The notes under the pieces: generated by a model
Seen by the model: the letters and a program-made list of their open reading frames with translations, nothing else
What the model was told of the DNA's origin: nothing
Database searches by the model: none
Program-made: the position numbers and the translations under genes
DNA from: Myroides albus
Lineage (GTDB): Bacteria; Bacteroidota; Bacteroidia; Flavobacteriales; Flavobacteriaceae
Length of the DNA: 64,000 bases
Assembly: GCF_009711045.1 (NCBI RefSeq)
Contig: NZ_WMJX01000002.1
Coordinates: forward strand, 1 to 64,000
Direction: 5' to 3'
Part shown: in pieces, positions 1-64,000 of the stretch
Layout: every line of letters begins with the position of its first letter
Position numbering within the stretch: position 1 is the first letter of the stretch

Positions 1-490
1 AATTTAAGCTTCCATCATCAAATCAGGTAATTGATCATTCAATTTCACATTAATAAATAATTTTAATTAAAAACACAGAAAGCATTGTAAAATTAACCTA
101 AATAAATATATTAATACATAAAAAATACACTTAAATAACAAATATTAAAAAACTTAGAAAGGAAGTTCAGATTAACATCTTTGTTCTATGAAGGAATACA
201 ATAAGTTTTAAAGAATAATGCTATCAGAATACTTAGCAGAGCATTCAAATAGATTAATCTCACTATCCCTATGCTCTTTGCTAATATTAACTTCAACTAA
301 GTTAGCAAGTCCACTATTTGATAGTATAACAAAAGAGTAAAGTCAATCTTTCTGCTATCATATTCTTCACTTTTATTAATCGTATCTACTTATTACACTA
401 ATAATACACATAAAAAACACTCAATAACTAACTATTAATCAACACCTAAAGAAATAATGTGTTTTTTCATCAAAAAAACATCATTTAAAA
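1..490. other. Gene-free AT-rich stretch before tRNA-Leu
   Basis: I see no credible reading frame on either strand. The only structure noted is an imperfect inverted repeat, TTAGCAGAGCAT at 233-244 against ATGCTCTTTGCTAA at 271-284, with a two-base bulge in one arm. It has no T tract, so it is not an obvious terminator. A gene upstream of the window may end here, but nothing in the sequence shows it. Confidence 0.5.
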
Positions 491-522
491 GTTGTGTGCT
501 AAAATATTACATTCTATATTTG
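491..522 (+). promoter_or_regulatory. Bacteroidota-type promoter of tRNA-Leu
   Basis: TTG at 492-494 is followed after 20 bases by TATATTTG at 515-522. This matches the primary sigma consensus of Bacteroidota (TTTG, about 19 bases, TAnnTTTG). Transcription would start near 529, leaving a leader of about 35 bases before the tRNA at 564. Confidence 0.75.
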
Positions 523-563
523 CACTCGCAATACAGAACAACTATTGTAGTCTACATCAAGAC

Positions 564-649
564 GCTCGGGTGGTGGAAGTGGTAGACACGCTGGACTTAA
601 AATCCAGTGGGTAGTAATGCCCGTGCGGGTTCAAGTCCCGCTCCGAGTA
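564..649 (+). tRNA. tRNA-Leu (anticodon UAA)
   Basis: An 86-nt class II tRNA. The acceptor stem GCTCGGG pairs with TCCGAGT with G-U pairs at both ends. The anticodon stem CTGGA/TCCAG encloses CTTAAAA, so the anticodon is TAA (Leu, reads UUA/UUG). There is a long variable arm (GGGTAGTAATGCCC), and the T arm is GCGGG-TTCAAGT-CCCGC. The discriminator is A649. CCA is not encoded. It has its own promoter upstream and a terminator directly after it, so it is a single-gene unit. Confidence 0.95.
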
Positions 650-652
650 CTA

Positions 653-689
653 AAGACCTAAACGACGAATCGTTTAGGTCTTTTTTTTT
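653..689 (+). terminator. Rho-independent terminator after tRNA-Leu
   Basis: AAGACCTAAACGA and TCGTTTAGGTCTT form a 13-bp perfect stem with loop CGAA, followed by a run of nine T. It starts four bases after the tRNA. Confidence 0.93.
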
Positions 690-716
690 ACCTTAAAAGA
701 TAAGCACAGAGTATCC

Positions 717-1271
717 CTAATAAAAAAAAATGATCACTAAGCTACAAACGACTAACCAGTGTAGTTTGATATAAGTACTTACATTTGCCTGATCATTTCC
801 TTCTCTATTATCCCTAAGTTTTTGTAATTGACTCATAGATTCTAAATTCTTCAGCACCTCCATGTCTCTTTCTTGTATACAAAGCACAAAAGATTCTATT
901 TCTTCCCTCTCCTGATTTAGAAATTGCTGTAATGGTCTAATAGGAAACTCATATAATACAGCTACTAAATCAACAATGACAATACCAGGCCTTTTCGTTT
1001 TTCCAAGTATAAAGTTCTGAACTGGCTTCAACTTGGATAAGTCAAAACTATCAAATTGTCGATCTATTGATCTTGATTCTTCTAAACCAAAGAAAGTACT
1101 TATAATTTTCTGATCTAATCTAACATTACTTCCCTTATAAACTCTCTTTGAAAGTTCTTTAATCCGCTTTGGTGAGGGCGAAAGATAATAATCTTCCTTT
1201 CCTTCTTTAATCTTTGTCTGTATATAAAATTGTACTGCTTCAATATAAGCCTGTGAAGTATTCTCTTTCAT
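717..1271 (-). CDS. Unknown protein with C-terminal membrane anchor
   Basis: 184 residues. I do not recognise the family. About 160 soluble, charged residues come first (Lys/Arg-rich near 25-50; hydrophobic stretch IVIVDLVAVLY near 98-108). A single hydrophobic segment at about 167-184 (HWLVVCSLVIIFFY) ends the protein, so it looks tail-anchored with the bulk in the cytoplasm. There is no signal peptide. The ATG at 1271 directly follows the TAA of the 45-codon gene upstream (TAAATG), so the two are probably co-translated. It is divergent from the repeat lipoprotein at 1477. A shared role with the kinase cluster is only inferred from position. Confidence 0.7.
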   Translation of the reverse strand: MKENTSQAYIEAVQFYIQTKIKEGKEDYYLSPSPKRIKELSKRVYKGSNVRLDQKIISTFFGLEESRSIDRQFDSFDLSKLKPVQNFILGKTKRPGIVIVDLVAVLYEFPIRPLQQFLNQEREEIESFVLCIQERDMEVLKNLESMSQLQKLRDNREGNDQANVSTYIKLHWLVVCSLVIIFFY

Positions 1272-1409
1272 TTATGTGGAATTATTAGAATTATCGGAAT
1301 AATTGGAATGACACTTCTCTACTTCTGTATTACTAAGGGTTCTTTGTTGCGAAACATGAGCAATGCAGTATGTGAAAACCATAAATGAAATAAGAAAGGG
1401 CTTATTCAT
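1272..1409 (-). CDS. Small secreted or membrane peptide (45 aa)
   Basis: A short frame that standard length cut-offs miss. It starts at ATG 1409, with an AGAAGG purine run 7 bases upstream (GAGAAGGATAAATG), which is unusual in this phylum. It ends at TAA 1274-1272, immediately before the ATG of the 184-aa gene. The product begins MNKPFLISFMVFTYCIAHVS, a plausible uncleaved signal anchor or signal peptide. It continues with a polar tail rich in Ser, Asn and Thr and a lone Cys near residue 33. No family is recognised. It could be a peptide that works with the tail-anchored protein, or a leader ORF that sets its translation. Confidence 0.5.
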   Translation of the reverse strand: MNKPFLISFMVFTYCIAHVSQQRTLSNTEVEKCHSNYSDNSNNST

Positions 1410-1476
1410 TTATCCTTCTCATACTTCCCTTCATTTCTCAGAGTACTAATAAAAACACTTTAATACACATTAGAAT

Positions 1477-1992
1477 ATGGTACGCAAAACATATCGAATT
1501 TTAATACTGCTAAACCTCAGCTTACTAACATTAGTAAGTTGCGAGAAAAGCGAAATAGAGGAAGGTATTCCAACACAAAATCTAAACAAACAAAATAACT
1601 CAGAAAATTCCGATGAGCCTTACGGGTTTCCTCCTCAAAGTCAAAAATCACCTTTGGGAATTGATATCGATACAGACGAAGCTCCTGAGAAAGATTGGGG
1701 ATTACCGCCGATTAAACCACCAACAAGACCTAAGTCAATTGGAACCGATATCGATACAGAAGAAGCTCCTGAGAAAGATTGGGGATTACCGCCGATTAAA
1801 CCACCAACAAGACCTAAGTCAATTGGAACCGATATCGATACAGAAGAAGCTCCTGAGAAAGATTGGGGATTACCGCCGATTAAACCACCAACAAGACCAA
1901 AATCAATTGGAACCGATATCGATACGGAAGAAGCTCCCGAGAAAGATTGGGGATTACCGCCGATTAAACCACCGACAAGACCTACAAAATAG
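1477..1992 (+). CDS. Lipoprotein made of four 28-residue acidic/proline repeats
   Basis: 171 residues. The signal peptide ends in lipobox LVSC with Cys at about 22, so it should be lipidated and exported. A short Asn/Ser-rich linker follows, and then from about residue 61 four near-identical units of 28 residues with core GTDIDTEEAPEKDWGLPPI followed by KPPTRPKS. A degenerate half unit (DEPYGFPPQS) precedes them. There is no enzymatic domain. The signal peptide identifies this frame; other frames across the array stay open only because the period is a multiple of three. It lies 62 bp before the TPR sensor kinase on the same strand, which suggests one transcript. It could be a surface spacer, a metal-binding Asp/Glu repeat, or a multi-copy peptide precursor. 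Confidence 0.8.
   Translation: MVRKTYRILILLNLSLLTLVSCEKSEIEEGIPTQNLNKQNNSENSDEPYGFPPQSQKSPLGIDIDTDEAPEKDWGLPPIKPPTRPKSIGTDIDTEEAPEKDWGLPPIKPPTRPKSIGTDIDTEEAPEKDWGLPPIKPPTRPKSIGTDIDTEEAPEKDWGLPPIKPPTRPTK
1657..1986 (+). repeat. 84-bp tandem repeat, four copies
   Basis: Units start at 1657, 1741, 1825 and 1909. Units 1 and 2 differ at three bases and units 2 and 3 at two; unit 4 has a few more changes, mainly at its 3' end. Each unit contains GATATCGATAC. The period keeps the frame, so unequal exchange or slippage can change repeat number without breaking the lipoprotein. Confidence 0.97.
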
Positions 1993-2054
1993 ACATTGTA
2001 AGTCACACTAGTTTTGAGCTTTTATCAATGCTAATTTATCTGTAAATTCGAAGA

Positions 2055-3794
2055 ATGAAATTAAAGCGCTACTTTTCATCTTCGAATTTACTCTTATATG
2101 CTATATTGTGTATAGCATTATGCCTTAGTTGCTCGAAAAAAGACAATCCAAATCTGGAAGAATCTAATCTCTTAGGCCGACAATATACAGCACAAGCTGA
2201 CAGTCTCTTTGATTTGGGTGCCTTGGAAAAAGCATTTGAGTTATATCTTCTATCCAATCAAGAACTCAGGGAGATAAATGATCATGAAATGATTACTTAC
2301 AACAATCTCAAGATTGCCACTATCTATCTAACAATTGGAGATGCTAATAGCGCACAAGAAACCATTGCGAAGGAACTTTACTATATCAAAGAAGATGACA
2401 CAAGCTTACAGATATACTCCAATTTAGTTCTGTCTTTGAGTTATACGGAACTCCTTGATTTTGAAAATGCCATTGAATATGCAAAAAAATCACTTGCGAT
2501 AAGTAATGATAAAGAACATCAGATCATCACCAAAAACAATATAGGCTATTTACTCATCGAGAATAAACAATATAAAGAAGCTGAAGAAATCCTTTCCCAA
2601 GTTTTACAGGAATATAAAGACAGTATTAACCCTACTGATTTAGCCAAAATATACAATAACTTAGGGAAGGCAAAGTACAGAATTAACAAAGCAAGTGGTA
2701 GAGATGAATTGTCCTACGCGCTTAAACTAAGAGAAAAAGAAAATGACAAATACGAACTTGTAAGTAGTTATATCGCTCTGAGTGAGTACTACAGCGACAA
2801 AGATGCCAATAACGCATTAAACTACGCTAAAATGGCTTATGAACATATAGAAGACATAAGTAGCAAGAAAGAAAAACTAACTATTCTCGAGATCCTCATA
2901 AACAATAGCGCTATAAATCACCCTATATACAAAAAAAGTGTAACCGATTATATCGCACTCTCTAATCAATTTCACGTTGAAACACAGTTATCGAAAAATC
3001 AATTTGCAAAAATTAGATACGACTACGACAAACACGCCAAAGAAAACAGCAAGCTGAAATACAATTTACAAGTCAAAAACACAACCATAACCAAGCAACA
3101 CAATACAGTATTAGTACTTGTCTGCGTACTCTTGCTAATCCTCCTTGTTGTAACCATTGTCTATTCTAAAATAAAAAAGAAACACATAGTAGAAAAAGGT
3201 AAACAAGTTTATAAAACAGAGAGTAGGATTGCCAAAAAAGTCCACGATGAATTAGCTAATGATATTTTCAACACGTTGATTTACACACAAAACTTTAATC
3301 TACAAGACCCTGAAAAAAAAGAACACCTAATTAAAGATTTAGACGCGATTTACAAAAAGTCGAGAAACATAGCTACTCAATTGAACTCTATCGATACCGA
3401 AGTCAACTTCACTCAGACGCTGACAAACTTATTCAATGAATACACAAGTGAAAAGACTAAAATCATCATCACAGGGATAGACAATATTGACTTCAGTATG
3501 CTGGTAAAAATTCAAAAAATCACCATTTACAGAATCTTACAGGAACTTCTTGTCAATATGACAAAACACAGCATGGCTACACTTGTTGTATTCAAGTTTA
3601 CAAAAGAAGCAAATGGAATCTCAATATACTATAAAGATAACGGCATAGGACTTATCTACGAAGATATTAAAAAGAAGAATGGAATTTCCAATATGGAATC
3701 CCGCATAGAAAATATAAAAGGATATATTATTTTTGACAGAGAAAATGAGATTGGCACAAAACTTTCAATCTACATACCCTATAGATATGTTTAA
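2055..3794 (+). CDS. TPR-containing sensor histidine kinase (lipoprotein)
   Basis: 579 residues. The N-terminal hydrophobic segment ends in CLSC (Cys about 26), a lipobox-like site. Helical TPR-like repeats fill about 40-310, followed by a short coiled region. A transmembrane helix lies at about 350-371 and is followed by Lys-rich residues. The H-box is RIAKKVHDELANDIFN with the likely phospho-acceptor His397. The ATPase part has an N-box (QELLVNMTKHS), a G1-like DNGIGL and a G2-like GISNMESR, ending at 579. This is the usual Bacteroidota TPR kinase of the HisKA_3-like class, with the TPR part outside the inner membrane. The stop overlaps the response regulator start by 8 bp. Its ligand is unknown; the repeat lipoprotein just upstream is a candidate input. 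Confidence 0.88.
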   Translation: MKLKRYFSSSNLLLYAILCIALCLSCSKKDNPNLEESNLLGRQYTAQADSLFDLGALEKAFELYLLSNQELREINDHEMITYNNLKIATIYLTIGDANSAQETIAKELYYIKEDDTSLQIYSNLVLSLSYTELLDFENAIEYAKKSLAISNDKEHQIITKNNIGYLLIENKQYKEAEEILSQVLQEYKDSINPTDLAKIYNNLGKAKYRINKASGRDELSYALKLREKENDKYELVSSYIALSEYYSDKDANNALNYAKMAYEHIEDISSKKEKLTILEILINNSAINHPIYKKSVTDYIALSNQFHVETQLSKNQFAKIRYDYDKHAKENSKLKYNLQVKNTTITKQHNTVLVLVCVLLLILLVVTIVYSKIKKKHIVEKGKQVYKTESRIAKKVHDELANDIFNTLIYTQNFNLQDPEKKEHLIKDLDAIYKKSRNIATQLNSIDTEVNFTQTLTNLFNEYTSEKTKIIITGIDNIDFSMLVKIQKITIYRILQELLVNMTKHSMATLVVFKFTKEANGISIYYKDNGIGLIYEDIKKKNGISNMESRIENIKGYIIFDRENEIGTKLSIYIPYRYV

Positions 3795-4455
3795 AAAGAT
3801 ATTAGTAGTAGAAGATTATGACAGTATAAATGTAGGTATTGTTACAGCACTTTCTGAGAAGTACAGTGCCGAAATATACAATACCAAATATTGTGATGAC
3901 GCTTGGTTGAAAATTCAAAATGCGCACTTAAATTCATCTCCCTTTGATTTGATCATTACTGACTTGTCCTTTGAACAAGATTATCGCGAACAAAAATTAG
4001 AAGGAGGTATTGACTTAATTGAGGTAATCAAGGCCAATTATCCTGATACCAAAATAATTGTTTATTCAATAGAGAACAGATACATAGAGATAAACACTTT
4101 AATAGAAAAGTTAAAGATTGACGCTTATATCAGCAAAGGTCGCAACAGTATCAATGAACTCCATCACGCTATTGAACACATACAATCAACCCCAAACTGT
4201 TATCTATCACCAGATATAGAGGACATAACTACTACTTCAACTGCTTTGATACTTTCTGACGAAGATCTGGAGATTATCAGTTTACTATCCAAGGGCTATA
4301 CACAGCAAGAAATCAGTGCAGTTTTTAAATCCAAATCAAAAACGATCAGTAGTACAAGTAGTATAGAAAAGAGAATTGGAAAATTAAAACTCTCTTTTGA
4401 GGCGAAAAACACAATACACCTTGTCAGTATTGCAAAAGACTTAGGACTCATTTAA
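3787..4455 (+). CDS. Response regulator, REC plus LuxR-type HTH
   Basis: 222 residues from ATG 3787. The receiver domain is about 3-135: acidic ED near residues 8-9, phospho-acceptor Asp59 in DLIITDLSF, and conserved Lys117 in YISKGR. A LuxR/FixJ-like helix-turn-helix lies at about 160-215 (LSDEDLEIISLLSKGYTQQEIS). An in-frame start at 3733 exists, but its extra 18 residues precede the normal REC beginning (MFKKILVVEDYD) and lie inside the kinase gene, so 3787 is preferred. The 8-bp overlap with the kinase indicates translational coupling and a cognate pair. Targets are not visible; the flanking lipoprotein and small membrane protein are candidates. Confidence 0.88.
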   Translation: MFKKILVVEDYDSINVGIVTALSEKYSAEIYNTKYCDDAWLKIQNAHLNSSPFDLIITDLSFEQDYREQKLEGGIDLIEVIKANYPDTKIIVYSIENRYIEINTLIEKLKIDAYISKGRNSINELHHAIEHIQSTPNCYLSPDIEDITTTSTALILSDEDLEIISLLSKGYTQQEISAVFKSKSKTISSTSSIEKRIGKLKLSFEAKNTIHLVSIAKDLGLI

Positions 4456-4559
4456 TTCTAATTTAACAAGAAAAAAACATCCCAATTATGGTTTTCCGTA
4501 CCATAGTTAATTTGAGTTGTCATAATTTAGCATTGAAAACAAATAGCTTTATTTAAAAT

Positions 4560-4910
4560 ATGTTCAAATTGAGACAAGTTGTTATTGTATGTTTAATTCT
4601 AATCTTTAGTATGCTGTGTGTCAAAATAACTTGGAATTTTATCGATGAAAAAAAACAGCAAAGAACAACAGCTGATCAAGAAATAAGCCTACTTCTATCA
4701 GAATACGAGAACAACATACACAACTACGTCAAAGTGTACAAAAAAGCTCTGAATGGCGATAGAACAAGCCTTAAGAAGTATTCTTCATTCATGTTGAAAA
4801 ATGCTGAAATAGAGCAAAGGTTAAATCACTTATTCCTTCAAACAGAGAATGGCGATTACCACAAGAATCAATTTAAAAAACTTCAAAACAAGTTTTTGAA
4901 TCCTAACTAA
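4560..4910 (+). CDS. Small membrane-anchored protein, unknown function
   Basis: 116 residues. One N-terminal hydrophobic segment at about 7-28 (VVIVCLILIFSMLCVKITW) has no good lipobox. It is followed by about 85 charged, probably helical residues rich in Lys, Glu, Asn and Gln. No family is recognised. It lies 104 bp after the response regulator on the same strand. A short inverted repeat, TATGGT/ACCATA at 4487-4505, sits in the gap, so it may be separately controlled. It shares a bidirectional terminator with clpX. Confidence 0.65.
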   Translation: MFKLRQVVIVCLILIFSMLCVKITWNFIDEKKQQRTTADQEISLLLSEYENNIHNYVKVYKKALNGDRTSLKKYSSFMLKNAEIEQRLNHLFLQTENGDYHKNQFKKLQNKFLNPN

Positions 4911-4922
4911 TATTATATTACC

Positions 4923-4953
4923 AAAAAAGCGATAGATTAATCTATCGCTTTTT
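4923..4953. terminator. Bidirectional terminator between the small membrane gene and clpX
   Basis: AAAAAGCGATAGATT and AATCTATCGCTTTTT form a near-perfect hairpin with an A run on one side and a T run on the other, so it can stop both converging transcripts. Confidence 0.9.
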
Positions 4954-4964
4954 ACATTTTATCC

Positions 4965-6206
4965 TTATACAGAAGCTTGAAGTTTCTGTAGTAAATTCTT
5001 ATTTAATGCTTGTTCAGTATACTCTCGATCAACATGTAGTTCTTCAACGTGATCCTGACTTGGCAATTCATACATAGCATCTGTCAAAATAGCTTCACAT
5101 AAAGACCTAAGACCACGAGCCCCTAATTTATATTCCAATGCTTTATCCACAATGTAATCCAAGGCATCCTCTGAAATTGAAAATTTAATATGATCCATTT
5201 CAAACAACTTCTCATATTGCTTTATCAGTGCATTCTTAGGTTCAGTCAAGATTGATCTCAAAGTTTCTCTATCCAAAGGATCCATATAAGTCAATACAGG
5301 TAATCGTCCGATAATCTCCGGAATCAAACCGTAATCTTTAATATCTTTTGGTACTATGTATTGCATTAGGTTTGTCTTATCTACCTTTTCATTCTCTTTC
5401 GTAGCGTTATATCCAACAGCTTGGAAATTTAAACGTTTAGAAATAATGCGTTCAATACCGTCAAAAGCACCACCAGCAACAAACAGAATATTCTTTGTAT
5501 TAACTTCAATAAACTTTTGGTTAGGGTGTTTACGACCACCTTCTGGCGGAACATTCACAACACTTCCCTCTAAGAGTTTAAGCAAAGCTTGTTGCACTCC
5601 TTCTCCTGATACATCACGTGTAATAGAAGGGTTATCACTCTTACGAGCAATCTTATCGATCTCATCAATAAAAATAATCCCTCTTTCAGCGCGATCAACA
5701 TCATAATCTGCTGCCTGCAACAACTTAGTCAAGATACCTTCTACATCCTCTCCTACGTATCCTGCCTCAGTTAGAACTGTTGCATCAACAATAGCCAAAG
5801 GAACATTCAACATACGAGCGATTGTCTTTGCCACTAACGTTTTACCAGTACCAGTTTGCCCTACCATTAAGACATTACTCTTCTCGATTTCAACATCACC
5901 TTCTTCACTATTCGCTTCTTGCAAAAGGCGTTTATAGTGATTATAGACTGCAACGGACATTACTTTTTTAGTTTGATCTTGTCCAATCACATATTCATCT
6001 AAAAAAGCTCGAATCTCTTTTGGTTTTTTTAGTAATAAATCTTTAGCTAAACTTTCCAGCTCCTTCGCTTCTCCATCCTCCTCAACAATTCCGAATGCCT
6101 GCTCAACACATCTATCACAGATATGAGCATCTATACCAGCAATAAGAATATTCGTTTCTGACTCAGGGCGCCCACAGAAAGAACATCTCATTTCTTCTTT
6201 CGCCAT
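4965..6206 (-). CDS. clpX: ATP-dependent Clp protease ATP-binding subunit ClpX
   Basis: 413 residues, normal length. The zinc-binding domain has Cys8, Cys11, Cys30 and Cys33. The AAA+ module has Walker A GQTGTGKT at about 116-123, Walker B IIFIDEID at about 177-184, and a sensor/arginine-finger region with the ClpX-type motif LNFQAVGYN near 260. ClpX is the hexameric unfoldase that feeds substrates to ClpP. It lies 7 bp after clpP and after tig in the same direction, the common tig-clpP-clpX order. The ATG at 6206 gives the standard start of the zinc domain. Confidence 0.98.
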
Positions 6207-6213
6207 ATATAAT

Positions 6214-6873
6214 TTATTCTCTAATTAATACCTCATCAATCATTCCATACTCTTTTGCCTCTTGAGCGATCATCCAATAGTCTCTATCACTATCGTGGTG
6301 AACTTTCTCCATAGACTGTCCAGAATGTTTTGAAATGATTTGATACAGTTCATCTTTTAACTTCATAATCTCTCTTGCTGTAATCTCGATATCAGATGCC
6401 TGACCTTGAGCTCCACCTAATGGTTGGTGAATCATCACACGAGAATGTGGTAAAGCAGAACGCTTACCTGCAGCTCCAGCACATAACAATACTGCTCCCA
6501 TTGATGCAGCCATTCCTGTACAGATAGTTGCTACATCTGGTTTAATGAATTGCATAGTATCATAGATACCTAAACCTGCATACACTCCTCCTCCAGGAGA
6601 GTTTACATAAATACTAATATCTTTCTCATTATCCACACTCTCCAAGAACAATAATTGCGCTTGAATAATATTTGCTACATAATCGTCAATAGCTGTACCT
6701 AAAAAGATAACTCTATCCATCATTAAACGAGAGAATACATCCATTGAAGCTACATTCATTTGACGCTCTTCAATAATGTATGGAGTCATACTACTAACGA
6801 TTTTGTCATAGTACATACTATTTATACCGTGATGCTTAGTTGCATACTTTTGAAACTCTTTTCCGTAATCCAT
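6214..6873 (-). CDS. clpP: ATP-dependent Clp protease proteolytic subunit ClpP
   Basis: 219 residues. The catalytic triad is recognisable: Ser124 in GMAASMGA, His149 in [10 protein letters not shown] and Asp198 in DRDYW. It is a cytoplasmic serine protease that forms tetradecamers and partners ClpX. The N-terminal extension of about 30 residues before the conserved core may act as a propeptide. It lies between tig (82 bp upstream, with a hairpin in the gap) and clpX (7 bp downstream). Confidence 0.98.
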
Positions 6874-6903
6874 TTTTATTTACTTTTTTAGTATTAAAAA
6901 ATA

Positions 6904-6929
6904 AGCGTCTCTCCTTTCGGGAAGACGCT
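6904..6929 (-). terminator. Hairpin between tig and clpP
   Basis: AGCGTCT/AGACGCT plus an inner TCC/GGA pairing form a hairpin with one bulge. On the minus strand it is followed by TATTTTTTAA. It can end tig transcripts or attenuate read-through into clpP and clpX, whose start is 31 bp further on. Confidence 0.7.
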
Positions 6930-6955
6930 CAAATATACTTATTTTTTTTCGGAAA

Positions 6956-8281
6956 TTATTCTCCGTACATTTCCTTTACGAAATCTTTATAAGAAACTTC
7001 TTTTTCTTTAGCATTTACTTTTTCAGTAAACAATGCTAACATTTTATCGTTCATTACTTGCTCAGAAATACGTCTTACTTCTTCTTGGTTAGACATAACT
7101 CTTGCTACGATATCTTCAACTGTTTTATCATCTGGTTCAGCTTGTCCAAATTGAGCTAACTGATCTTTGATTAACTTAACAGTGAAAGCTTTAATTTCTT
7201 CGAAGTCTAATTGTAAATCATATTGTGACATCACTTTTCCTTCGATCAATTGGTAACGTAAACCTTTTTCAGATTTAGCATACTCCTCAGCTGCTTGTTC
7301 TGCAGTCATTGGAGTTTCACCAGCTGATTGTAACCACTTAGTTAAAAACGCTGCTGGTAAATCAAATGAAGTACTTTCTAATAAGTGCTCATAAACATCA
7401 TTTACAAACTTTTGGTCAGCTTGTCCTGCAAATTGTTTCTCAGCATCTTCTTTGATTTTTTCTTTCAATTGCTCAACTGAAGTTACAACTCCTTCACCGA
7501 ATAATTTATCAAATAATTCTTGATTTAATTCAGCTAATTCAGTTTCGTTGATTTCTTTAATTGTAAATACAACATCTACTTCTAAACCGTGAACTTTATC
7601 GTGGTCAACTGCTAAGTACTCCATAAGTTTGTGATCGTCATCGAACAATCCTTTTGTACTAACAGTTACTTGGTCACCTACTTTCTTGTTTAAGAATTTC
7701 TTTTGGTTTGTTTTAGTTCTAAAAGCAGAAACTGCAATCTTAACTTCATTGTTGATTCCCTCCTCCTCATTTGTGAAAGTACCAACCATTTCTGAAGTTT
7801 CCTCTACTGTCTCTTTAGAAATTAGTTTACCGTATTGTTTTTGAATATATTCAACTTGCTCATCTAACATAGCGTCATCAGCAACAACTTTGAATTTATT
7901 AATTTTGTTTTTTCCTTCTAAATCTACAGTGAATTCAGGAGTTAATCCTAATTCAAAATCAAATTTTAATACATCTGCATCCCAGTCAAAAGTTTCATCT
8001 GCCACTGGAAGTGGGTTTCCTAAAATATCGATTTTCTCTTCTACAAGATAATTATTCAATTTGTCTTGCAAAATTTTGTTTACTTCTTCAAACATTACCG
8101 CTTTACCGTATTGTTTAACGATTAAACTCATTGGCACTGCTCCTTTTCTAAATCCAGGAATACTAGCGTTCTTTTTGTAGTTAGATAAAACCTTATCTAC
8201 ATTACCTTGATAATCTTCTTTTGCAAGCTCAATAGTTACGATTGCATTAAGAGCATCTACATTATTTCTTGTAATATTCAT
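6956..8281 (-). CDS. tig: Trigger factor (ribosome-associated chaperone)
   Basis: 441 residues. The N-terminal ribosome-binding domain carries the signature region IPGFRKGAVPMSLI at about 42-55 (GFRxGxxP). The middle region corresponds to the FKBP-like prolyl isomerase domain (about 150-245; sequence divergent, as usual in Bacteroidota). A C-terminal helical chaperone domain follows. It binds nascent chains at the ribosome exit tunnel. It is first in the tig-clpP-clpX group and has its own promoter at 8315-8345. Confidence 0.95.
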   Translation of the reverse strand: MNITRNNVDALNAIVTIELAKEDYQGNVDKVLSNYKKNASIPGFRKGAVPMSLIVKQYGKAVMFEEVNKILQDKLNNYLVEEKIDILGNPLPVADETFDWDADVLKFDFELGLTPEFTVDLEGKNKINKFKVVADDAMLDEQVEYIQKQYGKLISKETVEETSEMVGTFTNEEEGINNEVKIAVSAFRTKTNQKKFLNKKVGDQVTVSTKGLFDDDHKLMEYLAVDHDKVHGLEVDVVFTIKEINETELAELNQELFDKLFGEGVVTSVEQLKEKIKEDAEKQFAGQADQKFVNDVYEHLLESTSFDLPAAFLTKWLQSAGETPMTAEQAAEEYAKSEKGLRYQLIEGKVMSQYDLQLDFEEIKAFTVKLIKDQLAQFGQAEPDDKTVEDIVARVMSNQEEVRRISEQVMNDKMLALFTEKVNAKEKEVSYKDFVKEMYGE

Positions 8282-8308
8282 TTTTTGATGTATTTACATA
8301 ATAAATTT

Positions 8309-8339
8309 GGGTTGCAAAAATAAATTATTTTTACAACCC
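8309..8339. repeat. 31-bp inverted repeat over the tig -7 box
   Basis: Two 15-bp arms, beginning GGGTTG and ending CAACCC, pair with a single mismatch around base 8324. The repeat covers the -7 element of the tig promoter. It could be an operator, or a weak terminator for the membrane protein gene that ends at 8381. Confidence 0.6.
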
Positions 8340-8345
8340 ATCCAA
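8315..8345 (-). promoter_or_regulatory. Promoter of tig
   Basis: On the minus strand TTG (8345-8343) is followed after 20 bases by TATTTTTG (8322-8315), a good Bacteroidota consensus. The start would be near 8308, with a leader of about 27 bases. Confidence 0.65.
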
Positions 8346-8380
8346 GTTTTTAAGTAATTGTATTTCAATCAATAATTTTT

Positions 8381-8737
8381 TTACTGCCTTTGTAGGCGAT
8401 CATCTTGCTGTTTACCATTAACTATGGATTGGCAAAATGTCAACACGATACTAAATAATAAGGCGTACCAAAAATTGTCAACAGTAAATTCCTTGACAAA
8501 GTATGCTGTTAATTGAATTATTACTGCATTGATCACAAGTAGGAATAATCCCAGTGTCACAATCGTTGCTGGCAGTGTCATGAAAACTAATATGGGTTTT
8601 AAAAATGCATTTAACAACCCCATTGCAACAGCTACCCATAGGGCAGTTGTCCATCCATCAACACTTACTCCTGGTAATAACCAACATAAAAACATGACTA
8701 AAGCCGTCGTAATTAATAATCTAATGATAAAATTCAT
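8381..8737 (-). CDS. YvlD/phage-holin-like small membrane protein
   Basis: 118 residues with about four hydrophobic helices (about 4-25, 30-50, 55-80, 88-108) and the pattern GLLNAFLKPIL found in YvlD-type proteins of the phage holin 4 superfamily. It is an inner membrane protein. Despite the family name there are no phage genes nearby; this family is widespread on chromosomes, and its role is uncertain. It lies 29 bp after the GDSL-like lipoprotein gene on the same strand. Confidence 0.75.
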   Translation of the reverse strand: MNFIIRLLITTALVMFLCWLLPGVSVDGWTTALWVAVAMGLLNAFLKPILVFMTLPATIVTLGLFLLVINAVIIQLTAYFVKEFTVDNFWYALLFSIVLTFCQSIVNGKQQDDRLQRQ

Positions 8738-8766
8738 ACCTTTTTTCTTGTAAAAGTAATAAATTA

Positions 8767-10368
8767 TTAATTATTAGGCAATAAAGTAGGTCCAGGATAA
8801 ACTGCAGGATTCACCAAAGGAATCTTTGCATCGTAATGTCTGTTAATCACTCTCAAAATTTCGGCTGCTATGAAAGCATATCCTCTTTGATTTAAGTGGA
8901 CACCGTCAAGTGAAAACATCACCGTATTCAAATTCCCCATACCTTTAAAGTAATCTGCCGTGTAGATTTGGCCATCTTCTACTCTCAATCCCGATACTGC
9001 TTTATTCAATATATCGTTCATATCTGCCACAGCTAACCCCTTCTCTGCTGCAATTTGCTTAATAATTAAGTTAAACTGTGTGGTAGCGTTTTTCACTTTT
9101 TCTTGTTCAACAGAATTTAACACGAACTCATCTCCAATTGGGAAAGTAACCCCTTTTTTCAACATCGCATCAATTGTTGCGTTTCCAGTAGATTGAGCTA
9201 ATGAAGCTCCAATCTCTGCTTTACTTGTCAACAACATCAAATCTTTAGCCGTAGCGTGTCTTGCTTGACCAAAAGAAACAGCTATTAACTTAATCTGAGC
9301 CGGTTCTAATTTGATAGGAAAAAGTCCTGCATCTACTGCTTGTTTAATTCCCATTTCTAACAAAGCGGACATATCAGCTAAGCTTTTATCTTGAATCAAC
9401 AATGGATTAGCTGCTTCTTTTGAAATCATCTGTAATCTATCTCCTTGTCCTCCTTTTGCCAGTATTTGTTTCAACATGCCTATTAGACCATTCAATTGAT
9501 CTATTTTATCAACTCCAATTAACTCAGGTGTTAAAGGATTATAAGGAACTGTAGTGAAATAAGGTATCGCTGTTACATCTGGAATAGTAGCTACCACCCC
9601 TTTTGCTCCATTAGCTGTAAGAGCATTGGTAATTTTACCATACACATCTTGGAACACGCCCACATGTGTAATATCATTTGCTCCATAATCACCAGGATTT
9701 AAACCACCTTTCTCATTCTGATCCACTCCTTCACCTCCCGAAGTTGCATATGAAAGTACGTCATTTGCTCCAATCCAATTACTAAAGAACGTAGGACTTA
9801 AAGACAGTGCATCTTCCAATACAGTAACATTTTCTGATGTTGCTGTTCTAACAAAATAAGGATTTGCTTTTCCTAAAGCTAAATTAGCTGGATTACCATA
9901 CCCTGCAGAAAGTAAGTGGAATGTTTTAGCTCCCGGAACACCTGCATTGTGATATGCTTTCTTCTGTTGTTCTGTTGCCTCTAAAGTCGATTGTCCTTTA
10001 ATGTTTTCAGGTCCTCCTGTAGACATATTAATGATCATCTTGGTCTTAAACCCAGGGTTAACCGCACCTCCAAATAACAAGCCTCCTACATCGTTAATGT
10101 CTTTGTCAAAAGAAGGTTGTGTAAACTGCCCTCCTCCAACAACTTCAAACTGTCTCGCTAAAATAGAAGGAAACGAATTGGCCTGTCCTGAACGGTAAAC
10201 CGTACCATCCATAAAACCGGCAGTCAATGAATTCCCAACTGCTACATAAGTAGAGAAATCTGCATTACCTGGATAGTATGTACCTGAATCTATTTTATCG
10301 CTAATCTCTGGTTTACAACTCGCTAATAAAGCTAAAGCTGGCAACACTAATAAATATCTTTTTTTCAT
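8767..10368 (-). CDS. SGNH/GDSL-like hydrolase lipoprotein
   Basis: 533 residues. The signal peptide ends in LLASC (Cys about 18), so it is a lipoprotein. Block I is VAVGNSLTAGF at about 42-52, with Ser in GNSL instead of GDSL. An Asn-containing block lies at NWIGANDVL (about 197-205). The last block LDGVHLNQRGYAFIA near 484-498 supplies the Asp-x-x-His pair. These support an SGNH esterase or lipase fold on the cell surface or in the periplasm. It lies 18 bp after the FadL-type porin gene and is probably co-transcribed with it, consistent with release of fatty acids from lipids for uptake by that porin (inference). Confidence 0.85.
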   Translation of the reverse strand: MKKRYLLVLPALALLASCKPEISDKIDSGTYYPGNADFSTYVAVGNSLTAGFMDGTVYRSGQANSFPSILARQFEVVGGGQFTQPSFDKDINDVGGLLFGGAVNPGFKTKMIINMSTGGPENIKGQSTLEATEQQKKAYHNAGVPGAKTFHLLSAGYGNPANLALGKANPYFVRTATSENVTVLEDALSLSPTFFSNWIGANDVLSYATSGGEGVDQNEKGGLNPGDYGANDITHVGVFQDVYGKITNALTANGAKGVVATIPDVTAIPYFTTVPYNPLTPELIGVDKIDQLNGLIGMLKQILAKGGQGDRLQMISKEAANPLLIQDKSLADMSALLEMGIKQAVDAGLFPIKLEPAQIKLIAVSFGQARHATAKDLMLLTSKAEIGASLAQSTGNATIDAMLKKGVTFPIGDEFVLNSVEQEKVKNATTQFNLIIKQIAAEKGLAVADMNDILNKAVSGLRVEDGQIYTADYFKGMGNLNTVMFSLDGVHLNQRGYAFIAAEILRVINRHYDAKIPLVNPAVYPGPTLLPNN

Positions 10369-10386
10369 GATTGTCTTCTTTTAAAG

Positions 10387-11634
10387 TTAAAAACTATAGC
10401 TTACACCGATACCTCCACTTGTCACAGCACTTCTATATGTTCCTCCAAACGAAACATTTTGTCCATCTTCTTGGAAATAGTCATAAGAATTATTAGTATC
10501 ACTAAAGTGTAAATAACTAAACACTAAGTCTATTCCTAAACCATTTTTAAACTTATAAGTTAAACCTCCAGTATATGCACGTGAATCGTTACGCGGTGTT
10601 TCTGGTGCAAAGTATCCATCTTGAACAGGGCTTTCATCGTAGTACCATCCTGCTCTTAAAGACAACTGATCATTTACAGTATACTGTGCTCCTAAACGGT
10701 ATGTACTTGAATCCTTATAATTACGAGGGTTAACTGATGTTCCCAATGGGCTATTTACGAAATCAATTACTAATGCATCGTAAATTTTCCAGAATGTACG
10801 GTTGTAATCAAATGCAAACAACCACTTATTCCACTCATAAGATACCCCAACACTAAACTCTGCTGGTAATGGCATTTGCGCTTTAATTCTTCCATTTTGG
10901 AACATACCTTCACCAAATCCAGGTACATCGTAGAACTTAGCTTTACCATCACTCTCTTTCATAATGATTTTTGAGCGGTAGTTCATCCCCACTCTTAAAT
11001 GGTCGTCAAAGTTGAACATATATCCTGCAGTCCATCCCCAAGCTGTAACATTCTTAGCTTCAATAGTTACATCCGTTTTGTTGCCATGCTCGTCAACCAT
11101 ACTTCTCGAGATATTCTTATTGAAAGTTACCCCTCCATTTACAAAGATAGGTCCCCCTCCAAAACTAAAGCGATCACTTACTTTAATTGCTACAGTAGGT
11201 TGAAAGTAAAAAGCCTTTAAATCAATATTGTTTACCAAATGAGCTCCTTGCCAATCTCTATCCCAATCAACAGCACTTCCATAAGGCGAATAGATTGCCA
11301 ATCCTACTGTTAACCAATCGGTAGCCTTATAAGTACCATAAGCATAGATAGGAGTTCCTACATTTCGAGTTTCATTCTCCCAACCGTATGTTTCATTTTG
11401 GAATTTTGTATCTGCTACCAATACATTCATTCCAGCCGAAAAATTCCATTTATCTTTTAAGTAAACTGTTGCAGCAGGGTTAAAAAACACTGACTCTGCA
11501 CCGTTTACCACAGCTACTCCTGTATGTCCCATCGCAAGCTGTTTGTTACCTTGCATTGCTACTCTATAACCTCCAGCAAATGCTGAATAAGATATTAAAG
11601 ATAACAGGGATAATGATATAAACTTTTTAACCAT
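10387..11634 (-). CDS. OmpP1/FadL-family outer membrane transporter
   Basis: 415 residues. Signal peptide of about 20 residues ending FAG. The N-terminal plug region has the FadL-like GHTGVAVVNGAESVFFNPAA. A long series of amphipathic beta strands ends in Phe (GGIGVSYSF), typical of outer membrane barrels. The family imports long-chain fatty acids and other hydrophobic compounds. It is the first gene of a unit with the GDSL-like lipoprotein and the YvlD-like gene and has a textbook promoter at 11666-11696. Confidence 0.93.
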   Translation of the reverse strand: MVKKFISLSLLSLISYSAFAGGYRVAMQGNKQLAMGHTGVAVVNGAESVFFNPAATVYLKDKWNFSAGMNVLVADTKFQNETYGWENETRNVGTPIYAYGTYKATDWLTVGLAIYSPYGSAVDWDRDWQGAHLVNNIDLKAFYFQPTVAIKVSDRFSFGGGPIFVNGGVTFNKNISRSMVDEHGNKTDVTIEAKNVTAWGWTAGYMFNFDDHLRVGMNYRSKIIMKESDGKAKFYDVPGFGEGMFQNGRIKAQMPLPAEFSVGVSYEWNKWLFAFDYNRTFWKIYDALVIDFVNSPLGTSVNPRNYKDSSTYRLGAQYTVNDQLSLRAGWYYDESPVQDGYFAPETPRNDSRAYTGGLTYKFKNGLGIDLVFSYLHFSDTNNSYDYFQEDGQNVSFGGTYRSAVTSGGIGVSYSF

Positions 11635-11665
11635 AATCTAATATTGTTTACAATTCGTCTAATTT

Positions 11666-11696
11666 CAAATATAGATAGATATTATAATTTTACAAA
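11666..11696 (-). promoter_or_regulatory. Consensus promoter of the FadL-type gene
   Basis: On the minus strand TTTG (11696-11693), 19 bases and TATATTTG (11673-11666) match the Bacteroidota consensus exactly. The start would be near 11659, giving a 5' leader of about 25 bases. Confidence 0.88.
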
Positions 11697-12096
11697 TTTT
11701 TAAGCCTTATTTTAACATTAGTAAAAAATAAAATAAATTTTATTCAAATAAAACCAACAACACATAACTATAATTACTATTAATTTAACATATAGTAGAA
11801 ATAATAATAAAACATAACGTTATAATTAATTCTAAAAAAACAATACTTCTTTGCTGTAAATTAAGTTTTAACCTCTCTGGATTTACATATAATAAGTATA
11901 TATACTTCTAAGATCAGCATTTGGGGAGTTCTCAAATGCTCCAAACGCAAAAAACAACTTCATTTTACCCCAATTTTCTAAACCAACGTTTCCCTTAGCT
12001 ATTCGCTCTAAAAACACCTCCGTTTATGTGAGAAGCGACAACTAACTTGACCTTCAGAAGTACGTGCCATACATTGATACAAATATGATTACATAT

Positions 12097-12153
12097 TGAT
12101 CGCATAGTGGTCGCATATTATTCTGCAGAAAGTATGCGACCACTATGCGATCA
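12097..12153. repeat. Long perfect inverted repeat with CGACCAC motifs
   Basis: Arms 12097-12117 and 12133-12153 are perfectly complementary over 21 bp (core GATCGCATAGTGGTCGCATA). The 15-base spacer contains the palindrome TTCTGCAGAA, so the whole unit can fold as one long cruciform. The heptamer CGACCAC occurs inverted inside the left arm, direct inside the right arm, and twice more to the right (about 12159 and 12169). No T tract follows, which argues against a terminator. Confidence 0.9.
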
Positions 12154-12203
12154 TATACCGACCACAAGCCGACCACCCCCTATTTAGCCCCTGTCGTCCT
12201 AAT

Positions 12204-12219
12204 ATAACTGTACAGTTAT
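12204..12219. repeat. 16-bp perfect palindrome
   Basis: ATAACTGTACAGTTAT. Its size and symmetry fit a dimeric repressor site, but no gene starts nearby; the closest coding sequence end is psd at 12457. Confidence 0.5.
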
Positions 12220-12396
12220 TGTTTATCATCCTATCAATAATCACCCCCTGCTTCTCCTTCATCCGATTGCAAGATTATAAACCATTTCTACACATTACTT
12301 ATACTTTAGTACTTGTACGAAGCAATTGTACTTCCTGAACACTGACTCAAAAAGTGCCTAAGTAGAAAAAGAAATAACAAGAGAATCCGAAACACA

Positions 12397-12435
12397 CAAA
12401 AAAAAGTAGAACTATCCCAAAGAACAGTTCTACTT
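12397..12435 (-). terminator. Terminator of psd
   Basis: On the minus strand AAGTAGAACT and AGTTCTACTT form a 10-bp stem followed by a T run (complement of A12397-12405). It starts 22 bp after the psd stop. Confidence 0.9.
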
Positions 12436-12456
12436 AAATTCCAACAAACAGATTAA

Positions 12457-13119
12457 TTATTTCCACTTAGCCAAAGGGGTGATGCCACTTTGAACACAAT
12501 CCCCTAACTTGACGTTAACTATGGTATCAATGGGTAACAGGAGATCCACTCGAGAACCAAACTTAATAAATCCTAACTCTTCACTTTGTGTAGCTACTCC
12601 GCCCACATGGAGATAGTTAACAATACGCTTAGCTAAAGCACCTGCAATTTGCTTGGCTAAAACTTCCTGCCCATTCTTGTGCTTTAACACAACAGTATGC
12701 CTTTCATTCAAAAGGGAAGATTTAGGATGCCACGCCACAAGGTGTTTCCCTGGGTGATATTGACTATACACAACTTCACCAGTTATTGGATTTCTATTGA
12801 CATGTACGTTCAATACACTCATAAAAACAGAAATCTGCAAGCGCTTTTCCGTAAAGTACTCGTCTGGCTCTACTTCTTCTATGACGACCACCTTTCCATC
12901 ACAAGGAGCCAAAATCAAATTGTCATCTTCTGCTAATACCCTTGAAGGGATTCTAAAAAAGTAAACCACTAAAGACATGGCCACCAAGGTCATCAAAAGA
13001 ATTGCGTATTGCAATATCCACCAACTACTGGGTAGACATAAGAACAATAGTGAATTAACAGCTATAAATATGCATACCGAAAGCGATATAGATCCCGTTC
13101 CCTCTTTGTGTATTCTCAT
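12457..13119 (-). CDS. psd: Phosphatidylserine decarboxylase (short, archaetidyl type)
   Basis: 220 residues from ATG 13119 (MRIHKEGTGS). A longer frame would need a TTG at 13158, and 220 residues is the usual size. Two hydrophobic segments lie at about 13-55. The catalytic part has DGKVV at about 74-78, FMSVLNVHVNRNP near 99-111, and FGS at 177-179, where Ser179 would become the pyruvoyl group after self-cleavage. It converts phosphatidylserine to phosphatidylethanolamine in the inner membrane. It is followed by its own terminator and preceded by the tRNA-Cys gene on the same strand. Confidence 0.93.
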   Translation of the reverse strand: MRIHKEGTGSISLSVCIFIAVNSLLFLCLPSSWWILQYAILLMTLVAMSLVVYFFRIPSRVLAEDDNLILAPCDGKVVVIEEVEPDEYFTEKRLQISVFMSVLNVHVNRNPITGEVVYSQYHPGKHLVAWHPKSSLLNERHTVVLKHKNGQEVLAKQIAGALAKRIVNYLHVGGVATQSEELGFIKFGSRVDLLLPIDTIVNVKLGDCVQSGITPLAKWK

Positions 13120-13292
13120 TTTTGTCAAACTTTTAAAAAATGTTAAACCCTTTGCCAAAACGGCAAATCGATACTTGGTACCCCTAATTCACATTAGAAA
13201 AAACATCAATTATGAAGTAACTAAAACAGAAGTCATTTCTAAATCCCTAAAGATCACTTTGTGCCATGCGCAATGAATCGCACAGAGAATTG

Positions 13293-13363
13293 AGGTTCTG
13301 ACTGGATTCGAACCAATCTACTGATTATTGCGTAATCAGGCCTAACCACTCAGCCACAGAACC
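13293..13363 (-). tRNA. tRNA-Cys (GCA), unusual anticodon loop
   Basis: 71 nt. The acceptor GGTTCTG/CAGAACC is perfect. The D region is GGCTGAGTGGTTAGGCC. The anticodon stem TGATT/AATCA has loop ACGCAAT and anticodon GCA. The T arm is ATTGG-TTCGAAT-CCAGT, and the discriminator is U, typical of tRNA-Cys. The base before the anticodon is C instead of the near-universal U33, and the stem can extend to 7 bp and squeeze the loop. It has a TATGTTTG promoter element 14 bp upstream. It is either functional and odd or a decaying copy. Confidence 0.8.
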
Positions 13364-13376
13364 TTTTTGTACACTG

Positions 13377-13384
13377 CAAACATA
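13377..13384 (-). promoter_or_regulatory. -7 element upstream of tRNA-Cys
   Basis: TATGTTTG on the minus strand, 13 bases before the tRNA 5' end. No clear TTG lies about 20 bases further up, so the match is partial. Confidence 0.5.
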
Positions 13385-13456
13385 TAGCCTTATTCTACGA
13401 CTATCATGGTACAGTTTTTCTATTTCATACTAGTCCAACAAACCCTCACAAAAGCA

Positions 13457-13492
13457 AAGGAGGCTAATTCTATGCATAGAATTAGCCTCCTT
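13457..13492 (-). terminator. Perfect 36-bp palindrome, terminator of the hydrolase gene
   Basis: Two 18-base arms (AAGGAGGCTAATTCTATG and its complement) meet without spacer. On the minus strand the stem is followed by TTGCTTTTG, a moderate T tract. It begins 19 bp after the stop of the alpha/beta hydrolase gene. Confidence 0.8.
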
Positions 13493-13511
13493 ATATACTG
13501 AACAGTTTTTA

Positions 13512-14285
13512 CTACTGTAAAAACTTACTTACAATCTCGTAAAACATATCCGGATTCTCAGCATGTAACCAATGTCCAACTCCAGGAATAGTTTCGATAA
13601 CAGCTTGTGGAAAATACGTCTGAATATCTTCGAAATCCCTTTCTTGAATATACTTAGAATTTCCCCCTCTTATAAAAAGAGTTTTACCTTCATAGACACC
13701 TTCTCCTGTTAATCCTTCACCCACCACTTCAGGCTTCTCAGCGAAAACATTCAAATTAAATCGAAAATCCAATTGCCCAGGTTCTTTCCAATACAAACCT
13801 TTCATTAAAAACATACGAGTACCTACATCTTTAATGCGTTCTGAAATTATCGCATCGACATCTTGTCGACTTGGTTTAACGCTAAAATCTACTGCTTGCA
13901 ACGCTTCGATGATGTCTTGATGATGCGGAGGATAAGCGCGGGGAGCAATATCTGCAACAATCAATTTTTCAACACGGGAAGGGTACTTCATAGCAAACTT
14001 CATCGCTAATTTACCGCCCATTGAGTGGCCTAACACAATTGCATCACACATATTATAATGATCCATATAACGAGTAATATCCTCTATCATATAGTCATAA
14101 GACCAATCCGCAGAGTGAAAACTTCTACCGTGATTGCGCAAATCCAATAGGTGAACTTCATATCCTTGTTCAACCATTTGCTTTCCAAATGTCTTCCAAT
14201 TATCAGAAGTCCCAAAATATCCGTGGATAACTAACAAAGGGATTCCACCTTCTCCTTCAATATTTGAATATAAAATATCCGTCAT
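13512..14285 (-). CDS. Alpha/beta hydrolase (YbfF-like esterase)
   Basis: 257 residues. Oxyanion motif HGYFG at about 21-25, nucleophile elbow GHSMGG with Ser88, and a late His in GVGHWLHAENP near 236-246 complete an alpha/beta hydrolase triad. It resembles short-chain acyl esterases of the YbfF type; the substrate is unknown. No signal peptide, so cytoplasmic. Its ATG shares one base with the pdxJ stop (TAATG), so translation is coupled. Confidence 0.88.
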   Translation of the reverse strand: MTDILYSNIEGEGGIPLLVIHGYFGTSDNWKTFGKQMVEQGYEVHLLDLRNHGRSFHSADWSYDYMIEDITRYMDHYNMCDAIVLGHSMGGKLAMKFAMKYPSRVEKLIVADIAPRAYPPHHQDIIEALQAVDFSVKPSRQDVDAIISERIKDVGTRMFLMKGLYWKEPGQLDFRFNLNVFAEKPEVVGEGLTGEGVYEGKTLFIRGGNSKYIQERDFEDIQTYFPQAVIETIPGVGHWLHAENPDMFYEIVSKFLQ

Positions 14286-14998
14286 TACTGTAATTTTCTA
14301 ATATACATATTTACTACATTCTCCAATCCCAAATATAGTGATTCAGAAATTAAGGCATGTCCAATAGATACTTCTAACAAATTAGGTATATTATTTTTAA
14401 AGAACTCGATATTGTCTAAACTCAAGTCATGACCTGCATTTATCCCCAGTCCTAATTCACTTGCCAATTCTGCTGCTTTAGTATAAGGAATAATCGCTTT
14501 TTCATTTCCCAGACCATATTGCGTAGCAAATTCTTCAGTATAAAGCTCGATGCGATCTGTTCCTACTACTTTTGCCCCTTCAATCATTTCTAATACAGGG
14601 TCGACAAAAATAGAAGTGCGGATTCCTTGTAATCTACATTCAGTTATCACATCCTGTAAAAAACTCTTATGCTTAACAGTATCCCAACCTGCGTTAGAGG
14701 TAAGAGCGTCAACTGCATCGGGAACTAAAGTTACTTGAGTAGGCTTGCACTCGAAAACTAACTTCATGAAGTTATCCATAGGATTACCTTCAATATTAAA
14801 TTCAGTATAAACCACATTCACTAAATCGCGAGCATCCTGATATCTAATATGTCGCTCATCGGGACGTGGGTGAATAGTCACCCCTTCCGCTCCAAACTTT
14901 TGAACGTCTTTAGCTACTTGTAATAAATTAGGTACATCGCCTCCACGCGAATTACGCAAAGTCGCTATTTTATTAATATTTACAGATAATTTAGTCAT
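14285..14998 (-). CDS. pdxJ: Pyridoxine 5'-phosphate synthase
   Basis: 237 residues from ATG 14998 (MTKLSVNINKIATLRNSRGG). A longer frame would need a TTG at 15019. PdxJ condenses 1-deoxyxylulose 5-phosphate with aminoacetone 3-phosphate to make pyridoxine 5'-phosphate (vitamin B6). Family features include NINKIATLRN at the start, GVTIHPRPDERHI at about 46-58, and GINAGHDLSLDN near 202-213. It forms an operon with the downstream hydrolase and is divergent from the CBS gene. Confidence 0.96.
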   Translation of the reverse strand: MTKLSVNINKIATLRNSRGGDVPNLLQVAKDVQKFGAEGVTIHPRPDERHIRYQDARDLVNVVYTEFNIEGNPMDNFMKLVFECKPTQVTLVPDAVDALTSNAGWDTVKHKSFLQDVITECRLQGIRTSIFVDPVLEMIEGAKVVGTDRIELYTEEFATQYGLGNEKAIIPYTKAAELASELGLGINAGHDLSLDNIEFFKNNIPNLLEVSIGHALISESLYLGLENVVNMYIRKLQ

Positions 14999-15091
14999 AC
15001 TTATAAAATTAAAACGCAAAAATACAAAGTATAATCTACGCCTATTGATTAAATTTGATTATTTTGCACTGAATAATTCAAGTCACCCTAT

Positions 15092-15760
15092 ATGTTTTCA
15101 CTACAAAGAGAAATAGTAACTGCTATCCCTTACTTCACTTCGTCGTCGACGGTAAGTGAATGTCTATTGTATTTAGAAAACAAAGGATATTCGCATCTTC
15201 CTATTGTAGATGAAAATCACTTCTTTTTAGGCAACCTCTTGACAGAGGACCTTGAAAACACAGATGAAGCTACTGCTCTTAGGGAAATGCTATATGACTT
15301 AGAACACTTTTATTTAACAGACCAACCTACGCCTTCTATCTTTGAGGCACTAAATTTGCTTAGTCTAAACGATGCAAATATCATTCCCTATCTAACAGAA
15401 GAAGGTCAGTTACTTGGCATTATTTGCAAAGAACCTTTATCTGCCGTTTGGAATGATTCCATTTTCTTACAAGAACACGGAGAGCATATTGTTGTGTCTA
15501 AAGCAACGAATACATTTAGCTTATCAGCAGTAAGTCAAATCGTAGAAAGTAACAATGCTAAACTTTTTGGCGTAATTTTGCTGAACAGCAATGACAGCAA
15601 TACTAACATCCTAATAAAGACTAACAATATCAATACAAATGCGATATTGGATGACTTTAGAAGACATGGATACGAAATTGAAAGTAACCACAATGATGAT
15701 TTGTATCGCAATGAGCTAAGAGATCGATCTGACTATTTTAATAAATACATGAATATATAA
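15092..15760 (+). CDS. CBS-domain protein
   Basis: 222 residues. The N-terminal half resembles a CBS pair (VSECLLYLENKGYSHLPIVD at about 20-39, and IFEALNLLSLNDANIIPYL near 86-104). CBS domains usually bind adenine nucleotides. The C-terminal 90 residues are less clear. Its stop shares a base with the nadK start (TAATG), a linkage common in Flavobacteriia, so it may be tied to NAD(P) or energy sensing (inference). No membrane segment. Confidence 0.82.
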   Translation: MFSLQREIVTAIPYFTSSSTVSECLLYLENKGYSHLPIVDENHFFLGNLLTEDLENTDEATALREMLYDLEHFYLTDQPTPSIFEALNLLSLNDANIIPYLTEEGQLLGIICKEPLSAVWNDSIFLQEHGEHIVVSKATNTFSLSAVSQIVESNNAKLFGVILLNSNDSNTNILIKTNNINTNAILDDFRRHGYEIESNHNDDLYRNELRDRSDYFNKYMNI

Positions 15761-16644
15761 TGAAGTTTGCAATTTATGGACAAACTAGTAAACCTATAGT
15801 ACAAAACATCATACTAAGGTTATTAAAAGTTTTTCAAGATTATGAGCATGAAATCATATTTGAAGAACAATTTTACAATTTGCTAAAACACAATAATATT
15901 TTGTCAAAAGAGTATGATGTGTTTGGCAAAAATGCAGAACTGTCGACCGACGTGAATTTTTTCATTAGTATCGGTGGAGATGGTACAATGCTGAGAGCCG
16001 CAAACTTTATTAAAGACAAAAATATTCCGGTTGTAGGGATAAATGCGGGGAGACTTGGTTTCTTGGCCAATGTGCAACAGGATGACATAGAAGAATTGCT
16101 GCCTAATGTCTTTACGAATAACTTCAAACTTTCAAAGCGATCGTTGGTTAGTTTTAGATGCAACCCACCAAAGAATAACGATTTTGAAATCCAGTATGCT
16201 TTAAACGAAATTACGGTATCGAGAAAGAATACCACTTCGATGATTACAGTAGATACCTACTTAGACGATGAGTTTTTAGCCTCTTATTGGGCTGACGGTT
16301 TGATTATTGCGACACCTTCAGGCTCGACAGGTTACTCACTTAGCTGTGGAGGGCCAATCATTGAACCCGAAACAAATTGTTTTGTTATTACCCCTCTTGC
16401 GCCACACAACCTAAACGTAAGACCATTAGTTATTAGAGACAATTTAGAGATAAAGCTAAAAGTAAGCAGTCGTGAGAAGAAGTTTTTACTTTCGCTTGAT
16501 ACTACGACAAAAACAGTGACCAACGAAACAGAAGTAATCATCTCAAAAGCGCCTTTTACAATGGATTTAGTAGAATTCCCTTCACAGAGTTTTATTAAAA
16601 CACTCCGCAATAAATTACTTTGGGGAGAAGATAAAAGGAATTAG
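15760..16644 (+). CDS. nadK: NAD kinase
   Basis: 294 residues. It phosphorylates NAD to NADP. The diagnostic GGDGTML lies at 72-78, GRLGFLA follows at about 96-102, the NE-x-x-V region ALNEITVSRKN is near 147-157, and the TPSGSTGYSLSCGGP motif is near 187-201. Cytoplasmic, normal length. It is translationally coupled to the CBS gene and followed after 124 bp by the DUF6089-like gene with its own promoter. Confidence 0.97.
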   Translation: MKFAIYGQTSKPIVQNIILRLLKVFQDYEHEIIFEEQFYNLLKHNNILSKEYDVFGKNAELSTDVNFFISIGGDGTMLRAANFIKDKNIPVVGINAGRLGFLANVQQDDIEELLPNVFTNNFKLSKRSLVSFRCNPPKNNDFEIQYALNEITVSRKNTTSMITVDTYLDDEFLASYWADGLIIATPSGSTGYSLSCGGPIIEPETNCFVITPLAPHNLNVRPLVIRDNLEIKLKVSSREKKFLLSLDTTTKTVTNETEVIISKAPFTMDLVEFPSQSFIKTLRNKLLWGEDKRN

Positions 16645-16720
16645 AGTATAATTTTTTACAACATTGAACGTTTACAAATGAATAGTTCAGTTTTAATTAA
16701 AGCATAATATCACAAAAAAG

Positions 16721-16751
16721 GTTTAATTAAAACTCTATATTACTATATTTG
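16721..16751 (+). promoter_or_regulatory. Promoter before the DUF6089-like gene
   Basis: TATATTTG at 16744-16751 is a perfect -7 box. GTTTAA around 16721-16726 gives a partial -33 box at about 20 bases. It probably drives the envelope run of DUF6089-like, uppS, bamA and the two ompH genes. Confidence 0.65.
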
Positions 16752-16768
16752 TAGCTTATTTTAACAAA

Positions 16769-17488
16769 ATGAATAGACTTTTAATTTCCTTATTATTGCT
16801 ATTGACTGCGAACATTGCCAGTGCACAGATACACGAAGTCGGTGTAGGTATTGGAGGAGCCAATTATGTAGGAGATGTAGGTTCTACTCAAATTATAAAT
16901 CCCACAGACTTTTCGTTTCATGCCTATTACAGATGGAATCGCAGCCCAAGACATTCGTATAGAGTAAGTTTTTTACAGACGAAGATCAGCGGTAACGATG
17001 CCAAGTCGGACATGGGAAATAGAAAGCAAAGGGGTTATAGTTTTAAAAATGACATACAGCAACTATCAGTAGGAATCGAATTCAACTTTTTTGAATTTGA
17101 TTTACACGAGGAAAAATTTGCTCTTACCCCTTTTCTTTATTTAGGAGTTTCAGGTATTCGATATGACGACTTGTATTACAAGGCTTTTGAACAACCTATA
17201 GAAGAAGACATTAGATTAGATAAGGTAGATTTAGTAAGAGGCAAGAAGAAAAACTCGTTTGCAATTCCTTTTGGTGGAGGTATTAAAATAAGAGCTACAC
17301 CTCAGCTAAATATTACAGCTGAAGTACTGGCTAATTACACAAATACAGATAATCTGGATGGAAGTCATCCTAAAGGTGATCGTAGAGAGTATTATAGTTT
17401 TGGTAAAAATGGAAACGATTGGTTTTTTTACAGCGGTATATCGATAAGTTATACATTTGGAAAGAACCCATGTTATTGCGCAGATTAA
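16769..17488 (+). CDS. DUF6089-like outer membrane beta-barrel protein
   Basis: 239 residues. Signal peptide of about 19 residues (ending ANIASAQ). GVGIGGANYVGDVG follows at about 25-38, then alternating amphipathic strands with aromatic belts, ending in FSGISISYTFG plus a short Cys-containing tail (CYCAD). The position between nadK and uppS is characteristic of the DUF6089 family in Bacteroidota, whose function is unknown. The stop is 4 bp before the uppS start. Confidence 0.82.
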   Translation: MNRLLISLLLLLTANIASAQIHEVGVGIGGANYVGDVGSTQIINPTDFSFHAYYRWNRSPRHSYRVSFLQTKISGNDAKSDMGNRKQRGYSFKNDIQQLSVGIEFNFFEFDLHEEKFALTPFLYLGVSGIRYDDLYYKAFEQPIEEDIRLDKVDLVRGKKKNSFAIPFGGGIKIRATPQLNITAEVLANYTNTDNLDGSHPKGDRREYYSFGKNGNDWFFYSGISISYTFGKNPCYCAD

Positions 17489-17492
17489 ATAG

Positions 17493-18233
17493 ATGAATTG
17501 GAAAGAACAAATTGACGTAAACAAGCTACCTCAGCATTTAGCAATCATCATGGATGGAAATGGGCGTTGGGCAAAGCAAAAAGGTTTTTTAAGAACAATA
17601 GGGCATGAAAATGGCATAAAGTCTGTGCGAACAACTATTACTGCTTGTGCAGAACTTGGAATAAAAAACCTAACCTTATACGCTTTTTCAACTGAAAATT
17701 GGAATAGACCTAAATTTGAAGTTGATAAATTAATGGAAATATTGGTAAAGTCTCTAAAAAAAGAACTACCTACCTTCATGAGTAATGGTATAGCACTAAA
17801 TGCTATTGGCAACTTGGAATTACTTCCAGATAAAGTACAAAAAAATTTAAAAGAGGTAATCGACCAGACAAGAGAAAATAACAAAATGACCTTGACCTTA
17901 GCCTTGAGTTACGGTTCAAGAGCAGAATTAGTTGAGGCTATTAAAAAAATTTCTTTTAAAGTTAAAAATAACTTAATTTCGGAGGCTGATATAGATGAAA
18001 CAATTATAAATGAGCATCTTTACACGAACGATTTACCTGATGTAGACCTTCTAATTAGGACGAGTGGCGAGCAGAGAATCAGTAATTTTTTACTTTGGCA
18101 AATAGCTTATGCTGAATTGTATTTTACTGATGTACTATGGCCTGACTTCTCTGAAGAAGAATTATCAAAAGCCCTTCTGACTTTTCAAAAAAGAGAAAGA
18201 AGATTTGGAAAAACTAGTGAACAAATTAAATAA
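17493..18233 (+). CDS. uppS: Isoprenyl transferase (undecaprenyl diphosphate synthase)
   Basis: 246 residues. MDGNGRWAKQ at 20-29 with catalytic Asp21, FSTENWNRP at about 65-73, and RTSGEQRISNFLLWQ near 188-202 followed by the YAELYFTD signature. It adds isopentenyl units to farnesyl diphosphate in cis to make the C55 carrier lipid used for peptidoglycan and surface polysaccharide. Cytoplasmic face of the membrane. 12 bp before bamA. Confidence 0.97.
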   Translation: MNWKEQIDVNKLPQHLAIIMDGNGRWAKQKGFLRTIGHENGIKSVRTTITACAELGIKNLTLYAFSTENWNRPKFEVDKLMEILVKSLKKELPTFMSNGIALNAIGNLELLPDKVQKNLKEVIDQTRENNKMTLTLALSYGSRAELVEAIKKISFKVKNNLISEADIDETIINEHLYTNDLPDVDLLIRTSGEQRISNFLLWQIAYAELYFTDVLWPDFSEEELSKALLTFQKRERRFGKTSEQIK

Positions 18234-18245
18234 AAAACGAATATA

Positions 18246-20912
18246 ATGTTTCAAAAAGGAACCTCTCTTTTTGCACTGTTTATTGCTGGACTTCTATATG
18301 CAAACGCACAAGCACAAGACGGTATAAACATTCCTACTTACGACGCTCCCAAAAATTACACTTTAGGAGATATAAAAGTTACTGGAAAATACAATTATAA
18401 CCCACAAACAGTTATAACTTTTACTGGACTGAGTAAAGGACAAAAAATAACAGTACCTGGAGAAGAAATATCTGACGCTTTAAAAAAGCTATGGAACTTA
18501 GGTTTCTTTACAGATATCAACATTTATGAAACATCTGTCGTAAATGATACTATTAATTTGGAATTAAGTTTAAACGAGTTACCTCGTTTGAATAGCGTAA
18601 AGATTAAAGGCTATAAAAAGTCGAAATCTGAAGCCCTTATTAAAGAAGCCAAACTAACGAAAGGTAAAATTGTTAATGAAAACTTTTTGTCTACAACAAA
18701 ATACTTCTTATTGAATAAATACAAGAAGGATGGTTTTTACAACACGAAAGTTACCCTTAATACAATACCAACAGACTCTACTAATAGAAGAGTTGATCTT
18801 GTTATTGGTGTAGATAAAGGAAAGAAAGTTCGTATCTCAGCTATCAACTTTGAAGGGAATGAGAAATTAACAGACAAAAAGCTTAAAAAAGCAATGAAGG
18901 ACACAAAACAACGTAGTCCTTTTAACCCATTGCGAATATTTAAGCCTTCAAAATTCATCGCTGCTAAATATGAAGATGACTTAGGTAAATTAGTAGATAA
19001 ATATAAAGAAAGTGGTTACCGTGATGCACGTGTGATTATGGATTCTACAAACTATGACCCTAAGACGAATAGAATTGCTATTGACATTAAAGTTGAAGAA
19101 GGGAACAAATATTACTTCGGTGATATTCGATTCCTTGGTAATACTGTTTATAAAAGTTCTGACTTAAGAAATTTATTAGGTATCGATAAAGGAGATGTGT
19201 ACAACGGTGTCTTATTAGATAAGCGTGTTGCTGATAAAACAAATCCTGATGCGAATGACTTAACTAACTTATATCAAAATACCGGTTATTTATTCTCTCA
19301 AATTACTCCAGTAGAAGTAAAAACAGCGAATGATACTATTGATTTTGAATTGAGAATTATGGAAGGTCCGATTGCTAAGTTCAACAACATAACAATGTCA
19401 GGAAACCACAATACTCATGATCACGTAATCCAACGTGATTTGCGTACTCGCCCAGGAGAAACTTGGAGCAAAGCTTTAGTGATGGAAACGATCCGTAAGC
19501 TGGCTTCATTACAAATATTTGACCCGCAAGCAATCGTACCAGATATTCAAAATGCAGATCCTAATGCAGGAACAGTTGATGTAAACTGGGTTGTTGCAGA
19601 AAAAGGATCAAGTCAAGTTGAGCTTCAAGGAGGATATGGTGGTGGAGGTTTCATCGGAACCTTAGGTCTTTCGTTTAATAACTTCTCATTGAGAAATATC
19701 TTTAAGAAAGAAGCATATAAACCATTCCCAATGGGAGATGGTCAGTCACTTGCCTTGCGTTTACAAGGAAGTAGCTACTATCAAACCTATAGTTTGAGCT
19801 TTACAGAGCCTTGGTTTGGAGGAAGAAAACCAGTGAGTTTCTTCGGTACTGTAGCTTATAGTACACAAAACCTATATGACTACTACAACCGTCGTACAGA
19901 CCGCAGTAGAGGATTCAATATTACAACATTGTCATTTGGGGTTGCAAAACAGCTAAATGTACCTGATGATTATTTTGTATTATCTCATACTTTGAGTTTC
20001 CAATACTATGATATGAATAACTATAACACTGGGTTATTTACATTTGGTGATGGTTCTTCGCGAAACTTGTCTTACCAAATTGAATTAAGACGTGATAACC
20101 GTGGTATGGACCCTATTTTCCCAACTTTTGGTTCTTTATTCAGCATTAGTGGTAAATTTACTCCACCTTATTCGCTATTCAATAAAGTAGACTATACGAA
20201 GTTGAAAGATCAACAAGACTACAAACTTAAAACAAAAGCTGGAGCAATCGACCCTTCAACAGGTATGCCTATGCCAGAAGGAACTTATATCAACAGTAGT
20301 GGTCAACCAGTGTACGACTGGAGAGATGCTGCTGCAGATCAAAGTAAAGTTGACCAAAAACGCTTTAACTGGTTAGAGTATTATAAAATCAAATTCAAAG
20401 GAGATTGGTACACAACTGTCTACGACAAGTTAGTATTGAGAACTGTAGGAGAATTTGGTTATATGGGAGCTTATAACGACAATAGAGGAATTGTTCCATT
20501 TGAGCGTTTCTACGTTGGAGGTGATGGATTGGCAAACTTCTCTTTAGATGGTAGAGAGGTAATTCAATTAAGAGGTTACCAAAATCAAACACTTACGCCA
20601 TTAAATGAAAGAGGAGAACAAATTGGAGGTACTATTTACAACAAATTCACGTTAGAATTAAGATACCCAATTACATTAAAACCGAGTGCATCGGTATATG
20701 TATTGTCATTTGCTGAAGCAGGTAACTCTTATGATACATTCAAAAATTATAAGCCATTTGAGTTAAAACGTTCAGCTGGATTAGGTGTTCGCGTTTTCAT
20801 GCCGATGTTTGGTCTATTGGGAATCGACTTCGGATATGGATTTGATCCAGTACCTGGACAAACACAAAAAAGTGGATGGCAAACACACTTTATCCTTGGA
20901 CAATCATTTTAA
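18246..20912 (+). CDS. bamA: Outer membrane assembly factor BamA (Omp85)
   Basis: 888 residues. Signal peptide of about 23 residues (ending ANAQAQ). POTRA domains span about 35-460, with repeats such as IKVTGKYNYNPQTV and ISAINFEGNEKLTDKKL. A 16-strand barrel follows to the end, including the VRGY-like motif IQLRGYQNQTL near 775-785 and a C-terminal Phe (FILGQSF). BamA inserts barrel proteins into the outer membrane. The flavobacterial order uppS-bamA-ompH-ompH is kept. Confidence 0.97.
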   Translation: MFQKGTSLFALFIAGLLYANAQAQDGINIPTYDAPKNYTLGDIKVTGKYNYNPQTVITFTGLSKGQKITVPGEEISDALKKLWNLGFFTDINIYETSVVNDTINLELSLNELPRLNSVKIKGYKKSKSEALIKEAKLTKGKIVNENFLSTTKYFLLNKYKKDGFYNTKVTLNTIPTDSTNRRVDLVIGVDKGKKVRISAINFEGNEKLTDKKLKKAMKDTKQRSPFNPLRIFKPSKFIAAKYEDDLGKLVDKYKESGYRDARVIMDSTNYDPKTNRIAIDIKVEEGNKYYFGDIRFLGNTVYKSSDLRNLLGIDKGDVYNGVLLDKRVADKTNPDANDLTNLYQNTGYLFSQITPVEVKTANDTIDFELRIMEGPIAKFNNITMSGNHNTHDHVIQRDLRTRPGETWSKALVMETIRKLASLQIFDPQAIVPDIQNADPNAGTVDVNWVVAEKGSSQVELQGGYGGGGFIGTLGLSFNNFSLRNIFKKEAYKPFPMGDGQSLALRLQGSSYYQTYSLSFTEPWFGGRKPVSFFGTVAYSTQNLYDYYNRRTDRSRGFNITTLSFGVAKQLNVPDDYFVLSHTLSFQYYDMNNYNTGLFTFGDGSSRNLSYQIELRRDNRGMDPIFPTFGSLFSISGKFTPPYSLFNKVDYTKLKDQQDYKLKTKAGAIDPSTGMPMPEGTYINSSGQPVYDWRDAAADQSKVDQKRFNWLEYYKIKFKGDWYTTVYDKLVLRTVGEFGYMGAYNDNRGIVPFERFYVGGDGLANFSLDGREVIQLRGYQNQTLTPLNERGEQIGGTIYNKFTLELRYPITLKPSASVYVLSFAEAGNSYDTFKNYKPFELKRSAGLGVRVFMPMFGLLGIDFGYGFDPVPGQTQKSGWQTHFILGQSF

Positions 20913-20939
20913 TGTAGTTCAAAATAAAATTGAATTGAC

Positions 20940-22187
20940 ATGAGACTTGTATTAGCTTCTATAATTTGTATATTTACATCTATATCTATTTTTGCTCAGG
21001 GAGGAAGTGCCCGTATAGCTTACATAGATATGGAGTATATCTTGGGACAAACACCAGAATATATAGATGCTACTTCTGCCTTGGATGAAAGAGCAGCACA
21101 GTGGAAAAGTGAAGCCGATAAAAAACAGGCAGAAATACAAACGCTAAAAGATAATCTTGCGACAGAACGCATACTTTTAACAAGGGAATTAATTGAAGAA
21201 AAAGAGGAGGAAATCTCAATTCTTGAACAAGAATTATACGAGTACCAACAAAAGAGATTTGGAACTAAAGGAGATTTGATAACACAGAAAGTAATGTTAT
21301 CTAAACCAATTCAAGATCAAGTTTTTGCCATAGTTGAAGATATTACTGAAGCGAGAAAATTTGACTACGTTCTTGACAAAAATACGGAATCGACAATGGT
21401 ACTTGCTACCAAAAGACACGACATTAGTGATTTAGTCCTAAAGCGAATGGCTACTGCAAGGCGCAAACAAAATATGACTAAAAAACAAGTCAAAGAAGTC
21501 GAAAAAGAAGAAAAGCTCGAAGACGAAATGGCTTTGCGTCAAACAAGACGCGAAGAACAACAACGAAGAAAAGCGGAGGCAGACAGACTACTTAGACAAG
21601 AGGAGAAAAAGAAAAAACAGGAAGAACAAAACGATCCTAACTTCTTAAGAAAAGAAGCTATTCGTCGCCAACAAGAAGAAAGAGAGAAAGAAAGACAAGC
21701 TAAACTTGAACAAAAACAACAAGAAAAGCTTGAACGCATTGAAGCACAAAAAGCAATCATCGCACAAAAGCAACTCGAAATGGAGAAACAACGCGAAGAA
21801 GCTCAAATTGCTAAAGAAAAAGCTCTCGAAGAACGCAAAAAACAAATTGAAGAACAAAAAGCTGAACTTCAACGTCAAAAAGAAGAACGAGATGAGCTAA
21901 TCAAAATGGAACAACAAAGTCGAAGAGAAGCTGCACAAGAAAACAGCAAATCGAAAGAAACTGTTGATATTCAAAAACTCCGAGAGGAAAGACGATTAGA
22001 ACAAGAGCGAAAAATAGAAGAAGCAAGACAGAAAAAAGAAGAACAGAGAAAAAAACGCCAAGCTGAAATAGAAGAAATTAAAAAACAGCAGGAAGAAAAT
22101 AGACAACGAAGAATAAAAGAACAAGAAGAAAAAAGGCTTCAAATTCAACAAGAAATTGAAAATAAAAAACAAGAAGCCAAAAAATAA
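20940..22187 (+). CDS. OmpH/Skp-family chaperone with long charged coiled-coil tail
   Basis: 415 residues. Signal peptide of about 19 residues. The Skp-like core at about 23-170 starts with RIAYIDMEYILGQTPEY and ends near the FDYVLDKNTES motif. From about 175 to the end the protein is almost entirely Glu, Lys, Arg and Gln, a very long predicted coiled coil. Normal OmpH proteins are about 170 residues, so the tail more than doubles it. It lies 27 bp after bamA and 41 bp before a normal-length paralogue. It is expected to chaperone outer membrane proteins in the periplasm; the tail's role is unknown. Confidence 0.9.
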   Translation: MRLVLASIICIFTSISIFAQGGSARIAYIDMEYILGQTPEYIDATSALDERAAQWKSEADKKQAEIQTLKDNLATERILLTRELIEEKEEEISILEQELYEYQQKRFGTKGDLITQKVMLSKPIQDQVFAIVEDITEARKFDYVLDKNTESTMVLATKRHDISDLVLKRMATARRKQNMTKKQVKEVEKEEKLEDEMALRQTRREEQQRRKAEADRLLRQEEKKKKQEEQNDPNFLRKEAIRRQQEEREKERQAKLEQKQQEKLERIEAQKAIIAQKQLEMEKQREEAQIAKEKALEERKKQIEEQKAELQRQKEERDELIKMEQQSRREAAQENSKSKETVDIQKLREERRLEQERKIEEARQKKEEQRKKRQAEIEEIKKQQEENRQRRIKEQEEKRLQIQQEIENKKQEAKK

Positions 22188-22228
22188 GAACATTAATTAT
22201 AGAAAATAAATCAAAAAAATCGAGTAAC

Positions 22229-22744
22229 ATGAGAAAAATGAAATCTTTATTAATTGCAGCAGCAATGTTTTTTGGAGTAAGTTCAACTGCTGTAATGGCT
22301 CAATCTAAAGTAGCTCATATCGACGTTCAAGCTTTAATGAGTGAATTACCAGCAATGAAAAGTGCAGATGCTGAATTGAAAAAAATGGGAGAAGGATTTG
22401 AAGCTAATTTCAAATCATTGATTACTGAATACCAAACTAAAGTTCAAAAATATCAAGCTGAAGCTGCAACTGCAGGAGAAATTGAAAATGAAAAAAGAGC
22501 TAAAGAAGTTGGTGAGATGGAGCAAAAAATCCAAGAATTTCAAAATTCTGCTTCTCAACAATTAGAGCAAAAGAGAATGCAACTATTACAACCTATCATG
22601 GAGAAAGCACAAGCTGCAATCAAAAAAGTAGCTAAAGCTAAAGGATTTGACTACGTAATGGACGCAACTGTTGGTGGAGGATTATTAGTAGCTGATGGAC
22701 CAAGTTTATTAGATGACGTTAAAAAAGAATTAGGAGTTAAATAA
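22229..22744 (+). CDS. OmpH/Skp-family periplasmic chaperone
   Basis: 171 residues, normal family length. Signal peptide of about 24 residues (ending AVMAQ). The core starts SKVAHIDVQALMSELPAM. A helical hairpin arm spans about 45-125, and the protein returns to the body at KGFDYVMDATVGGG near 143-156. Skp-like trimers hold unfolded outer membrane proteins on the way to BamA. It is the last gene of the run before a strong terminator. Confidence 0.95.
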   Translation: MRKMKSLLIAAAMFFGVSSTAVMAQSKVAHIDVQALMSELPAMKSADAELKKMGEGFEANFKSLITEYQTKVQKYQAEAATAGEIENEKRAKEVGEMEQKIQEFQNSASQQLEQKRMQLLQPIMEKAQAAIKKVAKAKGFDYVMDATVGGGLLVADGPSLLDDVKKELGVK

Positions 22745-22768
22745 TTTATTCCTTTCAAAACTTATATT

Positions 22769-22799
22769 AAACCACTCTTTTTTTAGAGTGGTTTTTTTA
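22769..22799 (+). terminator. Terminator after the second ompH gene
   Basis: AACCACTCT and AGAGTGGTT form a 9-bp stem with a T loop, followed by TTTTT. It lies 25 bp after the stop and ends 10 bp before the murI start. Confidence 0.9.
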
Positions 22800-22808
22800 T
22801 TTTTGTAT

Positions 22809-23588
22809 ATGCAAAAGAATAACCCAATAGGCTTATTTGATTCCGGAATTGGCGGAACAACAATTTGGCGTGAAGTAAAACAACTTATGCCATATGAAGA
22901 TACTATATTCATAGGTGATCAACTCAATGCTCCTTATGGAATAAAGAGCAAAGATGAAATAGTTCAACTTTCCTTAAAAAATGTCGAATACTTGATCAAT
23001 CAAAATTGCAAGTTGATCATTGTGGCTTGTAATACTGCAACCACTAATGCAGTTGCAGAAATTAGATCAATGTTTACTATTCCAATTATAGGCATTGAAC
23101 CAGCTATAAAGCCGGCCACTTCTTTAACAAAAACATCTACAATAGGTATTTTAGCAACGAAAGGGACGATTACAAGCGATTTCTTTGCTTCTAAAATAAA
23201 ACTATACCCTAATATAAAAATAATAGAGCAAATAGGCTATAATCTCGTTAACCTAATTGAGTCGGGGAAAACGAATACGGAGGAAATGAGAATGTTATTA
23301 AAAGAGTACTTATATCCAATGGTGGAGCAAGGAATGGATACCTTGGTTTTGGGATGTACACATTATCCTTATTTAAAACCTCTTATTCAAGATATAATAG
23401 GGGAAGATATATTGATCATAGATTCTGGTAAAGCAGTTGCTAAACACACGCAGAAGGTGCTTGAACAGCATAATCTATTAACTGACAAAACAACAGATGG
23501 ATATAGTAAGTTCTATACTAATATCGAGCCAACTATATTACAGTCTTTCTTAGCGGATCCGCACATAGCCGAATACAAAGATTTCTAA
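22809..23588 (+). CDS. murI: Glutamate racemase
   Basis: 259 residues from ATG 22809. A GTG at 22788 would lie inside the upstream terminator and add residues foreign to the family, which normally begins near PIGLFDSGIGG. Catalytic cysteines are Cys74 in VACNTATTNA and the one in LGCTHYPYL near 184; the nucleotide-like GDQLNAPYG is at about 36-44. It makes D-glutamate for peptidoglycan. Cytoplasmic. Confidence 0.96.
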   Translation: MQKNNPIGLFDSGIGGTTIWREVKQLMPYEDTIFIGDQLNAPYGIKSKDEIVQLSLKNVEYLINQNCKLIIVACNTATTNAVAEIRSMFTIPIIGIEPAIKPATSLTKTSTIGILATKGTITSDFFASKIKLYPNIKIIEQIGYNLVNLIESGKTNTEEMRMLLKEYLYPMVEQGMDTLVLGCTHYPYLKPLIQDIIGEDILIIDSGKAVAKHTQKVLEQHNLLTDKTTDGYSKFYTNIEPTILQSFLADPHIAEYKDF

Positions 23589-23623
23589 AAGCTAAGAACA
23601 ATAGTCAAGTAGTTTACTTAGCT

Positions 23624-23792
23624 CAACCCAAAATACGCGATAGACAATAAACGAAAGATAATTATACAAAGTAGGTCTGAACAAGTGATACAAGCATACA
23701 ATAGTATGATATTAGAGCTACTAAAAGAGCTATAATGTAGAGTTACTTTACAATATTTGGGCTAACGCGGATTTTGGACTCAACTATACATA
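23624..23792. repeat. Intergenic element, copy A
   Basis: This non-coding stretch can be aligned by eye over its whole length with 29060-29224. Shared blocks include ATAGACA, ATAAACGAAA, AATTATAC, ATAGTATG, TTAGA and a closing TATACAT. Both copies fill the junction between two converging genes and have the same orientation. Copy A ends one base from the stop of the gene at 23794. Confidence 0.6.
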
Positions 23793-23793
23793 C

Positions 23794-24312
23794 CTATTCT
23801 TCTTCCTTATACCAACTTGAATACATAACATAGTTATTAGCAATGCGCTCTACTTCACCAGCGAAATCTGACGCACTAATATCTTTTACTTTCTTTGCTG
23901 GTACACCAGCGTATATTGCACCAGATTCCACAACCGTATTCTGAGTTACAACAGCTCCTGCAGCAATAATCGTATTGCTATGGACTACGCAATTATCCAT
24001 TACTATTGCGCCCATACCTACCAATACGTTATCGTGTATAACACAACCGTGCACCATGGCATTGTGTCCTACAGAGACATTGTTGCCAATAACCGTTGGG
24101 TGCTTTTGAAAAGTACAGTGAACAATCGCGCCATCTTGTATGTTGACCTTGTTCCCTATCGTAATAGAGTTAACATCTCCGCGAATCACCGCATTAAACC
24201 AAACACTACACTGAGTGCCAAAGGTAACATCTCCCACAATAGTAGCATTCTCAGCAACAAAACAATCCTCTGGAATGCGAGGAGCTTTTCCGCGTACAGC
24301 TTTTATAATCAT
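23794..24312 (-). CDS. Gamma-carbonic-anhydrase-like hexapeptide protein
   Basis: 172 residues. A left-handed beta helix made of hexapeptide repeats (for example VSVGHNAMVHGCVIHDNVLVGMGAIV) with His residues at DGAIVHCTF, VGHN and MVHGC in the places that hold zinc in the gamma-CA/YrdA/PaaY family. The conserved IRGDVNSITIG lies at about 43-53. It is a cytoplasmic trimer; whether it hydrates CO2 or acts on another substrate cannot be told from sequence. Monocistronic or following the T9SS pair, from which a terminator separates it. Confidence 0.9.
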   Translation of the reverse strand: MIIKAVRGKAPRIPEDCFVAENATIVGDVTFGTQCSVWFNAVIRGDVNSITIGNKVNIQDGAIVHCTFQKHPTVIGNNVSVGHNAMVHGCVIHDNVLVGMGAIVMDNCVVHSNTIIAAGAVVTQNTVVESGAIYAGVPAKKVKDISASDFAGEVERIANNYVMYSSWYKEEE

Positions 24313-24325
24313 AATTATACCAAAT

Positions 24326-24355
24326 AAAAAATCCCGATAAATATCGGGATTTTTT
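24326..24355 (-). terminator. Terminator between the PorP/SprF-like gene and the carbonic-anhydrase-like gene
   Basis: AAAAAATCCCGAT and ATCGGGATTTTTT form a strong stem with A and T runs on both sides. It begins 2 bp after the stop of the PorP/SprF-like gene. Confidence 0.92.
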
Positions 24356-24357
24356 AT

Positions 24358-25365
24358 TTAATCTTTCACTGTAGGACAGTTACAATCTAAACTAACTCTT
24401 TTTGGAAATAAGTTAATCCCAATTGTAAACTGGTGAAACCCACTATTTGTAAACTTAACATCGCCTGTTGGTTGTGAGTAAGCGTATGAAAAAGATAGAT
24501 TCTTATAATTTCCCCCAATTAATGGAGTAAAATACTGAAGTCTTTGCGTTTTGATTTGTCCCTGTTTTTCATAATCAGCCCCATTAAAATTCGTACGGTA
24601 AGAAACTCCAGCCCAAATACGACCAAACTCAAATTGTCTGTACACTTTCATATTGATGTCCATCGCTATCTCTTCTAACTCCTCCGTATATTGAATCAAG
24701 GTAGAAGGTTCGTATATCCAACCTTCTCCATACTTCGTATTTCCAAAAGCATAGCCTGCTCCTAATAAATACTTGCGCAAATTATTACTCTCTGCATCTG
24801 AATACAGATTTGACTTGCTCGTAATGGCATTTTTCACGGTCAGCATTGAGAAGAAATTCTTATAGTGATAAGCTGCTCCCACATCCATTGTAAAGTAAGA
24901 GTCTTTAATACTTGAGGTTCCATCAATATTAGGATCAAAACCACCAAACTCACTTTCATCTAAAGATGTTCTCGCAAACCCCGCACTTAAACCAAAAGAT
25001 AATTGGTGTAAATCATAACGCGACTCACTAAAAGTAATATGGTAAGCATAAGTCCCCTTGAATCCTGTTTGAGAATGATAACCATTCTTATCATTAAAAA
25101 ATACAGCTCCAATAGCAGATTGATCATTAAGACGAGTACTTGCATTCAATGTCATTAATTTAGGAGCATCGTCTACTCCACTCCATTGTTGTCTTGTAGA
25201 CATTCTCACCTGTAGGCTATTTTTGATTCCTGCCATTGCAGGGTGTAAAAGATAATAGTTATCAGCCAAATATTCTGAATAAACTGACATACCTTCTTGT
25301 GCAGAACCTAATTGAGATACTAATAATATAATAACCAGGTAACTTTTTCTAAATATCTTCTTCAT
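24358..25365 (-). CDS. PorP/SprF-family type IX secretion-associated membrane protein
   Basis: 335 residues. Signal peptide of about 22 residues. YSEYLADNYYLLHPAMAGI at about 29-47 is the family hallmark. The rest is beta-barrel-like with RMSTRQQWSGV near 54-64 and the FTIGINLFPKR region at the end. PorP/SprF proteins accompany large T9SS substrates and are needed for their secretion or anchoring at the outer membrane. Here the partner is the 868-residue protein encoded 6 bp upstream in the same transcript. Confidence 0.93.
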   Translation of the reverse strand: MKKIFRKSYLVIILLVSQLGSAQEGMSVYSEYLADNYYLLHPAMAGIKNSLQVRMSTRQQWSGVDDAPKLMTLNASTRLNDQSAIGAVFFNDKNGYHSQTGFKGTYAYHITFSESRYDLHQLSFGLSAGFARTSLDESEFGGFDPNIDGTSSIKDSYFTMDVGAAYHYKNFFSMLTVKNAITSKSNLYSDAESNNLRKYLLGAGYAFGNTKYGEGWIYEPSTLIQYTEELEEIAMDINMKVYRQFEFGRIWAGVSYRTNFNGADYEKQGQIKTQRLQYFTPLIGGNYKNLSFSYAYSQPTGDVKFTNSGFHQFTIGINLFPKRVSLDCNCPTVKD

Positions 25366-25371
25366 AACAAA

Positions 25372-27978
25372 TTATCTTTTTAAAGAGAAATGCCCTTTAT
25401 AACTAACTTTTTGACCATCTCCATCTTTGCCTGGAGTATCATTTGTAAATTCAACTGTAAACCAATAATCTGTTGAAGGCATAGGTTTACCATTAAATGT
25501 ACCATCCCAACCTTCACCTTGAGCACTCATTTGTTTTAGTAATTTTCCATAACGATCAAAAATAGCAATCCTTGCTTCAGGGTGTCCTTTTAAACCAGGA
25601 ATATTCCAAACATCATTATATCCATCTCCATTAGGAGTAAAATACTTTGGATAACCAAAAACAGAAAAATCTACAAAAGCCATACAACCAGAAGCAACAT
25701 CGCTAACCCAAGCTGTATGATTGCCAATAGGCACATTCATAAATCTGTTGTTCATTTGGAATCCTCCTCTATCAATTGCATACTCATAATTTCCAGAAAG
25801 TCCTCCTTTTGATCCGATCACGACATCAGCATTTCCAAACTCATCAATATCCAATGAGTTTACCATACCAGTAGCATCAGCATTCTCAACAAATACCTCT
25901 ATCAAATCCTTAATAATCCACGATCTACCAACCGTACAAGATTCAGTGTTTGGATAAGGCTCGTTCTTGAAACTAACACTAACAGTATACTCTCCTGCTT
26001 CTACAGCCTCGTAAGTTAATTTCTCACCAACTTGAAGCGTTTTCCAAGAAGCGTTATTATTTGAGTCATACACTTTTTTCATCCATACTAAAGACAAAGG
26101 TCTTCCTTTTAAATCTTTTGAAGTAACACCCAATACAATAGGCGTAATAGTGCCTGTTTGAGAATCAGCACATAATTGTAGTGTTGCATCCTCTGGATAA
26201 TACTCTACCACAGGCGTAGTTCCCAAACTAGCATAAAAAGAACTGTAATTCTCAGCCAATGGACAGTCAAATTCTTTCTGCATTGCTACTCGAGCATAAA
26301 TAAGATCAGATTTTTCTCCCATACCTATAGGGTAGTTGCGAACTAAACTCTCATCCATGCGAATATCGTTCTTAGCATCTTCTTCTGTCTTATAATAGTA
26401 CACTGTCAACTTTGCTCCTTCAGGATTTAAACTTGGACCAAACTGATCTGTTCTTAATTTACCGATATAGAAACTATCGTTATTTCTAAGATCTACGGTA
26501 TACGAATTTGTTGTTCCCGTATCAATCTGACAATATCTTGCTGTTCTGTCTGTACTGTGTTCCGTTTTTAATTTACTATATCCAATAGAAGCATAGAAAG
26601 AAGCAGTGTTAAAACTTTGGGTTGTTAAATCTGTAATTCTTGTCCATATCTGTCTTGCTTCATTAATTTTAACTTCCAATTCAACACCTACAATCTTATT
26701 CTGATTGTTCTCTGCATCTTCTTTAGAATTAAAAAAGTCTATAGTAAATTTATCCGTTGGATCAAAACCTTCTTCGTTAGCCTCTTCCTCTGTTACTATC
26801 GTTCTTCCATCAGCAATAATAATAGTTTGCTCTGTTAGAGATAAACGAAAAGAAGTGACATTGTTATCACAATAAGACACATTATCTAATGCAGGTATAT
26901 AAGGTTTCTCCGTTACTTTAAGCGTTACTTTCTTACCTGATACAACACAGTTTTTTCTCGTTAATTTACTTTCTACACGAGTGTAAACAACACTGCCATC
27001 AGCAGCTTCAAATTCTTCGGGCTTTGGTATAGAATTTACTCCACCTTTTGCATCAGATTCTGTTAGGTGAAAGCTTATAGAATAGAAGTCAACCTCATCG
27101 TTCTCTGGAATGATTTGAGACTTAGCCGAGTTCAAATCAAAAATACCAAAGCGCTTCCCATCCTTATCTTCTTTACTTTGGTTCGCAGTTAAACTTGCAT
27201 CATTGGGATTCAATGCAAAAGACTCAGCAAAAAGTGTAAAAGTTCTCGACGCAACGTCATTTGTTCCAAATAATTTAATTTGAGCAGTAACAACAGTCTT
27301 ATCAGCTGCTTCATAATTATTCAATGGACCTACTAATTTAGAACCATTAACAGAAAGCTCAACCTCTTTTTGACCATAATACAAATCGTTACTTGCATTT
27401 GAAAGATCAAAAGTTCCTTTACCATCAACAGCACAAGTGTACATATCAGGTAACTTTACTAAACGGTGTTCTAAATTACATCCTTGATCTTTGATAGACA
27501 AAATAAATTCTTCCACATGAGCATCTCCTTCACCTGTTACAGGAAAAACACGCAAATACAATGTCTTGTCATGAGCTGCAGGATTCGCTATCTCTAATTT
27601 ATCATTTGCAATAGCACCTGTTCCACTCTCAGCAGAATCACGTGTTTCGTGAAAGCTATATTTGTACCCACGAGGAACTATAGCATTTCCAGTAGCATCA
27701 ACTTCGCTACCTGTGGCTTTATCTTTTAGTGCCTCACCTAAATAGATAACCATTTTATTAGAAACAATCTTATTGTTTGCATCTAACCCAGGCACGCACT
27801 GTTCTATATTAAATGGTTTCCCAAACTTAACTTCAGGATTTGGTTGCTCTTGCTCATCTGCAAGGGTAGCAATACTTTCTTTACTTACATAATCAATAGA
27901 ATTTGTTCTTCCTTGTACACTCTCTGTAGTGATGAAAACGGAAAGAACAAAAAATAAAAGCCAGAACCTTTTGCTCAT
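25372..27978 (-). CDS. Large secreted protein with T9SS type B (gliding) C-terminal domain
   Basis: 868 residues. Signal peptide of about 23 residues. A long region at about 40-770 appears to consist of repeated beta-sandwich-like modules with conserved Cys pairs (for example CVPGLD and NCVVSGKKVTL). The C-terminal domain is diagnostic: YFTPNGDGYNDVWNIPGL near 782-799, then IAIFDRYGKLL and GWDGTFNGKPMPSTDYWF. This is the CHU_C/type B sorting signal used by SprA-based type IX secretion and by SprB-like adhesins. It pairs with the downstream PorP/SprF-like gene. The binding target is unknown. Confidence 0.92.
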   Translation of the reverse strand: MSKRFWLLFFVLSVFITTESVQGRTNSIDYVSKESIATLADEQEQPNPEVKFGKPFNIEQCVPGLDANNKIVSNKMVIYLGEALKDKATGSEVDATGNAIVPRGYKYSFHETRDSAESGTGAIANDKLEIANPAAHDKTLYLRVFPVTGEGDAHVEEFILSIKDQGCNLEHRLVKLPDMYTCAVDGKGTFDLSNASNDLYYGQKEVELSVNGSKLVGPLNNYEAADKTVVTAQIKLFGTNDVASRTFTLFAESFALNPNDASLTANQSKEDKDGKRFGIFDLNSAKSQIIPENDEVDFYSISFHLTESDAKGGVNSIPKPEEFEAADGSVVYTRVESKLTRKNCVVSGKKVTLKVTEKPYIPALDNVSYCDNNVTSFRLSLTEQTIIIADGRTIVTEEEANEEGFDPTDKFTIDFFNSKEDAENNQNKIVGVELEVKINEARQIWTRITDLTTQSFNTASFYASIGYSKLKTEHSTDRTARYCQIDTGTTNSYTVDLRNNDSFYIGKLRTDQFGPSLNPEGAKLTVYYYKTEEDAKNDIRMDESLVRNYPIGMGEKSDLIYARVAMQKEFDCPLAENYSSFYASLGTTPVVEYYPEDATLQLCADSQTGTITPIVLGVTSKDLKGRPLSLVWMKKVYDSNNNASWKTLQVGEKLTYEAVEAGEYTVSVSFKNEPYPNTESCTVGRSWIIKDLIEVFVENADATGMVNSLDIDEFGNADVVIGSKGGLSGNYEYAIDRGGFQMNNRFMNVPIGNHTAWVSDVASGCMAFVDFSVFGYPKYFTPNGDGYNDVWNIPGLKGHPEARIAIFDRYGKLLKQMSAQGEGWDGTFNGKPMPSTDYWFTVEFTNDTPGKDGDGQKVSYKGHFSLKR

Positions 27979-28094
27979 TTTACTGCTATATTAAAATTAT
28001 TACTGCTTACTTATTTGTTAATTATATGTTTAAATAATCTATATTCGTGACACTTAGTAATATTCTTTGTTAATTTTGAAAAAACTAAAATAAT

Positions 28095-28994
28095 ATGTCA
28101 AAAATACAAATTCAAAATACGTCAAACCCTACAATTATAAAATTTGTTTTACCAGATTTCATTACGAAGGGCGAAAACTTCGAATTCAAGAACATAGATG
28201 AGACTGCAAATTCTCCTCTTGCACGCGAATTATTCTATCTTCCTTTTGTTAAAACGGTTTATATCTCAAATAATTTTATCGCTATTGAAAAATTTTCAAT
28301 AGTTGAATGGGATGATGTGAAAGAAACCGTGGCTGATCAAATAGACTTATTCCTTGCTAAAGGTAAGAAAATACTAATTGAATCTAAAAAAGAAATAAAA
28401 AAGCAACCAATTACAATATATGCTGAATCAACACCAAATCCTTCAGTAATTAAGTTCGTTGCCAATAAATTATTAACAAAAAAACACGTTGAATATAAAA
28501 ATATAGATGAAGCAACATCTTCACCGCTTGCAAAAGAATTATTTAAACAATCTTTTGTAAAAGAAGTATTCATCGATGAGAACTATATTTCAATCTCTAA
28601 ATTCGATGCTTATGATTGGAATGAGTTCATCAATCCGACAAGAGGATTCATAAAAGAGTTCTTAGAAAACGGCAACTTAGCTGTTGAAGAAGCTCTTTTA
28701 AATGATGTTAAAGCACTCGAAGCTGAAGCTGATAAACACTTTGATTCCCTGGATGAAAAATCACAGCGCATTGTAAATATTTTAGAGGAGAATGTTAAGC
28801 CTGCAGTACAAGCTGATGGAGGTAATATTGCTTTTCAAAAATACGATCAAGAAACCAATACAGTACACGTTGTATTACAAGGTGCTTGTAGTGGTTGTCC
28901 TTCTTCTACTTTTACACTTAAAAATGGAATTGAAGGAATGCTAAGACATATGCTTAATGACGAAGCTATTATAGTGGAAGCTTATAATGGTTAA
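28095..28994 (+). CDS. NifU-family Fe-S scaffold with duplicated Nfu N-terminal domain
   Basis: 299 residues. Two tandem Nfu_N-like domains, about 5-88 and 107-190, share the pattern NPTIIKFV / NPSVIKFV, FKNIDE / YKNIDE and SPLA(R/K)EL. A C-terminal NifU domain (about 215-299) carries GACSGCPSS with Cys265 and Cys268, the cluster ligands. It assembles and hands on Fe-S clusters in the cytoplasm. Divergent from the T9SS pair. A TAATTTTG box at 28071-28078 may be its -7 element. Confidence 0.93.
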   Translation: MSKIQIQNTSNPTIIKFVLPDFITKGENFEFKNIDETANSPLARELFYLPFVKTVYISNNFIAIEKFSIVEWDDVKETVADQIDLFLAKGKKILIESKKEIKKQPITIYAESTPNPSVIKFVANKLLTKKHVEYKNIDEATSSPLAKELFKQSFVKEVFIDENYISISKFDAYDWNEFINPTRGFIKEFLENGNLAVEEALLNDVKALEAEADKHFDSLDEKSQRIVNILEENVKPAVQADGGNIAFQKYDQETNTVHVVLQGACSGCPSSTFTLKNGIEGMLRHMLNDEAIIVEAYNG

Positions 28995-29015
28995 TGATAA
29001 ATAAAGTAAATATGG

Positions 29016-29047
29016 AAAGGGATTATGTAAAACATAATCCCTTTTTT
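29016..29047 (+). terminator. Terminator of the NifU-family gene
   Basis: AAAGGGATTATGT and ACATAATCCCTTT form a perfect 13-bp stem with loop AAA, followed by a T run. Confidence 0.95.
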
Positions 29048-29059
29048 TATCCTCAAAAT

Positions 29060-29224
29060 TAAACCCTGATTAGGCAATAGACATATAAACGAAAAGGAAT
29101 TATACTAAATAACTCTGATTTAGTAAATTAAACTTACCATAGTATGGTTTTAGAACTAATGAAAGAAAGATCAAGTAGAACTGCTTTGTAGTATTTGACT
29201 ATTGTGGAGACAGGATTATACATA
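29060..29224. repeat. Intergenic element, copy B
   Basis: Related to copy A at 23624-23792 along its length. It lies between the terminators of two converging genes. It shows no ORF of useful length. Confidence 0.6.
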
Positions 29225-29251
29225 AAAAAAAGAGGTTGTTTAAACAACCTC
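29224..29251 (-). terminator. Terminator of the phosphate transporter gene
   Basis: GAGGTTGTTTAAACAACCTC is a perfect 20-bp palindrome. On the minus strand it is followed by eight T. Confidence 0.92.
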
Positions 29252-29276
29252 CCTTTCACTTTAATTAATATAAAGA

Positions 29277-31556
29277 TTAACTCATTCTAATGAATGATTT
29301 CCTCTTAACATCCACATCAAAATTCTTAAACAATTCTAATAATCCAATCGTAGCTTTAATTAAATCATCTGATTCAAATAAAATCGAAAAATACAATTTA
29401 CTGTTTTTAGCACTTGTTTCCGTTGTACGAATACGAATGATTTGTTTTTGAATTAACTTATCTACTGACGAGATTAACTCTTCTTTATCATTAAGTATAT
29501 CTTCAATTTCAGAAAATCTCTCTTCAGTGAATAGCACAATTATTTTGTCAAATAATACCTGTAATTTTTGATCAATCAGTTTTAAATCTCTAATCTGATT
29601 AAACTTCAATTTCTTGTGATTATTATCTACGTGTGTGTAGCTATTTTGTGCAATAAAGCTAACTGCTTTTATCATTTCTTGTAAATAACCTAAAGTCACT
29701 ACGTAAAACTTACTTGCTCCAACCGAAGTATCATCTAAGTTCTTAATAAAGAAATAAACATTACCTCTCAGATTATCTACTTCCTTCTCTAATTTCTTTA
29801 ATTTCTTTTTACTCTTCTTTAATTCAGTAATATCTTGTAGAGCGATTGAATCAATAACAGTTGTATAAAGTTCATTTACACGAGTTAATACATTTGCAAT
29901 TTGAGTAGAACTCTCTGATGCAACACCTTGAATATTTACGATATCTACTCTATTCAATTGAGAGTTTTGCAACTCTTTTTCTTTCTCTTTTTTCTGGTGA
30001 ATTTTATTACTTCTATAAAGTAATATACCAACTAAAATTAACATTCCTACTAAAGCATATATCTCTCCTATACGCAAAATATAAGCTGTAATAAAAGCTG
30101 CAACAAAAGCTACAATAGCCGTTACAAACCATCCACCAATTACATTAAACACTCCAGCTACTCTATATACAGCCGAATCTCTATCCCAAGCTCTATCGGC
30201 AAAAGATGTACCCATCGCAACCATAAAAGTAACATACGTTGTTGAAAGTGGTAACTTCATAGAAGTACCTATAGAAATCAATATACTCGCAACCATCAAA
30301 TTCACAGAAGCACGGACCATATCAAATGCAGGCTCATCCTTTGCTGCTCGCTTAACTATAACTGAAGGCTTTTCAAATCGCTTATCTAACTTTAATTGAA
30401 GTGATTTTGGAAGCACATAGTCAATAGCTGCTCCTATCAAAACCGTTCCTCTAACAATTGTTCTAGACAATATATTAGAATCAAACTTTTCTTCAGATGT
30501 ACCTGTATCTTGTCTTGCCAAGTTCATCTCTGTTTCAATCACAGCTTTAGCTTTTTTAGATGTCCAAAGTGTTATAACCATAATTGCACCTGCAATTAAC
30601 AAAAAGTAGAATGGAGCGACTACACTTTCTTCTGCTAAAACTCCCATCATAAATGATTCAGGAGCTTGTCCTGATGCCTGGAAAAAGCCAAATGATTGAA
30701 ATGCTGCAATAGGCACACCGATAAAGTTTACTAAGTCATTACCCGCGAATGCTAAGGCTAAAGCAAAAGTTCCAATAACGATAATCACTCTAAGTATATG
30801 TACCTTGAATACACTTACAAGTAATTGAGAAATAAAAGTCCAAACGACAAAACTAATTAAGACAATTGTCATCTGATTCTCGTTAATCCAAGTGCTTGTT
30901 TCTTTTGTTAAGAAACTTGCCCCTTTTAATCCCTTAATTAAAATAAAGAAAGTAATCGCAGTAATTGCAATACCACCAAATATTCCTCCATACGTCTTTA
31001 ATTTCTTGTCAATATCAAAAGTAAAAACTAAACGAGAAAGATACTGCACAACCGTACCTATGGTAAAAGAAAGTATTACAGACATTAGAATACCTACGAC
31101 AATTTCGGTAGCCTTTGCCGTATTAATATACTCAGGAAGTGTATCCCATCCATCTCCGCTGTTTACGATCTTAATTACACCTAAACACACCGCAGCTCCT
31201 AATAATTCAAAAACAATCGAAACTGTTGTAGAAGTAGGAAGACCTAATGAGTTAAAAACATCCAATAACAAAACATCCGTAATCATTACGGCGAGGAAGA
31301 TGATCATGACATCATTAAAAGAAAACATCTTGGGTACAAAGATTCCACTACGGGCTATCTCCATCATCCCACTTGAAAATAGTGCTCCTACTAAAATACC
31401 TAAGGAAGCAACTATCATAATCGTTTTAAAAGTAACAGCTTTAGAACCAATAGCTGAGTTCAAAAAATTCACAGCATCGTTACTAACCCCTACAGTAATA
31501 TCAATAATAGCTAAAACTGCTAAAGCAATAAGCATTACAATAAAAATCTGTTCCAT
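29277..31556 (-). CDS. PiT-family inorganic phosphate transporter with C-terminal PhoU-like region
   Basis: 759 residues. Both PiT half signatures are visible: GVSNDAVNFLNSAIGS near 23-38 and AGNDLVNFIGVPIAA near 268-282. About ten to twelve membrane helices span 1-520. From about 545 to 759 a soluble, helical, charged region resembles DUF47/PhoU-like regulators that in other bacteria are a separate protein beside PiT. It moves phosphate with a cation across the inner membrane. It is transcribed alone and is divergent from the YyaL-type gene. Confidence 0.92.
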   Translation of the reverse strand: MEQIFIVMLIALAVLAIIDITVGVSNDAVNFLNSAIGSKAVTFKTIMIVASLGILVGALFSSGMMEIARSGIFVPKMFSFNDVMIIFLAVMITDVLLLDVFNSLGLPTSTTVSIVFELLGAAVCLGVIKIVNSGDGWDTLPEYINTAKATEIVVGILMSVILSFTIGTVVQYLSRLVFTFDIDKKLKTYGGIFGGIAITAITFFILIKGLKGASFLTKETSTWINENQMTIVLISFVVWTFISQLLVSVFKVHILRVIIVIGTFALALAFAGNDLVNFIGVPIAAFQSFGFFQASGQAPESFMMGVLAEESVVAPFYFLLIAGAIMVITLWTSKKAKAVIETEMNLARQDTGTSEEKFDSNILSRTIVRGTVLIGAAIDYVLPKSLQLKLDKRFEKPSVIVKRAAKDEPAFDMVRASVNLMVASILISIGTSMKLPLSTTYVTFMVAMGTSFADRAWDRDSAVYRVAGVFNVIGGWFVTAIVAFVAAFITAYILRIGEIYALVGMLILVGILLYRSNKIHQKKEKEKELQNSQLNRVDIVNIQGVASESSTQIANVLTRVNELYTTVIDSIALQDITELKKSKKKLKKLEKEVDNLRGNVYFFIKNLDDTSVGASKFYVVTLGYLQEMIKAVSFIAQNSYTHVDNNHKKLKFNQIRDLKLIDQKLQVLFDKIIVLFTEERFSEIEDILNDKEELISSVDKLIQKQIIRIRTTETSAKNSKLYFSILFESDDLIKATIGLLELFKNFDVDVKRKSFIRMS

Positions 31557-31838
31557 TAATCTTAATATTTAATTATAGTGAGTCGCAAAGGTTTATATAA
31601 ATCTGAAAACCTATGTTAAGTCAATGTTATGATTTATTGTAAAATTGAAACAATTACTTATATTTTATATTGATTTCAAACATACTAACGCCTTTAAAAA
31701 CAAGAATAAGAAGGTAATCAACTCATATATGCTCTTAAAAAGATTACTTTTCTCATATAGGATATTGTCACGTGAGAAAATCATTATGCTCAATTCTAAA
31801 TAATAACCTTAATTTTACTTAATCAATACAATATAAAA

Positions 31839-33845
31839 ATGAACAAACTCTACCTTGAATCAAGCCCATACTTACTACAACATGCTACTAATCCCGTTTA
31901 TTGGCTACCTTACAATCACGATAGCCTACAAAAGGCTAAAGATGAAAATAAACTCGTTATAATAAGTATTGGGTATTCTACCTGTCACTGGTGTCATGTC
32001 ATGGAGCACGAGAGTTTTGAGAATGAAGATGTTGCTACCATCATGAATGATCACTATATTTCCATAAAAATTGATAGAGAAGAATTGCCTGACATTGATG
32101 CTTTTTATATGAAAGCTGTGCAATTGATGACGCAACAAGGAGGATGGCCACTGAATGTGGTTTGTTTGCCTGATGGAAGACCTATTTGGGGAGGTACATA
32201 CTTCACAAAAGAAAAATGGTCTGATTCACTTTTACAATTAAATGATCTCTACAGAGACAAACCTCAAACAGTATTGGAATATGCTGAACAGTTGCATACG
32301 GGAATTTCTCTTTTGAGCTCTGCCCCCACCTTTGATAATCAATCAAGATTTAATTTCGATGGTTTACTACACAATTGGAAAAAGAGTTTTGACTTAGAAT
32401 TTGGAGGGTATAATCGAGCTCCTAAGTTCATGATGCCAACAAACTTACTTTTTCTTCAAAAATATGGAATACTAAAACAAGACAAGGATCTAATTGACTA
32501 TATCGACTTAACCTTAACTAAAATAGCTTGGGGTGGAATATTCGATGTTGTGGAGGGTGGTTTTTCGAGATACTCTGTTGATTATAAATGGCATATCCCA
32601 CACTTTGAAAAAATGCTTTATGACAATGCACAATTATTACAAGTTTATGCAGATGCCTATAAGAGAACTCATAATGTATTATACAAAGAAACAATACAGA
32701 AAACGATATCTTTCATAGAAAACAATTGGAGAGATAGCCAAGGAGGGTATTATTCTGCCTACGATGCAGATAGCCTTGACCAAGAAGGAAAGCTACAAGA
32801 GGGAGCGTACTATGTTTGGACTAAAGAAGAATTGCAAACAATTATCACTGAACGCTTCGATGTATTTTCTACTATTTACAATATTAATAATTTTGGCTAT
32901 TGGGAAAACAACAATTATGTCTTCATCCAAACTCAGCACTTATCAGATATAGCAAATGAGTTCAAGCTTTCTCTTGACGAAATACAAGCCCTAAAAACGA
33001 AATGGGAATCAGACTTATTATCAGCAAGAAACAAAAGAGAACTACCTCGTATTGATAACAAAATTCTTATTGCTTGGAACGCGATGTATATCGTGGGGTT
33101 ATTAGACTGTTATACAGCGTTGAATGAGGATTCATACTTAACTGAAGCAATTGGCATTTTCAATTATATTCAAAGCAATTTAATTAATCAAGAAACAGAA
33201 CGACTATACCATTCCTCTATTAATGGTCAAAAGTCAATTGAAGCCTATGTAGATGATTATGCATTTTTCATTCAAGCTTGCCTTAATTTATTCGAGAATA
33301 CGGCTAACCAAGAATATTTACGCATAGCAAAGAACAGTTTAGACTATTGCTTAGATACTTTCTATGATCAAGCAAATGGCTTTTTCTTCTTGAATAATGA
33401 AAGACAGGAATTTATTACACCTATTTTTGAAACTGAAGACAATGTCATTCCTTCATCTAATGCAATCATGTGTATGAACCTACTAAAACTTGGTGTTTTA
33501 TTTGAAAACATGCACTATACTACAATTGCAAAGAGAATGAATCAAGTAATGCTATCACAGATTGACTATCCTTCAGCCTATTCTCATTGGTTGCTTTCTA
33601 ACTTGTATATTGAAAACCCACAAGAACTCACTATTGTTTCTGAACAAGCTTTAGACTTAACCAAACAATTAAATCAAAAGCCAATTGCGAAAACCTTTAT
33701 ATTTCCAATTAATTCAACCACTACTATTCCCTATTTAAACAAAGGCAATAATCAAAAAGCACATTCTTTATATTATTTTTGTACAGGGTTAACGTGTTTA
33801 GCTCCAGAAGAAGATAATCGTTTCTTAGATAAATACACATTATAG
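31839..33845 (+). CDS. Thioredoxin-domain protein of the YyaL/DUF255 family
   Basis: 668 residues, usual length. The N-terminal DUF255 thioredoxin-like domain (about 1-165) includes NPVYWLPY, the Cys pair in STCHWCHVM at about 47-55, and GGWPLNV. The middle and C-terminal part is an alpha/alpha barrel like N-acylglucosamine 2-epimerases and glycosidases. Substrate and reaction are not established for bacterial members. No signal peptide. The stop is 2 bp before the MscS start, so they are probably co-transcribed. Confidence 0.92.
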
Positions 33846-33847
33846 TC

Positions 33848-34615
33848 ATGGATAAACTTGATACTTTACTGAGTACCTATATAGAGAAAATATTTGTTTT
33901 TGTACCAGAAGTTGTCACCTCTCTTATTATACTTGCAATAGGTATGTTTGCAATTAAATCACTAAAAAAAATTGCAAATAAATTATTTCTCGAAAAAAGA
34001 ATTGACCCAACCTTTGCCAGTTTTTTAATTGATGTTCTCATTTGGAGTTTGCGCATTCTTTTGTTTGTAATCATAGCTTCCAAACTTGGTATACAGACAA
34101 GTTCTTTTGTAGCTATTGTAGGTGCTATGAGTTTGGCTATTGGATTGAGCTTACAAGGATCTTTAAGCAACTTTGCAGGAGGTGTACTCATTATTCTGTT
34201 CAAGCCTTTTAGAATTGGCGACATAATTGAAGCTCAAGGGGAAACAGGAAAGGTATTGACAATCCATATTTTCTCTACGCAAATCCAAACTTACCAAAAC
34301 AACATTGTGTACATACCCAATGGAGTTTTATCTAATGGGAAAATTAAGAATATATCTCAAAATAATTTGAGAAGATTAGAAGTTCCTGTGCAAACTTCTT
34401 TAGTAAAGAATACCGTTGAATTTATGTCATTACTACAAGCAAAATTAGAGCAGAATGACTCAATACTCAATCAACCTAAACCGAGAATACTAATTAAAGA
34501 GCTACTAGATACTAAGATTACTTATACAGTACAAGCTTGGGTTGAACACGATAATTACAACCAGGTATTTTCTTATATCTTACTTGAATCAAAAAAAATA
34601 AGTGATGCTTTATAA
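33848..34615 (+). CDS. MscS-family mechanosensitive channel
   Basis: 255 residues. Three membrane helices at about 18-38, 60-80 and 88-108. The pore helix is rich in Gly and Ala (GAMSLAIGLSLQGSLSNFAGG), and the MscS hallmark FKPFRIGDIIE lies at about 118-128. A short cytoplasmic beta domain follows. It releases solutes on osmotic downshift. Its last codons and stop form half of a terminator stem shared with tsaB. Confidence 0.95.
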   Translation: MDKLDTLLSTYIEKIFVFVPEVVTSLIILAIGMFAIKSLKKIANKLFLEKRIDPTFASFLIDVLIWSLRILLFVIIASKLGIQTSSFVAIVGAMSLAIGLSLQGSLSNFAGGVLIILFKPFRIGDIIEAQGETGKVLTIHIFSTQIQTYQNNIVYIPNGVLSNGKIKNISQNNLRRLEVPVQTSLVKNTVEFMSLLQAKLEQNDSILNQPKPRILIKELLDTKITYTVQAWVEHDNYNQVFSYILLESKKISDAL

Positions 34616-34633
34616 GCATCACTTATTTTTTTT
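34597..34633. terminator. Bidirectional terminator built from the ends of two genes
   Basis: AATAAGTGATGCTT (34597-34610) and AAGCATCACTTATT (34614-34627) form a 14-bp perfect stem around a 3-base loop, flanked by A and T runs. The mscS stop TAA (34613-34615) and the tsaB stop TGA (34621-34619) both lie inside it. Confidence 0.93.
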
Positions 34634-35296
34634 TGTTGCCATTACAAAATCTTTCAAATAGAAAGGTTCAAAGTAGGCTACATCAACAAAATCTTTATTT
34701 ACATACTTTTGATAACTAACCTCTACCATTTCTCTTGCTGAAGGGTAAATTATATCATCTAAAAACACGAAGTTATCTTTCGTTAAAACGGATTTGCACT
34801 TCGAAGCTCCATCTCCTATAAAATACACTTTGTCGTACTGATACAGGCTCTCAAAAGAATTTTCATCTACTACTACCGCCTCAATAGGGGTTAATTGATT
34901 GTACTCTTTATCGAATACACAAGAAAAGACTTCCATTCTCCTTGCATCAATCATAGGGACAATAACTCCCGATTCTTTTACTACACTTCTCGCTAAAACC
35001 TCTAAGGTATCAATGGCAATCATCGGAATACTCAACCCATAACAAAGGCCCTTTACGGATGAAACACCTATTCGCAAGCCCGTATAAGAACCTGGCCCTT
35101 GACTAATCGCAATTGCTGCAAGGTCCTTCAAACTCTTATTGCATTGCTTTAATACTCCTTCAATAAAAACGTGAAGTTTCTCTGCATGTGAAAAGTTTTC
35201 TTCCGCAATTTCAACTAACTTTTCTATTTTTCCATCAACTGATAAAGAAACTGAACAATTCTTAGTTGCAGTTTCAATATTTAAAATTGTAATCAT
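34619..35296 (-). CDS. tsaB: tRNA threonylcarbamoyladenosine biosynthesis protein TsaB
   Basis: 225 residues from ATG 35296 (MITILNIETATKNCSVSL), the usual family start. A farther ATG at 35323 would overlap the upstream gene. The ASKHA-type fold has the opening beta strands and SQGPGSYTGLRIGVSSVKGL at about 68-87. With TsaD and TsaE it attaches threonylcarbamoyl to A37 of ANN-decoding tRNAs. It lies 1 bp after the hlyD-like gene. Confidence 0.95.
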   Translation of the reverse strand: MITILNIETATKNCSVSLSVDGKIEKLVEIAEENFSHAEKLHVFIEGVLKQCNKSLKDLAAIAISQGPGSYTGLRIGVSSVKGLCYGLSIPMIAIDTLEVLARSVVKESGVIVPMIDARRMEVFSCVFDKEYNQLTPIEAVVVDENSFESLYQYDKVYFIGDGASKCKSVLTKDNFVFLDDIIYPSAREMVEVSYQKYVNKDFVDVAYFEPFYLKDFVMATKKNK

Positions 35297-35297
35297 T

Positions 35298-36542
35298 CTA
35301 CTCAACTTTAATCTTATCTCCATGTTGTAACGTACGGCTTACCAAAGAATAGGGTCCAGTGATAACTTCATCCCCTTTCTCAAGCCCTGCTACAATCTCT
35401 ATATTTTTATCATCTTGAATGCCTGTTTTTACAAATCTAAGTTTTGCAACTCCCTTCTGATTTACAAATACCGCTTCTTTCATTAATTCCTTATCATAAA
35501 CCTTTTTACTGGTTTCTGAGTTCCTCACAGTATCTGTTGGGCTACGCATTATAACAGCACTGATAGGAACACCATAAATACCGTTTTTAACATTGGTAAT
35601 AATATCAACAGCAGCAGTCATTCCAGGTCTAAAAGGGGAATAATTTTCAATTCTCGAATCTATCAGATCCTTATAAGACTCCTCCAAAATCTGAATCTTC
35701 ACTTTGAAAGTAGTGACTTGATCTGCTGATAAAGTTTGATTTGATGCAGAATTAGAGATACTCGTTACAATTCCCCTAAACTCTTTCTTCAAATACGCAT
35801 CAACATTAATTCTTGTTTCATCTCCCTCCTTTATCTTGACGATATCATTTTCATTAATATTAACTTCAACTTCCATTCTGCTTAAATTTGCCACACGCAT
35901 TAGTTCTGTACCAGCCATTTGTTGGGTTCCCAAAACTCGTTCACCTAATTCTACATCTATGCGCGATATCGTACCATAAGTAGGTGAATAAATACTTGTT
36001 CGCAAAAGATTTCTCTGTGCTTCAGTCACAGCAGCTTTTGCACTTTCCACATTGTAAAAAGCTGAATTTTGTGTTGCTTTAGCTACTTCATAAGTTGACA
36101 CAACCTTATCCCATTCAGAACCTGAAATCACCCCTTTCTTATAAAGTGTTTTATAGCGATTATAACTTGCTTGAGCTTCAGTTAACTGAGCTTCAGCTTG
36201 TGATAAACCCGCCACGCTGGTAGCCAATATAGCCTTATTTCTATCTACAATAGATTCATATAAATCAGGGTTAATCTCAACAAGTAAATCACCTTTCTTG
36301 ACAACTTGCCCTTCTTTAACGGGCAAATTTATGATTTCTCCCGATACTTCTGAAGAAAGTTTAATCTCAATTTCTGGCTGGATCTTTCCTGTACCAGAAA
36401 CTGTTTCTACAATATCTGTTTTATCAAGCTCTATAGTGGTTACAATACTTTCACTTTCCTTCTGTCCAAATACTCCTGAAGCGAAGCCAATTATAACTAA
36501 GGCTACTACTGCGATAATAATTAATAAGTACTTCTTTTTCAT
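35298..36542 (-). CDS. HlyD/RND-type periplasmic adaptor protein
   Basis: 414 residues. N-terminal membrane anchor at about 4-24. The first lipoyl half is ETVSGTGKIQPEIEIKLSSEVSGEI at about 47-71, a coiled-coil hairpin spans about 100-180, and the second lipoyl half SPTYGTISRIDV follows near 185-196. Beta-barrel and membrane-proximal domains reach to 414. It links an inner-membrane pump to TolC. It lies 6 bp after the tolC-like gene. No pump gene is next to it; the MacA-like start suggests an ABC transporter elsewhere. Confidence 0.92.
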   Translation of the reverse strand: MKKKYLLIIIAVVALVIIGFASGVFGQKESESIVTTIELDKTDIVETVSGTGKIQPEIEIKLSSEVSGEIINLPVKEGQVVKKGDLLVEINPDLYESIVDRNKAILATSVAGLSQAEAQLTEAQASYNRYKTLYKKGVISGSEWDKVVSTYEVAKATQNSAFYNVESAKAAVTEAQRNLLRTSIYSPTYGTISRIDVELGERVLGTQQMAGTELMRVANLSRMEVEVNINENDIVKIKEGDETRINVDAYLKKEFRGIVTSISNSASNQTLSADQVTTFKVKIQILEESYKDLIDSRIENYSPFRPGMTAAVDIITNVKNGIYGVPISAVIMRSPTDTVRNSETSKKVYDKELMKEAVFVNQKGVAKLRFVKTGIQDDKNIEIVAGLEKGDEVITGPYSLVSRTLQHGDKIKVE

Positions 36543-36548
36543 AAACTC

Positions 36549-37985
36549 TTAATTTGAAAATAGTGGAATGCCAAAATAATACTCTAATATTCTGGTTTTA
36601 AAAATATAGTCATACTTTGACTTTAACATATTGGACTGAGCCGTAACAAACAAAGTTTGATTTTGATTTAATTCAAAAATATTAATTAGACCTACTGAAT
36701 ATCTTTCTTTGGCATACTCAAGTGACTTCTCACGTGATTCAAGTGTCAATACACTCGCCTCATAATTCTTTAATGCATTCTTAGTATCAGTATAAGCTCG
36801 AAAAACTTGTTGTTCTAATTCCAAAATAGCCACCTCTTTTTCATTTTCTACTTGCTCTTTTGCTAATCTACTTAATCGAAGGTTATTTCTGACTTTAAAT
36901 CCATTAAAAACAGGTATACTGATAGAAACACCGAATACAGAATTTTTATTATTAGACAGTTGATCAAAAAAAGCTTCAGGTCCGCCAATCACAGATTGAT
37001 ATTTGGGACTTGAAACGGCCTGATTTGTTTGATTTACAAATCCTATAGGTGTTGATTCTCCTGTTGCTCTTTGTCCTATTACTCTATCAGCATAAGTCGC
37101 ACTTGAATTAAAATTATAAAAACCAGAAATTGTAGGATGATAGGCGGATCTTGCAATTTTCACATTTCTATCAGCAATATCCAAATTGGCTTCTGCAATT
37201 TTTATATTCATTAAAGCATCAAACGCCCTTTCAATTATTTCATCTGGAGTATAAGCTAATATCTCATCGTTCTCAACTTCGTAATTACTATCACTTACCT
37301 CAAAAGTTGAATAAGATTCCAATTGCAAAAGCTGTGCTAAACTAAGCTTAGCCATCACCAATTCATTCTCTGACAAAATTAACCTCTGTGTTGAAGTTGC
37401 TACTGTCGCCTTTGCTTCTAATAGATCTCCAGCAGGCACAACACCAGCATCTACCAAATCTTTTGTACGCTCCTCTTGACTAAAATCGTATTCAAGTTGA
37501 TTTGAATTTGTCTTGACCAATTCTTTATTGAAAATAATTTGCAAATAAGAATTAATAACTTGTAAGGCTATATTCTCTTTCATCTGTTGAGATTTATACT
37601 CAGAAGCTAAAAAATCTATCCTAGCCTTAACCATTTTATGATGATTAGCTAACCCCTTGTAAATATCCACGTTTACATTCAGCCCCAATGAAGTTGATTG
37701 AAGTGTCTGAGAGCTAAGGTTATTGGTGATTAAATCAGGTTGATCTGCAATTGTCCATCGATGTTGTCCGGAAACATCTAATGCGGGTAAAAAATCCCCC
37801 AAAGCCAATTGCCTTCTCAAGTAAGCAGCTTCCTTCTCTAATTCATACTGCTTCACTTGTATATTATTCTTTATAGCATAATCTATACATTCCTCAAGCG
37901 TCCAAGTCTTTTCCTGACTATACACCAATAAAGAACTCATAAAAAAAGTAACGAAGACCAGAAAATTACAATAATAATTCTTCAT
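36549..37985 (-). CDS. TolC-family outer membrane efflux protein
   Basis: 478 residues. Signal peptide of about 23 residues (ending LVYSQ). WTLEECIDYAIKNNIQVKQYELE at about 27-49 is the classic opening of the family. Two long helical repeats follow, with the second near 255-300 and the late FGVSISIPVFNGFKVRNNLR region near 350-369. It is a trimeric channel through the outer membrane and periplasm, first gene of the tolC-hlyD-tsaB unit. Confidence 0.93.
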   Translation of the reverse strand: MKNYYCNFLVFVTFFMSSLLVYSQEKTWTLEECIDYAIKNNIQVKQYELEKEAAYLRRQLALGDFLPALDVSGQHRWTIADQPDLITNNLSSQTLQSTSLGLNVNVDIYKGLANHHKMVKARIDFLASEYKSQQMKENIALQVINSYLQIIFNKELVKTNSNQLEYDFSQEERTKDLVDAGVVPAGDLLEAKATVATSTQRLILSENELVMAKLSLAQLLQLESYSTFEVSDSNYEVENDEILAYTPDEIIERAFDALMNIKIAEANLDIADRNVKIARSAYHPTISGFYNFNSSATYADRVIGQRATGESTPIGFVNQTNQAVSSPKYQSVIGGPEAFFDQLSNNKNSVFGVSISIPVFNGFKVRNNLRLSRLAKEQVENEKEVAILELEQQVFRAYTDTKNALKNYEASVLTLESREKSLEYAKERYSVGLINIFELNQNQTLFVTAQSNMLKSKYDYIFKTRILEYYFGIPLFSN

Positions 37986-38037
37986 TCGCGATATATAATA
38001 AAATTAATGCTTTGTTATATTGTTAACATAAAGAAAT

Positions 38038-38064
38038 AAAAAAAACCGCTAATAACAGCGGCTT
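38038..38064 (-). terminator. Terminator of the cyoE/oxidase operon
   Basis: GCCGCTGTTATTAGCGGT on the minus strand forms a 5-6-bp stem followed by eight T. It lies about 8 bp after the last small gene. Confidence 0.85.
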
Positions 38065-38071
38065 TCTAAAC

Positions 38072-38296
38072 TTATTTTGTAGATTTTTTACTTTTATATA
38101 CGCGATAACTTAAATAAAGAGCTAATGGAACTAATAAGTATGGGAATATCATAAGATACACAATACCATCATTAACAGCCTCAGCTTTTACTCCTCCATC
38201 TTCTGTTTCTAATACAGCACGACACATTGCACATTGAGCTACCGAGTCATGAATACTTAGTATAAAAAACAAAAAAAATAAAACTAATCTTTTCAT
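38072..38296 (-). CDS. Small exported/membrane protein with Cys-x-x-Cys
   Basis: 74 residues from ATG 38296, giving a clean signal peptide ending DSVAQ. A start at 38326 would overlap the previous gene by 11 bp. The mature part begins CAMCRAVLE, with two Cys two apart, and there is one membrane helix at about 42-64 followed by a Lys-rich end. Members of this short family are typically found at the end of oxidase assembly operons in Flavobacteriia. The Cys pair could bind copper or heme-associated metal (inference). Function unknown. Confidence 0.75.
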   Translation of the reverse strand: MKRLVLFFLFFILSIHDSVAQCAMCRAVLETEDGGVKAEAVNDGIVYLMIFPYLLVPLALYLSYRVYKSKKSTK

Positions 38297-38315
38297 ATAA
38301 ACCACTTTTGCTTTA

Positions 38316-38867
38316 CTAATTAACATAATACGGAGAAATCATTAAGTAAACAATTACACCTGTTACTGCTACATATAACCACATAGGATATGTTATACGC
38401 GCCAATTTTTTATGTCTTTCATAAGCACCAGCAATTCCACGAACAAAAGTTACCAATACAAATGGGATAATAATAATAGATAATAAAATATGCGTGATCA
38501 AAATAAAGAAGTATACATAGCGTATAAAACCTTCTCCTCCATAACTAGTTTCAATCGAAGTCATGTGATAAGCTACATACATTGCTAAAAAAGCAACACT
38601 ACAACAAATACACAACTTAATTAAGCGCTCGTGTAATTTGACATTCTTCTTTTTCTTAATAGCATATACTGCTATTACTAATAAAACTGCTGTTATACCA
38701 TTTATCGTAGCATATATAGGTGGCAAAAAGCTCAAAGGCTTTACATCATAACCTAACTTTTGTAAGTTAACACCAAATAAAATAGCGACAACAACAGGAA
38801 TTGCAATTGATAAAATCCATATCCACTTATTGTACTTTTGCTCTATACTATTTTTACTTCCTTCCAT
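38316..38867 (-). CDS. DUF420 membrane protein, oxidase-associated
   Basis: 183 residues with about five membrane helices (about 12-30, 43-65, 83-103, 116-140, 158-178). Conserved His residues lie in YHMTSIE and in the helix FFILITHILLS. DUF420 proteins are related to CtaM-type factors needed for heme-copper oxidase maturation. Its start shares one base with the SCO stop (TAATG). Confidence 0.85.
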   Translation of the reverse strand: MEGSKNSIEQKYNKWIWILSIAIPVVVAILFGVNLQKLGYDVKPLSFLPPIYATINGITAVLLVIAVYAIKKKKNVKLHERLIKLCICCSVAFLAMYVAYHMTSIETSYGGEGFIRYVYFFILITHILLSIIIIPFVLVTFVRGIAGAYERHKKLARITYPMWLYVAVTGVIVYLMISPYYVN

Positions 38868-39490
38868 TACTCATCTAATAATAACTTAATATCTTCTTTT
38901 AACCATTCTACAGCTTCATCGTCTGTTCCATCATAATATAAAATAGGATTACCATGCTCATCTTTACGACAACGGATATTGCCCTCTTTATCAATTAATG
39001 CAAACAAACCAGAATGTTCAAAACCACCAGCTGCCTCTGGATTAACTCCAGTATATAAATTGAACTTCTTAGCTAAATCGTAAATATACTTACCATCTCC
39101 AGTCATCATGTACCAGTAAGGGTTCTTTACACCTAACTCCGTTGCATGACGTTTTAGAGCTTCTGGAGTATCATTTACAGGATCAATGCTTATTGAGGCA
39201 ATACCAAAATTCATATTCCCATAAAAAGCATTCTGCAATTTGACCATATTCATATTCATAATAGGACAAATAGTCGGACAATTAGCAAAGAAAAACTCCA
39301 CGACATAAACTTTCCCTTTATAATTGTCACTCGTGATAGTCTTACCATCTTGGTTAGTCAATTCAAAATGGGGCGCAGTACCCATATACATTAAGTCTGC
39401 TTTCTCAAACTTCTTAATTACTTTTGGCACTACCCAGATACCAAAAATTAAGACAATAAAAGAAATCCAGATATAAGATTTATCTCTCAT
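38867..39490 (-). CDS. SCO1/SenC-family copper chaperone
   Basis: 207 residues. N-terminal membrane anchor at about 7-25. The thioredoxin fold has Cu-binding CPTIC at about 70-74 in FFANCPTICPIMN and the distal His in GGFEHSGLFALID near 160-172. SCO proteins deliver copper to the CuA site of oxidase subunit II. It lies within the oxidase operon, translationally coupled to the DUF420 gene. Confidence 0.95.
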   Translation of the reverse strand: MRDKSYIWISFIVLIFGIWVVPKVIKKFEKADLMYMGTAPHFELTNQDGKTITSDNYKGKVYVVEFFFANCPTICPIMNMNMVKLQNAFYGNMNFGIASISIDPVNDTPEALKRHATELGVKNPYWYMMTGDGKYIYDLAKKFNLYTGVNPEAAGGFEHSGLFALIDKEGNIRCRKDEHGNPILYYDGTDDEAVEWLKEDIKLLLDE

Positions 39491-39491
39491 G

Positions 39492-40148
39492 TTAGTCGGC
39501 TTTATTTATACGTTTATATTGTTTTAATGCTAAGCGATATTCAGCTAAAAGAACTTTTACATCATCCATCATATCATTGTGCAGTTCTGCAGCACTAATT
39601 GTAGAATATCCTTCTTTATACTCAAACTTCCCTCCCTTACTCTTTCCTTTACGACCACGTAAATTCCTATCTTTATCAATTAGGTAAACATTTGTACTTG
39701 CTAAATCATCATCCAGTTTCCCCACTGTTCCTAAAGAATTAAAAAAAGTTTTCAAGTCCTCTGGTTCTACAAACAAATAGTTCCAGTTAGACATATCTGA
39801 AATGGGACTCAATTCGTCAACGACTTGTTGTGCTTGTTCCTCACTTCCAATAGGCAATACCATCACCAATTGAAAATCGTCAAACTCACGATATTTATTG
39901 TATATCTTTTGATTCAAATTAAAAGCATCGCCTCTATCCTTAAAAAGGTGCGCACCAGGAAACCCTAACACAGTAATTTTCCCTTCCAATGTAGGTTGGC
40001 CCCCTAAAAAGCTTTCACCTTTTGGAAATTCATTTACGCCTTCACTTATTACAGGTAAGCGCTCAAATTGATTTACACCTGTAGCAAAAAATAAATATGC
40101 ACAAATTGGCATAACAAACAGTAAAACAAGTATTATGTATTTTTTCAT
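39492..40148 (-). CDS. Thioredoxin-like exported protein, unknown role
   Basis: 218 residues. N-terminal hydrophobic anchor at about 4-22. The body looks like a thioredoxin/SCO-type fold (ITVLGFPGAHLFKDRGDAF, then NVYLIDKDRNLRGRKG near 153-168) but has no Cys pair at the usual active site, only FPGAHL. It lies 1 bp before the SCO gene in the oxidase operon, so it is probably a redox-inactive SCO relative or a partner in oxidase assembly (inference). Confidence 0.75.
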   Translation of the reverse strand: MKKYIILVLLFVMPICAYLFFATGVNQFERLPVISEGVNEFPKGESFLGGQPTLEGKITVLGFPGAHLFKDRGDAFNLNQKIYNKYREFDDFQLVMVLPIGSEEQAQQVVDELSPISDMSNWNYLFVEPEDLKTFFNSLGTVGKLDDDLASTNVYLIDKDRNLRGRKGKSKGGKFEYKEGYSTISAAELHNDMMDDVKVLLAEYRLALKQYKRINKAD

Positions 40149-40187
40149 CTCTATAGGTTAATTACACTATGTAACGTACAAAAATAG

Positions 40188-40214
40188 AAAAAGGCGGTTA
40201 ATAAACCGCCTTTT
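40188..40214 (-). terminator. Hairpin after the subunit IV gene
   Basis: AAAAGGCGGTT and AACCGCCTTTT form a stem followed on the minus strand by five T. It lies in the middle of the operon and may reduce expression of the assembly genes relative to the structural genes. Confidence 0.85.
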
Positions 40215-40231
40215 CAAAATATAATATGTTA

Positions 40232-40588
40232 TTAAAAAATCCACTTGTATTGTGAGTTATGAAAAACGTCATATACATAGTTTCCTTCAATTAATACCAA
40301 AGTAATTAAATATACACATAAAAATCCTAGAACTCCTGCTACTGACCATCTAAATGATGATTTCTCTTGTTCTAAGTGCATAAATGACCACATAATATAG
40401 TAAGCTTTCCAAATTGTTAAAATAATAAAGATATAATTTAACAAGCTTAATCCAAAGATGTGTACGTGGTGTAATGAATCTGGTTTAAAAATACCTAAAA
40501 CTACCTCTACAATTGTAATTAGTGATAAGATAAAAAATACTTTCCAGATCTTTTTTGTATTTGATTGATGTGCTCCTTCTGCTGCCAT
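40232..40588 (-). CDS. Cytochrome c oxidase subunit IV-type protein
   Basis: 118 residues with three membrane helices (about 13-30, 42-62, 80-100). KKIWKVFFILSLITIVEVVLGI at the start and a W-x-x-M-H-L-E sequence (MWSFMHLEQEKSS) at about 67-79 fit the prokaryotic COX IV/CyoD-like family. It is a small structural subunit of the heme-copper oxidase. 21 bp after the longer subunit III gene. Confidence 0.88.
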   Translation of the reverse strand: MAAEGAHQSNTKKIWKVFFILSLITIVEVVLGIFKPDSLHHVHIFGLSLLNYIFIILTIWKAYYIMWSFMHLEQEKSSFRWSVAGVLGFLCVYLITLVLIEGNYVYDVFHNSQYKWIF

Positions 40589-40609
40589 AATGAAATGTTT
40601 TTAAAAAAA

Positions 40610-41614
40610 TTAAACTAAGTAGAAGAATGTAAATACGAATACCCATACTAAGTCAACAAAGTGCCAGTATAGACCACCTTTTTCTACCATCTCGTAAGAA
40701 CCTCTTCTTTGATATGTTCCTAATAAAACATTAAAGAAGATAACAACGTTAATTAAAATCCCTGTAAAAACGTGGAATCCGTGGAAACCAGTAATAAAGA
40801 AAAAGAAATCTCCGAATGTCTTATGACCATACTCATTGCGAATTAGGTTTGCACCTTCCACCACAATAGTAGCATCGTTAATTCTTTCAACAGACTGCTC
40901 TCTTGTAAGAACCTCTTTGTATCTACGACCTGTCTCAGCATTCTCAAGTGTTTTTTGAGTTCTGATCTTAATGTCAGGATTCGCTAATAAACCTGCTTTA
41001 ATCTCCTCGATTGAGTAAGTTGGCGCACTTGGTCCTTTTAAAAACCACGTTCCTTTACCTCTAGTCAAAGTAGCTTCATCTCTATTTGCATCAACAATAG
41101 CAAAATCAGATAGAGCGATTTGTTTAGCTTCCTCTCCTTCTCCTTTTACAAAGTGAAGAATAGAACCTCCTCTTGTTTCAACAGCTCCATAAGTCCCTGT
41201 AATGAAGTTTTTCCACTCCCAAGCTTGAGATCCTAAGAAAACCAATCCTCCTAGAATAGTTAAAAACATATACGTTGCAACTTTCCCTTTCTTCATTTGA
41301 TGTCCTGCATCTACTGCTAACACCATAGTAACTGAAGAGAAAATTAAAATAAATGTCATCAATGCAACATAGTACATTGGCGCATGAACTCCATGTAAAA
41401 AAGGAAAGTGATTAAATACCTCGTCAGCAATTGGCCAAGTATCCATGAACTTGTAGCGAGTAAATCCATATCCTACAAGGAATCCACAAAATGTTAATGA
41501 ATCTGATAATATGAAATACCACATCATCATTTTACCGTAGCTTACTTTTAGAGGCTCATTTCCTCCGCCCCATGTGTTTTCTTTAGTAGCTGCTGTAGTA
41601 ACTGTCGCTCCCAT
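40610..41614 (-). CDS. Heme-copper oxidase subunit III with large soluble insertion
   Basis: 334 residues. Helices lie at about 30-52, 77-100, 113-132, 265-297 and 313-334. Family motifs are GSQAWEWKNF at 128-137, FHGFHVFTG at about 277-285 and YWHFVDLVWVFVF at 316-328. Between helices three and four a hydrophilic segment of about 120 residues (about 141-262) is inserted, rich in charged residues, which normal subunit III lacks. It is followed by the subunit IV gene and preceded by a second, short subunit III gene. Confidence 0.9.
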   Translation of the reverse strand: MGATVTTAATKENTWGGGNEPLKVSYGKMMMWYFILSDSLTFCGFLVGYGFTRYKFMDTWPIADEVFNHFPFLHGVHAPMYYVALMTFILIFSSVTMVLAVDAGHQMKKGKVATYMFLTILGGLVFLGSQAWEWKNFITGTYGAVETRGGSILHFVKGEGEEAKQIALSDFAIVDANRDEATLTRGKGTWFLKGPSAPTYSIEEIKAGLLANPDIKIRTQKTLENAETGRRYKEVLTREQSVERINDATIVVEGANLIRNEYGHKTFGDFFFFITGFHGFHVFTGILINVVIFFNVLLGTYQRRGSYEMVEKGGLYWHFVDLVWVFVFTFFYLV

Positions 41615-41658
41615 AAAAAGTTGTTAGTTATAAAGTTCTCAAATTTAATTTAATTTTT

Positions 41659-42240
41659 TTATTTATAGAATGTAAAAAACAAAAACAAATAAATCCATAG
41701 CACATCTAAAAAGTGCCAGAACCACGCACACAACTCTATTCCTATGTGTTGCTGTGCATTATACTTTTGTTTAAAATGATTATAAATTACCACCAATAAG
41801 GATAAAATACCTCCTATCAAATGGACAATGTGCACAATTACGATCACATATAAAAACGACGTTGTAATTGTACTCTCACTTCCTGTAAAGAAATAACCAT
41901 TATCTATAACCTGCCCAAACCCTTTGAACTGCAAAAAAACGAATAACAAACCTAATATCAAAGTAATAAGCAAATAACTTGTTGCTTTACTTCTTTGTTC
42001 TGATTTTACAGCTCTATATGCTAAGTGAAATGTTATACTACTAATCAATATAACTATTGTACTATATAGAAATGAATCTGGCAAAACAAAATCTGTTAAC
42101 CAGTCTGGTCTTGTTTCACTTACCACATAAGCACTTGTTAGTCCTGCAAAAACCATTGCAATACTTCCTAACCCAAACAGCATCATAACCTTTAATGCTT
42201 TACCTTTTCTTTCGTAGTGTTCTTGAGAAGTCATTTCCAT
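41659..42240 (-). CDS. Heme-copper oxidase subunit III (short form)
   Basis: 193 residues with five membrane helices (about 18-38, 52-70, 85-103, 125-150, 168-190). Conserved VHLIGGI near 133-139 and CAWFWHFLDVLWIYLFLFF near 170-188. It is the CyoC-like length. Two subunit III genes in tandem are common in this phylum. It lies 2 bp after cyoE. Confidence 0.9.
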   Translation of the reverse strand: MEMTSQEHYERKGKALKVMMLFGLGSIAMVFAGLTSAYVVSETRPDWLTDFVLPDSFLYSTIVILISSITFHLAYRAVKSEQRSKATSYLLITLILGLLFVFLQFKGFGQVIDNGYFFTGSESTITTSFLYVIVIVHIVHLIGGILSLLVVIYNHFKQKYNAQQHIGIELCAWFWHFLDVLWIYLFLFFTFYK

Positions 42241-42242
42241 TG

Positions 42243-43157
42243 TTATCTTAAAATTTTATCTAGTACATAAATAATTTGAATCAATGATATGTAAGTCACA
42301 CTTACTAACATCAATGATCTTGCAGCCTTATCCGTTTTTTGTCTATACAATCTAATGGCTGCACTTAACATCCATAATCCCGCTATTAAAACAAGCCCCG
42401 CTGATATTGGAGACAAATACAATCTACCTGTCATTCCTGTTACAGGGAAAATAGATGCAATTATCAACCATACAGTATACAAGATTGTCTGCATTGCTGT
42501 CTTAGAGTCCCTTTTACCTGTAGGTAGCATAGAGAATCCACCCTTTTGATAATCATCATACAAAAACCAACCGATAGCCCAAAAATGAGGAAATTGCCAA
42601 AAAAACTGAATCATAAATAATGTTCCAGCTTCAATGCCAAAGTTATTGGTTGCAGCAACCCATCCAAGCATAAAAGGTATTGCACCTGGAAAAGCTCCTA
42701 CAAATACAGATAAAGGAGTAATAGTTTTTAAAGGGGTATATACACTTGTATATAAAAAAATTGAGATTGCACCAAACATAGCAGTTTTAGGGTTAATTGC
42801 ATATAAAATACCAATTCCCAAAAGTGTTAAGACACTTGCTAAGATAAATGCTGCTGTTGGTTTTACTCGTCCTGAAGCAATTGGACGATTCATAGTGCGT
42901 TTCATTTTGGCATCTAATTCACGCTCAATAATTTGATTGTAAACATTAGATGCACCTACCATACAATAGCCACCAATGGCTAAAGCTAAAAGCACCCAAA
43001 GATCAATACTTTTTAAATTCGGAACTGCTATCAAATAACCTGCTAATGTAGAAAACACTACACTTAAAGCAAGTCCCATTTTTGTCATTTCTTTAAATTC
43101 CTTAAGTACTGAAATTGATGTACTCTTTTCAGAAGTTATATTCAAAGCTGTTTTCAT
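42243..43157 (-). CDS. cyoE: Protoheme IX farnesyltransferase (heme O synthase)
   Basis: 304 residues with about eight to nine membrane helices. The UbiA-type prenyl diphosphate site is NVYNQIIERELDAKMKRT at about 71-88 followed by NRPIASGRV. A second Asp-rich loop is YDDYQKGGFSMLP near 200-212. It farnesylates heme B to heme O, needed for the oxidase encoded downstream (subunits III and IV) and at 57.8-60.7 kb. It is the first gene of the minus-strand oxidase assembly operon. Confidence 0.95.
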   Translation of the reverse strand: MKTALNITSEKSTSISVLKEFKEMTKMGLALSVVFSTLAGYLIAVPNLKSIDLWVLLALAIGGYCMVGASNVYNQIIERELDAKMKRTMNRPIASGRVKPTAAFILASVLTLLGIGILYAINPKTAMFGAISIFLYTSVYTPLKTITPLSVFVGAFPGAIPFMLGWVAATNNFGIEAGTLFMIQFFWQFPHFWAIGWFLYDDYQKGGFSMLPTGKRDSKTAMQTILYTVWLIIASIFPVTGMTGRLYLSPISAGLVLIAGLWMLSAAIRLYRQKTDKAARSLMLVSVTYISLIQIIYVLDKILR

Positions 43158-43174
43158 TTGTTTTTAATGAGTTG

Positions 43175-43182
43175 CAAATATA
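43175..43182 (-). promoter_or_regulatory. -7 element of the cyoE operon
   Basis: TATATTTG on the minus strand, 17 bases before the cyoE ATG. TTTG is present only about 15 bases upstream, so the -33 spacing is short. Confidence 0.6.
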
Positions 43183-43249
43183 AATCAATTTTTATAACAA
43201 ACCCTAAAAACAACCATTTCAGCTTTGAATATAACCATTCTTTAAGAAA

Positions 43250-43996
43250 TTAGTAGCTATCTACTTTTCCACTTCCATCAACAATTGTTTTTGCTGCTGA
43301 AGTTCCCAGACGCGTAATTCCTAAATTTATCATTTCAATTGCAGATTCTCTATCGCGGATTCCTCCTGAAGCTTTTACTGCAAGTGGTCCGGCATTTTCA
43401 ACCATTAACACAAGTGCTGGCATAGTAGCTCCATTTGGTTTACCTCCTTCAGTTTTATAGAACCCTGTAGAAGATTTTACAAATACTCTTCCGTAATCTT
43501 TCTCGTCAAATTTGCTCATTACAACATTTTTAATCAATGTAGTAAGTTGCACAATTTCTGAATCTTTTAATGCTGCAGTTTCAAGAATCCATTTTACAGT
43601 TCTAGCTGCTTTTAGCCCATAAGCAGTACACTCTTCAACTTCTTTCTTTACTTGCTCTACATTTCCTTTTTGGAAAGCAGTATAATCAACAACATAATCC
43701 AACTCATCAACTCCATCAGCAACAGCTTGTTTAGCCTCTTTCAATTTAGCTTCCAAACCTCTGTTTCCTTCAGGAAAGTCAATTACTGTTCCAATCAAAA
43801 CTTTTGATTTAGCATCATCAACCATTTTACGACCAACTTTCACTTGCTCTGGACGTATCATAGCTAACTTGAACTTTTCATCAATAGCCTCTTGGATCAA
43901 ATCCACTACGATTTTGTTATTTTCGGCTTCACTTACTCCAGCTTGAGCAGCTGTTTTCAAATAAGTAGAATCCATGAATTCTCTTAAATCTCTCAT
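43250..43996 (-). CDS. deoC: Deoxyribose-phosphate aldolase
   Basis: 248 residues. DELDYVVDY at about 96-104 holds the proton-relay Asp, RVFVKSSTGFYK near 168-179 holds the Schiff-base Lys, and KASGGIRD near 210-217 the second active Lys. It cleaves 2-deoxyribose 5-phosphate to acetaldehyde and glyceraldehyde 3-phosphate. Cytoplasmic. It is separated from the vanZ-like gene by a hairpin only 20 bp upstream of its start. Confidence 0.95.
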   Translation of the reverse strand: MRDLREFMDSTYLKTAAQAGVSEAENNKIVVDLIQEAIDEKFKLAMIRPEQVKVGRKMVDDAKSKVLIGTVIDFPEGNRGLEAKLKEAKQAVADGVDELDYVVDYTAFQKGNVEQVKKEVEECTAYGLKAARTVKWILETAALKDSEIVQLTTLIKNVVMSKFDEKDYGRVFVKSSTGFYKTEGGKPNGATMPALVLMVENAGPLAVKASGGIRDRESAIEMINLGITRLGTSAAKTIVDGSGKVDSY

Positions 43997-44015
43997 AATA
44001 TAATTATTTAAAATT

Positions 44016-44040
44016 AAAAAAGCCCCTATAAAGGGGCTTT
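44016..44040 (-). terminator. Terminator after the VanZ-like gene
   Basis: AAAGCCCCT and AGGGGCTTT form a 9-bp stem with a short AT loop; six T follow on the minus strand. It ends 20 bp before the deoC ATG. Confidence 0.88.
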
Positions 44041-44050
44041 CAATATTTTA

Positions 44051-44425
44051 CTATTTCTTAATTGTTGTGTTGCAAAGTATCAAACCAGTAATACTTCCTA
44101 AACAATTTGCAAAAAAATCAGCCCATTCAGCACTGCGACTTTTAGTACAATACAATTGTAATAATTCTACTGTTCCTCCTATCACAATAACTAATGTAAA
44201 GATAACAAATGTTAAAGAAATTCGCGAGATCTTTAACCAACTTTTTGCAAAATAATTATACCATAATACTGAAAATACCAAATAAAATACAAAATGTGCA
44301 ATTTTGTCCTTAAAGGGTATATCTAATACTGATACTTTGGGAATTGAACTTCCTTCACTTAGGCAAGCTATTAAAACTAATACTGTCCAAATAACTCCTA
44401 ACCAGAAAAAAAATTTACGCCCCAA
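44051..44425 (-). CDS. VanZ-like membrane protein
   Basis: 124 residues with four membrane helices (about 5-22, 40-58, 68-88, 103-120). It has the VanZ-type [28 protein letters not shown] at about 28-55, where DKxxHFxxY is the hallmark, and later ELLQ and DxxAN-like DFFANCLGS. Function is unknown in most VanZ-like proteins. Its start overlaps the gcvH end by 11 bp, a tight linkage seen across Flavobacteriia. Confidence 0.88.
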
Positions 44426-44795
44426 TTAATTCTTTGTATGCTTCTGCTGAAAGTAAATCAGCTAATTCAGACTCATTCGTGAATTGAACTTTTATCATCC
44501 ATCCTGCTCCATAAGGATCAGTATTTACTAACTCAGGTTCTGTTTCTAAACCTTCATTAAATTCAATAATCTCACCTGTCAATGGCAAAAACAAATCTGA
44601 AACCGTTTTTACTGCTTCTACAGTTCCAAACACTTCTTCTCTATCTAAGGTTTGGTCAACTGTTTCTACTTCAACGTAAACGATATCTCCTAATTCCTTT
44701 TGTGCGAAATCAGTAATTCCAATTGTAGCAACGTTTCCTTCGATAGCTACCCACTCGTGATCTTTTGTGTACTTTAAATTAGCTGGTATGTTCAT
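44415..44795 (-). CDS. gcvH: Glycine cleavage system H protein
   Basis: 126 residues, normal. The lipoyl-lysine is Lys63 in [19 protein letters not shown] opens the fold at about 9-16. It carries the aminomethyl intermediate between the P, T and L proteins of the glycine cleavage system. None of those genes is in the window. It is the first gene of a two-gene unit with the vanZ-like gene, after a TACATTTG promoter element. Confidence 0.97.
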
Positions 44796-44812
44796 TTTAA
44801 TTTAGTTTTTAG

Positions 44813-44820
44813 CAAATGTA
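44813..44820 (-). promoter_or_regulatory. -7 element of gcvH
   Basis: TACATTTG on the minus strand, 17 bases before the gcvH ATG. A second such box, TATATTTG (45027-45020), lies further up in the same gap. No clear -33 box was seen for either. The rest of the 275-bp gap shows no gene. Confidence 0.55.
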
Positions 44821-45070
44821 TAATATTATTACTATAAAGCCATCCTCACACAAGAAATTTTCAATCTTCTTTCCTTGTTGTTACTATATATGCACGAATA
44901 TAACCTTTTTTGTTAATACAGCAAATCACAATAAAACCTTCATTCTTATTCATTGCACTTTCTCTATTTACTCCATTGTGTTTTCACACCAATTTCACTG
45001 CAAAGAATACGCTATCTCTCAAATATAATTTTTAGCTACCCTAAAGCGAATAAGAACTTATCATAAGCGC

Positions 45071-48000
45071 TTAATTTCCAAAATTGTATCGCATTGTAAA
45101 ACCTGCTCTAATATTAGTAATTGGATACATAGTAGACATGATCGCTTTAGAGAAAGAATGATCATAAAAGAAAATAGCAGTTAAGTTTTTACTCAACATA
45201 TAATCCGCAGTAATTCTCAATGACCACATATCCTGTCCTCCTCCCACTTGTTCACTGTCAAAATCTAAATAACGAACCAAGGTTTCACGCTTACTCAACG
45301 TTAGATCTGCCTTAATATTGATGTCACTTGAAATTCTTCCTCCCATACCATTGTTGGCATACATCGAATTAAAGCCGACATCTTTTATGCGATAACCAAG
45401 ACCTAATACAAAGTCATTTCCATTGGTTTCAGTCAACGAATTATTATCTAAACTCAGTGAAAGCATTCGGTCTTTTCGCACTTCTGCAAGAATGCGTATA
45501 TATGATTTTGTCTCCATATCAAATCTCACCAGTGGATTGAATTGTTCATACAAAGTTGCATTACTTACAACGTACTTAGAAGGTATATTCGCTCCTTCAA
45601 ATTCACTTGGATTATTTTGATATTTGTAATAGTCAAAATTAGATGTATATGACCCCAATGTATATGCTGCTCGATACCCGTGATGAACAGAGAACTTCCT
45701 GAAGTGATTCTTTATAAAACCTAACTTCATAAACCCAGTATAGCGCAGTGTCCAGTTCGGCAATGGAATATCCTTAAAAATACTCGTTGATGAACTACTT
45801 GCACTCTTACCTGTATAGGCTGCATAAAATGATGGAATTAACACAGCTTGGCTGTTTGAGCTATATCCCTTTGGAAAACCTTTTTCATCCAAATTCGCTA
45901 TATTACTAATATCAATACCATTCGCAACAGCTAACTTATTAGCAACTATAATTCGATTGTTTCTCATTTGCTCAAAACTATCAGCATTTGAAAATGCCGT
46001 ACCAATCATCATCGTGGAAATTGTAAAATTCCCATAACTATAAGGTGCTTGCTGCATATAATTTCCATCTTCGACTGCAAATTGCTCTGTGTAATTATCA
46101 GATTTCATTCTATTGGCAGTTATATCAATAACTAAATCTGAAATAGGTCGAAGTGAAGCTGTTATATTTAATGTCTTATTACTTACCTGACTAAAAGGTT
46201 GATTCATATTTGGAAATTCACTCAAATAACCATTCTTTGCAGCCTCATAACGAACATCTGCTTGACTTCCAAAAACAAATCCTAAAGTTGGTTTAGAAGA
46301 ACCAAAGAATCCAACTCCTGGCATAAATCCAGGTAAAGTTGTTCCACTGTTCTCTGCATAGTTAACTTGTATATTCTTAACTGATGTCAAAATATCAGTA
46401 AACACACTAACTGTTTTACCAAATACCCCAGCACCCTTTTCTTCCTTATTGACTTGTTGTACCACTTTTTGGCCAGGTACGATAGCTGCTTTCTTAGCTT
46501 TAGTTGCATTCTTACTCTTACCTGATTTACCTCCTATACCCAAATAACTATAAAGCGTTTCCATGCTAAGAGTAGTATTCAAAGCCTGCGTACGCGCATT
46601 CTGTATTGTATTACCAAGACTATATGTTACTCCTTCAAGCTCCACTTCTGAAAAAGCTTCTGAAGCACGTTGCCAGTTATAACTACCAGTATAAGTATAA
46701 CTTGATCTAATAAACGACAAGAATGGAATCTTATTTAAAGGCAATTCGTAAGTTAAATTGATCTGTTGTGTAAATTGATTTGGCTCGCCAACATTAAAGT
46801 AATCATCCCAAATTGTGTTGCTATTGTCAACTATTCCTGTAGTACTATCATAGTAATTGCGAACCACATTATTACTTCCTCCTATATAAGTCAACCTTAA
46901 AGAGCGAGTTAAATCAAAATTAAATCCATAATTATAATTAAAGAAATAATTTCTTCTATACAATGGATCAAGTCCTATCCCTTCAACATCCAACAATCTA
47001 AACTGCTGACGATTATACTGACGAAGTACATTTGTACTAAAAGAGATATTAGAAGGTATCAAGTTAAAATTGAAATCTTTAATAATCTGCAAGTAAGTAT
47101 TGTTTAAGAAACCAACATTCTTAAAAGGTTCTATCGATTTAGGTTGAAATGAATAAGCATAATCTACAGAAGTTCTAACTTGTTGTTCTAAACTTGATTC
47201 AATTTCATAATCGTGATGCTTAACCTCATTATATGAGTGTGAGAACGTAAGGTTTTCTACATCGTATATACGGGATTTTTTCTCAGGATTTCGCATCTTA
47301 CTAACCCCAATAAAGTTTATACTCTTTCTCTTCGTATAATCCATTGCCCTTTTTTCAATTTCTTCAGCTTCGGCAGAAGATTTTGCATTTGACTTAACCA
47401 AACTAAGCTTTAAGTCTAAGTTATTAGGATCGTACTCTGGAGTTATAAATTCCTCACTAATAGCATAGTTAAAAGGCAAAACAATCCCCCATTTTTTTGG
47501 AAACAAATGTCCGAGATTAACATTTGTCACAATACTATATGACTTGTAATCTTCCTTACTTCTCTGTTGTGGACCTTGTTCGATACCTCCAAAACCAATA
47601 GTTGATCTCATACCAGTAGCTGATACGGTTGCAAAATCTGCAAAATTAGCATCTACAGTTGCAGTTGCCGCCCATCCACCTTTATTGTCCATATCTGATA
47701 AACGAAGCTCATCAAACCAAAATTCACCTTGAATAGAACTATGTGCTCCTTTATTTCTTACCCCTATCATCATCATACGTACCTTAGCAAAATTGGGATT
47801 TCCTTTAATACCAATCAAAACATCATCTCTTTCACCCCCTAATTCAGCTTCAGTTTTATATACGAAAGCAGAATTTAACTGATTGTTTTGACGTGAATCA
47901 GTCATCTTTAGCACTTTAATTTTTGTCAATAAATCAAGTGCTAAATCCAATTCATTCTCTTTTGGCCATATTTGATCAGGTAGTGTTTCTCCAAAATTAG

Positions 48001-51000
48001 TCACCTTTAGTGGGATTTCAATTTGGTAATAGTTGTCAACTAAATCATTACCAATTCGCACGAATGCAACAGCCTCATCATCTTTCAAAACAGCAGTTCC
48101 TCCATTTTCAATTCCCTCTGCGTGTATAAACATTTTTAATCGCTTGTACTGACGCATGTCAACATTGAAGTTTTTATACACAGCCCTTGCATCACCAGGT
48201 GCCAAACCAGCAGTATTACTTTGCAAGTCTTTCGAGTAGATTTTCATTGCTAAAGACTGCTCATTTTGATTAATCAATGTATTGTTCATATACATCTGCT
48301 CTTGGCGAACCCCAGGAGGAATAACGTAAGGAATTGGCTTACGTGAATAATTGTCTTGAATATTTACTGAAGTTACATCAAAAGCAGCCTTTGTACTTTC
48401 CTTTTCTTCTTCATATTCACTTCCTTCTTTATTAAAGTCAGAATAATCTCTATCCGATTTTCTCCAATCAGAACGAATTAAATCTAAACTTCCAAAACGC
48501 AAAGTTATCTGATCTCTGAAGCCAGTAACGAACATACGCATAAAGCGTATTGAACGCATATCTATTTCGAAAGGTGTACTTTGCTCTGAATCCTTATTCT
48601 TTTGTCCTTTACTTTTCTTATTGATACCATCTATATTCTCACCATTGTTATCAATTGGCACCTTAAATTGAATCCAGCGCACTGGTGCTACTGACCCATC
48701 TGCCAACTGCGTAGTAGTTTCCCTAACATCTACAACATATTTATCTTTAACTGTCATATTAGGCTTAATCTCAATTCCATATTGAAAGTAAGCATCAATA
48801 GTATTCATTGTATTATCCCCATCAACATCCTCTGCATCTGGTTGATTATTTCCCGCACGACTTCCACCTGCTGGACTATTTCCTTCCACTCCATTATAAT
48901 CTCTATACCTTTCCAAGATTCCACCTTCTGCATCTAAATAGTGAACAAAATTATCTGCTGCTGGATCAGCTAAATGGGCAAAATCAGGGAACCATATTTT
49001 TTCCTCCTCATCACTTAATCCATCCAAACCAACGTCTTGCATCCTTCTATTATCAGCATTCGTATCAAATGCATAAATCAAAGAAGGTGCTGCTGGTACT
49101 TTCCCCCATGCAGTATTGATTATACTATTTTCACTCAGACTTGAAGTTGGCAATCCATTTTCATATTGCTTATATCCATCTCTAAGAATATCTTCTGAAA
49201 TCAATCCAAAGTTTAACTTCAATTCACCAATATTTCCTTGATTTGCTACGCCATTTGCTCCTCCTACATAAGGATCCATTAACCAAAATTCCAATGCTTC
49301 AATATTAGCCTGCTCAAAATTCGAAGTACTTAAACTTCTCATAATCCCCGCCCAATTCTTCTCTGGTGTATTTGACAAACGAGAAGCTTTAAAGTCTGGA
49401 TTGAAGTTATATATCCCTCTCTCTTTTGGATAATAAGTTAAATCTAGTGTAGTGATAACCCTACTTTCTCCATAAGCAATATCTTTGTTGGGAAACAACT
49501 CCTCACTGTATACACGACGTGTAACATTTGAAGACAAATCATACTCAGTCACACCATTGGGTCTTGATCCAACATAAAAAGCTGGATCAATCGTATACCA
49601 TGATAATTTTGCTCTTCTATAACCATCTTCTAAACGTCCTACTCTTCCCTTGCTATTATTGCCTTCTAAATAGCTTGGTATCCTATTGTCATCGCTATCT
49701 TTAAAATAAAAACCTTTTGGTACACTTGCTAACTTCCACGCATGAGGACTTTTGACGTCAATTGTAGATTGAGTTCCCTCAAAATCATCAACATAAGAAG
49801 TAGCTTCACCATTCATTTGATCCAATTTAGAAGAACCTGGTTGCAAATAAGCAAATTCACCTCTAAATGAAATTCGAGATTCTGCGTCTGTATCTATATT
49901 GGGAAGTTTATTGACTAAACGAGTAAAGAAAGGTACTTCAGTAGAATATTGAGCGTTAAAACCCCATATTGTATTATTCACAGCTTCTTCTCCATAACTT
50001 GATTTATGAGTCATAGGTCGTTCAGACAGACGCAAATAAGTACCTCCTACGATGAAGTCTTTACTAAATTTGTGTTCAACGTTAAATCCGAAAAATCGCT
50101 TTGTCTGTTGACCAAACATAGTGTTATTTTCAACAGAAACATCAATAGGAGTATTAGAGGCTAATAGAGCTTGATCTAAAATCATCACTCGTCCTCTATT
50201 GTAATCAACAGTATAATCAGCACCTTCAATTAAAACTCGTCCACCTGCTTTCACTACAACGGATCCTGGTGCAACGTTAAATGCTCCAATAGGAATTCCC
50301 TCTCCCATTGTACTTGAATACTTACCTTTTAATTGAAACTTATTCTTCTGACTTTGACTGCGGATAGCTGAGGCTTTTGTCCCTGTATATAATTCTCTAA
50401 AGACATACTTCTCTTGATTCTTATTATAAGAAGTCTTGACATCATAATCCGAATTATCAAGAGGTCCACTCTTTAGTTGATTAAATAAATGTTCTCCAAA
50501 AGGCTCTACTGTTGTAAAAATAATACGCCCATTTACAGCATCGATTGTTATACCATCAAATGTATTTCGACCATACTGATTGTAATTACTATTGCCATAG
50601 CCACCGCTATTTCCATAACCTCCATTATTGCCGAAACCACCGTTATTACCAAAGCCACCGTTATTACCAAAGCCTCCATTATTACCAAAACCATTGTTAT
50701 TACCATAACCACCGTTTCCTTGGTTATTGTAACTATTATTTCCCATATTAGCATTGGGATTATTGGGGTCATAGACATTTTGCATACTTCCATTAGCAAG
50801 AAAGTCAAAGAATCCATCTCCTCCTGCTTGTGGGTCATTCGTATAATTCAATCTATCAAGATTAAAAACCTTCAGTAAAGGTGTTTTTTCAACTCCTTCT
50901 GGTAAAGGTTTTCCATCGACAGAACTAATATAATTTAATGGACTTGGGTCTGTATATAAAATATTAAATCTAAATCTATCTTGGGTAATATATGAAGCAT

Positions 51001-52666
51001 TAGGTATTTGATAGATATTCTTCATCATCAAACGCCAAAGTGGAACATTAGTCAGAGTAATACTACTCTTCAACATCTTAACGACTAAATTCTGAGAAAG
51101 AGGTACATTGTCTGTTTCCTCACCAGTATTAGGTGTATTAGGTTGATTAATGTTATTTGAATTACTTTGGTTTCCTGAATCCGTTCCAAACTCACCCACC
51201 TGGTACACTTTGTCCCCAACTGTATACTGAAAAGCAACAGCTAATACTTCATCATTTGACAAACGCTGATTCAAAGAAATATATCCAAGTTGTGGGTGAT
51301 ATGTATACTCAGAGCTGTTTAATTTCCTTGCACTTTCCACTTTGACAAAATCACGTCCTTCTTGCACTTGTGTATTAATACCCGAACTACCTGATGATCC
51401 AAAGCGAATACTACTATCTAAATAATAATTGGATTGACCAATTTTCTTAGGGTCATATAAGTTGTTTGCATTATCTGGATAAGCATTTGCTGCTGAATTA
51501 ACAAAGAAATTAGCATCTTGAGAAGACACATATCGATTATCGCCAAACTTACTCTTACCTTCTCCCAAATCCTGAATTGCGACAAGATTTCTTGCATTGT
51601 TATTAGTTTGTCCTAATCTACTATAACGATTCGTTACCCAAACCTCTACACGAGTAATGCGTATTCTACTGTTGATATAAGGATACTTACTCAAAGCTTG
51701 GTCGTAATTATCTCTAAAGTATTGAGATAAAAAGAAGTGTCTATCCTCATCATAATCAATTGCAAACAACTCAAAATCTTCTAACGTTCCTCCTCCATCA
51801 GCACGGACAGAAGTTGTCTGCGACTTTTGCTCAGAAAAAACTCCAGTAATTGTCGTGCGACCGAATTGCAATTCAGTTTTAACACCAAAAAGACTTTGAG
51901 CTCCCCTGATAAGAGAACCTGTGATTGGCATACTAACATTACCTACTTCTACTTTTCGAACAATATCATCTTCATCAGGTTCAAATGACAATTTCATTAA
52001 ATTCTGAAAGTCAAAAGTAGCTTGTGTATCGTAATTGGCATTAACACTTAATCTTGTACCTACTTTACCTTGCAATCCCATACTAATACGTTGATCAAAA
52101 TCAAACATCATGTTTTTTCGATTGCGAGCAGACATCACGGGGTTGTCTTGCTTAGTAAACCTCACCCCCATATCAAACTCAACAGAACCTGAAGGTCTAA
52201 CATCTATAGTATTGGAACCGAAAATACCGACAAACAGTTTTGAATTCACATAATAACGCGGCAACATATCACGCTGTTCTTCTTCATTCTCTAATCGTCC
52301 GTGCATAGCGTTAAACTTCTGCTGAAAATACTTTCTAATTTCACTTTTCAACACAAGGTCTTCATACTCTTTTCGAGTCAATATAAGAGGTAGATTAACA
52401 TTAAATTCCCCAACAGTTCGCGTAAAATAGTAGCGGTCGTTACTTGGATTATAAGAATACGATTCTCTTATAATATTGGGATCAGGAATAATAAAATTAC
52501 CAAAATCATACTTAGGTTGCAAAGAGTCTACCTCTTGTTCCAACCAACTTAGATCTTCAGTTTCTTCAGGCAATAGTTCTTCTTGTCCAAAACCTGTAAC
52601 AGTTCCAGATACAAATATTAAAAACATTAAAATAATATGTTTTACTAAAAGACTATTCCCCCTCAA
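45071..52666 (-). CDS. sprA: Type IX secretion outer membrane translocon SprA (Sov)
   Basis: 2531 residues, typical of SprA/Sov. Start: an in-frame TAG lies two codons above TTG 52666, and the first ATG (52627) would truncate the signal peptide, so TTG is the likely start. Signal peptide of about 27 residues ends GFGQ. The giant beta barrel contains repeated motifs such as VEVGNVSMPITGSLIRGAQSLFGVK near 241-265 and YVDDFEGTQSTIDV near 953-966. A Gly/Asn-rich repeat lies at about 650-690. SprA is the 36-strand pore that exports proteins with type A or B C-terminal signals, such as the one encoded at 25372-27978. It lies 3 bp after ruvA. Confidence 0.97.
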   Translation of the reverse strand: MRGNSLLVKHIILMFLIFVSGTVTGFGQEELLPEETEDLSWLEQEVDSLQPKYDFGNFIIPDPNIIRESYSYNPSNDRYYFTRTVGEFNVNLPLILTRKEYEDLVLKSEIRKYFQQKFNAMHGRLENEEEQRDMLPRYYVNSKLFVGIFGSNTIDVRPSGSVEFDMGVRFTKQDNPVMSARNRKNMMFDFDQRISMGLQGKVGTRLSVNANYDTQATFDFQNLMKLSFEPDEDDIVRKVEVGNVSMPITGSLIRGAQSLFGVKTELQFGRTTITGVFSEQKSQTTSVRADGGGTLEDFELFAIDYDEDRHFFLSQYFRDNYDQALSKYPYINSRIRITRVEVWVTNRYSRLGQTNNNARNLVAIQDLGEGKSKFGDNRYVSSQDANFFVNSAANAYPDNANNLYDPKKIGQSNYYLDSSIRFGSSGSSGINTQVQEGRDFVKVESARKLNSSEYTYHPQLGYISLNQRLSNDEVLAVAFQYTVGDKVYQVGEFGTDSGNQSNSNNINQPNTPNTGEETDNVPLSQNLVVKMLKSSITLTNVPLWRLMMKNIYQIPNASYITQDRFRFNILYTDPSPLNYISSVDGKPLPEGVEKTPLLKVFNLDRLNYTNDPQAGGDGFFDFLANGSMQNVYDPNNPNANMGNNSYNNQGNGGYGNNNGFGNNGGFGNNGGFGNNGGFGNNGGYGNSGGYGNSNYNQYGRNTFDGITIDAVNGRIIFTTVEPFGEHLFNQLKSGPLDNSDYDVKTSYNKNQEKYVFRELYTGTKASAIRSQSQKNKFQLKGKYSSTMGEGIPIGAFNVAPGSVVVKAGGRVLIEGADYTVDYNRGRVMILDQALLASNTPIDVSVENNTMFGQQTKRFFGFNVEHKFSKDFIVGGTYLRLSERPMTHKSSYGEEAVNNTIWGFNAQYSTEVPFFTRLVNKLPNIDTDAESRISFRGEFAYLQPGSSKLDQMNGEATSYVDDFEGTQSTIDVKSPHAWKLASVPKGFYFKDSDDNRIPSYLEGNNSKGRVGRLEDGYRRAKLSWYTIDPAFYVGSRPNGVTEYDLSSNVTRRVYSEELFPNKDIAYGESRVITTLDLTYYPKERGIYNFNPDFKASRLSNTPEKNWAGIMRSLSTSNFEQANIEALEFWLMDPYVGGANGVANQGNIGELKLNFGLISEDILRDGYKQYENGLPTSSLSENSIINTAWGKVPAAPSLIYAFDTNADNRRMQDVGLDGLSDEEEKIWFPDFAHLADPAADNFVHYLDAEGGILERYRDYNGVEGNSPAGGSRAGNNQPDAEDVDGDNTMNTIDAYFQYGIEIKPNMTVKDKYVVDVRETTTQLADGSVAPVRWIQFKVPIDNNGENIDGINKKSKGQKNKDSEQSTPFEIDMRSIRFMRMFVTGFRDQITLRFGSLDLIRSDWRKSDRDYSDFNKEGSEYEEEKESTKAAFDVTSVNIQDNYSRKPIPYVIPPGVRQEQMYMNNTLINQNEQSLAMKIYSKDLQSNTAGLAPGDARAVYKNFNVDMRQYKRLKMFIHAEGIENGGTAVLKDDEAVAFVRIGNDLVDNYYQIEIPLKVTNFGETLPDQIWPKENELDLALDLLTKIKVLKMTDSRQNNQLNSAFVYKTEAELGGERDDVLIGIKGNPNFAKVRMMMIGVRNKGAHSSIQGEFWFDELRLSDMDNKGGWAATATVDANFADFATVSATGMRSTIGFGGIEQGPQQRSKEDYKSYSIVTNVNLGHLFPKKWGIVLPFNYAISEEFITPEYDPNNLDLKLSLVKSNAKSSAEAEEIEKRAMDYTKRKSINFIGVSKMRNPEKKSRIYDVENLTFSHSYNEVKHHDYEIESSLEQQVRTSVDYAYSFQPKSIEPFKNVGFLNNTYLQIIKDFNFNLIPSNISFSTNVLRQYNRQQFRLLDVEGIGLDPLYRRNYFFNYNYGFNFDLTRSLRLTYIGGSNNVVRNYYDSTTGIVDNSNTIWDDYFNVGEPNQFTQQINLTYELPLNKIPFLSFIRSSYTYTGSYNWQRASEAFSEVELEGVTYSLGNTIQNARTQALNTTLSMETLYSYLGIGGKSGKSKNATKAKKAAIVPGQKVVQQVNKEEKGAGVFGKTVSVFTDILTSVKNIQVNYAENSGTTLPGFMPGVGFFGSSKPTLGFVFGSQADVRYEAAKNGYLSEFPNMNQPFSQVSNKTLNITASLRPISDLVIDITANRMKSDNYTEQFAVEDGNYMQQAPYSYGNFTISTMMIGTAFSNADSFEQMRNNRIIVANKLAVANGIDISNIANLDEKGFPKGYSSNSQAVLIPSFYAAYTGKSASSSSTSIFKDIPLPNWTLRYTGFMKLGFIKNHFRKFSVHHGYRAAYTLGSYTSNFDYYKYQNNPSEFEGANIPSKYVVSNATLYEQFNPLVRFDMETKSYIRILAEVRKDRMLSLSLDNNSLTETNGNDFVLGLGYRIKDVGFNSMYANNGMGGRISSDINIKADLTLSKRETLVRYLDFDSEQVGGGQDMWSLRITADYMLSKNLTAIFFYDHSFSKAIMSTMYPITNIRAGFTMRYNFGN
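50597..50717 (-). repeat. 18-bp imperfect tandem repeats inside sprA (Gly/Asn-rich)
   Basis: About six to seven units coding for NNGGFG or close variants (GNNGGYG, GNSGGYG). It sits in an exported loop region of SprA. The frame is kept, so copy number can vary without loss of function. Confidence 0.85.
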
Positions 52667-52669
52667 GAC

Positions 52670-53251
52670 CTATAAATTTTTTAAAGCTTGTTTTATTATC
52701 ACTTCAACTGTAGCATCAGGATTGGCTTTTACAATCTTGTCTACTACTTTTTCTGCTGATTTGCGAACAAAGCCTAATACCTCTAAAGCAGATAACGCTT
52801 CATCTGCATTTGTATTGTTAATTATAGGCAAAACTTCATCAATATTATATAGTTTTACAACTTTCTCTTGTAAATCTAAAATAACTCTTTGTGCTGTTTT
52901 AGTACCAATACCTTTTACTGATTGTATAGTTTTAGAATCTCCTGAAGCTATCGCTTGTAGTAATTCTTTAGGAGAAATTGAAGATAAGATATTTCTTGCA
53001 GTATTCCCACCAATACCAGATACCGAAATCAAAAGCTTAAATAATTCGCGTTCAATTTTATCGATAAAACCGAATAAAGTATGGGCATCTTCCTTAATTT
53101 GTAGAAAGGTATATAAACGAAGTTTTTCAGATGATCCTATCTGAGAAAAAGTTTGCAGGGAAATATGGATTAAATATCCTACTCCCCCGCAATCTATTAC
53201 TACCTCTGTAGGTGTTTTTTCAACCAATCTTCCTTCAATATGTGCTATCAT
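52670..53251 (-). CDS. ruvA: Holliday junction branch migration protein RuvA
   Basis: 193 residues. OB-fold domain at about 1-62 (MIAHIEGRLVEKTPTEVVIDCGGVGY). Two helix-hairpin-helix motifs follow: LLISVSGIGGNTARNILSS at about 71-89 and SVKGIGTKTAQRVILDL near 109-125. A C-terminal RuvB-contact domain completes it. It holds four-way junctions for the RuvB motor. ruvB is at 56615, separated by maeB and queG. It is co-oriented with sprA, 3 bp apart. Confidence 0.96.
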   Translation of the reverse strand: MIAHIEGRLVEKTPTEVVIDCGGVGYLIHISLQTFSQIGSSEKLRLYTFLQIKEDAHTLFGFIDKIERELFKLLISVSGIGGNTARNILSSISPKELLQAIASGDSKTIQSVKGIGTKTAQRVILDLQEKVVKLYNIDEVLPIINNTNADEALSALEVLGFVRKSAEKVVDKIVKANPDATVEVIIKQALKNL

Positions 53252-53272
53252 TTTTCTTAGTTATTTTAACTT

Positions 53273-53280
53273 CAAAAATA
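53273..53280 (-). promoter_or_regulatory. -7 element upstream of ruvA/sprA
   Basis: TATTTTTG on the minus strand, 21 bases before the ruvA ATG. The -33 region is poor. It would drive both ruvA and sprA. Confidence 0.5.
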
Positions 53281-53339
53281 GTAATTAAATAAGCTAATTA
53301 CTAATAGAAAAAATGATAGAAATTCAGAAGATTAATTTA

Positions 53340-55619
53340 TTATTTCTTTTTTCTATTTTCTCTTACTTGCGCATCCACAACTGCCACAGCAGTCATGTTC
53401 ACCATTTCATCAACGCTTGCACCAAGTTGGAAAACGTGAACAGCTTTATCTAATCCCAAAATTATTGGTCCTATTGATGTAGCTTTGTTCAATTCTTTCA
53501 ACATTTTATACGTGATATTCGCTGAATCCAAATTAGGGAATATTAGTGTATTTACTTTCTTATCAACAAGTTTTGAAAAAGGAAACTTCTTTTTCAACAT
53601 CTCGTCATTCAAAGCAAAGTCAATCTGTATTTCACCATCTACTACCATATCTGGATATTGCTCATGTAACATGGCAACAGCCTCCTTCATTTTACTCGGA
53701 GATTCTTGTTCTGCAGAACCAAAGTTAGCATAAGATAACATTGCAATAACAGGATCCATTCCAAACATTCTCACTGTCTTTTCAGTCATCACAGCAATTT
53801 TTGCAATATCTGCTGCAGAAGGATTTGGATTAATAGCAGTATCAGCCAAGAACATAGGGCCTCTCTTAGTCAACATCAGATTTGTTGTTGCAACTTTAGA
53901 TACGCCTTGTGCTTTAGGGATTAACTCTAGAATAGGTTTCACTACAGATGGATAACTTCGAGAATATCCAGTTAACATAGCATCAGCCTCTCCCTCATTA
54001 ACCATCATAGAAGCAAAGTAATTTCTCTCACGCATTAATTTCTCTGCGTCATAAAGAGTAATTCCCTTTCTTTTTCTTGTCGCCCAATAAGCTTCAGCAA
54101 ACTGTAATCTTCTGTCTTTTTGATCATCCGATTTTGGATCAATAATCTCAACGTCAGCATGAAATTCTATCTCCTTCTTCAGCTCCAAAATGATTTCCTT
54201 ATCTCCTAATAAAATTGGATTAGTCATCCCTTCTTCATAAGCGATTTGAGCTGCCTTCAACACGTCCAAGTGATCAGCTTCAGCATAAACAACACTTTTC
54301 GGTTCCGTTTTTGCACGATTAATAAGCATTCGAACTAACTTATTATCGTTCCCCATACGCATTTGAAGTTCTTGACAATACTTCTCCCAATCCACTTCTT
54401 GTTGTGGAGCTACGCCACTTTCTATTGCTGCCTTAGCTACTGCTGGTGGCACAACTGAAATCAAACGTGGATCAAAAGGCTTAGGAATAATATACTCACG
54501 ACCAAAGCTTAGTTTAGTTTCTCCATAAGCTATATTTACTTGCTCTGGAACAGGTTCTTTTGCAAGTTTAGCTAAAGCTACTACAGCAGCCATCTTCATC
54601 TCCTCATTAATCTTAGTGGCTCTAACGTCTAATGCTCCTCTAAAAATATAAGGGAACCCTAAAACGTTATTAACTTGATTAGGATAATCAGATCTTCCTG
54701 TAGCCATGATGACATCTTTGCGTGTATCAACCGCTAAATTGTAATCAATTTCTGGTTTTGGATTAGCCATTGCAAAAACAATAGGGTTCTCAGACATTGA
54801 CAACAACATCTCTGGCTTAAGAACATCTGCTGTTGATAAACCGATGAATACATCAGTTCCCTTCATTGCATCTGCTAAAGAAATATCTGTATCAACAGCA
54901 AACTCTCTCTGTAAATCAGAAATTCGTGTATCGTCTTTCTTCAATACTCCTTTACTGTTAAACATCTTGATATTCTCCTGTTTAACACCAAATGCTACAT
55001 ATAATTTTGCACAAGCTATAGCTGCAGATCCAGCACCCGAAACAACCATTGTAACATCTTCCATCTTTTTACCTGCTAACTCAACAGCATTTAGTAATGC
55101 AGCAGCTGAAATAATTGCTGTACCATGCTGATCATCGTGCATAACAGGAATATTCAACTCCTCTTTCAATCGTCTCTCAATTTCGAATGATTCAGGAGCC
55201 TTAATATCTTCAAGGTTAATCCCTCCAAAAGTTGGTGCAATATTTTTTACTGTTTCGATAAATTTCTCAACATCCGTTGTATCAACTTCAATGTCAAACA
55301 CGTCAATATCTGAAAAAATCTTGAATAACAGACCTTTACCTTCCATTACAGGTTTAGATGCTTCTGGACCAATGTCACCTAAGCCTAATACTGCTGTCCC
55401 GTTTGAGATAACAGCAACCAAATTACCTTTGGCTGTATATTTGTAAACATTGTTTACATCTTTTGCAATTTCTAAACATGGTTCTGCTACTCCAGGAGAG
55501 TAAGCTAAAGATAAATCTCTTTGAGAAGAGTATTTTTTGGTAGGAACAACTTGTATCTTTCCTGGCACTGGCTCAGCGTGATACTTCAATGCTTCCCTAC
55601 GTAAACTATCTTTGTTCAT
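53340..55619 (-). CDS. maeB: NADP-dependent malic enzyme with phosphotransacetylase-like domain
   Basis: 759 residues, the usual size of MaeB. The malic enzyme part covers about 1-430: Tyr in YSPGVAEPC near 39-47, catalytic Lys in VMEGKGLLFKIF, metal ligands in NLEDIKAPESFEIE and HDDQHGTA, and an NADP loop VVSGAGSAAIACAKLY near 192-207. The C-terminal part (about 440-759) is a phosphate acetyltransferase-like regulatory domain. It decarboxylates malate to pyruvate, making NADPH. Confidence 0.96.
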   Translation of the reverse strand: MNKDSLRREALKYHAEPVPGKIQVVPTKKYSSQRDLSLAYSPGVAEPCLEIAKDVNNVYKYTAKGNLVAVISNGTAVLGLGDIGPEASKPVMEGKGLLFKIFSDIDVFDIEVDTTDVEKFIETVKNIAPTFGGINLEDIKAPESFEIERRLKEELNIPVMHDDQHGTAIISAAALLNAVELAGKKMEDVTMVVSGAGSAAIACAKLYVAFGVKQENIKMFNSKGVLKKDDTRISDLQREFAVDTDISLADAMKGTDVFIGLSTADVLKPEMLLSMSENPIVFAMANPKPEIDYNLAVDTRKDVIMATGRSDYPNQVNNVLGFPYIFRGALDVRATKINEEMKMAAVVALAKLAKEPVPEQVNIAYGETKLSFGREYIIPKPFDPRLISVVPPAVAKAAIESGVAPQQEVDWEKYCQELQMRMGNDNKLVRMLINRAKTEPKSVVYAEADHLDVLKAAQIAYEEGMTNPILLGDKEIILELKKEIEFHADVEIIDPKSDDQKDRRLQFAEAYWATRKRKGITLYDAEKLMRERNYFASMMVNEGEADAMLTGYSRSYPSVVKPILELIPKAQGVSKVATTNLMLTKRGPMFLADTAINPNPSAADIAKIAVMTEKTVRMFGMDPVIAMLSYANFGSAEQESPSKMKEAVAMLHEQYPDMVVDGEIQIDFALNDEMLKKKFPFSKLVDKKVNTLIFPNLDSANITYKMLKELNKATSIGPIILGLDKAVHVFQLGASVDEMVNMTAVAVVDAQVRENRKKK

Positions 55620-55641
55620 AAATTTCGTTTTAGGTTCTGAG

Positions 55642-55649
55642 CAAAGGTA
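55642..55649 (-). promoter_or_regulatory. -7 element of maeB
   Basis: TACCTTTG on the minus strand, 22 bases before the maeB ATG. The -33 box is not clear. Confidence 0.5.
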
Positions 55650-55682
55650 GTCTTTTTGTAGTATAATTAAAATATAAGGAAA

Positions 55683-56609
55683 TCAATCCCCTAAAAAATC
55701 AATATTTCGCAACAAACCAGCATATTTAGTTCTTTTTATTGCAGATTTCTTAAATATTTCATTAAATGTTTCCTCAGTCAATTCTTTCCATTCTTGTTTT
55801 GAATAGCTAATTAACTTTCTATTAGCAATGAAACGCTCCTCTTTATGAGGTATAGCAAACCGATTCCAAGGACAAACGTCTTGACAAACATCACATCCAA
55901 ACATCCAATTATCAAGTTTACCACTAAATTCATCCGGTATACTATCTTTTAACTCTATCGTTAAATACGAAATACACTTACTTCCATTAACAATATGAGC
56001 GCTTTCTATAGCCCCTGTAGGACAAGCGTCTATACACTTAGTACAATGGCCACAATGATCGGTTGTGATACCGTCTACTTCTAAATCTAAATCAATAATC
56101 AATTCTGCAATAAAGAAAAAAGAACCAGACTTTTTAGTAATCAAATTATTATTCTTACCAACCCAACCTAAGCCACTTTTGGCTGCCCAGGCTTTATCTA
56201 ACACAGGCGCAGAATCGACAAAAACTCTACCACCTACATCACCAATCTCAGTTTGAATGAAATATAGAAGTTCTTTGAGCTTATCTTTTATTACATAATG
56301 GTAGTCTTCTCCGTAAGCATATTTTGAAATCTTAAAAGTAGATGATGCTTGTCTTTCTTCAGGATAGTAATTAAGAGTTAAAGAGACTACACTCTTAGCA
56401 CCTTCAACTAACAACCTTGGATCAAGTCGCTTGTCAAAGTTATTCTCCATGTAATACATGCTACCATGCATTTGCTGATTCAACCAATTTTCAAGTCGTG
56501 GAGCCTCCTCCTCTAAAAAATCAGCTTTTGATATACCACAAGAAGAAAAACCCAATCTTAACGCTTCAGTTTTAATCAAATTGGCATACTTAGCCTTATT
56601 ATCAATCAT
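55683..56609 (-). CDS. queG: Epoxyqueuosine reductase
   Basis: 308 residues, a short QueG. Catalytic Asp about 132 in [13 protein letters not shown]. The first ferredoxin-like cluster has Cys186, Cys189, Cys192 and Cys196 ([12 protein letters not shown]). The second uses Cys212, Cys239, Cys242 and Cys246 ([11 protein letters not shown]). It uses cobalamin and two 4Fe-4S clusters to reduce epoxyqueuosine to queuosine in tRNA. It starts 5 bp after ruvB in the same direction. Confidence 0.96.
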
Positions 56610-56614
56610 AGTAC

Positions 56615-57640
56615 CTATTCAAATAAACCACCTTGTTTAAATTGACGTGTGCGATTCAAGTGTTCGTAAGCTTTATCTGTAGCTTCACGACCACGAGGAG
56701 TTCTAATTATAAACCCTTCTTGAATCAAATAAGGTTCATAAACCTCCTCTATCGTTTCTCCATTCTCTGATACAGCAGTTGCAAGTGTAGATAAGCCCAC
56801 AGGCCCTCCTTTGAATTTATCGATAATCGTCAGTAGGATTTTATTATCCATCTCATCTAAACCAAAAGAATCTACATTCAAAGCATTCAAGGCATACTGA
56901 GCGATAGCTAAATCTATACTACCATTTCCCTTGATCTGTGCAAAATCACGAACTCTGCGAAGTAAGGCATTAGCGATACGAGGTGTTCCTCGACTGCGTC
57001 CAGCAATTTCTATAGCTGCTTCTAAATCTATAGGTACTCCTAAAATTTCAGCACTGCGTACAATAATAGTGGAAAGCAATTCCTTGTTATAATACTGAAG
57101 CCTACATTGTATCCCAAATCGAGCACGCATAGGAGAAGTTAACAGACCCGAACGAGTTGTAGCTCCTACAAGTGTAAAAGGATTCAAATTAATTTGAACC
57201 GTACGGGCATTTGGCCCAGATTCAATCATAATATCAATCTTGAAATCCTCCATAGCTGAATACAGATATTCCTCCACAATAGGACTTAAACGGTGAATTT
57301 CATCGATAAATAGTACATCGCGTTCTTCCAAATTAGTTAGAAGCCCAGCTAAATCTCCAGGTTTATCCAAAACGGGTCCAGACGTAATCTTAATACCCAC
57401 ATCAAGTTCATTAGCCAAAATATTAGCTAATGTAGTTTTTCCCAATCCTGGAGGACCATGAAAGAGAGTGTGATCTAAAGCCTCATCGCGAAGATTTGCT
57501 GCCTTCACGAAGATCTTTAAATTCTCCAAAACCTGTTCTTGACCAGCAAAATCATCAAAAGAAAGTGGACGTAACTTTCTTTCGATATCATTTTCATCAG
57601 AAGAATAATTCCTATTTGTAGGATCTAAATTTGCATTCAT
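56615..57640 (-). CDS. ruvB: Holliday junction branch migration ATPase RuvB
   Basis: 341 residues. Walker [10 protein letters not shown] at 62-70, Walker [11 protein letters not shown] near 114-123, and sensor 1 GATTRSGLL near 164-172. A C-terminal winged helix contains RTPRGREAT near 321-329. It is the hexameric motor that drives branch migration with RuvA. It lies between the oxidase genes and queG. Confidence 0.98.
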
Positions 57641-57716
57641 AAAGCAAAGATAATTTAAAAAAAATCATTCAAAAAAATAACAATTACAAAAAGAGAAACA
57701 ACGTAGATTACCCAAT

Positions 57717-57754
57717 AAAAAAAGAAAGGGCACCTATTCAGGTACCCTTTCTTC
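57717..57754 (-). terminator. Terminator of the ACIII/oxidase operon
   Basis: AAGAAAGGG(T)ACCT and AGGT(G)CCCTTTCTT form a 14-bp stem with one mismatch; a T run follows on the minus strand. It lies 19 bp after the subunit I stop and ends 77 bp before the ruvB start. Confidence 0.92.
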
Positions 57755-57772
57755 ATATATAGAAAAATTCTA

Positions 57773-59569
57773 TTAGTGATTTAATTGTTCCTCACCTTCC
57801 ATATAAGGCATGTTTTGAGGAGCGTAATCTTCTGGTAATCCAGGTTTACTATAGTCATAAGGCCATCTGTAAACTACTGGTAACTCACCTGGCCAGTTTC
57901 CGTGAATATGTTCAACTGGAGTAGTCCATTCAAGTGTATTACCTCTCCATGGGTTTTGAGTTGCTTTCTTACCGTAGAAAATACTAACGAAGAAGTTCCA
58001 TAAAAACACCAATTGGAAAGCTGAACCTACTAATGCAAATACCGTAATTAAAACGTTAACATCATAGAACTCATCAAACAATGGGAACGCAGTGTTAGAA
58101 TAATAACGACGTGGTAAACCAGCTAAACCGATAAAGTGCATTGGGAAGAATACTCCGTAAGCACATACTGCTGTAACCCAGAAGTGAATATAACCAAGGT
58201 TTTTATTCATCATTCTACCGAACATTTTAGGGAACCAGTGGTAGATACCTGCAAACATTCCGTAAAGAGCAGAAATACCCATTACTAAGTGGAAGTGAGC
58301 AATTACGAAATAAGTATCGTGAACGTTGATATCTAATGTAGAGTCTCCTAAGATAATTCCTGTTAAACCTCCTGTAATAAATGTAGAAACGAAACCAATA
58401 CAGAACAACATAGAAGGGTTCATTTGAATGTTACCACTCCAAATTGTCGTAATATAGTTAAATGCTTTTACAGCAGAAGGAATTGCAATTAATAAGGTTG
58501 TAAAAGTAAATACAGAACCTAAGAAAGGATTCATTCCCGACACGAACATATGGTGTCCCCATACAATCGTAGAAAGAAACGCAATACCTAAAATAGAAGC
58601 AATCATCGCACGGTATCCGAAGATAGGTTTACGAGCATTACAAGCAATTACTTCAGAAGTAATACCCATTGCAGGTAAAATAACGATGTAAACTTCAGGG
58701 TGTCCTAAGAACCAGAACAAGTGTTCGTATAATACAGGAGACCCACCTTGGTAATGTAATACCTCACCAGCTAAATAAATGTCTGATAAGAAGAAAGAAG
58801 TACCAAAACTTCTATCGAATAACAACAATAATGCTGCTGATAATAACACAGGGAAAGATACAATACCAATAATTGCAGTAACAAATAATGCCCATACAGT
58901 CAAAGGTAATCTTGTCATACTCATACCTTTTGTTCTTAAGTTAATTACTGTAGCTACATAATTTAAAGATCCCATTAAAGAAGAAGCAATAAAAATAGCC
59001 ATAGAAACTAACCATAATGTCATCCCCATTCCAGAACCTGGAATAGCTTGTGGTAAAGCACTTAAAGGAGGATAAACTGTCCATCCTGAAGATGCTGGTC
59101 CTCCTTCTACAAATAAAGATATAACCATCAATACTGCAGAAATGAAGAATAACCAATAAGATAACATATTTAAAAATCCTGAAGCCATATCTCTAGCTCC
59201 AATCTGCAATGGAATAAGTAAGTTTGAGAATGTACCACTTAAACCTGCAGTTAAAACGAAGAATACCATAATAGTACCGTGCATTGTAACAAGCGCTAAG
59301 TATGCATCGTTTTTCATAACTCCATCAGGAGCCATTTTGTCACCTAATAACCATTTGAATAATGTAAAAGATTCTTCTGGCCATGCAATCTGCATTCTAA
59401 ATAAAAGTGACATCGCAATACCAATGATTCCCATAACAATACCTGTAATCAGGTATTGTTTGGCAATCATCTTGTGATCTAAACTAAATACATATTTAGT
59501 AAAGAAGTTTCCTTTATCGTGATGATCGTGTGAGTGATCAAGATTTATTTCGTGTCCTACTGCTGACAT
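57773..59569 (-). CDS. ctaD: Cytochrome c oxidase subunit I
   Basis: 598 residues with about twelve helices. Heme ligand His in MHGTIMVFFVL near 95-105. CuB/Tyr region WFLGHPEVYIVILPAMGI near 287-304 includes His-Pro-Glu-Val-Tyr, then GHHMF for the CuB pair. Heme ligands lie in HDTYFVIAHFHLVMG near 418-432. It is the catalytic subunit that reduces oxygen and pumps protons. The first 20 residues hold five His (DHSHDHHD). It lies 33 bp after subunit II. Confidence 0.97.
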   Translation of the reverse strand: MSAVGHEINLDHSHDHHDKGNFFTKYVFSLDHKMIAKQYLITGIVMGIIGIAMSLLFRMQIAWPEESFTLFKWLLGDKMAPDGVMKNDAYLALVTMHGTIMVFFVLTAGLSGTFSNLLIPLQIGARDMASGFLNMLSYWLFFISAVLMVISLFVEGGPASSGWTVYPPLSALPQAIPGSGMGMTLWLVSMAIFIASSLMGSLNYVATVINLRTKGMSMTRLPLTVWALFVTAIIGIVSFPVLLSAALLLLFDRSFGTSFFLSDIYLAGEVLHYQGGSPVLYEHLFWFLGHPEVYIVILPAMGITSEVIACNARKPIFGYRAMIASILGIAFLSTIVWGHHMFVSGMNPFLGSVFTFTTLLIAIPSAVKAFNYITTIWSGNIQMNPSMLFCIGFVSTFITGGLTGIILGDSTLDINVHDTYFVIAHFHLVMGISALYGMFAGIYHWFPKMFGRMMNKNLGYIHFWVTAVCAYGVFFPMHFIGLAGLPRRYYSNTAFPLFDEFYDVNVLITVFALVGSAFQLVFLWNFFVSIFYGKKATQNPWRGNTLEWTTPVEHIHGNWPGELPVVYRWPYDYSKPGLPEDYAPQNMPYMEGEEQLNH

Positions 59570-59602
59570 AGTATAAATTAGTTTTAATACGTGAGTTTTA
59601 CC

Positions 59603-60745
59603 TTACAACTGAGCAACAGCTTCAGATGCTTCTTCAACCTTCTCTTCTACTACTGGCACATTAGTCCCCTTTTCAGCGGCAACTTGCTCTTTTAAAGTAG
59701 GAAGTTCACTTAACCAAGATTCAAATTCTTCAGGAGTTTCAACTACAACTTTCATTTGCATGTTATAGTGAGATGCTCCACAGATTTTGTTACATAATAA
59801 CAAATAGTCGAATGTATAAGGATCCAAAGCCTCATGACCGTTTGCAATTAATTCTTGACTTCTATCCGCTCTGATATTATTGATGTTGTTAACTTTCTTT
59901 ATCATAGCATCACGCGATCTCATATCTTCTGTAGTGATAGTAGGAGTAAATGCAAACTGAGTAACCATACCTGGCACACAGTTCATTTGTGCTCTAAAGT
60001 GAGGGAAATAAGCAGAGTGTAAAACGTCTTGTGAACGGAATTTCATAACTACTTTCTTTCCTAATGGCAAGTGTAATTCTTTTGCCATTTTATCATCTGC
60101 AGCATTTGGATCTGACATATCTACTCCAACAACGTTGATACCTTCAATAAAGCGAACATTGGCTTTACCTAAAGTATTGTCTGTTCCAGAGTAACGAACA
60201 TCCCAACCAAATTGCTTAGCGTAAACTTCTACGACTAAAACGTCTTCTTTTTCATCCACGAACATGATGTCGTTCCAAGCAAATAATCCGTACAAAATCA
60301 ACCCTGATAAAGTAATTACTGGGATGATAGTCCATATTGCTTCTAACTTATCATTATCTGAAAAGTAAAGTGCTTTTCTTCCTTTTACACCTCTACCTTT
60401 AAATGCAAAGTAGTGAAGTAAAAATTGAGTAAAAATCTGTACGACAAAAATAAGTCCCATAGAAATCCACATCAAGAAATCCACCTTCTCTCCATGCTCT
60501 GATGCAGCATCGCTCATCAAAGGAAAACTACCATATTCTACTAAGCAAAAGATAGTAAAAACGTAAATAAATCCTAAGAAAGCGAAAGTCAAATAACCAT
60601 TAACGTTATTATCCTTGTCATTTGCGATTTCTGAACTTATATCGTTAGGTTTAGATCCAACTTGCGTTAAATCGAATATCTTAGTCAATTGCCAAATAGC
60701 AATCCCTAACAATACAATTACAGCTATTATTAATAAACTTGTCAT
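59603..60745 (-). CDS. ctaC: Cytochrome c oxidase subunit II
   Basis: 380 residues. Helices lie at about 3-20, 52-72 and 90-112, with a further one near 137-157. The CuA site is QDVLHSAYFPHFRAQMNCVPGM near 234-255 and CNKICGASHYNM near 322-333, with the expected His, Cys-x3-Cys, His and Met ligands. It accepts electrons, probably through the ACIII cytochromes. A C-terminal Val/Glu-rich tail (about 355-380) follows. It is part of the actC-actD-actE-actF-ctaC-ctaD operon. Confidence 0.95.
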   Translation of the reverse strand: MTSLLIIAVIVLLGIAIWQLTKIFDLTQVGSKPNDISSEIANDKDNNVNGYLTFAFLGFIYVFTIFCLVEYGSFPLMSDAASEHGEKVDFLMWISMGLIFVVQIFTQFLLHYFAFKGRGVKGRKALYFSDNDKLEAIWTIIPVITLSGLILYGLFAWNDIMFVDEKEDVLVVEVYAKQFGWDVRYSGTDNTLGKANVRFIEGINVVGVDMSDPNAADDKMAKELHLPLGKKVVMKFRSQDVLHSAYFPHFRAQMNCVPGMVTQFAFTPTITTEDMRSRDAMIKKVNNINNIRADRSQELIANGHEALDPYTFDYLLLCNKICGASHYNMQMKVVVETPEEFESWLSELPTLKEQVAAEKGTNVPVVEEKVEEASEAVAQL

Positions 60746-60762
60746 TTGTTTATTTTTAAATA

Positions 60763-62073
60763 TTAATAATGGAAATGTTTACTTTCTTCAATTAATGGAT
60801 TATTCTTAGCTAATAAAGGAGCTTTAGCAATCTCACTAAATCCAACAAGGATAAACAATCCAATGAAGAATAATAGTGATCCAATTTCTGCTGCACCAAT
60901 AAACCAAGAACCTCCAACTGTACCAGGAGCTATCATTAAATAGAAGTCAATATAGTGACCAATAATAATACATACTCCTGCCATTACCACAATCCATGTT
61001 AAACGTTTGAAATCTGTATTGATTAACAATAATAATGGCAATACAAAATTCAATACTAACATACCAAAGAATGGCAAGTTAAACTCTTGTATTCTAAAGA
61101 TGAAGTAAGTTACCTCCTCTGGAATATTTGAGTACCATTGTAACATAAATTGAGAGAACCAAAGATAAGTCCAGAAAATACTTAATCCAAACATAAATTT
61201 AGCTAAATCGTGGATATGGCTAGTATTAACAAAATCCATATATCCTTTACTCTTAAGGTATAAAGTTACAAAAGCGATAGTTGTAATTGCTGTTACAAAG
61301 AAACTTGCAAAAACATACCATCCAAATAAAGTACTATACCAGTGAGTATCAATAGACATAATCCAATCCCATGAAGCCATAGATTCCGTTACAATAAAGA
61401 AAGCTAAGAAACCAGCAGACGCTTTAAACATCTTTTTGTGGTAAACTAAGTCTCCTGATGCATCTAAAGCTAAAGACTGCTTACGCATATAAATGCGGTA
61501 TAAGTTCCAACCTCCTAAAAAGATTATCGCTCTAATAATAAAAAATGGTGCATTTAAATAACCTTCTTTACCTTTGATAATAGCATCCGCTTCTACTACA
61601 TCTTTATCAGCCCAAATAAATAAGTGATTACCACCTATTCCGTAAACCGAAAGTAACAATAGTATGAAAAAGATAATTGATCCAGGCAAAATATAAGCTG
61701 ACAGTCCTTCCATCACTCTAAAAAGTACTGGCGACCATCCTGCAGATGCAGCGTAATTAATTCCATGGAAAACCAAGATACCCACAGAAACAAGCATTAC
61801 GAAAATACATCCTACATATAATGCAGTCCAAGGTTTGTTTTTAAGCTGACCATAAACGTGCTCAGCATGATGATCAAAATGTGCATCAGACACAGCGTGA
61901 TCAGCAGCAGATACATGGTGCTCACCATGACCGTCGTGAGCTTGCTCAATTAGATTCGCTTTTACTTCAGCAAGATCTTTTGGTGCTTTAATGAAGCCAT
62001 ATATAATCCCTGCTACTCCAATAAGCATTAGCACGAATGCAAAAGTCTTCAATTTTTTTGAAAATGTGTACAT
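60763..62073 (-). CDS. actF: Alternative complex III subunit ActF (quinol:cytochrome c oxidoreductase)
   Basis: 436 residues with about ten membrane helices. Related to the NrfD-like ActC; WDWIMSIDTHWYSTLFGWYVFAS near 228-250 is the clearest family stretch. A His-rich loop at 46-72 contains nine His in 27 residues between the first two helices. It forms part of the membrane core of ACIII, which takes the place of bc1. Confidence 0.92.
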   Translation of the reverse strand: MYTFSKKLKTFAFVLMLIGVAGIIYGFIKAPKDLAEVKANLIEQAHDGHGEHHVSAADHAVSDAHFDHHAEHVYGQLKNKPWTALYVGCIFVMLVSVGILVFHGINYAASAGWSPVLFRVMEGLSAYILPGSIIFFILLLLSVYGIGGNHLFIWADKDVVEADAIIKGKEGYLNAPFFIIRAIIFLGGWNLYRIYMRKQSLALDASGDLVYHKKMFKASAGFLAFFIVTESMASWDWIMSIDTHWYSTLFGWYVFASFFVTAITTIAFVTLYLKSKGYMDFVNTSHIHDLAKFMFGLSIFWTYLWFSQFMLQWYSNIPEEVTYFIFRIQEFNLPFFGMLVLNFVLPLLLLINTDFKRLTWIVVMAGVCIIIGHYIDFYLMIAPGTVGGSWFIGAAEIGSLLFFIGLFILVGFSEIAKAPLLAKNNPLIEESKHFHY

Positions 62074-62104
62074 ATCTAAACTTTCAAATAAGTTTTACAA
62101 TTTA

Positions 62105-62653
62105 TTATTCTGATTTCAATTTTAAAACGTAATCTGTAACTAACCAACGCTCTTGTTGAGATAATTGATTAGAGTGAGATCCCATAGAATTCAAACCATA
62201 AGTAATTACGTGATAAATTCCTCCTTCTGTAAGCTCACGATCTTTGTAGTTCGGAACTCCTAAGAATTTTTCCTTTTTCACCAAATTACCATTTCCATCT
62301 CCTTTTGCACCATGACAAACAGAGCAGTAAATTGTATATAATTCTTTACCTTTCTCTAAGTTCTTATCAGCCTCCGCTAAAGGAGACTTCAAATTAACTT
62401 TTGCCAAACTCAACCCTTCTGGTGTATCTGGGTAAGCTTCCGGTTCATATCCTCTTGGGATTGAACCTTCAGCAGGTAATTGTCCTTCTTTACCATTTTT
62501 GAATACCGTAGTAGGTACCTCTGAATATGTCTCATATGCTACTGATTCGTACATATTTGGCATAAACTGATAATTAGGACGCTCTTTATTAAAACAAGAA
62601 GTAGTCAATACTGATACTCCTACTAAAGCTACTATTTTATATATCGTATTCAT
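62105..62653 (-). CDS. actE: ACIII monoheme cytochrome c ActE (lipoprotein)
   Basis: 182 residues from ATG 62653. A TTG at 62671 would overlap actD by 11 bp and spoil the signal peptide. The signal peptide ends LTTSC, so it is lipid-anchored at Cys20. One c-type heme motif, CSVCH, lies at about 110-114, with axial Met probably in YGLNSMGSHS near 159-168. It carries electrons from ACIII towards the oxidase CuA. Confidence 0.93.
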   Translation of the reverse strand: MNTIYKIVALVGVSVLTTSCFNKERPNYQFMPNMYESVAYETYSEVPTTVFKNGKEGQLPAEGSIPRGYEPEAYPDTPEGLSLAKVNLKSPLAEADKNLEKGKELYTIYCSVCHGAKGDGNGNLVKKEKFLGVPNYKDRELTEGGIYHVITYGLNSMGSHSNQLSQQERWLVTDYVLKLKSE

Positions 62654-62660
62654 TCTACAA

Positions 62661-63182
62661 TTACTTTTCAATTACTTTAACTTCAACTGCTCCAGTTTTT
62701 TTGAAGAACTCAATAGCAGAATCTTCATCTCCTTTTAAAGCAACTTCCATTAAAAAGTGATCATCCGTTGTTCTTACATCTGGATTTTCAGCCTCTTTAA
62801 AAGGCCATAATTTACTTCTCATAAAGAAAGTAAGTACCATTAAGTGAGCTGAAAATAATACAGTCATCTCAAACATAATTGGAACGAAAGCTGGCATATT
62901 TTGAATAAAACTCATACTCGGTTTTCCTCCAATATCTTGTGGCCAATCAATAATCATAATGTAATACATCATAAATGTACCGAAAGCTAAACCAACTAAT
63001 CCGTACAAGAAAGCACAAATAGCAATTCTCGTTGGCTTTAACCCCATTGCTTTGTCAAGACCATGCACTGGGAAAGGAGTGTATATTTCTTCGATATGAT
63101 GTTCAGCTGCTTTTGTTTCTTTTACTGCATCTAACAATACATCATCATCATTGTATATTGCGTAAATTACTTTATTACTCAT
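62661..63182 (-). CDS. actD: ACIII subunit ActD (DUF3341)
   Basis: 173 residues. Soluble N-terminal part with VIYAIYNDDDVLLDAVKETK at about 4-23 and YTPFPVHGLDKAMGL near 35-49, the DUF3341 signature. Two membrane helices follow at about 55-77 and 100-120. It is a structural subunit of the alternative complex III. It lies 6 bp after actC. Confidence 0.95.
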   Translation of the reverse strand: MSNKVIYAIYNDDDVLLDAVKETKAAEHHIEEIYTPFPVHGLDKAMGLKPTRIAICAFLYGLVGLAFGTFMMYYIMIIDWPQDIGGKPSMSFIQNMPAFVPIMFEMTVLFSAHLMVLTFFMRSKLWPFKEAENPDVRTTDDHFLMEVALKGDEDSAIEFFKKTGAVEVKVIEK

Positions 63183-63188
63183 AGCGAA

Positions 63189-64000
63189 TTAATGATTTAA
63201 AGATTGATGATTTTCTTTGCTGTCTCTCTCCTTTTTGTAGTACTCTCCTGAAGATTTCAAGATAGTCTTCACCTCTGCCTGTGCAATTACAGGGAAACTT
63301 CTTGAATACAACAAGAACAATACAAAGAAGAAACCAATAGTTCCAATATAAATACCTGCATCAACAAAAGTTGGCTGGAACATTGTCCAAGATGAAGGTA
63401 AATAATCTCTGTGTAATGAAGTAACGATAATTACGAAACGCTCAAACCACATCCCAACGTTTACAACTAAAGAGATAATAAACGAAGCCATAATGTTAGT
63501 TCTAATTTTCTTAAACCACATTACCTGTGGTGAAACAACGTTACAAGTCATCATTAAGAAATATGACCACCAGTAAGGTCCTGTTGCACGGTTTAAGAAT
63601 GCGTATTGCTCATATTCTACTCCAGAATACCATGCTACCCATAACTCAGTGATATAAGCAACCCCTACAATAGATCCTGTGATCATTACAATAATGTTCA
63701 TCAACTCTATATGTTGAATTGTAATATACGCTTCTAAGTTAGATACTTTTCTCATAATGATCAACAAGGTAGTAACCATCGCGAATCCAGAGAAAATTGC
63801 ACCAGCAACGAAGTATGGAGGTAGAATAGTCGTATGCCATCCAGGAATAACTGAAGTAGCAAAGTCAAAAGATACAATCGTGTGTACAGAAAGTACAAGA
63901 GGAGTAGCTAAACCAGCTAAAACTAATGATACTTCCTCAAAACGCTGCCAGTCTTTTGCACGACCTGACCAACCAAATGATAAAATTGAATATACTCTTT
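63189..64000 (-). CDS. actC: ACIII subunit ActC (NrfD-like), 5' end beyond window
   Basis: Partial. The frame is open from 64000 to the stop at 63189 (about 270 residues seen), so the N-terminal part lies outside the window. It reads [20 protein letters not shown] then [16 protein letters not shown], hallmarks of the NrfD-like quinol-binding subunit. At least six membrane helices are visible. It is expected to hold a quinol site of ACIII. actA and actB are presumably further upstream, outside the window. Confidence 0.95.

Follow-up and report, generated by a model that had tools for sequence, protein, structure and literature searches.

A short lipoprotein with a multiplied C-terminal tail as candidate ligand of the adjoining TPR sensor kinase in Myroides albus

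What does a lipid-anchored TPR sensor kinase of Myroides albus sense, and does the repeat lipoprotein encoded directly upstream belong to the same signalling unit? The question was addressed for a window of 64,000 bp, which denotes the whole stretch of DNA analysed. An initial annotation had proposed lipoprotein and kinase as one signalling unit and had held a simple structural surface protein equally possible.

The lipoprotein gene (1477..1992, plus strand) encodes 171 AA. The signal peptide (1477..1542, plus strand), as read from the sequence, ends in the lipobox LVSC with Cys22, and the mature protein starts with CEKSEIEE. Four units of 28 residues are encoded at 1648-1731, 1732-1815, 1816-1899 and 1900-1983 (plus strand), each with the core DWGLPPIKPPTRP; a similar core is found in Myroides-like relatives. 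Tandem Repeats Finder gave a period of 84 bp, 3.8 copies, 97% matches and a score of 602, which is the top score among the 12 rows for the 64 kb. Units 2-4 share the same protein sequence with 1-5 nt differences and unit 1 is five residues off; thus, the four units described initially were recovered and their near-identity applies best to three of them. The lipoprotein matched no Pfam or NCBIfam family above cut-off, and neither a QseG nor an NlpE domain is listed. The typical tail of the upstream proteins in named relatives is a proline-rich C-terminus, and the tail is conserved within the genus. Judged by sequence, the repeats in the window are this single tail, multiplied. Because most relatives have a single tail, the repeats are a Myroides-like elaboration and were rejected as a general rule. 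The expectation of repeats ahead of every kinase of this clade failed on the same ground, and a 12-row kinase clade has no lipoprotein at all. In locus L177, the tail is multiplied otherwise, namely as six tandem genes.

The sensor kinase gene (2055..3794, plus strand) starts 62 bp behind the lipoprotein gene. The earlier description of a lipid-anchored TPR kinase at this distance was confirmed, with a lipobox in both proteins and a match of the kinase to PF13424 above cut-off (E = 9e-11). From domain matches and the alignment, the kinase has a signal peptide with lipobox, an extracytoplasmic TPR region, a hydrophobic TM-like stretch taken as TM helix, the histidine box HDELAND (His397) and an ATPase domain; the fold was derived from homologous ectodomains. 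HATPase_c was matched with E = 4e-4 and 21.1 bits, under the curated cut-off of 26.4 bits, and HisKA_3 as a trace only (E = 0.25). The lipobox Cys26 and HDEL with His397 are both invariant (30/30 aligned kinases). Histidine box, ATPase domain and adjoining regulator assign the protein to the HisKA_3-type histidine kinases. Its catalytic half is similar to UhpB/LiaS/NarX/DesK-type kinases, whereas the scores are far below the curated NCBIfam cut-offs and the sensor part is different.

The response regulator gene (3787..4455, plus strand, ATG at 3787) overlaps the kinase gene by 8 bp. The coupled LuxR-type regulator of the initial annotation therefore stands as to coupling, and its receiver domain passes the cut-off; the LuxR-type C-terminal domain is a weak match (GerE, E = 0.15). 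No sigma-54 activator domain is listed among its Pfam and NCBIfam matches. Of 146 loci, a number that counts copies of the window and duplicates, 128 had a tblastn match to the regulator. Downstream, a small protein with a signal peptide or TM helix (4560..4910, plus strand) is of unsure module membership and occurs in 11/146 loci, two of which are window copies. Its counterpart in the relative G122 is a lipoprotein.

A related kinase is present in 155 of the 249 Flavobacteriaceae genomes searched; a scan of genome contigs with the single window kinase as query gave 32 stretches and no relative. Among 80 named relatives, a short exported protein is encoded upstream of the kinase in 51, and 48 of these proteins are lipoproteins. 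The set was obtained with a lipobox regex in the 80 loci, from which ten matches were discarded by hand as spurious (nine from one neighbouring gene, which we take to be AhpD-like, plus L077). The match in L052 was swapped for its real ORF and exported proteins lacking a lipobox were added for L045, L054 and L088; L046, a contig end with almost no upstream sequence, was counted as negative among the 80. The lipobox proteins found by the scan end 37-478 bp (median 56) ahead of the kinase. An upstream lipoprotein ORF whose final 14 residues include at least three prolines precedes 48/80 kinases vs 0/167 other large ORFs, and any upstream lipobox ORF 58/80 vs 20/167 in the identical scan. For other genera, a short lipoprotein was found in 24 of the 28 best-scoring loci. 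Three prolines within the final 14 residues are seen in only 10/24 of these, and the others end acidic or Gly-rich, so that a common tail motif is not established for the whole family.

In a profile search of 150 genomes, 71 of the 76 matches listed at E ≤ 1e-10 precede such a kinase by less than 1 kb on the same strand, and 79 of the 102 listed at E ≤ 1e-6 sit at such kinases. A kinase of this type may also occur with no lipoprotein, since 72 of the 150 kinase places listed have no profile match under E = 1e-6; the window itself and peptide-less kinases are among these. On a tree of 81, the presence label changes 8 times vs a shuffled mean of 24, and decayed tails were seen in 5 loci (judged by eye). 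That every TPR kinase has such a partner was rejected: a second TPR kinase clade (query from L177) is present in 86/101 genomes with a plausible lipoprotein in 7/30 fetched loci, judged by eye, and three more TPR kinases of the window genome (L242-L244) have no obvious lipoprotein partner. The recurring lipoprotein-kinase pairs across Flavobacteriaceae point to a signalling module. The proposed unit of lipoprotein and TPR kinase is thus upheld in its pairing (named relatives, other genera, strong profile matches rare elsewhere). The release of repeats by proteolysis, which that annotation had considered, is so far not supported, and neither is a role of the repeats as diffusible signal.

Two further parts, absent from the initial annotation, are inherited with the lipoprotein. 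The first is a divergent membrane-protein gene, here named divA (717..1271, minus strand), which encodes 184 AA with an N-domain and one TM helix; the window copy is without the C-terminal domain that its relatives have. The second, just upstream of divA, is a direct-repeat array of four units (GGAAT-N4-AGAAT-N4-GGAAT-N4-GGAAT; 1278..1309, plus strand), a candidate operator. Beyond divA lies a tRNA-Leu (564-650), besides which an Rfam scan of 1-5200 gave nothing. divA is found in 49/51 peptide-positive vs 1/29 peptide-negative named loci, a count for which the queries include rows from those same loci. In 41/143 other loci, some of them fetched twice, tblastn matched divA, and the list of divA places (42, one gene counted twice) was compared with 34 of the kinase places listed. 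No Pfam or PDB family was above chance for divA, with weak and scattered matches only; it represents a co-inherited membrane-protein family for which these searches found no known relative. An equivalent GGAAT array is present in 36/51 peptide-positive loci, 0/29 peptide-negative loci and 6/381 control segments. In the own genome, three array units with one mismatch occur in the window array and at two other places, and two mismatches give 21 matches vs 13 for the reversed control pattern; the array as a genome-wide regulon site was rejected on these counts. divA, the array and the acidic, export-signal-like start of the mature protein travel with the lipoprotein, not with the kinase.

The TPR superhelix of homologous ectodomains matches Rap, NprR and LGN in fold, all of which bind extended peptides, and the LGN/Pins type is the best Foldseek match. 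As in LGN/Pins-type proteins, a TPR superhelix with long extended ligands is predicted here; unlike the kinase, those are eukaryotic cell-polarity proteins and have no kinase part. Two AlphaFold models of read-through lipoprotein-kinase fusions of homologues were examined, in which the tether is artificial, stops are read as Gly and the kinase signal peptide is included. From the mature lipoproteins, only GNTPITPPKKPKSIKEEQEN in the first model and only GPGDDPINVKPPKK plus three residues in the second escape a pLDDT under 50. Means of the tail blocks are moderate (61-75) and the TPR blocks are mostly at 84-98. Despite an alignment depth equal to that of the tail, the N-terminal residues of the second model stay at pLDDT 33-42. 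From these models, the tail is predicted to contact the TPR domain of the kinase. In partial Mantel tests over 45 pairs (three multi-repeat rows and the window left out), the tail correlates with the TPR domain at 0.36 given the catalytic domain, and with the catalytic domain at -0.05 given the TPR domain. With the signal peptide as control, the values are 0.27 and 0.31, the control itself correlating with the TPR domain as well. Tail divergence appears to follow TPR divergence, not catalytic-domain divergence. In alignment A3, single tails are split over two repeats.

We consider it likely that the lipoprotein tail is the ligand of the adjoining TPR kinase, in the manner of QseG on QseE, and that the locus is a two-component system with a lipoprotein partner. 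A disordered linker of the short lipoprotein would bear the C-terminal tail, which in the window is proline-rich and present four times and which would bind the extracytoplasmic TPR superhelix. Tail occupancy would set kinase activity and, through it, the output of the overlapping regulator. divA and the GGAAT array, which lies between divA and the lipoprotein gene, would likely form a feedback part in a shared promoter region, and multiplication of the tail within one protein may give Myroides-like species a higher ligand dose or avidity. The direction of the response, the feedback and the effect of dose are what we infer.

According to the available parts of PMC6075780 and PMC12691602, the outer-membrane lipoprotein QseG activates the kinase QseE in E. 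coli QseEGF, acting on its extracytoplasmic part via the C-terminal part of QseG, and the regulator QseF acts on sigma-54 promoters. Similar to QseEGF, a lipoprotein gene stands beside kinase and regulator genes, and the same mode of action is proposed here. Unlike QseEGF, the present system has a TPR superhelix as sensor, a short and disordered tail that can occur in several copies as candidate ligand, a regulator of NarL/LuxR-like look, and divA and the array as added parts. Neither the QseG domain nor a regulator for sigma-54 promoters, by which the QseEGF family is recognized, was found among the domains listed.

At least two acidic residues at +2 to +6 were found in 47/49 lipoproteins (48 named loci and the window), in 8/73 kinases and in 16/48 other lipoprotein-like ORFs. 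As these residues directly follow the lipid-bearing Cys, the lipoprotein is predicted to be sorted to the outer membrane, probably to its surface. CxKDD fits three Myroides-like relatives, and CEKSE of the window fits only in part. Unless the tail is in transit or is released, sorting to the surface would place it in another compartment than the periplasmic sensor. Given the predicted sorting, the kinase would read the amount of tail accessible to it in the periplasm, be it prior to export, in the course of export or following release.

A possible explanation, which we hold for a minority one, is a trafficking guard similar to NlpE-Cpx: the lipoprotein would normally be exported to the surface, and a block in lipoprotein maturation or export would retain tails in the periplasm, where they activate the kinase. 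NlpE, by contrast, is folded and is not known to be encoded beside cpxA, and the NlpE-type domain characteristic for that family is not listed for the lipoprotein. A guard would account for possibly separate compartments of tail and sensor. It is consistent with the acidic start in 47/49 lipoproteins, which is like the Bacteroidota surface-export signal given in the accessible text of PMC5080379 (C-X-K-(D/E)2-X or SDDFE-like at +2 to +6). It also has a precedent, as far as covered by the available part of PMC6538781, in a kinase reading the single lipoprotein NlpE in transit; here too, one lipoprotein is the proposed kinase input. However, the exported proteins of L045, L054 and L088 have no lipobox Cys and two distant relatives (L228, L229) look secreted rather than lipidated, which fits a sorting guard poorly, and fast tail diversification is not needed by a guard.

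Such diversification speaks for a peptide pheromone, which we nevertheless think unlikely: tails would be cut off surface lipoproteins, diffuse between cells and be read by the TPR kinase, multiple copies giving more signal. Tail diversification is seen among genera as well as among paralogous modules and tracks the TPR domain; amplification is by repeats inside one protein in the window and by six tandem genes in L177, and peptide-less kinases exist. The same three states are described for RRNPPA systems in the available part of PMC9765709, with several pheromones per propeptide, several similar propeptides and receptors without propeptide. Yet the lipid anchor is kept in 48/51 named positives, and a peptide of 13-20 residues would need to cross the outer membrane inwards. 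As in Rap-Phr and NprR-NprX (PMC9765709 and PMC10075063, from the portions available), a TPR receptor is encoded beside a small exported candidate precursor, with multi-copy precursors, orphan receptors and the same fold class, the latter for homologous ectodomains only. According to the same portions, the receptors there are cytoplasmic, from Firmicutes and bind peptide that has been re-imported, whereas a membrane kinase with its TPR part outside the cytoplasm is found here, as read from the order of lipobox signal peptide, TPR part and TM-like stretch, and a lipoprotein is the usual candidate precursor. We also think it unlikely that the locus represents an equivalent of Rap-Phr quorum sensing that Bacteroidota have assembled from different components, in which membrane TPR histidine kinases would read clade-specific tails of surface lipoproteins, with multi-copy senders (Myroides-like repeats, the six genes of L177), peptide-less listeners and divA as a new membrane regulator on a GGAAT operator.

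We give equally little credence to the lipoprotein being controlled by the system, e.g., as an envelope component among its targets, or merely neighbouring it, instead of being its ligand. Its gene adjoins a divergent promoter region in which the direct-repeat array lies, and co-localisation by itself is no proof of binding, but the tail-specific ordering in two models, the tail-TPR covariation and the 71 of 76 strong profile matches listed at the kinase argue against this. Finally, a structural surface protein ahead of an unrelated kinase by chance, with which the fourfold repeat and the acidic start of the mature protein would be in keeping, is very improbable and was rejected as a chance neighbour given 48/80 kinases vs 0/167 other large ORFs and the co-loss with divA and the array; contrary to its former ranking as equally possible, it is much less likely because the pairing is conserved, matches elsewhere are rare and the repeat motif is nearly the sole ordered part of the lipoprotein in the AlphaFold models.

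Literature searches over titles and abstract openings did not find this lipoprotein-TPR kinase arrangement among the entries listed, and turned up no ligand for such kinases. In the same partial texts, no such system was named for surface lipoproteins with signalling or for RRNPP outside Firmicutes, and a term search of two papers on the Bacteroidota envelope gave no match for histidine kinases or two-component systems. The genetics suggests the lipoprotein tail as candidate ligand, with a tail short enough for synthesis in each kinase clade, and what these kinases sense therefore becomes testable in a laboratory species. If true, a TPR-tail type would be added to the few known lipoprotein-activated kinases.

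The coordinates that the initial annotation had given for a repeat lipoprotein, a TPR sensor kinase and a response regulator were borne out on the window sequence. In the lipoprotein (gene 1477-1992), LVS precedes Cys22, and a linker of some 35 residues leads to four 28-residue units, all closed by DWGLPPIKPPTRP. Units 2-4 have the same protein sequence and lie 1-5 nucleotides apart, and unit 1 differs from them at five residues. The kinase gene (2055-3794) follows after 62 bp, and the regulator gene starts at 3787, within the kinase 3' end. Upstream of the lipoprotein gene, the divergent membrane-protein gene divA (717-1271, minus strand, 184 aa) is separated from it by a GGAAT direct-repeat array (1278-1309). 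A small exported or membrane protein is encoded 3' of the regulator (4560-4910); a related lipoprotein occupies the same place in genome G122 and a few others. Elsewhere, an 18-bp tandem repeat of about seven copies (50590-50716) looks by eye as if it might encode a Gly/Asn-rich repeat on the minus strand.

Of 150 genomes from the same GTDB genus, 78 have a match to the kinase at E ≤ 1e-30. Outside the Flavobacteriaceae it is rare: in a class-wide set of 149 genomes, nine had a match at E ≤ 1e-50, and four of these nine are Flavobacteriaceae, including the window genome. Among named relatives, two Myroides and a Flavobacteriaceae MAG come nearest, at 43-48% in the best segment. The upstream lipoprotein has two units in Myroides sp. 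N17-2, three in M. marinus and four in MAG Pcu381_bin47, and in G122 (kinase 47%) the kinase is preceded by a three-unit lipoprotein whose units have the form DHDWGHPPIKPPK. Thus, Myroides-like relatives differ in unit number and share the core D-[WL]-G-x-x-P-I-x-P-P.

The upstream protein of Flavobacterium and others has 49-81 aa and a single C-terminal tail, e.g. GPGDDPINVKPPKK or SGQTPLPPPKH. A short exported protein precedes the kinase in 51 of 80 named loci (peptide-positive; 48 lipoproteins and three exported proteins lacking the lipobox Cys, hence lipid anchoring is not universal). The 29 peptide-negative loci comprise five with a decayed remnant, as judged by reading, one cut at a contig end and 23 without such a protein. 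Kinases and controls were subjected to one scan for lipobox ORFs of 40-200 aa ending ≤ 700 bp upstream. Such ORFs were found before 58/80 kinases versus 20/167 other large ORFs from these loci, and those whose last 14 residues include three prolines before 48/80 versus 0/167. Among best-scoring loci of other genera, 24 of 28 have a short lipoprotein (tails e.g. ATEGDDGDPITPPPPGG or CCGEDGHIPPPPPIGG), only ten of them with a tail that is proline-rich by the same measure; the other 14 tails, acidic or rich in Gly, frequently contain ATEGD or something close to it. Five loci outside the family (L228, L229, L230, L232, L233) have the upstream protein in two cases and none in three; in L228 and L229 it is secreted, apparently non-lipidated, and ends in IRPPKP or PPPLVKP.

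Positions +2 to +6 carry two or more acidic residues in 47 of 49 lipoproteins (48 named plus window), in 8/73 kinases and in 16/48 other lipoprotein-like ORFs. The parts of PMC5080379 consulted give C-X-K-(D/E)2-X in Capnocytophaga and SDDFE in F. johnsoniae as export signals. Three named Myroides-like relatives fit CxKDD, and CEKSE of the window fits in part.

A profile built from 35 Flavobacterium and Paenimyroides upstream proteins was run on 150 genomes. Among the matches listed, 71/76 at E ≤ 1e-10 and 79/102 at E ≤ 1e-6 lie < 1 kb upstream of a kinase (for the former, a listed one); as the profile was trained on proteins encoded upstream of kinases, what is informative is how few strong matches lie elsewhere. 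The five exceptions at E ≤ 1e-10 comprise one at a contig end, two located 1.7-1.9 kb upstream of a kinase already having its own match and two about 11 kb beyond another kinase. Conversely, among the kinase places listed, 78/150 have a profile match at E < 1e-6 and 72, including the window, have none. For several of the weaker matches, the kinase that follows at 200-450 bp belongs to a second TPR-kinase clade. In G060 (L177:6268-7490), a TPR kinase of this second clade and a regulator are preceded by six tandem genes for 57-aa lipoproteins. All six proteins end in the same ten residues, TDPIIIPKKD; the tail is multiplied here via gene copies, not internal repeats. In G048 (L183:3271-8572), three tandem TPR kinases accompany one regulator and no lipoprotein. 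They belong to a lipoprotein-less clade (12 rows), several members of which have nearby a gene that we take to be AhpD-like; these kinases are possibly listeners or may receive a different input.

A divA homologue lies divergently upstream in 49/51 peptide-positive versus 1/29 peptide-negative loci. Across 61 genomes, divA was matched in 25, all with the kinase, and a further ten carried the kinase but gave no divA match (Fisher, 3e-9). Among the 42 divA places listed, in which one gene is counted twice, 33 are divergent and ≤ 1.8 kb from a kinase; the remaining nine are short orphan paralogues outside the module, each in a different genome (e.g. G048:C1:220553-220996). Full-length divA combines an N-domain with a single predicted TM stretch and a conserved C-domain (CMxWxxDHYE ... 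VWYxK ... GxHPETGKxLKPIT); no Pfam or PDB family scored above chance. The window divA was not matched at E ≤ 1e-8 by the divA query from L089; it stops after the TM stretch, adjoining tRNA-Leu (564-650), and the C-domain of its relatives is missing. The N-domain and the GGAAT array are retained despite this loss. Arrays, defined as at least three GGAAT units with one mismatch each, occur in 36/51 peptide-positive loci, 0/29 peptide-negative loci and 6/381 control segments. In 31/34 measured loci, the array begins about 10-71 bp upstream of the divA start. Across the window's own genome, the pattern has its clearest match in the window array, and two further places match with one mismatch.

Over 45 pairs, tail distance correlated with TPR distance given catalytic-domain distance (0.36; 0/2000 permutations as high), and with catalytic-domain distance given TPR distance the value was -0.05. 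The signal peptide, taken as control, tracks both domains about equally (0.27 and 0.31, also 0/2000); since this control correlates too, the evidence is the contrast between TPR and catalytic domain, not the correlation itself.

For AlphaFold, two naturally in-frame relatives (L041, L089) were used, with stops read as Gly to give lipoprotein-TPR fusions. In the four-unit L041 fusion, pLDDT is mostly 91-98 over the TPR part, and within the lipoprotein it exceeds 50 only at residues 54-73 (unit 2 core plus linker; block means 63 and 75); alignment depth at residues 62-79 is only 2-3 rows. In the single-tail L089 fusion, only lipoprotein residues 24-26 and 33-46 exceed 50, the latter being exactly the tail (block means 66 and 61). 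Residues 1-12 and 47-58, past the tail, remain below 50, yet their depth is 17-18 rows versus 16-18 for the tail. The sole two bridge residues of this model are 26 and 329. Top Foldseek and VIA-align matches were LGN-peptide complexes, Rap, NprR and many other TPR proteins; as the repeat fold matches so many, these rankings show fold class only.

Three systems are likened here as precedents, with membership in none of these families claimed. In the portions of the sources consulted, QseG-QseE is the closest functional one (PMC6075780, PMC12691602), NlpE exemplifies sensing of a lipoprotein in transit (PMC6538781), and RRNPPA offers multi-copy precursors and orphan receptors (PMC9765709). Our confidence in the best reading was lowered marginally, and stays at fairly probable, because proline-rich tails are in the minority among the other-genus lipoproteins. 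On that reading, the comparisons and models support lipoprotein and kinase as a putative ligand-receptor pair, in which the tail would be the ligand and would act anchored, in transit or released.
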